This document shows, piece after piece, positions 1 to 35,871 of a DNA stretch of 35,871 nt. The position numbers and the translations under genes were made by a program. Under the pieces are notes generated by a model. That model was not told the DNA's origin, ran no database searches, and saw only the letters and a program-made list of their open reading frames with translations. The number at the start of each line of letters is the position of its first letter. Position 1 is the first letter of the stretch. Origin of the DNA: Coleofasciculaceae cyanobacterium (lineage in GTDB: Bacteria > Cyanobacteriota > Cyanobacteriia > Cyanobacteriales > Xenococcaceae). Where the stretch lies: NCBI GenBank assembly GCA_036703275.1, contig DATNPK010000067.1:1-35871 (forward strand), given 5' to 3'.

Positions 1-19
1 CATAGGGTTCGATTGGAGT

Positions 20-71
20 GTCCTAAAGGACGACGCGAAGCTAGTGCCGTGGCATACCGCTTCGCATATAG
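20..71. repeat. Dispersed palindromic repeat, copy A
   Basis: Two blocks in this copy reappear at 2530-2550 and 2615-2634. One is a roughly 21-base block ending in GACGACGCGAAG, differing only in AAA versus TTT. The other is the 20-base block GCATACCGCTTCGCATATAG, which is identical in both copies. Each block contains short self-complementary pieces (TCCTAAAGGA, TATGCGAAGC). This fits the small interspersed repeats common in cyanobacterial genomes. I cannot assign a named family. Confidence 0.6.
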
Positions 72-476
72 TTACTTTTAATCAAACCTTTTTCTTCTCT
101 ACTTTTGCCAGTCTTTTTTTTCTTTTTTGTCCCGTACAGAGGGCCGATTTACATAATAAGCAGGCGATCGCATTTTGGGAAACGGAAAGGAAAAATCGAT
201 CTTATTTGTTTGAGTTGTAGAAGTAGAAAGCAAAGCCAGAAATTTACTAACTGGATTGTTTAGAGAGCTTTTGTTTGGTTGCGACTGAGATACGTATATT
301 CCTGCTGCTAGAGCAAATTCTTGGAGAGTAATTGAGACGAAATGATATTTTAGGGCAAATAGATTTCATTCACTCTTTATTTGAGATAGCTGTGTAAAAA
401 AGAGGATTAATTAGAGGATTTTAAGTTCTTTCTTTACTTTTTTACTTTTTCTCCTCTTTTTGCAACACTACCCAAA

Positions 477-505
477 TTGAATTAGTTTAAGTGAGATAAT
501 AAAAT
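477..505 (+). promoter_or_regulatory. Possible sigma-70 promoter for hicB-hicA
   Basis: A TTGAAT box at 477-482 is followed by TAAAAT at 500-505, with a 17-base spacer. The TAAAAT ends 35 bases before the hicB ATG. The region is AT-rich, so chance matches are likely. A purine-rich AAGGAAG at about 510 lies too far upstream to serve as the ribosome site of the ATG at 541. Confidence 0.3.
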
Positions 506-540
506 TTAAAAGGAAGTCTCCCGACCACAAATCAGAAATT

Positions 541-783
541 ATGAAAACGATTGTTAAACTTAAAATTGAACGATTTGAAGAACAAGGACAAGAATATTTT
601 GTTGCCACTAGTGATGATATACAGGGATTAGTTGCCGAAGGCAATACAGTAGAAGAAGCAGTAGCTATAGCAGAAGATCTTGCTCATCACCTTCTATAAC
701 TTGATCGTCAGCAAGAAAATGTAACAACAAATTTTCAAGTAATGCCACAACAGTTTGAATACCCTTTAATTATTGAGGTTTAA
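541..783 (+). pseudogene. hicB: HicB-type antitoxin, interrupted by in-frame TAA
   Basis: The frame from ATG 541 encodes MKTIVKLKIERFEEQ..., then a stretch like YFVATSDDIQGLVAEGNTVEEA. This is the partial RNase-H-like fold of HicB antitoxins, which neutralise HicA mRNA interferases and repress their own promoter. Codon 53 (697-699) is TAA. The same frame then continues with LDRQQENVTTNFQVMP and ends at 781-783 in PLIIEV, a normal-looking HicB tail. A single sense-to-TAA change is the simplest reading, and the product would be truncated to 52 residues. The start of hicA overlaps the final stop (TAATG), as in an intact two-gene operon. The family call is from sequence pattern only. Confidence 0.75.
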
Positions 784-1004
784 TGGGTAGATTAGCAGGT
801 TTTTCTTATCGAGAGGTAACTCGAAAAATGCGTCAACTTGGGTTTTAATTTTATCGTTTTAGTAAGGGCGGCCATGAAATTTGGATTAATCCAGTTACCA
901 ATTTAAGAACTGTAATTCCGCATCACAGAGAAATTAGAGAAGGAACTTTAAGATATATTTTGAAACAAGCTCAAGTTCAAGTAGAGGATTTTTTCAAAGC
1001 TTAA
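783..1004 (+). pseudogene. hicA: HicA-type mRNA interferase toxin, interrupted by in-frame TAA
   Basis: Starting at the ATG that overlaps the hicB stop, the frame reads MGRLAGFSYREVTRKMRQLGF, then TAA at codon 22 (846-848). It continues in the same frame as FYRFSKGGHEIWINPVTN and on to DFFKA, stopping at 1002-1004. This is the small double-stranded-RNA-binding fold of HicA, a toxin that cleaves mRNA. The expected catalytic histidine is present as H31 in GGHEIW. Total length (73 codons) is normal for the family. The stop sits ahead of the catalytic histidine, so a truncated product should be inactive. Translation restart or readthrough cannot be excluded from sequence. Confidence 0.75.
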
Positions 1005-1183
1005 TTTTTAACCCAATACGACCAATGAATATAATTAATCCTGGAACATACATCAAAAAACCATCTATATTGATGCACACTTTTAAATACCTCTGTATTA
1101 ATGACTAATCAGAACAAAGTTACTAATGCCAGTTGCGATAAGCCTACGGCATGGCTACGCTACGCGATTTGATTTTGATTTGG

Positions 1184-1211
1184 CTTGGTGGCAAATCGAA
1201 CACCACCCAAG
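1184..1211. terminator. Hairpin just past the AEC permease gene
   Basis: CTTGGTGG (1184-1191) pairs with CCACCCAAG (1203-1211), with one bulged base and an 11-base loop. It lies 22 bases beyond the stop of the minus-strand permease gene. There is no clear T tract on the minus strand, so it may only be a 3'-end stabilising structure. Confidence 0.35.
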
Positions 1212-1232
1212 TTAGTTATAACAGTACGGTTA

Positions 1233-2249
1233 CTAAAAAATAGTCAGCCACAATGAAAGAATTATCGGCAAAGATACAGTGCTGAGCAAAATGCTACTGG
1301 CTGCCACATTTTGATTCAAATTATATACTTCGGCTAAAATCAAACTGGCAAAAGCAGTAGGCATACCAGACATTAGCACTAATACCAAACAACTATCTCC
1401 TTTTATACCAAAACAGGTTAATAGTATTCCAGTCATACCAGGTAAAATAATCATCTTGATGATGGCAGGAAAAATTCCCCAGCGCAAATTTTGCCATTGC
1501 TGAAGTTTACTCAATTGCATTCCAATTAAAATGAAAGCTCCAGGCACGACTAATAAAACCGCTTGCGAAAGAGCTGTCTCAATTAGATCGGGTAGAGGCA
1601 AATTTCGACTAGTATAGCCATAAGCAAATGCCCATAGAGAAGGCAAGAACAACAGCTTTTGTAGTTGATCTAACCAATTACTTTGAGTCTCAAAATGACT
1701 ATACTGATCTGCTACTAGCACCCCTAACCCATAGCTGCCTAAAATATTGTGAGCAACTGCATATAAAACAATCCAGCTCCAATAGTTTTGATCGACCAAA
1801 GGCGGTATTAAAGCTAAACCGACAAAGCCTGTATTGCCTAAAATAGAGGCAAGAATAAAACTGCCTATCCCAGTATTGGTTATTGGTAGCGGTATTTGCT
1901 CGATTCTGCGGGTTGCTGAGAAAGCCGATTTAACTTTAACCGAAGAACTTTGTGACTGACTCGATGCCAATACTTGAGGGTGATCTTTAACGCATAATTC
2001 TTTAAATGAACGCAAGATAGACAAAGCTAATGCCAAACCTAACAACAGCACCAGTACTGTAACAATAGGCGGCAGCCAGGCTATCTGCTCAAAATTAGAT
2101 TTCCGTGCTAAGAAAAAAATTTGTAGGGGTACGCCAAGCCAGTAAAGTGAGAGACTTAGAAGTTTAGAGATGTTAGCGTTAACTATTCGCTCTCGGTAGA
2201 TTATTACTCCAACAACTGACCATAATACACTCTGCAAGATAATCAGCAT
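1233..2249 (-). CDS. AEC-family (auxin efflux carrier-like) permease
   Basis: This is a 338-residue membrane protein of the AEC family, which includes bacterial malonate and malate permeases and plant PIN-like carriers. Its substrate here is unknown. About ten hydrophobic segments are visible, split into two bundles by a polar, serine-rich linker at about residues 90-125, as is usual for the family. Glycine/proline-rich segments such as GMPTAFASLILAEVYN near the C-terminus are typical. I place the start at ATG 2249 because AGGAGAG lies a few bases upstream. A TTG at 2264 would add five residues but would place that ribosome site inside the gene. It is a single gene with the broken hicBA pair downstream on the opposite strand. 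Confidence 0.75.
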   Translation of the reverse strand: MLIILQSVLWSVVGVIIYRERIVNANISKLLSLSLYWLGVPLQIFFLARKSNFEQIAWLPPIVTVLVLLLGLALALSILRSFKELCVKDHPQVLASSQSQSSSVKVKSAFSATRRIEQIPLPITNTGIGSFILASILGNTGFVGLALIPPLVDQNYWSWIVLYAVAHNILGSYGLGVLVADQYSHFETQSNWLDQLQKLLFLPSLWAFAYGYTSRNLPLPDLIETALSQAVLLVVPGAFILIGMQLSKLQQWQNLRWGIFPAIIKMIILPGMTGILLTCFGIKGDSCLVLVLMSGMPTAFASLILAEVYNLNQNVAASSILLSTVSLPIILSLWLTIF

Positions 2250-2529
2250 TTGCTCTCCTAACAAAAATATAGCAACAAATTATCATTTAATAGATGGGTT
2301 TAAAACCTCGGCAAAAGAGCCGATTGTGTTTACACCCTAATGTTATGGATGCAAGCACTTTCGACGCACGATCTTCACGTACCAAGGGTTCTAGCTGTTG
2401 TATAATAATTACAGAAACAAAAATCACGTTTCTAATCAGTACTTTGAAAACTAGCGATATAGGGTTCTGTTCAGGAGTGCTTGAATAGGTAAAATCTTTA
2501 AGCCACAAAGTTAGAAGAAATTCTTCGCT

Positions 2530-2634
2530 GTCCTTTAGGACGACGCGAAGGACGCGCCTCCAGGCGCTAATCCTTTAGGGCTAGTGTGACCGAAGGGAAT
2601 CCTTTAGGGCTTTAGCATACCGCTTCGCATATAG
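2530..2634. repeat. Dispersed palindromic repeat, copy B (composite)
   Basis: The outer blocks (2530-2550 and 2615-2634) match copy A at 20-71. Between them lies extra repeated material, including the 14-base word AATCCTTTAGGGCT twice (2569-2582 and 2598-2611). The whole looks like nested short repeat units rather than a gene. Confidence 0.6.
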
Positions 2635-2639
2635 CGACG

Positions 2640-2776
2640 GGCTGTCAGGAACAGGCTACCTAAAACGGTAGTAAAAAGCTTGTGGATCAGGCTCTGGCGG
2701 GGAAATAAATATTTTGTCTCTTGTTATCCAGGGATGAATCAAGAATCCCCTCGCCTTTTAGGCAGTGGAGTGTCAA
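2640..2776 (+). mobile_element. Orphan IS200/IS605-type right end / TnpB guide-RNA-like scar
   Basis: The segment contains CCTAAAACGGTAGTAAAAAG (2660-2679) and, at the end, GATGAATCAAGAATCCCC followed by a short stem-loop (TCGCC / GGCAG) and TCAA at 2773-2776. From memory of cyanobacterial TnpB elements, this pattern is their right end, the part transcribed as the TnpB guide RNA scaffold. No tnpB frame precedes it on the plus strand; the neighbouring gene is the minus-strand permease. I read it as a scar or a short non-autonomous derivative. The assignment rests on motif recognition, not alignment. Confidence 0.5.
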
Positions 2777-3183
2777 CTAATAACTTTCCCGATAATTCTC
2801 AGTATTTGTAAAAAAATATTAAGCATATTTAAATTAGATAACAACAATCAAGTATTAATTGGCAACGAGCATACATTATTTAGACCAAATACTATTTTGT
2901 CAAATAGGTTAACTCACAAATTTTCAAGATGGTATTTTTAGTAAGTATTTATTACTAAGTATTCTATTTACTTCTTGTTCCTGATCTTAAAATAGCTCAA
3001 TTTTTCCAATAACTGTATCTATTTTTTTGCGTTTAATGTATTATGTTCTAATCTTAAAAAATTATATTTAATGGTAATATGGATGACTAGTAACCAAAAT
3101 TCGCACTGCCAATAGTTAGTATTTAAACTTTGTCTGAATTGATAGACTTATTAAATGTTTAAAAATGTTTAAATAGGTGCGTT

Positions 3184-3220
3184 ACTATCAGAATCTTGGT
3201 GAATAGGTTCTGATAGTTTT
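3184..3220 (+). terminator. Orphan intrinsic terminator-like hairpin
   Basis: ACTATCAGAA (3184-3193) and TTCTGATAGT (3208-3217) form a perfect 10-bp stem with a 14-base loop. The stem ends in T and is followed by TTT on the plus strand. No gene lies upstream on this strand for about 2 kb, so it may end an unannotated small RNA from the AT-rich region before it. Confidence 0.45.
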
Positions 3221-3389
3221 CAAATTCTCAATATTGTTCAAAATTACACATATTGGCACATATGGCGAACAGTTTGTAATGGTTATGCTGGAGTAAACCT
3301 TAGATCCTGGAGTTTTGGAGGCGATCGCTTTTTATAGTTTGGAGCTAGTCTAATGCGTTTAGCTCATGTCTGCATTAAATTAATTTAAA

Positions 3390-3432
3390 AAATAAAAGCG
3401 ATCGCTCTACTTAAAAGCGATTGCTCTTATTT
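3390..3432. terminator. HIP1-containing hairpin downstream of PIN/TRAM gene
   Basis: Sixteen-base arms AAATAAAAGCGATCGC (3390-3405) and GCGATTGCTCTTATTT (3417-3432) pair at 14 of 16 positions around an 11-base loop. On the minus strand the 3' arm ends in a T-rich run, as expected of a terminator for the gene that stops at 3481. Confidence 0.5.
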
Positions 3433-3480
3433 CTATCTAACTCAACAACTTTATATCAGCAGAATTAAATATTGATTTAA

Positions 3481-4578
3481 TTAACCCACGGCATTAGAAT
3501 AGTTTTCCGATTCCGAGTAGGGTTTGGCAAAAATCATTCTACCTGCGGATGTTTGCAGAGAAGATGTAACTATTACCTGAATTTCTCCGCCAACGCTTCC
3601 ACTTCCTTGCTCTACTACCACCATTGTGCCATCATCCAGATAACCAATTCCCTGTTCGGGTTCTTTACCCTGTTTGAGAATCTTCACCTCTAAATTGTCA
3701 CCAGGAAGGTAAATGGGTCGAAGCGATCGCGCCAGATCGTTAATATTCAGAATTTGGACTTTTTGCAGATTTGCCACCTTGCTTAAATTGTAGTCATTAG
3801 TTAATAAAGTACCGCTAATTTCTTGGGCTAAACTTACCAGCTTGGCATCTACGGTATCAATTTCTTCATAATCTGCTTTGTTGATGACAATGCGATTAGG
3901 ATAATCTTGCTGCATCTGGTTCAAAATGTCTAAGCCTCTTCTCCCGCGAATTCGCTTTTGAGAATTGCTAGCGTCTGCTAAGTTTTGTAATTCTTGAAGC
4001 ACAAACTGAGGAATTAAAATTTGCCCTTCTAAAAATCCAGTTTTGAGCAGTTCTTCAACTCTGCCGTCAATAATACAGCTAGTATCAAGAATTTTAGTTG
4101 GCATAGCCTCTAACGTCCCTTCTGCCACCAGCATGGATTCAATACTATTAGGATTAATTAGTCGCAAAAAAGTTCGTCCATGAGCATCAGCTAAACTAAT
4201 GCCCAAATAAGAAAACATAATACTTCCTAATACGGCAAAGGTTGGTTTAAAAAAGCTCAGTTCTTTGGGGATAGGCAATAAAAAAACTGGGGCTAACATC
4301 AGGTTAGCTACTAGTAAACCCATCACTAATCCGATCGCTCTAGTGATGATAATCTCAATCTTAGTATTACGGATCTGATTTTCTAAGCGACGATAGGTAG
4401 TCTGTACCGCCACTCCAACACCCAAACCAATAATGGTAGCGAATCCAGCAATTACAAAGCGCAAGGCTTCGATATTAGATACGCCTTCGAGGATATCGTT
4501 AGGTAGCAGCTGTAACCCATCAAACCCGATGTTTACGGCTGCGATAATGCAAATGATAATTATGATGGCATCAACCAT
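3481..4578 (-). CDS. PIN/TRAM domain integral membrane protein (YacL-like)
   Basis: This 365-residue protein has four N-terminal membrane segments (about residues 1-15, 38-60, 82-104, 113-130). A PIN nuclease domain follows at about 163-285, with acidic residues in ILDTSCIIDGRVEE, a second acidic site near VLQELQNL, and TNDYNLSK. A C-terminal TRAM-like RNA-binding domain spans about 295-355. The architecture matches the YacL/PIN-TRAM family found in Bacillus and cyanobacteria, thought to act on RNA at the membrane. Its substrate is not established. The ATG start lacks a strong Shine-Dalgarno. The gene is divergent from hemW, with about 230 bases between them, and a HIP1-containing hairpin sits just past its stop. 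Confidence 0.85.
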   Translation of the reverse strand: MVDAIIIIICIIAAVNIGFDGLQLLPNDILEGVSNIEALRFVIAGFATIIGLGVGVAVQTTYRRLENQIRNTKIEIIITRAIGLVMGLLVANLMLAPVFLLPIPKELSFFKPTFAVLGSIMFSYLGISLADAHGRTFLRLINPNSIESMLVAEGTLEAMPTKILDTSCIIDGRVEELLKTGFLEGQILIPQFVLQELQNLADASNSQKRIRGRRGLDILNQMQQDYPNRIVINKADYEEIDTVDAKLVSLAQEISGTLLTNDYNLSKVANLQKVQILNINDLARSLRPIYLPGDNLEVKILKQGKEPEQGIGYLDDGTMVVVEQGSGSVGGEIQVIVTSSLQTSAGRMIFAKPYSESENYSNAVG

Positions 4579-4810
4579 TGTTTTAGTTGAATAAAATGAT
4601 ATTTAAATATATTTCTTCTTTACTGTAGTAAATTCTCGATGATAGTGTAAAAAATCTCTGGGAGTTCTTAATATTACCCAAAAAAATTTGATGACTAAAA
4701 TTAGTCTCTATAATTCAGATATAGGTACATTTTTACCGCCAATTAACATCATAAATTTGCGCCGATAAATCATACTCAACACAATTGTTTAGGTGTTGGA
4801 ATATTTAGCA

Positions 4811-6073
4811 ATGACTAAAAATATATCTTTAATTAATTCTCATTTTTCTGCCCATTTGGTAGTCGATTCTGTTCTAGCAATTCCTCAGGCGGCTTATATA
4901 CATATTCCTTTTTGTCGTCGCCGTTGCTATTATTGCGATTTTCCCATTTCGGTAGTGGGCGATCGCGCACAATCGTCATCTAAGATGATTGAAGACTATA
5001 TTGCTGCTTTAATTAAGGATATTGAATTAGCATCATCCAGCCCACAGCCTGTGAATACGGTTTTTTTTGGCGGTGGTACACCTTCATTATTATCTCCTCA
5101 ACAATTAGAGCAAATTATTCAGGCGATCGCCTTACATTTGGGAATTGCTAATCAGGCTGAGATTTCGATGGAAATCGATCCAGGTACTTTTGATCGCGAT
5201 CGGCTACTGGGATACTTGGACGCGGGAGTAAATAGATTTAGCCTGGGGGTACAAACTTTTGATGAGTCATTACTAAAAGTGTGCGGTAGATCTCACACTC
5301 TGGCTGATGTGATGCAGGCGGTAGATGTTATCAAACAATTAGGAATAGATAATTTCAGCTTGGATCTGATTTCAGGCTTACCCCATCAAACCCTAGAACA
5401 CTGTCAGACTTCTTTAGAACAGGCGATCGCGATCGCGCCGAAGCATTTGTCTTGCTACGACTTAGTACTAGAACCCGTTACTGCCTTTGGCAAACAATAT
5501 CAGCCAGGAAAAACACCTCTACCTAATGATGATGATACTGCCCAGATGTATCGGCTCACTCAAAAAACTTTGACGGCTGCGGGATACGAACACTACGAAG
5601 TATCTAATTACGCGCGAGCAGGCTATCAATGTCGCCACAACCGAGTGTATTGGGAGAATCAACCTTATTACGGTTTTGGTATGGGTGCAGCCAGCTATGT
5701 AGCACAGAAAAGATTTAGTCGTCCCCGCACTCGCCGAGAATATTACGCTTGGCTAGAAGCTGGAGCAATTATTGATACGCCAGAAATATCTGCTACAGAT
5801 TATCTACTTGAAACTTTAATGTTAGGTTTGCGTTTAGCCTCAGGTATCGATCTATCCCAGTTTAGTCAGCATACTCTAGAGGTTATTTGGTCATGTTTAA
5901 AGCCTTACTGCGATCAAGGATGGGTAGAGGTAGTAGATCGTGAGGGAAATCTACTTGATTTAAAGAATCGAGACTCGATAAATAATCTATCTGGAAGATT
6001 ACTTTTGAACGATCCTGAAGGATTTCTCTTTTCTAATACCATCCTGTCTAGTTTGTTTGAAAAGCTAGAGTAA
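4811..6073 (+). CDS. hemW: Radical SAM heme chaperone HemW
   Basis: This HemN-like radical SAM protein is of the HemW type, which binds heme and is not the oxygen-independent coproporphyrinogen oxidase. The cluster motif is HIPFCRRRCYYCDF, with CxxxCxxC cysteines at about residues 35, 39 and 42. GGGTPSLL (SAM-binding glycine motif) follows, with EIDPGTF, RFSLGVQTF and YEVSNYARAGYQCRHN further on. It ends in a HemN C-terminal domain. I prefer ATG 4811 (420 aa). A GTG at 4793 adds six residues; neither start has a good ribosome site. The roughly 28-residue lead before the radical SAM core looks longer than I expect for cyanobacterial HemW proteins. A hairpin made of two HIP1 sites separates it from convergent desC. 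Confidence 0.88.
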   Translation: MTKNISLINSHFSAHLVVDSVLAIPQAAYIHIPFCRRRCYYCDFPISVVGDRAQSSSKMIEDYIAALIKDIELASSSPQPVNTVFFGGGTPSLLSPQQLEQIIQAIALHLGIANQAEISMEIDPGTFDRDRLLGYLDAGVNRFSLGVQTFDESLLKVCGRSHTLADVMQAVDVIKQLGIDNFSLDLISGLPHQTLEHCQTSLEQAIAIAPKHLSCYDLVLEPVTAFGKQYQPGKTPLPNDDDTAQMYRLTQKTLTAAGYEHYEVSNYARAGYQCRHNRVYWENQPYYGFGMGAASYVAQKRFSRPRTRREYYAWLEAGAIIDTPEISATDYLLETLMLGLRLASGIDLSQFSQHTLEVIWSCLKPYCDQGWVEVVDREGNLLDLKNRDSINNLSGRLLLNDPEGFLFSNTILSSLFEKLE

Positions 6074-6103
6074 ACGCTACTCCGCCTGGAAATAAATACA
6101 CCA

Positions 6104-6133
6104 AGGCGATCGCCTTAACTAAAGCGATCGCCT
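6104..6133. terminator. Bidirectional hairpin built from two HIP1 sites
   Basis: AGGCGATCGC (6104-6113) and GCGATCGCCT (6124-6133) are perfect inverted repeats with a 10-base loop, lying between the convergent hemW and desC stops. The stem is G/C-rich but no long T tract follows on either strand. A shared transcription end is plausible. Confidence 0.5.
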
Positions 6134-6159
6134 AATCTGATTAACCTTTGAGCTAAAAA

Positions 6160-7002
6160 CTACATTACGACTTTCTTTGCCAAACCCAAAGCACGCAATA
6201 CTTGAATTGCTCCCCAGGTAGCATCTATTTCCCACCAACGTTGACCAGCTTTAGCGACGCGAGGATTATAGTGGTGATTATTGTGCCAGCCTTCACCGTA
6301 AGCTAGGATACCAACCCACCAGAGGTTAAGCGAACCGTCGTCACATTCAAAGTTTTTGTAACCCCAGAAGTGTGTTGCGGAGTTGACGAACCAAGTACAG
6401 TGCCATAATGTTGCGGTACGGACGAAGATACCATAAATAACCCAAGACCAACCGCCCAAGGCTAGCAGAACGAAGCCAAGAACTACCTGAAGTAAGATAA
6501 AGTTCTTGTTTAACCAACGGTAGTAAGGATCTCTGTCGGTGCGGGGTGCATATTTTTTGTACTGGTCATAGTCGAAGTACTTGTTTTCCGCGTATACCAA
6601 CCAGCCCATATGACTCCACCAAAAACCTTTTTTCGCCGAATGAGGATCGCGATCGTTATCTTCGGTATGAGCATGATGCAGGCTATGTCCTGCTACCCAG
6701 AAGATTGGACCACCTTGTAGTGCTAGTGCGCCACAGGTAACTAAAATGCGTTCTAGCCATTTGGGAACTTCTAAACTGCGGTGAGTCAAGATGCGGTGGT
6801 ATGCCAAACAGATGCCAATACTGCCCGTTAGCCAGTGGAGAAAAACTGCTACTCCCAAGGCAGACCAAGAAAAAAACCAAGGCGCACTCAAAGCGATTAA
6901 GTGAACAGCTCCGAAGACGAAAATATTTAGCCAGCTTGGCTTTAACTTTTCTTCTGGTTGAGCCGATGTCTGGCTCTTGGAAGCAATTAATTGCTGTGTC
7001 AT
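6160..7002 (-). CDS. desC: Acyl-lipid delta-9 desaturase (DesC type)
   Basis: This 280-residue membrane di-iron desaturase introduces the first (delta-9) double bond into fatty acids esterified to membrane lipids, using ferredoxin as electron donor. All three histidine boxes are intact: HRILTH (69-74), HSLHH (106-110) and HNNHH (240-244). Paired hydrophobic segments at about 26-65 and 170-200 hold the active site at the membrane face. Length and motif spacing match cyanobacterial DesC. The gene is divergent from a TetR-type regulator. The roughly 400-base gap between them holds two similar dyads that could be operators, so regulation by that neighbour is a reasonable inference. Confidence 0.92.
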   Translation of the reverse strand: MTQQLIASKSQTSAQPEEKLKPSWLNIFVFGAVHLIALSAPWFFSWSALGVAVFLHWLTGSIGICLAYHRILTHRSLEVPKWLERILVTCGALALQGGPIFWVAGHSLHHAHTEDNDRDPHSAKKGFWWSHMGWLVYAENKYFDYDQYKKYAPRTDRDPYYRWLNKNFILLQVVLGFVLLALGGWSWVIYGIFVRTATLWHCTWFVNSATHFWGYKNFECDDGSLNLWWVGILAYGEGWHNNHHYNPRVAKAGQRWWEIDATWGAIQVLRALGLAKKVVM

Positions 7003-7121
7003 TTACTAACTTGTCCTATAAATATTTTGAAGTTATAAAGCCTTAGAGCTTTAGCAACTACGCGCTTGGCGTACTCTGTAGGACTCCTACTCAGCCTATA
7101 TCAAAGTTATTAACTAGGTTT

Positions 7122-7138
7122 TGCAAGTGTCGCTTACA
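7122..7138. promoter_or_regulatory. Candidate operator 1 (TGCAAG-N5-CTTACA)
   Basis: TGCAAGTGTCGCTTACA is an imperfect dyad, with half sites matching at five of six positions. It recurs 48 bases away and lies between desC and a TetR-type regulator. TetR proteins typically bind such dyads next to their own gene. Binding is inferred, not shown. Confidence 0.4.
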
Positions 7139-7169
7139 TATTCAAAGTGTAGCAACTATTAATTTTTTC

Positions 7170-7186
7170 TGCAAGCGGTACTTACA
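7170..7186. promoter_or_regulatory. Candidate operator 2 (TGCAAG-N5-CTTACA)
   Basis: TGCAAGCGGTACTTACA has the same half sites and the same five-base spacer as the dyad at 7122-7138. Only the spacer differs between the two, as expected for a conserved protein-binding site rather than a simple duplication. Confidence 0.4.
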
Positions 7187-7404
7187 TTATTTCGGTTTAA
7201 ACTTGTAGACAAAGATGTAAACGAAGAAAAGATCCGTACAACTAAAATAGAGATAAATAGTTGAAATTAGTCCTATTTCGGCAACTCGGCATCAATAAAA
7301 TTAAACATCTAAAACTATCAGTTGCTTATCTATCATTGGTTAGGTATTTGCCGATTTTTCCCATAACGTCTTGCTTATTTTGCCTAAATATCGAGTCAAT
7401 TTTT

Positions 7405-8637
7405 ATGTCTATTCCCCCCCGAAAGTCCACCAAAGCGCGTTTGATTGAAGCTGCCCTAGATTTATTTGCCGAAAGGGGAGTGACCGAAACAACCACCAAA
7501 GCTGTTGCCGAACGCGCTCGGGTTAACGAAGTCACGCTGTTTCGTAATTTTGGCAACAAGTACCGCTTACTTTTGGCAGTGATCCAGGATTCGGCAGTAT
7601 TTGCCAAGCTAGTTCATGCTTTAGTTGAGCAAGCCAATGCCAAAGATAATGTCGCCGATTTTTTGCGAGAATATGCTCGAGAAAGTCTGCGTACCCTAAA
7701 TAAAGCCCCAGATTTAGTTCGTTCTATTGTGGGCGAAGCAGGTAACTATCCTAGAGAAAATAGAATGGCGTTGGGCAAAGGGTTGAGTGAAGCTAATCGC
7801 TATGTAGCAGAATATTTAGAACAAGCGATCGCAGCAGAAAATTTGGAGAGTAATTTAAGTCCCGAACAGATAGTTAACCTGTTTAATTTCTTACTAATCG
7901 GCTATTTTGTCATTGAATCGAGTACCGAGGATTATACTTATTGGTCTGAGCAAGATGATTTGTTAGAGAGCATAGTAACTTTGTTTTTACAAGGTTCTTT
8001 CACCTCATTAAACAGCCAGCTTCAAGTTAGCGAAACTAGTATTATCAAGGTTAAGCCAGAAGAAGTAGCTGATTTGCCAGCCAGCCTGGTGCGATCGCTG
8101 TTTCGCAAAGCCAAAAAAACAGGCAAACAGGAATATGCTCTAATTTACGTGTTGTTTGGGGCGGGGCTATCTGCCACAGAAGTTTTACACCTAGAGCGAT
8201 TGCATTCAGTAGTCGAACCACACCAGCATATTCTACAGATCAATTATGGCGCAGAGCGACAAGTACCCCTAAATCATTGGGTGATGGGTTTTCGTTATGG
8301 CTCAACCAGTACCAATCCTTTAATTCAATGGTTGAAAAGTCGCAAGGATGAGCAGCCAGCGATTTTTATCAATGAAGCAAGCAACGCTATCACCGCAGCC
8401 GAACTACAAACTACTTGGCAAAATTTAACCGCAGATCTGTTAACTCCTCAAGGAGAGACTCCTGTAATAGAACAAGCTAGAAAAACTTGGTGTGTAGAGA
8501 TGTTGATGCGAGGCATAGAATTAGAAGACTTAAGTATTCTCAGCGGAATAAATGTTAAGCATCTAGAGCAATATGCTCAAAGAGCAAGAAACAAAGCAGC
8601 ATTAGAATTAGCAGCGCGTCTTGATAAGAAAGCTTGA
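7405..8637 (+). CDS. TetR-type regulator with tyrosine-recombinase-like C-terminal domain
   Basis: From ATG 7405 the protein has 410 residues, about twice a normal TetR. Residues 8-57 form a TetR helix-turn-helix (ARLIEAALDLFAERG..., VNEVTLFRNFGNKYRLL). Residues 58-200 look like a TetR ligand/dimer region. Residues about 222-400 resemble the catalytic domain of XerC/D-type recombinases: YALIYVLFGAGLSATEVLHL recalls the GxRxxE helix, and ARKTWCVEMLMRGIELEDLS followed by HLEQYAQ recalls the HxxR...Y block. The first arginine is replaced (S255 in GLSATE) and the HxxR histidine is lost, while R359 and Y390 remain, so it is probably not an active recombinase. I infer a DNA-binding or oligomerisation role. 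Its divergent partner is desC. Confidence 0.75.
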   Translation: MSIPPRKSTKARLIEAALDLFAERGVTETTTKAVAERARVNEVTLFRNFGNKYRLLLAVIQDSAVFAKLVHALVEQANAKDNVADFLREYARESLRTLNKAPDLVRSIVGEAGNYPRENRMALGKGLSEANRYVAEYLEQAIAAENLESNLSPEQIVNLFNFLLIGYFVIESSTEDYTYWSEQDDLLESIVTLFLQGSFTSLNSQLQVSETSIIKVKPEEVADLPASLVRSLFRKAKKTGKQEYALIYVLFGAGLSATEVLHLERLHSVVEPHQHILQINYGAERQVPLNHWVMGFRYGSTSTNPLIQWLKSRKDEQPAIFINEASNAITAAELQTTWQNLTADLLTPQGETPVIEQARKTWCVEMLMRGIELEDLSILSGINVKHLEQYAQRARNKAALELAARLDKKA

Positions 8638-8653
8638 TTTTTAATGAATTCAA

Positions 8654-9016
8654 CTAGAAACTTACCGTAATAACAATGCTGACTAATATTAGTAGAGCGA
8701 TCGCAATTATTCCTCGATTGCGATACAGCCAGTTTTTTATTCCTGTCCAACCCAGTTGACTCGCAGGAGTATCTATTTTTGCTACCAAAGGAGTTGCGGA
8801 ATCGTGAAATAAAATACAGCTTTTAGCATAGGGGCGTTGAGGAAAATTACAGGTGTCATCCAGGTGATAGGTACAGCGATCGCATAACCAAGTCTCATCT
8901 TCAGACTGATACAGGGGAATACTGGGATGACCAAAAGCTTTTAAAAGATTTTTACAGTGAGGACAAGTTACTGCCTGAGAATCTACAGATTGTTTACACT
9001 TAGGACAGTTAGGCAT
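8654..9016 (-). CDS. Zinc-ribbon protein with C-terminal membrane anchor
   Basis: This 120-residue protein opens with a zinc ribbon (CPKC at 4-7, CPHC at 18-21) and a second cysteine cluster (CDRC at 45-48, then C56 and C66). It ends with one hydrophobic helix (about 103-118) followed by only two or three residues, which suggests a tail anchor with the metal sites in the cytoplasm. No enzymatic motif is visible. The gene is convergent with the TetR-type gene (16 bases apart). Function unknown. Confidence 0.7.
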   Translation of the reverse strand: MPNCPKCKQSVDSQAVTCPHCKNLLKAFGHPSIPLYQSEDETWLCDRCTYHLDDTCNFPQRPYAKSCILFHDSATPLVAKIDTPASQLGWTGIKNWLYRNRGIIAIALLILVSIVITVSF

Positions 9017-9050
9017 TACGGAAAGAATTAGAGATAAGGGATAAATGATT

Positions 9051-9071
9051 AAGTAGCAAGTAGCAAGTAGC
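9051..9071. repeat. Heptamer tandem repeat (AAGTAGC x3)
   Basis: Three perfect head-to-tail copies of AAGTAGC lie between two minus-strand genes. Short heptameric tandem repeats are common in filamentous and related cyanobacteria. Function unknown. Confidence 0.7.
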
Positions 9072-9113
9072 GAAATATTGCTAACTGATTACTACGCAAA
9101 GCCTCAGCGATCG

Positions 9114-9431
9114 TTATTTGGCGGGAAATTTACGAATTTGAAATTCTTTACTTTCGGTCATTTTATAGTTGATGTTCATTTCTCTCATGATGGCAGAAAA
9201 TTTTTGTTCTATAGCAGCCAAATCTTTGGCAGGGATAGACTTCCATTGTTCGCGAGTTTGCCAACGGATTGTAAAAATTACTCGTTCTGGTGCTAAGGGG
9301 TCAATCCAAACTTCTTTACCCAAGAATCCAGGATAAGTCGCTAGAGAAGCCGTCCAAATTGCCTCATCTTTTTGAATAAACTGTTCTCGCGATTTTGAAT
9401 CTACCCTAAATTTAAGCCATTCAATAACCAT
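9114..9431 (-). CDS. TIGR03792 family protein (ABM-like fold)
   Basis: This 105-residue protein begins MVIEWLKFRV, which I recognise as the opening of the uncharacterised cyanobacterial TIGR03792 family. It resembles antibiotic-biosynthesis-monooxygenase-type ferredoxin-like folds, with the central GFLGKEVWIDP and VIFTIRWQTREQWKSIP strands. No cofactor-binding residues can be assigned. I chose ATG 9431 because it gives this conserved N-terminus; a TTG at 9443 would add four residues. It is divergent from the phasin-like gene, with about 85 bases between them. Confidence 0.75.
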   Translation of the reverse strand: MVIEWLKFRVDSKSREQFIQKDEAIWTASLATYPGFLGKEVWIDPLAPERVIFTIRWQTREQWKSIPAKDLAAIEQKFSAIMREMNINYKMTESKEFQIRKFPAK

Positions 9432-9517
9432 ACAATTCTGCAAAAAGATCGATAATATTTATATTGAAATATTCTACGATCTAATAGCATAGTAAATAAA
9501 TTTGAGGAAACAAGATA

Positions 9518-9844
9518 ATGGACAATCGCAACGACTGGTTAAGACAGCTATTAATGTTAGGTGTAGGCACAACTTCTTTGGTGGCGGAGAAAATTAGAGA
9601 GGTTAGTGACGAGTGGGTAAAAGATGGCAAAATTAATCCCGAGCAAGCAAAATCTTTTGTAGACGATTTTATGTCTCAGCTTAATACAGAATCAGGCAGC
9701 GTCAAACAGCAAGCTGAGCGGCAAATGAAAAATATGCTGCAAGATTTAGGAGTCCCCCGTCAGGCAGAAATGGATGAACTACGAGGACGGATCGATCGCT
9801 TGGAACGTCAATTAAGAGATCTAGAAAATAAAAATTGGCGTTAG
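9518..9844 (+). CDS. Phasin-family protein
   Basis: This 108-residue helical protein has an amphipathic N-terminal segment (WLRQLLMLGVGTTSLVAEKI). A KDGKINPEQAKSFVDDFM region follows, and then a C-terminal coiled coil (about 80-105, MDELRGRIDRLERQLRDLE). This layout matches small phasin-like (PhaF-type) proteins that coat polyhydroxyalkanoate or other granules. Cyanobacterial members are often found without neighbouring PHA genes, and none are seen here. GAGGAAA ahead of the ATG is a good ribosome site. It probably forms its own transcription unit. Confidence 0.7.
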   Translation: MDNRNDWLRQLLMLGVGTTSLVAEKIREVSDEWVKDGKINPEQAKSFVDDFMSQLNTESGSVKQQAERQMKNMLQDLGVPRQAEMDELRGRIDRLERQLRDLENKNWR

Positions 9845-10060
9845 CAAGCTGCCTGATTGAGCAGTATTTTTAGCATGATTGACTAAAAAAGGGACACAAT
9901 TGTTGCCATCGGCTAGTATTGAGACTACAAATTTGATGATGTTTGTATTTTCCTCATTAAAGTACGACAGGCTAAATAAAAACAAGGCTCTAAATCTATA
10001 TCTTAGTAAGAATTGAATTCTTATGGATTCTAGACCATATCCCTTTTAAAGGACGAATCT
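9845..10060. other. Intergenic region before the FHA relic
   Basis: No coding sequence is seen. A weak hairpin (CTGC / GCAG near 9850-9866, followed by TATTTTT) could terminate the phasin-like gene. The rest is AT-rich, with AAAGGA just before the GTG at 10061. Confidence 0.4.
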
Positions 10061-10415
10061 GTGATTACATTAACTTTATTTACATCCTCTTCAATTAGTA
10101 GCGGTTCAAAGCTGGACATTTAATGATGAACCAACTATCAAAATTGGCCGTGCGACCGACAATGATGTATTTCTCCTCAGCGCTATAGTATCTCGCTATC
10201 ATGTTGAAATTAGAAAGTCAGGAGAAGACTGGGAAGTGATTAATGTGGGTGCTAATGGTACTTTTATTGACGGTAAACGCGTCGAGCAGACTAAAGCGAT
10301 CGATGGAATGATATTTTGTCTGGCTAATGCTGACCCGAAAATTTTGATTAATATTAATCTTAAATCTGAATCAAATCAAGCTCGCTCGGATTCAGATCGA
10401 AAAAGGATAACATAA
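10061..10415 (+). pseudogene. FHA domain protein, frameshifted near the start
   Basis: A GTG at 10061 with AAAGGA upstream opens a frame MITLTLF. After one extra base at about 10079-10082, the plus-one frame continues HPLQLVAVQSWTFNDEPTIK and runs to the stop at 10413-10415. The shifted frame is a clear forkhead-associated phosphothreonine-binding domain: IGRATDND, SRYHVEI and NGTFIDGKRV carry the usual GR, SxxH and NG residues. The intact family in cyanobacteria begins MITLTLLHPLQ, so removing one T restores the expected protein exactly. No alternative start codon exists in the FHA frame. I read it as a pseudogene, with an assembly error as the alternative. Confidence 0.8.
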
Positions 10416-10691
10416 CCAACAGTCCATAAAGTCAAGACCTACTTTAATTAATGAAGGGGAGACAAAGTTGCTATAGTAAGCTCTGTATATGTTTACTTAC
10501 TCTCAAACCTTGGCAATCAAATGGGAGCGAACTTGATATTTTTAACATTAGTGCCGCCACCCATCACCAACATATATCCATTCCTAATACCCGTGTAGTT
10601 TCGTATAATCCCGTCCTAAAATAACTGCGTCTTGGTCTATTCTGACTTTCAAAAAGTCAAAAATCAGCAACAAAATTTTTCTCCAGCAGGG
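10416..10691. other. Intergenic region between FHA relic and DedA gene
   Basis: No gene is recognised. On the minus strand, bases around 10630-10550 read briefly as DAVILGRDYTKLHGY before a stop, possibly a decayed fragment, but I cannot assign it. A small hairpin (TGACTTT / AAAGTCA, near 10646-10662) lies beyond the DedA stop. Confidence 0.35.
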
Positions 10692-11321
10692 TTAGTCTTT
10701 TGATAGCAACTTCTTGGGTCCATACTGCCAGATAAATGGAGCTAATACCAGCAAAATTACTATTAACAGAGAAGCTACGCCAACTTGAGTAAACCAGCTC
10801 ACAATTTGCTCTAAAGAAACTGCTTTTCCCAAGAAAAAAGCAATACTGACAATAGTGGTTGACCAGACCGCAGCACCACCAAAATTACAAAGCAAAAATT
10901 GCTTATAGGGCATTTTGGTAATACCAGCCAAAGGGCCGGCAAATATTCTGAGTAAAGTAACAAAGCGACCAAAAAAGACAGCTTGAACAGCATTTTGACT
11001 GTAGCGATCTTTAGCTTGCTCTAACTGTTGCTCTTGAAGGCGAAAAATACGCCCAATTTTCACCAAAAGCTGCCAACCACCGACTCGACCAACCCAGTAA
11101 CCAAAATTATCTCCTAAAACTGCGCCAGCGATCGCGCTACTCAAAACTAACCAGTAGTTTAATTCGCCACTTCCCGACAAAAAACCGCCTACAATTACAA
11201 TAGTTTCTCCAGGCAAAGGAATTCCCATATTTTCGATGGCAATCCCCAAAAACACTGCCCAGTATCCGTAAAGGCGTGCAAGTTCTTCTAAGGTATCTAA
11301 AGTAAATAGCTCAATCGACAT
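10692..11321 (-). CDS. DedA family (VTT domain) membrane protein
   Basis: This 209-residue protein shows the DedA signature regions: ENMGIPLPGETIVIVGGFL (about 30-48), GDNFGYWVGRVGG, and FFGRFVTLLRIFAGPLAGI with its conserved arginines. About five hydrophobic stretches include two that may be re-entrant. DedA proteins act as flippases for polyprenyl-phosphate carriers or phospholipids and support membrane integrity. The exact substrate cannot be told from sequence. It is a solitary gene. Confidence 0.88.
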   Translation of the reverse strand: MSIELFTLDTLEELARLYGYWAVFLGIAIENMGIPLPGETIVIVGGFLSGSGELNYWLVLSSAIAGAVLGDNFGYWVGRVGGWQLLVKIGRIFRLQEQQLEQAKDRYSQNAVQAVFFGRFVTLLRIFAGPLAGITKMPYKQFLLCNFGGAAVWSTTIVSIAFFLGKAVSLEQIVSWFTQVGVASLLIVILLVLAPFIWQYGPKKLLSKD

Positions 11322-11444
11322 CCAGCGCCTTAACCACGATTAATGATTTTCTTTATCTTGACGCGGATGACGCAAGAGTGTCAATACAAGGATTATTTAA
11401 GGAAAGTTTAACAACATAATTTAGCGGCAATTTTAAGTTAAATT

Positions 11445-11693
11445 TTAGGTTGGAACAGCTTCGCCTGGACGCAGTTTTGACCATTTTCCCGTTTCTTGAA
11501 CAAAGCTTTGACAGCCGACTACATCCCATTCCATTTCAATAGTCTCGCCTTGTGTCCGAATATTGACGTTAATGCTGGGTTCGGTTGGCTCAAAGGTAGG
11601 ATTTTCGGTCAGATGGGGTTGTTGGTGCTGAGTCTCCACCGCATTATAAGTTTCGCAGCGGTCAACATAGTGGCAGTTAATACAGATACACAT
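11445..11693 (-). CDS. ycf34: Ycf34 family protein
   Basis: This 82-residue protein begins MCICINCHYVDRCETYNAVE, the hallmark of Ycf34. Cysteines at positions 2, 4, 7 and 13 probably hold an iron-sulfur cluster. The tail (EWDVVGCQSFVQETGKW, then LRPGEAVP) is also typical. Ycf34 is found in cyanobacteria and red-lineage plastids; work on Synechocystis links it to iron-sulfur binding and photosynthetic electron transport. It is divergent from cca. A long plus-strand frame over it is only its antisense shadow. Confidence 0.93.
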   Translation of the reverse strand: MCICINCHYVDRCETYNAVETQHQQPHLTENPTFEPTEPSINVNIRTQGETIEMEWDVVGCQSFVQETGKWSKLRPGEAVPT

Positions 11694-11777
11694 ATTTTTC
11701 TAACTGAACTTCATGCTTTAATTGTTAATCTAGCTCAGACCGCAACCGAATGGATAAGTTTAGTTAAATAAGTTTAG

Positions 11778-13010
11778 ATGGATGTAGCACAAATAAAGTC
11801 ATATTTAGCGCAGGTCAATTTTCCCTGCGATTTGAATCAATTGCCGTCTACTGCTTATTTGGTGGGAGGTTCAGTACGAGATGCCTTATTGCAGCGTAAT
11901 AAAGTTCCTCTAGATTTAGACTTTGTGCTGCCCAAAAAAGCGATCGCGACTGCCAAAGGGATTGCTAATCAATATAAGGGTGGTTTCGTGGTTTTAGATG
12001 AGGCAAGAGAAATTGCTAGGGTGGTGTTTGCGCAAGGTACGCTAGATTTAGCTCGACAAGAAGGATCGAGCTTAGAAACAGATTTAGCTCGACGAGATTT
12101 TACTATTAATGCGATCGCCTATAATATTCAAACACAAAAGTTAGTCGATCCCTTGGGAGGATTAGAAGATTTAGCCAAAGGTAGCTTGCGCATGGTTTCT
12201 GCTGAAAACCTTGAGGACGATCCGTTAAGATTGCTTCGGGCATATCGTCAGGCAGCACAGCTAAACTTTACCATTGAAGCCGAGACAAGAGCCACAATTA
12301 GCGATCGCGCTGCCTTATTAAAGACCATTGCTGCCGAGAGAGTTCAAGCAGAATTAAACTATATCTTTACTGCACCCCAGGGGAATAAATGGCTAGTAGC
12401 AGCTATCGAAGATGGTTTGCTCAAGTTTTGGCTGCCAAATATCGATCTTGAGCGGGTAAAAATAAAGCAGTTGGATAATGTTGCCAAAGGCATTAAATAT
12501 TGTTTTGAGTCTGGTTTGGAGCTGCCTGAATTATCTATCCTGGCTAAATTAGCCACTCTAGTTTCTCTTGACCCCAACACAGCGGAAATCGAATTGACTA
12601 AACTGAAATATGCTCGCGCTCAAATCAAAGCTGTAACTAAGACGGTCAAGTACTTACCACAATTGCAGCAGCTGACTAATTCCATGAGCCTGCGGGAACA
12701 GTACTTTTGGTTTTTAGAAGTCAAGGATATTTTTCCTGTTTTGATAGCTAGAGCGATCGCCATGGGAGTATCTTTAAAAATTATCACTCCTCTGATTCAA
12801 CGTTATTTAGATCCGCTGGATCGAATTGCTCACCCAAAATGTTTAGTCACAGGTAACGATTTAATCCGCGAATTAAACCTTAAACCTTCCCCCGTCATCG
12901 GTAAACTGCTGACACAAATCCAAATAGCCCAGATCGAAGCAAAAATCTTTACATCGCAACAGGCTATAGACTTTGCTAGCTCTGTCTTGCAATCTGATAG
13001 ATCAGAGTAA
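11778..13010 (+). CDS. cca: CCA tRNA nucleotidyltransferase (class II polymerase head)
   Basis: This 410-residue enzyme adds or repairs the 3' CCA (or part of it) on tRNAs. Visible class II motifs are YLVGGSVRDALL (27-38), the metal-binding pair DLD (46-48), DLARRDFTINAIAYN (102-116) and EDDPLRLLRAYRQA. Helical neck and body domains follow. No HD phosphohydrolase motif is seen in the C-terminal half. In some cyanobacteria the job is split between separate CC- and A-adding enzymes, and I cannot tell which activity this copy has. It is convergent with the GTPase gene, with only 23 bases between them. Confidence 0.88.
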   Translation: MDVAQIKSYLAQVNFPCDLNQLPSTAYLVGGSVRDALLQRNKVPLDLDFVLPKKAIATAKGIANQYKGGFVVLDEAREIARVVFAQGTLDLARQEGSSLETDLARRDFTINAIAYNIQTQKLVDPLGGLEDLAKGSLRMVSAENLEDDPLRLLRAYRQAAQLNFTIEAETRATISDRAALLKTIAAERVQAELNYIFTAPQGNKWLVAAIEDGLLKFWLPNIDLERVKIKQLDNVAKGIKYCFESGLELPELSILAKLATLVSLDPNTAEIELTKLKYARAQIKAVTKTVKYLPQLQQLTNSMSLREQYFWFLEVKDIFPVLIARAIAMGVSLKIITPLIQRYLDPLDRIAHPKCLVTGNDLIRELNLKPSPVIGKLLTQIQIAQIEAKIFTSQQAIDFASSVLQSDRSE

Positions 13011-13033
13011 ACTTCGGGCAAAATAATCCACTC

Positions 13034-14404
13034 TTACAGTTCTAATAACTCTTGTCTCAAGCGATAAATAAGCGTATTCGGTTCAACTTGAGATAATATT
13101 TCTTGAATTAGGGTTGAAGCCCCCATTTCGCCCCAGGTGCAGCCTTGTTCTAAATATATCTGTGCCACCCGACCGATTACGTAAGTTCCATATCCAGCGA
13201 TCGCTCCCTGGAGGGTGGCAGTACCCAAATAAGCGGTAATTGCGCCTGTGCTATCAAATCCGCTCGTCAAAACTGCCCCGCTTTTACCTACACCTAAAAA
13301 TAAGCTGCTGCCGAATTCTCCCAGTAATAATCCACCAGAACTGGCAATAATTCGCCTCAATAAGTTTCCTGCCTCGTAAGTAGTGATTGGCAGACCGTAT
13401 AGCTTAGACAGAGAACGAATTAGGGCTAAATCGGCTACCAGACCGCCAATTAAATCCACAATAATAATCGGATTTAGAGCGACGGCGATCGCTTTATAAC
13501 GGGCATACTTATCAATAATTTTCTGAGCTTGGGACTGACGAAGTTCAATTGTCTTGTAGGCAATGTTTAGCTGTGCATCTCTAGCCTGTACCAAAGCATT
13601 TAATGCTAACAACGATTTACCCTCCTGTTGCAAAATTTGCGCCAAAGCTGACTGCAATTCTTCTATTTGAGGCTCTGGATATTCCCAGGTATTTTCTACA
13701 GTACCGTCTAGCGATTCGGTTCTAACCTGTATCGGTTGAGGTTTAGCAGCTACCATAACAATTTCGTGGGGCATAATAATATCCTCTAAATTGCCTTGGC
13801 TGTGGGTAGCATTGAGCTGCTGTAGCTGTCGATAAATCTTGTGACGATCTTGATCGGGATAGAGATCGATCTTATTAAATACCAAGATCAAAGGCTTTTG
13901 AGTGTTTCTCAACTCACGCAAAGCTTCATACTCAGTTCGAGTAATATCTCCTGATACCACAAACAGAATTAAGTCTGATTTTTGGGCAATTTCTCGCGCC
14001 ATTATCGCTCTGGCTTCTCCTGCCACTTCATCTAAACCAGGAGTATCAATTAACTCAGCGTTTAGCCCTAGCTCTGGCAAAGGATTCCAGCGCAAAATAG
14101 TCAGAGATTGCGTCACACCGTGAAGTGGACCAGTGGTTACTACTTCTTTTTCTAGCAGAGCGTTAATTAAAGATGATTTACCACAGCTCACCAAACCAAA
14201 GGTGCTGATACGAATTGCCTTGCGGTCTAGCTTATCTAAAGCATTTTGGAGAGATTTTAAATCGCTTCTGACTGCGGCTTGAAGGCGATCGTCTGGAGGA
14301 GAACCGCCATGACGGCGAAAACCAGAATACCAAGAAATTGCCTGTTGTAGGCTAGCATGAGCCTGATTTAGTTGAGCTTCCTGCCTCGATGTTTTTTTGC
14401 TCAC
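13034..14404 (-). CDS. Era-like GTPase with DUF697-type C-terminal region
   Basis: This 456-residue protein has a GTPase core: G1 GLVSCGKSS (70-78), a likely G2 threonine in HGVTQS, G3 DTPGLD (120-125) and G4 NKID (177-180). The C-terminal half holds hydrophobic, glycine-rich segments (IIVDLIGGLVADLALI and GGLLLGEFGSSLFLGVG). These resemble the DUF697/YcjF-type domain and suggest membrane association. The start is GTG at 14404; no ATG is available before the G domain. It lies 82 bases downstream of the PgpH-type gene on the same strand, so co-transcription is likely. Substrate or partner is unknown. Confidence 0.82.
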   Translation of the reverse strand: MSKKTSRQEAQLNQAHASLQQAISWYSGFRRHGGSPPDDRLQAAVRSDLKSLQNALDKLDRKAIRISTFGLVSCGKSSLINALLEKEVVTTGPLHGVTQSLTILRWNPLPELGLNAELIDTPGLDEVAGEARAIMAREIAQKSDLILFVVSGDITRTEYEALRELRNTQKPLILVFNKIDLYPDQDRHKIYRQLQQLNATHSQGNLEDIIMPHEIVMVAAKPQPIQVRTESLDGTVENTWEYPEPQIEELQSALAQILQQEGKSLLALNALVQARDAQLNIAYKTIELRQSQAQKIIDKYARYKAIAVALNPIIIVDLIGGLVADLALIRSLSKLYGLPITTYEAGNLLRRIIASSGGLLLGEFGSSLFLGVGKSGAVLTSGFDSTGAITAYLGTATLQGAIAGYGTYVIGRVAQIYLEQGCTWGEMGASTLIQEILSQVEPNTLIYRLRQELLEL

Positions 14405-14486
14405 GGTAAAATAATGCGCTTGATGTGAATTAACCTGATTGATAGTAATTAAATTAATTAAAAAGTGACAGATTGCTGCTTTATTT

Positions 14487-16967
14487 CTAGTTCTTATTTT
14501 GCTTAAACGTTAAATCTAAAGCTCCTTTGGGATAAACAATACGCTTGTGATTAAACTGTTGCCAAACACGAACAAAAACTTCGGCAACAATTGGTAGCTC
14601 ATCATAACCCAATCCGCTATCGATTAACTGGCTATCTTGCCAACGAGACTTGAAAATCTTTTGTACTGTATTCAAAGCTTGTTTGGGAGTCGCATCTCGC
14701 AGCGATCGCAACGCTGCCTCGCAGCCATCTGCCAGCATCATAATTCCCGCTTCTCTTGATTGAGGAACTGGCCCAACATAGCGAAAGTCTGATTCTATTA
14801 CCGTCGTTCCCTCTGCCTCAGCTCTTTTTTTTGCCTGATAATAAAAATAGGCGATTAATAAAGTTCCTTGATGTTCGGGAATAAAATCACGAATTGCTTT
14901 GGGCAGACCATATTTACGAGCCATGATCAATCCTTCACTGACGTGCTGTTTAATTATTTCGACACTGATGCAAGGATCGTCAATTTCGTCGTGTTTATTT
15001 GGTCCACCCATTTGGTTTTCAATAAACCCTAGAGGATCGTGCATTTTGCCAATATCATGATACAAAGTTCCTGCTCTAACCAGTTCGACATTACAGTTCA
15101 ATTCTCTAGCAGCAGCTTCCGCCAGAGAAGCGACAAACATCGTGTGTTGAAACGTACCTGGTGCCTCAGTCGCCAATCTTTTAAGTAGAGGCAAATTAGG
15201 ATTAGATAGTTCTGCCAAACGAATTGGCGTAATCAGATCGAAAAAGCGTTCCAAATAGGGAGATATGCCGATCGCGATCACAATCCAAGCAACTCCAAAT
15301 AAACCACAGACAATGGCATCAGGTAAAATTGCTGACCAAATACTAGCAGGACTAGCACTTACAATTAAATTGGTGGCTAAATAAACGGCTATTTGAGATA
15401 AGCCCACGGCAATGCCCAATCTAGCTATGGCTTCGCGCGATCGCAATCTTCCAGCGAAAATAGCAGCAATCAATCCGCCAACTACTCCTGCTAAGAGATA
15501 AGTAGACCCTAACGTTTGATTACTAAATATTACTAGTCCAGTCACTAATCCAACTTCACAAATAGCCAGCGTCGGAGTATAAAAACTACTAACCAATAAT
15601 CCAATGGCTGGCAGACTGGTATAGGGAATTTCCAAAACGCTTAACAAAGGCGCGCTTATACCCAGCAAACACAATAATAGGTAGTCGCGATGGCGGATCG
15701 AGGTATAGATTTTGCTTTGAATGACTAAAAATATACCGACAATTGCAGTGACGAAAACTGCCGACTGTCTTAATCCTCGCCAGTTAATACCGCGCCGACT
15801 CAGTTTAAAACCGTCCAAAAGTACAAAATCTGCTTGAGAAATTCTCGCTCCCTCCTCGACGATAACTTCTCCCTGTTCAACTTCTACTAAAACCGAGTCG
15901 ATCGCCATGGCAGCTTTCTCGGCAATGTTGCGGGTAGCATTTTTGTCTTCTTCTAAATTTGGCTTGAGAATTCCCAGTAATAAATTACTCGACAAACGCT
16001 CGGTTTCCTCGGGTATGTCGGGATTAATCTGTGCTGTAACTGCTTGTTCCAAAAGGTTTGAGGGAATGCCCATCGGAATTCCCTGAGCTAAAATTCGCTC
16101 GACAGCCAGCAAAATTGTATTTTTGGTTGCTTTCCACTCTTTTTCGGTCAAATCTAACAGAATGATCGACTCTTTTTCATCTAAATACTCAGTTTTTCCC
16201 CGCGCCAGCTTTTTCCAGGCTTGAGAATAGCGATAACGAGTCAAAGTAATTTGAGCGATGAGAGTATTAAATTCAGTTTCTGAGGTTTTGCTTCGATATT
16301 TCTGTAGCTCTGAAGCAGCTTTTTGCAAGCCGGTATTAAAGTCTGGTCTTTGCTCTAAAGAAAAACTCTTGCTATTTTGGTCGGTTAATTCTGAATCAAT
16401 ATTCTGTGCTACCGAAGCCAAAACTGCTTTAAATTCTAATTCAGGACACAAACGAATATATCTTTGACTGGCTAAAGATAGGTCTTCTGTGTCGGTAAAA
16501 GGAAAAGGAGCCGTGGTTTTTCTAAGTTCGTCAATACTTTGAATGTATGAATCTAGCGTGCTTTTGATTTCCGCTGTTAATGATTCATTCTGCTGGAGAA
16601 TAGGAACAATAGCCGTTTGTACTTCTTTGCGTTTTTCTAAGGTAGTTTTAGTATCTTCAAATTCCGCTGCATAAGGAGCTTTGATAGTTAAGGGAGAAAT
16701 TTTACCTACGGTCAACTGTGGCTGATTGTAAAATCGATAGCCAACCACGCTGGTTAAAGCAATTATACCCAGGGTCAACATCAGTAAGAAATCTTTCAGA
16801 TTGGTTTGATGATTTTTTCTTCTTGACTGCCCAAAACTCGATCTGCCCGTAAATTTAAGCGACTTTCTTTCCTTAGAGCTTTTTCCCCACCAAAAAACTC
16901 CTTGGTGTTGATACCTGTATCGCCATTCCTCAATTTTTTGGATTAGTGAATGCCAGCTTTTCATCAT
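14487..16967 (-). CDS. 7TM-HD (PgpH-type) phosphohydrolase
   Basis: This 826-residue protein has the 7TMR-HD layout. There is one N-terminal membrane helix (about 59-80), an extracytoplasmic region (about 85-390), a bundle of seven helices (about 400-575), and a cytoplasmic HD domain (about 595-800). Metal ligands are visible as FQHTMFVASL (H608), LYHDIGKM (H637, D638), NKHDEI, PEHQG and MLADGCEAA. The family includes PgpH of Listeria and YqfF of Bacillus; PgpH hydrolyses c-di-AMP. That substrate is likely here by homology but not proven. Two ATG codons open the frame; I use the first. The GTPase gene follows. Confidence 0.88.
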   Translation of the reverse strand: MMKSWHSLIQKIEEWRYRYQHQGVFWWGKSSKERKSLKFTGRSSFGQSRRKNHQTNLKDFLLMLTLGIIALTSVVGYRFYNQPQLTVGKISPLTIKAPYAAEFEDTKTTLEKRKEVQTAIVPILQQNESLTAEIKSTLDSYIQSIDELRKTTAPFPFTDTEDLSLASQRYIRLCPELEFKAVLASVAQNIDSELTDQNSKSFSLEQRPDFNTGLQKAASELQKYRSKTSETEFNTLIAQITLTRYRYSQAWKKLARGKTEYLDEKESIILLDLTEKEWKATKNTILLAVERILAQGIPMGIPSNLLEQAVTAQINPDIPEETERLSSNLLLGILKPNLEEDKNATRNIAEKAAMAIDSVLVEVEQGEVIVEEGARISQADFVLLDGFKLSRRGINWRGLRQSAVFVTAIVGIFLVIQSKIYTSIRHRDYLLLCLLGISAPLLSVLEIPYTSLPAIGLLVSSFYTPTLAICEVGLVTGLVIFSNQTLGSTYLLAGVVGGLIAAIFAGRLRSREAIARLGIAVGLSQIAVYLATNLIVSASPASIWSAILPDAIVCGLFGVAWIVIAIGISPYLERFFDLITPIRLAELSNPNLPLLKRLATEAPGTFQHTMFVASLAEAAARELNCNVELVRAGTLYHDIGKMHDPLGFIENQMGGPNKHDEIDDPCISVEIIKQHVSEGLIMARKYGLPKAIRDFIPEHQGTLLIAYFYYQAKKRAEAEGTTVIESDFRYVGPVPQSREAGIMMLADGCEAALRSLRDATPKQALNTVQKIFKSRWQDSQLIDSGLGYDELPIVAEVFVRVWQQFNHKRIVYPKGALDLTFKQNKN

Positions 16968-17261
16968 AGGTGAGGATTGTTAGAAGCGATTGAATCGCCA
17001 TGCTTAATTTTGGTCGAAACTCATGATTTTGATGACAGAGTAGTTAATATCTGTCAAATATTTCTCTCCAAAATGTTTTTGACCATAACACTATTAAACT
17101 TGCTCAATCTAAAAACTAGGAAAATAAGATTTAGCTTGCCAAAAGATTCTTATAGAAACCGATGATTTTTTTCCTCCGAAGGCAGAGTACCGTTCACTTT
17201 TACTATACAGTTGGCTATGGATATTTTAAAAAGCTGAATTTAGATTGATTTTGAGCTACCT
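16968..17261. other. Intergenic region
   Basis: I see no convincing gene or RNA. A 62-codon plus-strand frame from a TTG shows no family features and looks like chance. Confidence 0.5.
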
Positions 17262-18230
17262 TTAATCCAGAAAAGATTTTTGAGAAATAATCCTTAAAGC
17301 CTTGCGTGGCTGAATAATCTGGGGAGAGGCGACAGCATAAAGTTGCTGATTAAATAACTTACAGTTGCTATTTATCGAATATACTCCTAGCCAAGACTCA
17401 AATAACTTTATTGCTATTTGGCTTTCTAAACGATAAATTGAGTTTTGATTTGCAATCGCCCTCCACCTCCAGGGAATTAGTGATATACCATTATATGCTC
17501 CAGACAAAGTACCGGTAAGAGCAGCCGTTAACCAGGCTATATTTGGCTCAAGGCTGGCAGTCCTTTGAATCGATAGTCGGAAATCATTAGGAGTTGTCGT
17601 AAAACAATACCAGGATAAAGCGATCGCCTTTTGCCAAGAATTACCCCTTGACGGTAATTCTTCGGTCAGTTGATGCAGGCTTGTTCCACTTTTAGCTGCC
17701 TCCGTGACTATCTCTAGCATTTCTATCAATAAAGTTTTTTCCACCTCGGCAATATTTGTTGTTCGTCTAATTATCGACTTAACGTTTATATCTGGCTTAA
17801 ATTTATTATTTAAAACTGTGGTTAATAAACAGCTCCATATTAATATGTCTATTCTAATTTCGGCATTTTTCTGGGAATTTGCTGACTTTAAGTTATATTG
17901 AGCGATAATTTTGCTCAAAAAATTCAGATTAGCACCATAAAAAATGATTAAAGATAACAAAAATAGCAGACTGCTACCGCATTCGGCTTGCCGATCATCT
18001 TTGCTGGTAGCATTTTGAAGAATGGCTAACTGTTGACCAATGTCTTTAGCTGAAAGATTTTCAGTTGTCAGCACAATCTGGGCTATTTTCTCTCGCTCCA
18101 CTAGCCAGTTTTGCGTTGGAAAATTAATGATTTTAGTTTGAGCGCAACAGCCTTTTTGATTGGCTAAAGCTTGTCCGATTACGCTGCCCAACCAAATTCC
18201 TTGAAATCGGTCAAAAGTACTAATGCTCAT
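17262..18230 (-). CDS. Degenerate ADP-ribosylglycohydrolase-like protein
   Basis: From ATG 18230 this is 322 residues. The N-terminus FDRFQGIWLGSVIGQALA and the later TAALTGTLSGAYNGISLIPW mirror the opening and closing signatures of the ADP-ribosylglycohydrolase (DraG/ARH) fold. The GDxLG aspartate is replaced (IGQALA) and no S/TDDT metal motif follows, so hydrolase activity is doubtful. I choose 18230 because GTGAGATG lies at a suitable distance and the conserved DRFQG comes soon after. A TTG at 18269 or an ATG at 18239 are alternatives. It is divergent from ybjQ. Function unknown. Confidence 0.6.
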   Translation of the reverse strand: MSISTFDRFQGIWLGSVIGQALANQKGCCAQTKIINFPTQNWLVEREKIAQIVLTTENLSAKDIGQQLAILQNATSKDDRQAECGSSLLFLLSLIIFYGANLNFLSKIIAQYNLKSANSQKNAEIRIDILIWSCLLTTVLNNKFKPDINVKSIIRRTTNIAEVEKTLLIEMLEIVTEAAKSGTSLHQLTEELPSRGNSWQKAIALSWYCFTTTPNDFRLSIQRTASLEPNIAWLTAALTGTLSGAYNGISLIPWRWRAIANQNSIYRLESQIAIKLFESWLGVYSINSNCKLFNQQLYAVASPQIIQPRKALRIISQKSFLD

Positions 18231-18324
18231 ATGATTCATCTCACAATTGAGAACTGTAATCTTTAGCAATGGATAAAAATCAATATAATGTATTCAGAAA
18301 CTAATTATAATTATCATAAACTTA

Positions 18325-18651
18325 ATGTTAGTTACCACAACCGATACAATTCAAAACCAAGTCATCGCAGCCTATTTAGGGGTGGTTACCGCCGAAGTGG
18401 TTTATGGTACTAACGTCCTCAGGGATTTTTTCGCTGGAATTAGGGATACCATCGGTGGGCGCACTGGAAGCTATGAAAGAGTGTTTGAAAAAGGTCAGCA
18501 AAAAGCGATTGATGAACTCATACAGCGCGCAAGTAAGTTGAATGCAGATGCAGTCATTGGTATTGAAATAGATACGGGAACAATTAATGTTGATGAGAAA
18601 GGAGTACTACTTTTAATCACCGCGACAGGAACAGCAGTTAAATTAGGCTAG
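18325..18651 (+). CDS. YbjQ family (UPF0145) protein
   Basis: This 108-residue protein has the complete YbjQ pattern: MLVTTTDTIQNQVIAAYLGV, VYGTNVLRDFFAGIRDTIGG, GSYERVFEKG, and a C-terminal GIEIDTGTI strand. Members form pentameric rings of putative heavy-metal-binding domains; the biological role is not established. It lies 94 bases from the divergent ARH-like gene and 88 bases upstream of the glycosyltransferase. Confidence 0.88.
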   Translation: MLVTTTDTIQNQVIAAYLGVVTAEVVYGTNVLRDFFAGIRDTIGGRTGSYERVFEKGQQKAIDELIQRASKLNADAVIGIEIDTGTINVDEKGVLLLITATGTAVKLG

Positions 18652-18739
18652 CTTTGGGCGATCGCATCTGCTTATTACTTGTTAACAAACAACTAATAAG
18701 CCAAAATCTAAACTAGTCTTTATTGACTGAGCAAAATTT

Positions 18740-19480
18740 ATGTTGTCCAGAGATAGTAATTTGCCCACTCCCCCTACCTTTGCGATTCTCAATCTTCAAG
18801 TTCATCTACTTGATAATTATACAGATTGGCTTATAGCTAGACTGAATCAAAAACTTGGGACTCATGTTGTTACTTTAAATGCCGAAATGACCATGATGGC
18901 AGAAGAAGATGCAGCCTTGAGTCAAGCCATTGAAGCAGCCGAATTAGTTATTCCTGATGGTGCTGGTATTGTAATTTATATGCGTCTGCGGGGTCGCCAA
19001 CATCAACGATGCCCTGGAATTGAACTGGCTGAATCGTTAATCGAGCAGCTGGGAACATCCGTTGAGCCAAATTCTTTATGTTTTTTCGGCGGTACTCCCA
19101 AAACTGCCCAACAAGCTGCTCAAACTTGGCAACAAAAATTTCCTCGCCTATCAATCCTGACTCAAGATGGTTATGTTTCTGGAGAAGCGGAAACAAAATG
19201 GAAGCAGATTTTACAAGCAAAACAACCTCAAGTAATTCTGGTTGGCATTGGAGTACCTCGACAAGAACTATGGATTAAGGAAAATCGCGCTTTATGTCCT
19301 AATTCGATCTGGATTGGCGTTGGCGGTAGCCTGGATATTTGGGCAGGCAACAAAGCTCGGGCGCCAGAGTGGTTAAGAAATAATAATTTAGAGTGGTCTT
19401 ATCGTCTTTATCAAGAACCTTGGCGTTGGCGGAGGATGTTATCTTTGCCCAAGTTTTTCTGGCGTTCTTTGTCGCTCTAA
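18740..19480 (+). CDS. WecG/TagA/CpsF family glycosyltransferase
   Basis: This 246-residue enzyme is of the family that transfers N-acetylmannosamine-type sugars to lipid-linked carriers in wall or exopolysaccharide synthesis. Family motifs include VTLNAEMTMMAEED (asparagine near the N-terminus), IPDGAGIVIYMRLRG (PDG motif), RCPGIELAESL, VGIGVPRQELWI (the PxQE-like motif) and GVGGSLDIWAG with the closing LEWSYRLYQEPWRW. The acceptor is unknown, and no polysaccharide cluster surrounds it here, so this copy may serve a dispersed pathway. Confidence 0.88.
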   Translation: MLSRDSNLPTPPTFAILNLQVHLLDNYTDWLIARLNQKLGTHVVTLNAEMTMMAEEDAALSQAIEAAELVIPDGAGIVIYMRLRGRQHQRCPGIELAESLIEQLGTSVEPNSLCFFGGTPKTAQQAAQTWQQKFPRLSILTQDGYVSGEAETKWKQILQAKQPQVILVGIGVPRQELWIKENRALCPNSIWIGVGGSLDIWAGNKARAPEWLRNNNLEWSYRLYQEPWRWRRMLSLPKFFWRSLSL

Positions 19481-19528
19481 AATACAGTCAAGCTGATAAA
19501 ATTTTTAGGTTAAATTTTAACTAACAAT

Positions 19529-19675
19529 TTGTCAATTATCGATCGCTTGTTCGCGTTGCTGGCTCAAGCAATTTTCCAACTAAACTGTATTCGCGATCGC
19601 TTTAGGCAAGCAAATATTAGTTTGGAACAACCTTATCTTAATTCTAACTCTCAAGATATTTACAATCGTTTTTAG
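19529..19675 (+). CDS. Possible 48-residue small protein
   Basis: A TTG at 19529 opens a 48-codon frame beginning MSIIDRLFALLAQAIFQLNC, then IRDRFRQANISLEQPY, ending at TAG 19673-19675. The first half would be an amphipathic or weakly hydrophobic helix. There is no clear Shine-Dalgarno and I do not recognise the family. It lies 48 bases behind the glycosyltransferase on the same strand. It may be chance. Confidence 0.25.
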   Translation: MSIIDRLFALLAQAIFQLNCIRDRFRQANISLEQPYLNSNSQDIYNRF

Positions 19676-19710
19676 CCAAATCATCGTCTGATCTAGTAGT
19701 AATTTTGCTA

Positions 19711-19754
19711 ATAAAAAAGCTGAGGCTTTAGTCAATAACTATACTACCTCAGCT
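19711..19754 (-). terminator. Intrinsic terminator for the DUF928 gene
   Basis: On the minus strand, AGCTGAGG (from 19754) pairs perfectly with CCTCAGCT (to 19718) and is followed directly by a run of T residues (19718-19713 complement). The loop is about 21 bases. It lies about 130 bases past the DUF928 stop and faces the right way. Confidence 0.65.
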
Positions 19755-19886
19755 CTATTCAATTATATTTAATTCTTTCTGAACCTATTTGATTCTGGCA
19801 ATTTTTGTTAGCTATAAAAGCGATTAAAGCTATTGTTTTAATAAACAGTAATTTAGCTGATTTAAGCGTTATTTTGCCATAATATT

Positions 19887-20669
19887 CTACCTATAAAAAC
19901 CAACGGGGGCTTTAACCAATTCCGTTTCTACAAAGGGTTTGGATGCTAATTCTCCTAATCCAACTGATTTAAGCATTTCTAACCATTTTTGTTTGACCAT
20001 TGGCTGTTCGGCAATGGAATCTTGATTTTCTGCCAATACCGATAGGGCATCATACCAAAAACCCTGTTTACTATAAACTTCTGCTTGCTTTATAGAACTG
20101 GCAGTATTTAACTGCTCTTTGGTGGCAGTATCGATCGCTTCTTGACGCATCCAACCCTCAACAACAATGTCACGAGAACGCTGTTGATTGTCACAGATCA
20201 TTGATAGATACCAATGATAATTTTGCTTGGTTTGTAATAAATTTGAGCGTATGTTAGCTGGGACTTCTACGCTCATAATGCCATTGCCCTCAGTAGAGAG
20301 AAAAGCCTCGTACATCAGCTCATCTTGTTCATTGCGGAGTACAAATTCTAATGTTCTTTGTTTACTAACCTCAGGTACATAAAAAAATAACTTAGGAGCA
20401 GCAGAAGCATTAATTCCTACAGTTTTTTCCGGAATTAGGGCTATCAAATTTTGATTCTCAGCATCACTAACACAATTATCCCTGCTACCTCTACTGCCTC
20501 CATCTCGGCGATGGATTGGTAAACCAAAATCTGAATTAACGACTTTTACTTTGCCTTTTTTTTCTGCTGTAGCTGAGTTAGCAGAAACCAACAGTGCAAA
20601 ATTTAAAACTATTAATAAGCTAAAAAAGGTAGTAAATCTATTTGATATATACTTTATATTCAACATCAT
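19887..20669 (-). CDS. DUF928 domain secreted protein
   Basis: This 260-residue protein has an N-terminal signal peptide (hydrophobic about 12-32, then SANSATAEKK). The DUF928 pattern follows: GLPIHRRDGGSRGSRDNCV, LIALIPEKTVGINASAAPKLFFYVPE, LEFVLRNEQDELMYEA, NYHWYLSMICDNQQRSRDIVVEGWM. A helical tail includes the conserved WYDALSVLAE. DUF928 is a cyanobacterial family of unknown function, and its genes often lie near CHASE2 and CHAT genes, as here. The gene is divergent from the CHASE2-GGDEF-EAL gene across a 228-base gap, with a clear terminator downstream. Confidence 0.88.
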   Translation of the reverse strand: MMLNIKYISNRFTTFFSLLIVLNFALLVSANSATAEKKGKVKVVNSDFGLPIHRRDGGSRGSRDNCVSDAENQNLIALIPEKTVGINASAAPKLFFYVPEVSKQRTLEFVLRNEQDELMYEAFLSTEGNGIMSVEVPANIRSNLLQTKQNYHWYLSMICDNQQRSRDIVVEGWMRQEAIDTATKEQLNTASSIKQAEVYSKQGFWYDALSVLAENQDSIAEQPMVKQKWLEMLKSVGLGELASKPFVETELVKAPVGFYR

Positions 20670-20897
20670 TTATTCTTCGGCAAATTAGTTGTGAAATATA
20701 TTTATTATTTTATTCATAAATTATGATATATGCCATATCTGTTAATTCTAACTATACTTGTTATGAACCTTGTTTTCTGCCTTGTTTTGTTTAGTTGAAA
20801 TTGCTTAATTCCGTAAAAAAAATAATATTTTTTCAGAAAATATACTTAAGAAAAACCTATTTTACCGTCCGTCAAACTTAAATCATAGAAATATTTA

Positions 20898-23432
20898 ATG
20901 AAATTGGCTATTAACGAATTAATAATTAAATATCAAAAATTTAAACAAGTCAAAAATTGGGTTGGTACCTACACATTTTCTTTACTATTATTAACTATTT
21001 TTATTACGACAATAGTATTGGGTGTGAGGCGTTTTGGAGGTTTACAGGCTTTAGAACTGCTGGCATACGATTGGATGGTGAATTTACATAGTAAAAATGA
21101 AATTGACCCCAGACTACTAGTGGTAGAAATCACCGATCAAGATATTGAGCAACAAAAAAACTTTCCGATTACCGATGAAGTAATTGCTCAAGTGTTAAAA
21201 AATCTTCAGCAGCATCAGCCTAAAGTAATTGGTTTCGATCTTTACCGAGAAGTTGCTTATCCTCCAGGAACAAAAGCCCTCAGAAAAGAATTGCAGCGAG
21301 ATAATGTAGTTGTGATTCAATTGATCGGCAGCGGAGACAATAGTTTATCTGCACCACCAGGAGTAGCCCCAGAACAAATTGGCTTTAATGATATTGTGAT
21401 TGACGTAGAAGATGATGTGCTGCGTCGCAATTTGATGTATGTTCAGTTTGGTTCAGAAGAAGTTACCGAAATGTATTCTTTTTCTTTACGCCTCAGTCTT
21501 AAATACCTAGAGGAGCGCAATCTTGAGTTTAAAGTTGACGATGATTATTTACAGATTGGCGAGGCAGTATTTCCTGACCTTAAAACAAATTCTGGAAATT
21601 ACCAGCTTAAGCCTTCAGAAACTTTAGGTAAGCAAGTTTTAATTAATTATCGATCGCCAAATATTGCTCAGACAGTAACCCTATCAGAAATATTAGCAGG
21701 AGATGTTCCCGCAAATTTAATTAAAGACAAAATCGTCTTAATCGGCACAAGTGCGCCAAGTATTAAAGATATCTATCCAACTCCTTACAAAGGCGCGCAA
21801 GGCTCGATGCCAGGGGTAATGGTTCATGCTCAAATGGTGAGCCAAATTTTGAGTGTGGTGTTAGATGACGCATCCCTATTCTGGTTTTGGTCTGAATGGA
21901 TTGAGGATCTTTGGATTTGGGGTTGGTCATTACTGGCCGCGGTAATCGCCTGGAAGTTAAGGCATCCTTTGTCAATTATTATCATTGGCATGGTTGTTGT
22001 CGGAAGCCTTTGGGGAATTTATTTGATAATTTTTGCTGCTGGAGGCTGGATTCCTTTTGTTCCTGCTGCTATTGTCTTTGCCGTCACCACCGCTAGCGTT
22101 TTGGGTTATAAGGCACTGTACAACCTTTTCTATGACTCTCTGACTGAGTTACCAAATCGCACTTTGTTTACCAAACGATTAAAAGAACTCAAGCAAAGAC
22201 ATACAACTAGATCCCAAGGCTTTATTGCAATTCTCTGTCTCGATTTAGACCGTTTCAAATTAATCAATGATGGTTTAGGATATCAGGCAGGCGATCGCAT
22301 TTTGATTGCCACGGCTAAACGTCTCCAAGAACATTCACACTCCAAGGCTATCCTGGCTAGAGTTGGTGCTGATGAATTTGCGATCGCTTTTAAAACTGCA
22401 AAAGATACCGCAGAAGCAATCGATCTGGCGAACCAGCTTGAACAAGCATTGGCTGTCCCGTTTAAACTTAGCGAACAGGATATTTTTACCTCTGCCAGTA
22501 TTGGCATAGCATTTAATCCACTTAGTGAAGATTTTCAGCCAGAAGAGTTATTACAGGCTTCTCATACGGCAATGTATCTGGCAAAAGCATCAGGTAAAAG
22601 TAGACATGAAGTATTTACCACCAAGATGCACGAACAGGCATTAAAACGACTCCAGCTAGAAGGCGATTTAAACCAGGCAATTATTAATCAAGAGTTTGAA
22701 CTTTACTATCAGCCAATAATTTGCTTAAAAACAGGAGCTATTCAAGGATTTGAGGCTTTGGTGCGTTGGCAGTCCCCTAAACGTGGTTTTGTCTCTCCTG
22801 GTGCGTTTATTCCCATTGCCGAAGAAACAGGCTTAATTGTACCCATGGGAAAATGGATTTTAGCTACCGCCTGTCGTCAGATGCAGCAATGGCGCGAACA
22901 ATTTTCTCTTGCCGAATCTGTCACGATGAGCGTTAATCTCTCTAGTAGACAGTTTACCCAAACTAATCTGGTCGCGCAAATCCAAGAGACATTAAGCACT
23001 ACAGGATTGGATGCAGCAAATCTTAAGCTGGAGATTACTGAAAGTATGGTGATGGATGATGTCGAAAATACGATTGTTCTGCTCAATCAGCTTAAAGAGT
23101 TGAAGATTAAAATCAGCATGGACGATTTTGGTACGGGTTTTTCTTCTTTTAGTTATTTACATCGTTTTCCTACTGATACTCTCAAAGTCGATCGCTCTTT
23201 TGTGAGCAACATGAGTCAAGGAATTAAAAACCAGGAGATTGTTAATACTATTATCATTCTGGCTCACAGGTTAGGAATGGATGTCATTGCTGAAGGTATT
23301 GAAACAGAAGCTGAACAAAAAATTTTGCAGGATTTTAACTGCGAATATGGTCAAGGTTATTTCTTTGCCAAACCACTATCAAAAAATGATGCTACCGAGT
23401 TATTTGTTCAAAATAAAAGCTGGAAGGTTTAA
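20898..23432 (+). CDS. CHASE2-GGDEF-EAL c-di-GMP signalling protein
   Basis: This is an 844-residue membrane sensor. An N-terminal helix (about 24-45) leads into an extracytoplasmic CHASE2 domain (about 48-320, with AYDWMV and VIGFDLYRE). Three helices (about 336-405) follow. The GGDEF domain spans about 412-575, its signature being GADEF (490-494), with DSLTELPNRTLF and LDLDRFKLIND intact. The EAL domain spans about 585-835, with FEALVRW (E619), NLSSRQF, LEITESM, DDFGTG (742-747), AEGIE and GQGYFFAKP all present. The phosphodiesterase half should be active. The cyclase half is uncertain because the second glycine is alanine, and no RxxD inhibitory site precedes it. A CHAT gene follows on the same strand, 168 bases downstream. 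Confidence 0.93.
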   Translation: MKLAINELIIKYQKFKQVKNWVGTYTFSLLLLTIFITTIVLGVRRFGGLQALELLAYDWMVNLHSKNEIDPRLLVVEITDQDIEQQKNFPITDEVIAQVLKNLQQHQPKVIGFDLYREVAYPPGTKALRKELQRDNVVVIQLIGSGDNSLSAPPGVAPEQIGFNDIVIDVEDDVLRRNLMYVQFGSEEVTEMYSFSLRLSLKYLEERNLEFKVDDDYLQIGEAVFPDLKTNSGNYQLKPSETLGKQVLINYRSPNIAQTVTLSEILAGDVPANLIKDKIVLIGTSAPSIKDIYPTPYKGAQGSMPGVMVHAQMVSQILSVVLDDASLFWFWSEWIEDLWIWGWSLLAAVIAWKLRHPLSIIIIGMVVVGSLWGIYLIIFAAGGWIPFVPAAIVFAVTTASVLGYKALYNLFYDSLTELPNRTLFTKRLKELKQRHTTRSQGFIAILCLDLDRFKLINDGLGYQAGDRILIATAKRLQEHSHSKAILARVGADEFAIAFKTAKDTAEAIDLANQLEQALAVPFKLSEQDIFTSASIGIAFNPLSEDFQPEELLQASHTAMYLAKASGKSRHEVFTTKMHEQALKRLQLEGDLNQAIINQEFELYYQPIICLKTGAIQGFEALVRWQSPKRGFVSPGAFIPIAEETGLIVPMGKWILATACRQMQQWREQFSLAESVTMSVNLSSRQFTQTNLVAQIQETLSTTGLDAANLKLEITESMVMDDVENTIVLLNQLKELKIKISMDDFGTGFSSFSYLHRFPTDTLKVDRSFVSNMSQGIKNQEIVNTIIILAHRLGMDVIAEGIETEAEQKILQDFNCEYGQGYFFAKPLSKNDATELFVQNKSWKV

Positions 23433-23600
23433 ATTGATTGCTGATTACTGATTGATGTCATCTGCTGTAAAAACTGTTGTCATGTTTGTAATCGTCAATG
23501 GTAACCAACTGCCGAGGATGATCGACCCGTTTGGTAATTAAAACTAGGGAATTGGGAACTATATTAGTAATCCGAATTTTTATTAAGGTTTACTCCTGTT

Positions 23601-26213
23601 ATGACCTCCAAATTTAGACAGCGTTGTTTGCTGTTGTTTATTTTTATCATAGTGGGATTGTCGATTGGCTTATTCTCCAGTACCTACCAAATGTCTTCGG
23701 TTTTCGCTACAGCTTCGATTGTTGAGGGGGTGATGGAAAATAATACTGCTGAAGAACTTGAAGCACAGGGAAAATATTTTTATTCAATCGGTCAGTTTGA
23801 ACAAGCAGCAGATTTGTGGCAACAGGCAGTTCGGATATATCCTCATCAAGATACTATAAGCCAAGTAAGAGTACTGAGTAACTTAGCTTTAGCTCATAGT
23901 CAGCTAAATAATTGGTCACAAGCTACGGAAAATATTGCTAATAGTTTAGATCTATTGCGTCGAGATGCTCGCCTGGCATTCGATGAGCGAGTTAGTGCTA
24001 AGGCACAAATATTAAACAACCAGGGAATTTTACACCTAAGCGAGGGAAAAGCAGAAGAGGCGATCGCTCTTTGGTCAGAAGCCAAAGATAATTATCAACA
24101 AGCAGGGGATGAGCTGGGAGTAATTAGAACTTCGATCAATCAAGCCAGTGCGTTTAAACAGCTGGGATTTTATCGTCGCGCGCTCAAAACTTTAACTGAG
24201 GTAGAAAGTAGTTTAGCTCAACAGCCCGATTCTTTGATTAAGGTAGCAGGACTTAGAAGCTACGGTGATATTTTACGACTGGTAGGGGAGGTAGAGCGAT
24301 CGCAAAAGATTTTAGAGCAAAGTTTAACTATTGCCTCTGGTTTAGAGTCTTCTAGTGAACAAAGCAAGATTCTTTTGGTATTAGGTAACACCTACAAAGC
24401 CAGTAATCCAGACCGAGCTTTGAAGCTATATCATCGAGGGTTAGAAACTTGTCAAAAGCAACAAAATTGTCTGCAAACTGATTTGCCGCTACAGATTTAT
24501 CTCGCCCAATTAAATCTCTTGTTAGACACCTCCTCCGAGCAAGAGGCTAGCAAATTAATTCCCACGATTAAACGACAATTCGCTTATTTGCCAGCTAATC
24601 GAGCGAATATTGACCGAAAAATTAATTTTGCTCATAGTTTGGTCGAGCTATACAAGTCCAAAACTCAGGGTCAAAAAAAATTAGCAATTCCTAGCAAATC
24701 AGAAATAGAGCAGTTTTTGTCAGAGACAGTTAATCAAGCTAAAGTAATTAACTATCAAAAAGCCCAGTCATACAGTCTAGGTTTACAGGGGCAGATTCAA
24801 GAAGAATTACAAGATTGGCACAATGCCCAGCAGTATACGGAGAAGGCATTGATTTTAGCTCAAAGTATTAACGCACCAGAAGTTAGTTATCTTTGGCAAT
24901 GGCAACTAGGCAGAATTGATCGGGCTTTGAGAGATCGCCCAGGTGCGATCGCTCATTATTCTCAGGCAGTAGAGTTGCTCAAGTCTTTAAGTCGAGACTT
25001 AGTAGCCATCGATCCAGATGTACAGTATTCTTTTCGCGACAGTGTTGAGCCAGTCTATCGAGGATTAGTTAGCCTGTTACTAGAAACTGATGGAGAAAGA
25101 AGTCAAGCTAACTTAGAAAGAGCCAGAGAGGTGATTGAATCCTTACAGGTAGCCGAATTAAATAACTTTTTTCGCGAAGCTTGTTTAGATGCCAAAGTCG
25201 TCAAAATAGATAACGTAGATCGCCAAGCAGCAGTAATTTATCCGATTATCTTAAGCGATCGCTTAGAAGTAATTCTCAGTCTACCGAATAAACCTCTTCA
25301 GCATTACTCGACTAACATTTCTCAAGCGCAGTTAGAAGTAATTATCGAGCAGTTTCGCCAAAACATAGTTGTGCGTAGTCGCCGTAATTTCTACCGTCCA
25401 GCCCGCAAGCTATACGATTTAATCATTCGCCCTGCTCTAGATGATCTTGCTATCAGCCAAATTAAAACCTTGGTCTTTATTCCTGATGGAGCGTTTCGTA
25501 ATGTCCCTTTAAGCGCACTGTATGATGGTAAACACTTTCTAATTGAAGATTACAGCATCGCCCTCACTCCTGGGCTACAGTTACTTAATCCTCGTCCTTT
25601 AGAACAGAAGCAGCTAAAAACAATTGCTGCGGGATTAACTAAAAGTATCAAAGGTTTCTCTGCTTTAGATTACGTTGATTCTGAGCTGGCAGAAATTGAA
25701 TCACGAGTTAATAGTGTTGTTCTACTCAATCAAAATTTCACTAGCGAGGCACTCAAAAAAGAAATCCAATTCTCTGACTATCCGATCGTACATATTGCGA
25801 CTCATGGACAGTTTAGCTCTTCAATCGAAGATACATTTCTTTTAGCTTGGGATGAGCGAATTAAAATTAATGAGTTAGATAACATCTTACAAACTAGAAA
25901 TCCTGGTCAAGAAAATGCGCTCGAGCTATTAGTTTTGAGTGCTTGTGAAACAGCTACAGGGGATGAGCGAGCTGCATTAGGATTAGCAGGAATGGCAGTG
26001 CGGGCAGGAGCAAAAAGCACCCTGGCAACTCTTTGGTCGATTAATGACCGCGCCACGGCTGAACTAATGAGTGATTTTTATCGAGAACTATCAGAGCGGC
26101 ATTTACCTAAAGCCGAAGCAGTACGCCAAGCACAGTTATCTTTGTTGCATAATCGCTGGTATAGACATCCATTCTACTGGGCTTCCTATGTGCTACTAGG
26201 TAATTGGCTATAG
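23601..26213 (+). CDS. TPR-CHAT caspase-like peptidase
   Basis: This is an 870-residue protein. The N-terminus has a hydrophobic segment (about 8-28), a signal peptide or anchor. Tetratricopeptide-type helical repeats fill about 50-470 (for example AEELEAQGKYFYSIGQFEQA and ALAHSQLNNWSQATENI). The CHAT domain occupies the last third: FIPDGAFRNVPLSAL, HIATHGQF with catalytic H735, LLVLSACETATGDERA with catalytic C782, then GLAGMAVRAGAKSTLATLW and the closing HPFYWASYVLLGNW. The His-Cys dyad is intact, so proteolytic activity is plausible; the target is unknown. Together with the DUF928 and CHASE2 genes it forms an envelope-facing group. Confidence 0.9.
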   Translation: MTSKFRQRCLLLFIFIIVGLSIGLFSSTYQMSSVFATASIVEGVMENNTAEELEAQGKYFYSIGQFEQAADLWQQAVRIYPHQDTISQVRVLSNLALAHSQLNNWSQATENIANSLDLLRRDARLAFDERVSAKAQILNNQGILHLSEGKAEEAIALWSEAKDNYQQAGDELGVIRTSINQASAFKQLGFYRRALKTLTEVESSLAQQPDSLIKVAGLRSYGDILRLVGEVERSQKILEQSLTIASGLESSSEQSKILLVLGNTYKASNPDRALKLYHRGLETCQKQQNCLQTDLPLQIYLAQLNLLLDTSSEQEASKLIPTIKRQFAYLPANRANIDRKINFAHSLVELYKSKTQGQKKLAIPSKSEIEQFLSETVNQAKVINYQKAQSYSLGLQGQIQEELQDWHNAQQYTEKALILAQSINAPEVSYLWQWQLGRIDRALRDRPGAIAHYSQAVELLKSLSRDLVAIDPDVQYSFRDSVEPVYRGLVSLLLETDGERSQANLERAREVIESLQVAELNNFFREACLDAKVVKIDNVDRQAAVIYPIILSDRLEVILSLPNKPLQHYSTNISQAQLEVIIEQFRQNIVVRSRRNFYRPARKLYDLIIRPALDDLAISQIKTLVFIPDGAFRNVPLSALYDGKHFLIEDYSIALTPGLQLLNPRPLEQKQLKTIAAGLTKSIKGFSALDYVDSELAEIESRVNSVVLLNQNFTSEALKKEIQFSDYPIVHIATHGQFSSSIEDTFLLAWDERIKINELDNILQTRNPGQENALELLVLSACETATGDERAALGLAGMAVRAGAKSTLATLWSINDRATAELMSDFYRELSERHLPKAEAVRQAQLSLLHNRWYRHPFYWASYVLLGNWL

Positions 26214-26274
26214 TTTTTCAAGTTTTTAGCCGCAGCAAAAATATGTTGCTCGACTGGTTACAATTTTAAAGATT

Positions 26275-26307
26275 AGAAATTGCGCCTCTTACCATATCTG
26301 CGATCGC
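26275..26307. repeat. 33-bp direct repeat, outer copy of chlD 3' end
   Basis: This segment matches 26489-26521 at 32 of 33 bases. The other copy is the real 3' coding end of chlD. The two copies frame a 181-base insert carrying the hicAB relic. If this outer copy were still joined to chlD, the frame would read GAISNL and stop, a normal-looking end. Confidence 0.85.
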
Positions 26308-26322
26308 CTTAACTTATCTAAA

Positions 26323-26476
26323 CTAAAGCTTCGATGTAGGTTGAAGTAGTTTTGGTTCGGGAATTTCATAACCTTCTAATTTCAATCCTTCCAAATGAAA
26401 GATTGCTTCTTCCATTTGTTATAGCTAAATACCAGCCATTCTTTTCAACTAGCTTAATTATCTCTTTTACTTTCAT
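26323..26476 (-). pseudogene. Deleted hicA-hicB relic
   Basis: On the minus strand an ATG at 26476 encodes MKVKEIIKLVEKNGWYLAIT, a typical HicA toxin start, before the family match breaks off and the frame stops at 26366. An overlapping frame from 26415 to 26323 encodes MEEAIFHLEGLKLEGYEIPE and P, matching the middle and end of HicB antitoxins (EAI.HLEGL...GxxIPEP), then a divergent tail to TAG. This looks like a hicA-hicB operon with the middle deleted, which fused the hicA 5' part to the hicB 3' part. Gene order (A then B) and sequence differ from the broken pair at 541-1004, so this is an independent locus. Confidence 0.7.
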
Positions 26477-26479
26477 CAA

Positions 26480-28507
26480 CTACATCTGAGAAATTGCGCC
26501 TCTTGCCATATCTGCGATCGCTCGATCGGTTGCTTTAGGTAAATGATAATATGTTCCGCCAGCTTGTTTAGCTAGTTCTTTGGCAAAACCAGTGGAGACA
26601 AAACGGCTTTCTGTGTCAATTACCAGCAATTTCATGCCCACAGCTCGTATTTTGCCCGCAATATTCAGTAATTCCTCTTTGATATTTGGTTTTTCTGCTC
26701 CTGCTTCGGGAGTCTCCCCCAGGGAACGGGATAAGGGAATATTACCTCGACCATCGGTAATCGCCACAATTACTACCTGTCCAATATCTCCCGACATTTG
26801 GGCATTAATGCCCACGTTTACCGCTTGGGTTAAACCATGAGACAGGGGAGAACCACCACCACAGGGAAGGCTTTCTAATCTACCTTTTGCCATCGTAATC
26901 GAACGGGTAGGAGGCAGTAATACATCAGCGCGTTCCCCACGGAAGGGAATCAAAGAAATCTGATCGCGGTTTTCATAAGCTTCGGTTAATAGACGCATTA
27001 CTGCACCTTTAGCCGACTGCATTCTATTTAGTGCCATTGAACCAGAAGCATCAACTACAAAGATAATTAACGAACCAGCCTTCCGCGCCATGCGTTTAGA
27101 ACGTAGATCGCTTTGCTCAATAATGACATTACGACCTGGGTTACGTTCTCTTCTGGCTTTTTGATAGGGTGCAGCATTACGCAAGGTGGCATCTACCGCA
27201 ATTCTTTTAACTTTCCCTTTGGGAATCATCGGCTTGATATACCGTCCGCGATCCTCGGAATAAATTAAACTCCGCGCCCCAGATTTACCCTGACGCTGCA
27301 TAGTTTGAGCAAAGGTAAGTACTTCTGGATCTAGTACTACCCCTTCAATATCAAAGACAAACTCGTCAGGAATTGCCGGAGGCTCTTGTTCTGCTTCTTG
27401 TTCTTCATCCTCTTCCTCCGGCTCGTCTTCATCTCGATCTTGGTTGGGTTCTTCGTCTGGCTGTTGCTGCGGTGGTGGCGGTGGCGGTTGGGGTGCGTCT
27501 TCTGGTGGGGCTTCGATGGTAGTAGCGCGAGGAATAATAACTAACTCGACTGCTTTACGTAAATCATCCGCAATAACGTTGTCTCGACCATCTAAAGCTG
27601 CACAGGCTTTTGCTACCCTGACCGCAAATAGTTCGGCTCTGTGTCCCTCTACTGTTCCCCTGACTGCTTCCTGTACTAAGTACAGAATTTGAGCGTGGGT
27701 TATTTTGACTTCCTTAAGCCATTCCCGCGCCAAGATAATATCAGTCTTAAGGCTATCGAGATCTCCTTCGTAAGCACTGACAAATGTTTGGGGAGAGTTA
27801 GTAAAATCGATTACTTGGTTAACCGCTTCAACCCTTTGTTCTAAAGACAATACAGCGTCAGCCGAAAGTGCGATCGCAATTCGATCTAAAAGATGTTCCC
27901 GCAACACTCCTTCTTCGGGGTTATAGGTAGCAATTAAAATCGGCTTACAGGGATGCTGAAAGCTAATTCCTTCTCGTTCAATGACGTTACGTCCATCGGT
28001 TAAAACTGTTAGAAGTTGATTGGCAATTTGGTCATCTAGCAGGTTAATTTCATCAATATATAAAACTCCACGATGCGCATGAGCGAGCAATCCTGGTTGA
28101 AATATTGGTTCACCTCGCTTAACTGATTCTTCGACATCTACCGAACCCAACAGCCGATCTTCTGTTACCCCTAGCGGTATCTGGACAAAAGGAGCGGGGA
28201 CAATCTGAGTCGGAATATTTTCTCTGGCGGTATCGCCGTATTTAGCTACAGTATCGTCATCCCAATTCTGAGGCTTAGCTGGATCACAATTGTACAGAGA
28301 ACCATTAATAATTTCAATCGGTGGTAACAGGCTATAGATCGCTCGCGCCATCACCGATTTAGCCGTTCCCCGACGACCAGCGATCGCCACACCGCCCAAT
28401 TCAGGATCGATCGCCGCCAATAGTAAAGCCAGCTTAATTGTTTCTTGTCCGACAACGGCAGTCAGGGGAAAGTTAAAATTCTTGGGTACAGTAGTTACAG
28501 CAGACAT
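26480..28507 (-). CDS. chlD: Magnesium chelatase subunit D (ChlD)
   Basis: This is the 675-residue subunit of the ChlH-ChlD-ChlI complex that inserts Mg2+ into protoporphyrin IX, the first committed step to chlorophyll. An AAA+ module fills about 15-325, with Walker A GRRGTAKS (44-51) and [10 protein letters not shown] (148-157). The proline/acidic linker spans about 334-378 (a PPPPPP run, then an E/D-rich run). A C-terminal integrin I (VWA) domain begins at about 478 with the MIDAS motif DASGS (486-490). The last residues read ARGAISQM. The final three codons lie beyond a 33-bp repeat and appear to come from inserted DNA. aroC lies 117 bases upstream on the same strand. Confidence 0.95.
26489..26521. 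repeat. 33-bp direct repeat, inner copy inside chlD
   Basis: This is the coding copy of the repeat at 26275-26307 and specifies the ChlD C-terminal residues before SQM. Similarity ends abruptly on both sides, at 26488 and 26522. Confidence 0.85.
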
Positions 28508-28624
28508 GGCGATCGCCTTTGAATTCCTTTTGGATAATAGGACGTACTAATTTCTCACTTTAATCTATTTGGGGGGACAAACTCAAAGAGTATTGTTAGG
28601 TTAAGCGAACAAGGTTTGCCGTTC

Positions 28625-29746
28625 TCATTCAGTTGAGCTGACAGTATTGAAAGAGCTACTCAAAGTTTTGCACTGCGCCTGATTATACAAAAGGCGATCG
28701 CATAATACCAATGCTACCATTGCTTCCACCATTGGCACTGCTCTAGGTAATACGCAAGGATCGTGTCTCCCCTTAGCAGCAAGTAGAGTTGCTTCGCCAC
28801 CTTTGGTAACTGTTTTTTGTGATTTGCCGATCGTCGCTGTGGGTTTGAACGCGACTCGAATTACTATATTCTCTCCATTGGAGATGCCTCCTTGAATTCC
28901 ACCCGAACGATTAGAGACGGTGCGAGTATCACCATTTTCATCAATATAAAATTCATCGTTATGCTCACTCCCCATCATAGTTGTGCCAGCAAAACCCGAG
29001 CCTATTTCAAAACCCTTAGTAGCAGGAAGCGACATTATACCCTTAGCTAAATCTGCTTCTAACTTGTCAAATACAGGATCGCCCAAACCCTTGGGTACGT
29101 GACGTGCGACGCATTCTACGACTCCACCGAGAGAATCTTGCTCTCTTCTGGCTAAATCGATCAGCTCAATCATAGTTTCGGCACATTCAGGGTTAGGACA
29201 GCGAACTATATTACTTTCTACCTGAGCGTTGGTTACGGTACTAGAGTCTATTTCCGCTTCTATGTTTTTAATCCGCTTAACATAGCCGATAATTTCTACC
29301 CCGGCGACTTCTTTGAGAATTTTTTTCGCGATCGCACCTGCTGCAACTCGACCAATAGTTTCCCGCGCCGAAGCACGTCCACCGCCTTGATAGTTACGAA
29401 TACCATATTTAGCATCGTAGGTAGCATCAGCATGAGACGGACGATACTTTACTGCCATCTCATTGTAATCTTGCGATCGAGCATCTTTGTTTCTGACCAA
29501 AATTGATATTGGTGTTCCTGTAGTTTTACCTTCAAAAACTCCAGACATAATTTCACAAGTATCGCTTTCTTTTCTAGGTGTAGTAATTCTACTTTGTCCA
29601 GGTCTTCTGCGATCGAGATCTACCTGTATTTCTGCTTCGCTAATTTCTAGCTGTGGAGGACAGCCATCAATAACTACTCCGACACCTCCCCCGTGAGATT
29701 CTCCGTATGTTGTAATGCGAAATATTTGCCCAAATATATTGCCCAT
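28625..29746 (-). CDS. aroC: Chorismate synthase
   Basis: This 373-residue enzyme of the shikimate pathway converts 5-enolpyruvylshikimate-3-phosphate to chorismate using reduced FMN. Family signatures are visible: [19 protein letters not shown] (13-31), the [16 protein letters not shown] region, [14 protein letters not shown] with [12 protein letters not shown], and the closing [14 protein letters not shown]. Length is normal. The ATG start gives the conserved N-terminal [19 protein letters not shown]. Chorismate feeds aromatic amino acids, plastoquinone, tocopherol and phylloquinone synthesis. It may be co-transcribed with chlD downstream. Confidence 0.97.
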
Positions 29747-29970
29747 GATGCCCTATTGCGAGGTGGTAAAGCGTTTGTATTGTACCGCAACTTCTCTTGC
29801 TATTTGTCTACATTTTGTTTATTGTTTGTTCAGAATTGATCGAAAAACGAAATAGGGTGGGGTAGTTGAATCATCTTTTTCTGAATTGGTCTAATCTTAA
29901 GCCAAAAAAATATTGGTAGAATTTCAGCAAATATTTGGCAATATCAAAATCGAAAAAATAGAAGCGCAAA

Positions 29971-30810
29971 ATGAAAATTGGTAATCCGCCTTGGACTCGA
30001 GAAGAAATCACGGCAAGTATTGATGAGTTCTCAACGATTTATGGCGATCGCCCTATCCAAGAAAATCAGGGTGGAATGAAAGCACCTCATATGTTTGCTG
30101 TTTGGTTTATCGCCAAAAAGTTGTCCCCAGACTTAATTGTCGAAAGTGGCGTATGGAAAGGACAAAGTACCTGGCTACTAGAAAAAGCCTGTCCTGAGGC
30201 TAAGTTGGTGTCTATCGATTTAAACCTAGGACGCAGGGAATATATTTCTGAGAAGGCGGTTTATTGCGATCGCGACTTTACCGAACAAGATTGGTCAGAC
30301 ATCAGCGCTCGCTCTCTCGCCTTTTTTGACGATCACCAAAACGCCTACCAACGATTACAGCAATGCCAATGGTTTGGATTTAAACACGTAATATTTGAAG
30401 ATAATTATCCTAGCTCGCAAGGAGATTGCTACAGCTTAAAAAAAGCATTTGCTCATGCTGGCTTTGAGCCGACTAATTCTCAACCAAAATTAATTAATCA
30501 GGGTATCCCGTCTAAGATCTTCAGAAAGGTTGCCACACTGCTTGAAATTAGCCCAATGCTTACGTCTCAAAGCGAAGCAGCGATCCAGCCTAACGACATT
30601 GATGCAGGCTTATTGCAGAAAAATCTTGATGTTTATTATGAGTTTCCACCAGTATTTAAACCCGATCGCACTCGTTGGGGAGACGATTGGAATGAAACAT
30701 CTTATCCGACTCCAGAGCCACTACTCAAGCAAGTAACCAAGCCAGCTCATGATGTATTCTTTGATGAGGCAAAATTCTATACTTGGATTTGCTATGCCAA
30801 ACTCAAGTGA
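29971..30810 (+). CDS. Conserved-looking protein with methyltransferase-like fold
   Basis: I do not recognise a named family for this 279-residue protein. The segment LIVESGVWKGQSTWLLEKAC (55-74), followed by AKLVSIDLN (78-86), looks like motifs I and II of a class I SAM-dependent methyltransferase or related Rossmann enzyme. It has an extra tryptophan in the glycine loop, as in cephalosporin-hydroxylase-like proteins. FFDDHQNAYQRLQQC and HVIFEDNYPSSQGDCYS add conserved-looking acidic residues. The C-terminal third is rich in aromatic residues and prolines. It has no signal peptide and no membrane segment. It is a solitary gene, divergent from aroC. Confidence 0.6.
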   Translation: MKIGNPPWTREEITASIDEFSTIYGDRPIQENQGGMKAPHMFAVWFIAKKLSPDLIVESGVWKGQSTWLLEKACPEAKLVSIDLNLGRREYISEKAVYCDRDFTEQDWSDISARSLAFFDDHQNAYQRLQQCQWFGFKHVIFEDNYPSSQGDCYSLKKAFAHAGFEPTNSQPKLINQGIPSKIFRKVATLLEISPMLTSQSEAAIQPNDIDAGLLQKNLDVYYEFPPVFKPDRTRWGDDWNETSYPTPEPLLKQVTKPAHDVFFDEAKFYTWICYAKLK

Positions 30811-30891
30811 AGTACCGACATTAAAAACAAGTTAAACAAGCCGCTCTTTAAGTTTTGATCCTGCTAAATCTGAACCGAAAAATAGCTAGAG

Positions 30892-31644
30892 CTATTCACT
30901 GATAATTGAATTTAAATTTGCAATATTCAGATAATCTGCTGAGAAATTACCTTGAATAACTCGACAAGGCTGTTCGGGTTCTCCCAAGTCACTGACCACT
31001 AAAGCCGCTCGACTAAAATCTTGGTTCTCAGTATAGTTATTTACCGTGACAATAGTTTTTAATCCTGCTGCCGTGGCTGCTTCTAGTCCGTTATCAGAAT
31101 CTTCTAAAACGAGAATATTCTGAGCAGGAAGCTTTATTTTCTGAATAACATAACGATAAATATCGGGCGCCGGTTTTTTAGCTGGGACAATATCTCCTGC
31201 TGCTATTACCTCAAACCAATCGAGGTCGAGATATTTTTCTAATAAGGCAATTACATTGGGCAAAGATGAGGTGGTAGCGATCGCTAGATTTATCCCCGCT
31301 TGTCTAGCTTCCTCAATTAATCTTTTCGTACCTGGACGCAATTGAATTGCGCCACTCCTTAGCAACGTTAGGTAGTGTTTGGTTTTAAGCTGGTGGAGCT
31401 CGGCAATAAAATTAGTTAAATTTCCCTTGGGTTGAAATTCAGGTAAATATTGACGCAGAAAATATTCAAGGCGTTCTTTTCCGCCCGAAATAGTCAATAG
31501 CTCACCATAAAATTCTATTGACCAATGCCAATCTAATTTTGCTTCCTCGAAAGCCCGATTAAAAGCCACTCGATGCCCATCTCTTTCTGTATTTGCCAGA
31601 GTTCCATCAACGTCAAAGATTAGACCCTGTAATCGATTAATCAT
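30892..31644 (-). CDS. HAD-superfamily phosphatase (CbbY-like)
   Basis: This 250-residue subfamily IA hydrolase has motif I FDVDGTLANTERDGH (9-23), a helical cap, motif II in AIATTSS, the lysine in AKKPAPDIY (motif III) and the acidic pair in VLEDSDNGLEAATAAG (motif IV). The pattern is close to CbbY proteins, which dephosphorylate sugar bisphosphates such as xylulose-1,5-bisphosphate, an inhibitor of Rubisco. The exact substrate cannot be fixed here. It lies 18 bases behind the TIGR03492 gene and probably shares its transcript. Confidence 0.82.
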   Translation of the reverse strand: MINRLQGLIFDVDGTLANTERDGHRVAFNRAFEEAKLDWHWSIEFYGELLTISGGKERLEYFLRQYLPEFQPKGNLTNFIAELHQLKTKHYLTLLRSGAIQLRPGTKRLIEEARQAGINLAIATTSSLPNVIALLEKYLDLDWFEVIAAGDIVPAKKPAPDIYRYVIQKIKLPAQNILVLEDSDNGLEAATAAGLKTIVTVNNYTENQDFSRAALVVSDLGEPEQPCRVIQGNFSADYLNIANLNSIISE

Positions 31645-31662
31645 ATTTTTAAGTCAGTTATG

Positions 31663-32895
31663 CTAATTTAGCTGTTCTGGCAATAGCAATGTTTTTTGCA
31701 GACATTGAGCGATTTTTTGAGCTGCTCCAGATCCTCCCATACGGCGTTTGCCGTTTAGAGCAATTTGTTTTAATAGCTGAGCATCATTAATGAGCTTTTC
31801 GATCGCATTACCGACTTGAGCAGGGTTTTCTACCATGACAATCGAACATCCCAGCAATCGAGATTGAGCCTCGGCAAAAGCATAGGTAAATTGAGGGCCT
31901 TCCCCAGGAAAAATGACCGCAGGTTTACCCAAGCCAACAAACTGTTCAGTTGCTGTTCCCGCCATAGCGATCGCGATATCTGCCTGTTTTAGAAACTCCT
32001 GGTAGCGCTGTTGACTCAAAACTAGGATGTGGTTACCCTGAGTCAGGGTGATGGTTGAAGTTTCTCTTGCGCTCACTCGCCAGCCCTGAGCTACAGCATA
32101 GATCATAAACGATTTTAAATCTAATGCAGGTGCGATCGCCGTACTAAACTTTAATTGTTTTTCAGGCAAAATTTTGCTTGTCGTCCAAGCTGCGGTTAAT
32201 ATTTTCTGCCAATTTGTTAAAGCTTCTGGTATTCTCGAACCTGGTAACAATAGAATATCTAGCTGCCCTAGCTGTTCTAATTCTATCTGCCTGGTTTTAT
32301 TTGTAATTCCATCCATCATTGGATTGCCAAAATCGTAGGCCCGAATCGACCATTGTTGCAAAGTTTCGGTGGTCAAACTATCTCTGGGAAAAACTGCTTT
32401 GCATTGATTACGGCTCATCAACCAGCGTTCCCAAGGCAAATATACGGAGCCAATTTTTTTTTCTATCCACGAAGTCTGGGCGAACCAATCAGTTTCGTCT
32501 CGTAGATAGTACTCCGATTTTGCCGTACCAACAAAAGCATAATTAGCTTTACTAAACCAAGCATAGAGTAGCGGTACGATATCACCTACGGCCAAGATAG
32601 TTCCGCCTGCATTACCCCACTGACGCACTAACTTTAACTGCTCTATGGTTAACTGAACCAACCCACTACGTATATCCTGCCATAGTGGATTGCCTCCTTG
32701 ATAAATAAACCCCCCCGAAGGCATCTGTCGCACTTTGCCAGCGAGGGGAATCTGAAGATTTATATAAGCGTAACCCTGCCCGACTATCGGTAAAGCAGCT
32801 AGTTCTAATTCTGGAATATCCTGTTGCAGCCGTTCTATAATGCGTATAGCTATCTGATCTTCTCCATGACCATTACTAAGAACCAACAGTTTCAT
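31663..32895 (-). CDS. Lipid-A-disaccharide synthase-related protein (TIGR03492)
   Basis: This 410-residue protein opens MKLLVLSNGHGEDQIAIRII, the signature of the TIGR03492 family. The family is common to cyanobacteria and related to LpxB and other GT-B glycosyltransferases. Further features include TILAVGDIVPLLYAW, AFVGTAKSEYYLRD, FGNPMMDG, LLLPGSRIPEA, and a C-terminal donor-site-like region (AIAMAGTATEQFVGLGKPAVIF) with a late GAAQKIAQCL. No true substrate is known. The HAD gene follows closely, suggesting a two-gene operon. Confidence 0.85.
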   Translation of the reverse strand: MKLLVLSNGHGEDQIAIRIIERLQQDIPELELAALPIVGQGYAYINLQIPLAGKVRQMPSGGFIYQGGNPLWQDIRSGLVQLTIEQLKLVRQWGNAGGTILAVGDIVPLLYAWFSKANYAFVGTAKSEYYLRDETDWFAQTSWIEKKIGSVYLPWERWLMSRNQCKAVFPRDSLTTETLQQWSIRAYDFGNPMMDGITNKTRQIELEQLGQLDILLLPGSRIPEALTNWQKILTAAWTTSKILPEKQLKFSTAIAPALDLKSFMIYAVAQGWRVSARETSTITLTQGNHILVLSQQRYQEFLKQADIAIAMAGTATEQFVGLGKPAVIFPGEGPQFTYAFAEAQSRLLGCSIVMVENPAQVGNAIEKLINDAQLLKQIALNGKRRMGGSGAAQKIAQCLQKTLLLPEQLN

Positions 32896-32937
32896 TCAAT
32901 TTTGACCAGTTGAGTCGGCTTTACGATAAACAAGTTA

Positions 32938-33228
32938 ATGATATTTTTAATTATTTGCGTTAATTTATTAATTACGCTGCTAAATATTTACATAGCTATT
33001 CGGATTTGGCAATTACGAGGACTTGTTGCCCGAATCACTACTATTTTGATTAATTATGAAAGTTATTTTGATGTTTTATTAAGAGTCGCTCCAACAGTTA
33101 TTTGTCAAGGACAAAGTAATATTTGTCAAGCTCGACAACGCTACCAATTATTTCAGTTACAAACAGCAAAGATTAAACAGCTAATTTGGCTATTGAACCA
33201 AAGCTATCGAATTTGGCGGCGTATTTAA
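32938..33228 (+). CDS. Small membrane-anchored hypothetical protein
   Basis: This 96-residue protein has one N-terminal hydrophobic helix (about 2-24, FLIICVNLLITLLNIYIAIR) and then a basic, helical cytoplasmic-looking region ending in LLNQSYRIWRRI. Charge rules place the C-terminus inside. I do not recognise a family, but length, ATG start and codon use are gene-like. It is divergent from the TIGR03492 gene (42 bases apart), with no strong Shine-Dalgarno. Confidence 0.6.
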   Translation: MIFLIICVNLLITLLNIYIAIRIWQLRGLVARITTILINYESYFDVLLRVAPTVICQGQSNICQARQRYQLFQLQTAKIKQLIWLLNQSYRIWRRI

Positions 33229-33298
33229 GTCATTAAATACTGCTTGAGCTGAAGCGACAACTCAACATATTAGACAAAATCTAATTAATTAATAATTA

Positions 33299-33520
33299 TC
33301 AAGCTAGGACTAAGCGAGATTCTGCGGTGTCTTTAATTAAACCAATTTTGGACTGAAGATAGTGATTAATGCTGGCGCGATCGCGATCGGCTAGCGGTAT
33401 TTGAGCATCTAAACGCTTTACCAATTGCTGTATTAACTCTGCTTCTCCAATTTCGAGAAGTTCTAAGGCATTGGTTGCCTCGATCAAATTCCAGGTTTGG
33501 CGTAATAATGAGGTATTCAA
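33299..33520 (-). CDS. Small helical hypothetical protein
   Basis: This 73-residue soluble, mostly helical protein begins SLLRQTWNLIEATNALELLE after the start and continues GEAELIQQLVKRLDAQIPLA. I believe related small proteins of this pattern occur in other cyanobacteria, but cannot name a family. The start is TTG at 33520, supported by AAGGTGA about eight bases upstream; no ATG is available. No motif suggests an activity. It is a solitary gene between two larger neighbours. Confidence 0.55.
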   Translation of the reverse strand: MNTSLLRQTWNLIEATNALELLEIGEAELIQQLVKRLDAQIPLADRDRASINHYLQSKIGLIKDTAESRLVLA

Positions 33521-33705
33521 GCTGCTTCACCTTTTTCTGCAATGTTTTTTGATTGTCTTAGCTCAGAACTACACTGTGCTGACGATATAAATCATACTTC
33601 AGTTCGAGCAAATCTAAAGAAATCATTAAGATATAAGATATATATTCATACAAAGCTTAATATTAAGCGTTATTTATTAATCTAATTATCAGTAAGCAAT
33701 TAAAA

Positions 33706-34770
33706 TTACTTCAATTCGGGATGTTTTGTAGCCTCAGACGAATCCCCCAGCAGATTTATCTTAGCAATAAGTTGATGGAGACGACCCAAACTTTTCTGAT
33801 TGAAATAAAAAGTTAAGCGAGGTAGGTCAATTGTCTCTGAATCCTTTTTTTCTTCGGGTAAAGCAATACTTTTACGGATTTCTCCCTGACTCAAAATATC
33901 GGCAAACTCTTGATTTAAACCTTCTACTGCTCGATCCGATAGTTCCAGGTTGAGGCGCATGACAAACACTTTACCGACATAGCGACTGGAATGATATACG
34001 CGATAAAAATTCTTAATCGTTTGATATGCTACGTCAAGGCGATCGGTAATAGTGTACAGGCTAGGGTCTTCGGGACTAATTAAACCTTTGTCTTTTAGCT
34101 GGCTGCAAATATAGTCATTCCAAGAATGCCAATAATCGCCTCCAGGTCGATCGATTAATAGCAAAGGTACAGGACCATATTTACCTGTTTGACATAAAGT
34201 CAAAGTTTCAAATGCTTCATCTTGAGTACCGAACCCCCCAGGAAAAAGGGCGATCGCATCACTTTCTCTCAGAAAAAATAGTTTACGAGTAAAGAAGTAT
34301 TTAAAATTAATTAATTTATCGTCCCCATTAATTAAAGGATTTGCGCCTTGCTCAAAGGGTAGCTTAATATTTAAACCAAAAGAGTTGGCTCTTCCTGCAC
34401 CTTCGTTCCCTGCCTGCATGATGCCTCCTCCTGCCCCTGTAATCACCATAAACCCAGCTTGAGTCATTCCACGAGCAAAATCAACCGCCATTTTATATTC
34501 AGCTTGTTGAGGCGAAGTTCTAGCAGAACCAAAAATAGCAATTTTGCGAGTGTGCCGGTAAGGATAAAACTTTTGAAAGCCCTGTTCCAAATCCTCTAAA
34601 GATGCAGACAAAATCTTCCAGTTAAGACGTTCGGTATCTGACTCAGCAATTCTTAAGAGTACCTCTAAAGCCCTCTGAATCAATTTGCGGTGAGGATGGC
34701 TAGCGAGATTAGATAATAATTTGTCTAGCTGCTGGTCTAAAATTGCTGAATTATTAGAAGATAAATCCAT
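33706..34770 (-). CDS. LOG family protein (long cyanobacterial form)
   Basis: This 354-residue protein has the LOG/lysine-decarboxylase-like nucleotide fold. Motifs are IAIFGSARTSP (77-87), VITGAGGGIMQAGNEGAG (109-126), the RKLFF arginine (162-166) and FPGGFGTQDEAFE (176-188), the PGGxGTxxE signature. LOG enzymes cleave cytokinin ribotides or AMP to base and ribose 5-phosphate. The long form seen here, with an N-terminal helical domain (about 1-70) and a C-terminal extension (about 270-354), has no settled substrate. It is a solitary gene. Confidence 0.85.
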   Translation of the reverse strand: MDLSSNNSAILDQQLDKLLSNLASHPHRKLIQRALEVLLRIAESDTERLNWKILSASLEDLEQGFQKFYPYRHTRKIAIFGSARTSPQQAEYKMAVDFARGMTQAGFMVITGAGGGIMQAGNEGAGRANSFGLNIKLPFEQGANPLINGDDKLINFKYFFTRKLFFLRESDAIALFPGGFGTQDEAFETLTLCQTGKYGPVPLLLIDRPGGDYWHSWNDYICSQLKDKGLISPEDPSLYTITDRLDVAYQTIKNFYRVYHSSRYVGKVFVMRLNLELSDRAVEGLNQEFADILSQGEIRKSIALPEEKKDSETIDLPRLTFYFNQKSLGRLHQLIAKINLLGDSSEATKHPELK

Positions 34771-35176
34771 AATAAGGGTGAGAAAGACCTTTGATCCTCA
34801 ACTATTGTAGCTACATAGAGAAAACTCTTGTCGAAGCAAACTACTTGTGCTTCTAAATCCAATTAAGCAAGTATTTTTTGAGTAATACCAGTTCTCGCGC
34901 ATTAGTTGAAGAGATGAAGCTCAAAAGAGCGCGATCGCTAACCTAACAAAAACTTAGACATGGCTGACAAGCAAATCAATCATTTATGGACTTTTCTACA
35001 CCAAGATCTAAGATGTTATAAGATAGCAAAACTCTCCTGACTTCTGACTTTTTATGGCGATCGCGCTCTAGGGAAATTTTTGACTGTTGAAGGTTGTTAA
35101 ACAAAAAATTAGCTCCAGCTCAAATCTCCAGGAAGAATTGCTGAAGCTACAATTACGATTGGTCAGAAAGATCAAA
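34771..35176. other. Intergenic region with HIP1-centred inverted repeats
   Basis: No gene is seen. A 13-base inverted pair, AGAGCGCGATCGC (34926-34938) and GCGATCGCGCTCT (35057-35069), brackets 118 bases. A 26-codon frame starting at 34960 inside it is too short to support. The rest shows nothing recognisable. Confidence 0.5.
34926..35069. repeat. 13-bp inverted repeat pair containing HIP1
   Basis: The arms 34926-34938 and 35057-35069 are perfect reverse complements and each contains GCGATCGC. Similarity stops outside the 13 bases. HIP1 is itself palindromic, so part of this match is expected by chance. The three extra bases and shared AGAGC border are what make it notable. Confidence 0.5.
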
Positions 35177-35503
35177 TTAAAGATATTTTTCTAATGTACT
35201 TGCCAAAGTAGTTTTTGGCACTGCTCCCACTACCATATCTACGCGCTGACCATCTTTAAAAATCATTAGGGTAGGAATACTACGAATACCATACTGGCTG
35301 GCAACCTGGGGGTTTTCGTCTGTGTTTAGTTTAACTACCTTAATTTGTCCTTCGTATTGCTCGGCAATTTCGTCGACTACTGGCGCAACCATACGGCAAG
35401 GACCGCACCAAGGCGCCCAAAAGTCTACTAATACTGGAACTGAACTTTCTAAAACTTGTTCTGGAAAACTTGCATCTGTTACTGGCGCAGCTGATGATGA
35501 CAT
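35177..35503 (-). CDS. trxA: Thioredoxin (m-type)
   Basis: This 108-residue thioredoxin has the redox site [11 protein letters not shown] (C33 and C36), the cis-proline in [10 protein letters not shown] and the buried DF/K pair. It is reduced by ferredoxin- or NADPH-dependent reductases and controls Calvin-cycle and other targets. The N-terminal [20 protein letters not shown] and full length fit the cyanobacterial m-type TrxA. It is a single gene; the upstream side runs toward the tnpB region. Confidence 0.95.
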
Positions 35504-35616
35504 ACTTGTTAAATCCTAAATGACCACAAATCCTTTTCAATAATATAGGATTCTACCACGGTCAATGATGAACACTATGTAAAACAACTAGACTTTACAT
35601 CTAAAGTAATAATTTT

Positions 35617-35686
35617 TCACTTGCAAGACTTAACATTTGTAAGTGAGAATTCCCCCTCAAAGCGACGTAACGGAGTTTAGTGGGGG
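35617..35686. repeat. Two hairpins at the left flank of tnpB
   Basis: TCACTTGCAA (35617-35626) pairs with TTGTAAGTGA (35637-35646) at nine Watson-Crick positions plus one wobble. A second stem pairs CCCCC (35652-35656) with GGGGG (35682-35686) around a long loop. Subterminal hairpins like these mark the ends of IS200/IS605-family elements, which lack inverted repeats. Which one marks the true end is unclear. Confidence 0.45.
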
Positions 35687-35761
35687 ATGATAACGAACTA
35701 GAACTAGAGTGCGGATTATTTATCTAGAGCAATTCTATCATTATATGATATGATGGTAATA

Positions 35762-35871
35762 ATGATTAGACAAGCACAGAAAGTACGAATTTATCCGACT
35801 GACGAGCAAAAGCAGCAACTAGCAGGTGCTATGGGTTGTTCTCGCTGGTGGTGGAATTTTGCTCTCAATAA
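35762..35871 (+). CDS. tnpB: TnpB-type RNA-guided nuclease, 5' part (runs off window)
   Basis: The frame reads MIRQAQKVRIYPTDEQKQQL, then AGAMGCSRWWWNFALN, to the window edge. This is the N-terminal helix-turn-helix and wedge start of TnpB proteins of IS200/IS605 elements (pattern RIYPT.EQ..L...G..R..WN.AL). TnpB is an RNA-guided DNA endonuclease that helps retain the transposon. Only 36 codons are visible, so neither the catalytic DED residues nor the zinc ribbon can be checked. An in-frame ATG at 35753 would add three residues. No tnpA is seen upstream, so it may be a tnpB-only element. Confidence 0.8.
   Translation, partial: MIRQAQKVRIYPTDEQKQQLAGAMGCSRWWWNFALN

Follow-up and report, generated by a model that had tools for sequence, protein, structure and literature searches.

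Introduction

Integrative elements target the 3′ ends of genes, among them tRNA genes, icd, guaA and rlmH. Insertion with long target duplication is a mode that Nobusato et al. in 2000 and Furuta et al. in 2010 are said to have described. To our knowledge, the movement of toxin-antitoxin and restriction-modification units in the absence of a transposase is not a settled matter.

According to passages of two papers, restriction-modification units that are unlinked to a mobile element insert with long and variable target duplications, on the order of 100 bp (PMC3874152; PMC3031569), and a passage of a third names a Helicobacter pylori example of such insertion (PMC4978471). In Microcystis aeruginosa PCC 7806, an excerpt of PMC7935541 places a type II ParE/ParD-like pair between identical 152-bp direct repeats with an inner inverted repeat.

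Here we describe a cyanobacterial locus at the 3′ end of chlD. The stretch of DNA analysed (the window, 35,871 nucleotides) is contig C67 of the 5.62-Mb genome of a Pleurocapsa-like cyanobacterium. We consider it likely that a stand-alone hicAB unit entered the DNA behind chlD, that a long stretch of the target was duplicated in the process, and that the unit was subsequently shortened in the window.

Results

A fused hicAB remnant lies between two copies of the chlD end

The chlD product of the window carries the domains AAA_lid_2, Mg_chelatase and VWA_2. A repeat search of the window found the 3′ end of the gene a second time, 214 bp on from the first, as a direct repeat of 33 nt with 97% (32/33) identity (Table 1). 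For a chlD-end copy within 4 kb downstream of the window chlD, E = 9e-12; together with the 32/33 match, this rules out a chance repeat. The duplicated end starts with the octamer GCGATCGC, which occurs 48 times in the whole window vs. 0.2 expected from base composition.

Table 1. Features of the chlD locus in the window.
Feature	Position	Strand	Remarks
chlD (magnesium chelatase subunit D)	26480..28507	-	675 aa, ends GAISQM-stop; ORF and translation
Inner copy of the 33-bp direct repeat, within chlD	26489..26521	-	starts with octamer GCGATCGC
hicA start remnant, ATG at 26476, plus three preceding bases	26409..26479	-	
hicB end remnant, through its TAG	26318..26415	-	tblastn; alignment with G006 and G021
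Outer non-coding chlD-end copy	26266..26307	-	would read AIADMVRGAISNL-stop in one frame; includes the 33-bp repeat 26275-26307
CHAT/TPR gene, convergent to chlD; marks the outer edge of the putative insertion	23601..26213	+	CHAT domain E = 2e-61; synteny; tree

The initial annotation of the window had reported this duplication and had read the DNA between the copies as the beginning of hicA joined to the end of hicB. Both readings hold, the latter by tblastn over 24 downstream stretches with the HicA and HicB proteins of Pleurocapsa sp. CCALA 161 (G006): the hicA remnant matches over 22 residues at 82% (E = 3e-8) and the hicB remnant over 24 residues at 92% (E = 3e-9). As DNA, the hicA remnant agrees with G006 over 71 bp at 88.7%. 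The two remnants are fused in different reading frames. Counted on the sequences, 169 bp separate the hicA ATG from the repeat in the window, compared with 408 bp in G006; the net loss in the window is thus about 239 bp. Complete HicA and HicB domains, both present in G006, are absent from the window, which holds the fused remnant only: the hicA piece gave HicA_toxin in Pfam at E = 0.019, below the cut-off, and one unrelated weak match at 0.075, while the hicB piece, queried with its first residue wrong, gave no Pfam match.

Translation confirmed that the frame of the outer copy ends SNL-stop and that the present chlD ends SQM-stop, as first proposed. The outer copy matches the chlD end of G019 at 40/42 bases.

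Relatives carry intact, empty and rearranged versions of the site

In G006, a relative within the genus, the order is chlD, complete hicA and hicB (Pfam E = 5.2e-22 and 9.1e-12, respectively), a further copy of the chlD end (+422 to +464) and an orthologous CHAT gene. Taken with its surrounding bases, the G006 repeat measures 47 bp (46/47, 97.9%), and the hicB stop lies 10 nt from the copy in both G006 and the window. There is no recombinase gene in the G006 insert; the unit consists of hicAB alone, contrary to the expectation of a larger element bearing hicAB plus other genes. A member of another genus of the family, G021, has chlD followed by hicAB and a degenerate chlD-end copy at 79-82%, a weak match with E = 5.6e-5 in one search and 0.005 in another.

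By tblastn, hicAB is intact behind chlD in G006 and G021, present as a relic in the window, and found in no other of the 24 family loci (window included); the stretch covered was up to 3 kb behind chlD, with only 247 bp in G012, 699 bp in G021 and 852 bp in G024. A DNA search of 27 family genomes agrees with this result (G005, G014 and G026 are without a parsed chlD end).

Pleurocapsales LEGE 10410 (G004) has an empty site, with a single chlD end, no hicAB, and the orthologous CHAT gene following chlD after 68 bp. The window's CHAT gene aligns behind chlD from +267 in the window, from +68 in G004 and from +895 in G006, there beyond hicAB. In a CHAT tree of 24 sequences, the window, G012, G001, G002, G003, G004 and G006 fall in one group (95/88), which rules out that the CHAT genes of the window and G006 are different paralogues. 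By eye, the 18-base flank on the outside of the G006 outer copy agrees at 15/18 positions with the bases directly behind the G002 chlD; this flank is too short for the alignment comparison at E < 1e-8.

With an intact unit in G006, a second carrier in G021 and the empty site of G004, the early proposal of a small hicAB unit that came to lie behind chlD with a long end duplication and later decayed is upheld. The empty site it called for was thus found, but the G004 chlD ends SQM and not SNL as predicted.

The rpoB tree makes G003 the sister of G006. In G003, contig C169 carries chlD, while an orphan chlD end (AQM-stop) lies beside the CHAT gene on contig C78. This orphan end (L203) is about 330 bp past the CHAT stop, its flank is 95% and 89% like that of G006, and it adjoins what appear by eye to be rpsO and a PAM68-like gene. 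Such an orphan end beside CHAT would result from a break within a G006-like arrangement, and the chlD end would then be a rearrangement breakpoint. A hicA remnant of G003 (L162, 80% over 30 residues) sits elsewhere, in a different context. G003 also has an extra 27-bp weak match to the chlD of other genomes at +156 (E = 3e-5), which we take as common GCGATCGC context. Behind the chlD of G015 (L047) there is a degenerate copy but hicAB is absent; by eye only, the G015 insert is MITE-like.

The SQM ending is found in relatives in which no hicAB was detected

The inserted DNA had been thought to supply the SQM ending of the present chlD. Among the 11 genus relatives with a chlD end, the QM ending occurs in G002, G003, G004, G006, G009, G011 and G012; the others read SNL (G007 and G001), SV (Waterburya agarophytonicola KI4, G008) and SL (G010). 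In the family outside the genus, SNL was found in 12/12 chlD ends read. No hicAB was found behind the SQM-ending chlD of G003, G004, G011 and G012, with 3.0, 2.9, 3.0 and only 0.25 kb covered, respectively; the insert therefore need not have supplied that ending, and this part of the proposal is not supported. The sister of the window is G012, a Myxosarcina MAG, on both the rpoB tree (100/100; G010 absent) and the chlD tree (100/99; G005 absent), and its chlD also ends SQM, with no hicAB in the 247 bp present. The SQM ending probably reflects shared ancestry, and the outer SNL is either a frozen older end or one that came from outside.

Other cargo lies behind chlD

Among 80 chlD loci, 2 were too short and 78 had enough downstream sequence. 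A downstream copy of part of the last 120 bases of chlD is present in 7/78, namely: L059 (= G006), L067 (= G021), L068 (= G015), L074, L126, L127 and L134, of which L074 (18 bp, twice) and L127 (19 bp) are weak. In L085, L101 and L111 (3/78), the downstream matches come from inside chlD and not from its end. Within the family, the window, G006, G015, G016 and G021 carry chlD-end copies (5 of 24 parsed loci; L055/G014 was dropped as its chlD end was not parsed).

The longest copies accompany a different kind of cargo. Aliterella atlantica (L126) has a 101-bp chlD-end copy at 91% and a BanI-like restriction-modification pair at +152 to +2983 behind chlD, and L134 has a 107-bp copy at 90% and its pair at +174 to +3031. 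Between the chlD ends of L126 lie genes for a type II restriction enzyme, recognised by PADLOC (E = 2e-80) and by Pfam as RE_BanI (E = 1e-146), and for a methyltransferase (PADLOC E = 9e-55), with no recombinase among these two long genes; the pair in L134 is homologous, its enzyme being 85% identical to that of L126. The corresponding sites are empty in L119 and L124, where alignment of the flanking gene begins at +6 and +36 from chlD, respectively. Among the 80 loci, a BanI-like enzyme was found behind chlD in L126 and L134 only, and relatives of the Aliterella restriction enzyme occur in 51/388 genomes of the order.

G016 has a 90-bp copy (80%) at +2857, beyond an EamA gene and a gene that is MocR-like by eye; the copied part of chlD falls about 45 bp short of the stop codon. 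In Geminocystis GBBB08 (L074), the two 18-bp copies follow one another at +2635 and +3442. The sequences that flank each copy on both sides are similar, and small genes, one of them HNH-like by eye, lie between the copies.

chlD and hicA loci compared with controls

Within 4 kb, 7/68 chlD genes had a copy of their end vs. 10/479 other genes (two-sided p = 0.002), where 13 of the 80 chlD loci are not included and the chlD count takes in orthologous matches (L126/L134) as well as weak ones (L127, 19 bp; L074, 18 bp); 3/10 of the control matches span the full 120 bases, like tandem paralogues. Without the window the enrichment is modest (6/67, one-sided p = 0.008).

Flanking direct repeats with E < 1e-6 were present at 8/30 hicA-like loci vs. 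20/568 random places in other loci, a control drawn from other genomes whose geometry only roughly follows that of the hicA test. It should be noted that G021 at chlD scores as a miss in this test (E = 4e-6), that L151 looks CRISPR-like and that L154, L155 and L168 may be dispersed repeats. When G006 and the CRISPR-like case are left out, 6/28 hicA-like loci remain (one-sided p = 0.0007). At other places, repeats flanking hicA measure 61 bp in G020 and 75 bp in G035. At L148 (G016), a duplicated gene end, glycosidase-like by eye, flanks hicAB on both sides (479 bp, 94%).

Explanations for the duplicated chlD end

In the reading that we favour, a hicAB toxin-antitoxin unit would have entered directly downstream of chlD, accompanied by a second copy of the gene's last 40-odd bases. 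The polarity of the event would be such that chlD stays whole on the inner side, and the orphan copy of its end would mark the outer edge. The window's unit would then have lost about 239 bp, after which neither complete protein can be made. Since the two chlD-end copies constitute homology, the unit could later be lost, or be carried to the chlD locus of another cell, by ordinary recombination between them.

A local tandem duplication without foreign DNA, which the initial annotation had named as one finding that would overturn its proposal, would also leave the chlD end duplicated in direct orientation. However, the DNA between the copies is hicAB, complete in G006, and hicAB was not found behind chlD in the 10 other genus relatives (247 bp only in G012); the intact and empty sites of G006 and G004 rule this account out, and we assign it next to no probability. 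Site-specific integration, which the long duplication had brought to mind, is unlikely. Here the chlD 3′ end would be the attachment site for a recombinase supplied from elsewhere, and the copy would be the rebuilt gene end. That different cargo sits at one and the same gene end is in keeping with this, as are the paired 18-bp copies of Geminocystis and the copied stretch itself, which starts at the same GCGATCGC and runs to the chlD stop in G006, and roughly so in the window, G021 and G015. Nevertheless, neither the G006 unit nor the two long genes of the Aliterella insert include a recombinase, and copy length ranges over 18-107 bp (hicAB: 33 bp in the window, 47 bp in G006; L126 and L134: 101-107 bp), with the G016 copy stopping ahead of the stop codon. 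Furthermore, GCGATCGC is so abundant in the window that a copy starting at one says little.

Age and history of the insertion

Between G006 and G021, agreement at fourfold sites is 0.39 in chlD, 0.38 (6/16) in hicA and 0.36 (8/22) in hicB, and total identity is 0.795, 0.798 and 0.757, respectively. hicAB has thus diverged as much as chlD, as if inherited with it. In a tree of HicA plus HicB from 20 loci, the chlD-borne pairs of G006 and G021 group as sisters (moderate support, 89/83). As far as sequence divergence can date it, these results favour a long residence at chlD. The copies give a conflicting signal, as the outer ones look too intact for old non-coding DNA: outer and inner copy differ at 1/33 positions in the window and at 1/47 in G006. 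By a rough calculation from fourfold sites, the outer copy of the window has fewer differences than expected of non-coding DNA since the nearest split (P = 0.017), and so has that of G006 (P = 0.0002 from the split with G003, or 0.0009 from that with G002). Gene conversion between the copies, or a later arrival by homologous recombination, would reconcile the two signals.

Upstream of the last 150 bp, the window's chlD is closest to G012 in most 150-bp steps of identity, and no long donor tract is seen. In the last 150 bp it is equally close to G002, G011 and G012 (0.91 each), with G006 at 0.90, so that a short donor tract is possible.

The favoured insertion of a stand-alone unit admits two histories. 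It may well be, although we stop short of calling it probable, that one ancient insertion in the ancestor of both genera was inherited and mostly lost, with the outer SNL as the frozen older end and gene conversion keeping the copies alike. Such a history accommodates the matching divergence of hicAB and chlD, the uniform SNL outside the genus, the orthologous CHAT neighbour and the 10-nt spacing that the window and G006 have in common, and the orphan chlD end that G003 retains beside CHAT. It demands many independent losses, given intact units at chlD in 2/24 loci examined, and repeated gene conversion for identities of 32/33 and 46/47. We tentatively entertain a second history, in which the unit arose once and the window, its own end formerly SNL, acquired chlD end and hicAB as a ready-made block from a QM-ending relative, by a crossover within the chlD end. 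A single crossover bringing a QM-type block into an SNL host would be expected to leave QM on the inside and SNL on the outside; SNL does occur within the genus, the outer copies look young, the G006 and G021 pairs are sisters, and a short donor tract could lie in the last 150 bp. The SQM ending of the sister G012 speaks against this history, as do the lack of a long donor tract and the mostly highest upstream identity to G012.

Discussion

Sequenced relatives present this insertion in intact, decayed, empty and rearranged form, and two kinds of cargo lie behind one gene. It thereby becomes possible to test how the events were ordered and what homologous recombination contributed. These intact, empty and other-cargo versions suggest that the chlD spot has been used repeatedly. 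While the mode of insertion is known, chlD as a repeated target is the new element here; repeated use of the chlD end was not found in the open-licence literature searched.

It is conceivable, although we rather doubt it, that the chlD 3′ end serves as a general landing pad in cyanobacteria. Given the conservation of the chlD end among species, addiction modules equipped with a copy, such as hicAB and BanI-type restriction-modification units, could pass between distant strains and re-land by host recombination alone. If so, a duplicated gene end would act as an integrase-free attachment site, with chlD always left intact.

As with integrative elements at 3′ gene ends, the target end is rebuilt and a second copy stands at the far border. 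Unlike in such elements, no recombinase is present in the G006 unit or among the two long genes of L126, and the copies vary in length (18-107 bp overall), while the hicAB cases start at or near GCGATCGC. The Microcystis pair is likewise a cyanobacterial type II toxin-antitoxin system between direct repeats, just downstream of another gene; according to the same excerpt, its first repeat starts 14 bp behind the stop codon and is not a copy of a coding end, which sets it apart from the window (PMC7935541).

By analogy, the window fits best as a toxin-antitoxin example of insertion with long target duplication, which the passages cited above describe for restriction-modification systems. Compared with those accounts, the window's unit differs in being a toxin-antitoxin system, in its shorter hicAB copies (33-47 bp) and in that one gene end is struck repeatedly. 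It resembles them as a stand-alone selfish unit without a mobility gene, flanked by direct repeats derived from the target, and in the empty single-copy sites of relatives, G004 for hicAB and L119 and L124 for the Aliterella pair. The Aliterella case is itself a restriction-modification unit, and its copies measure 101-107 bp, where those passages give an order of 100 bp.
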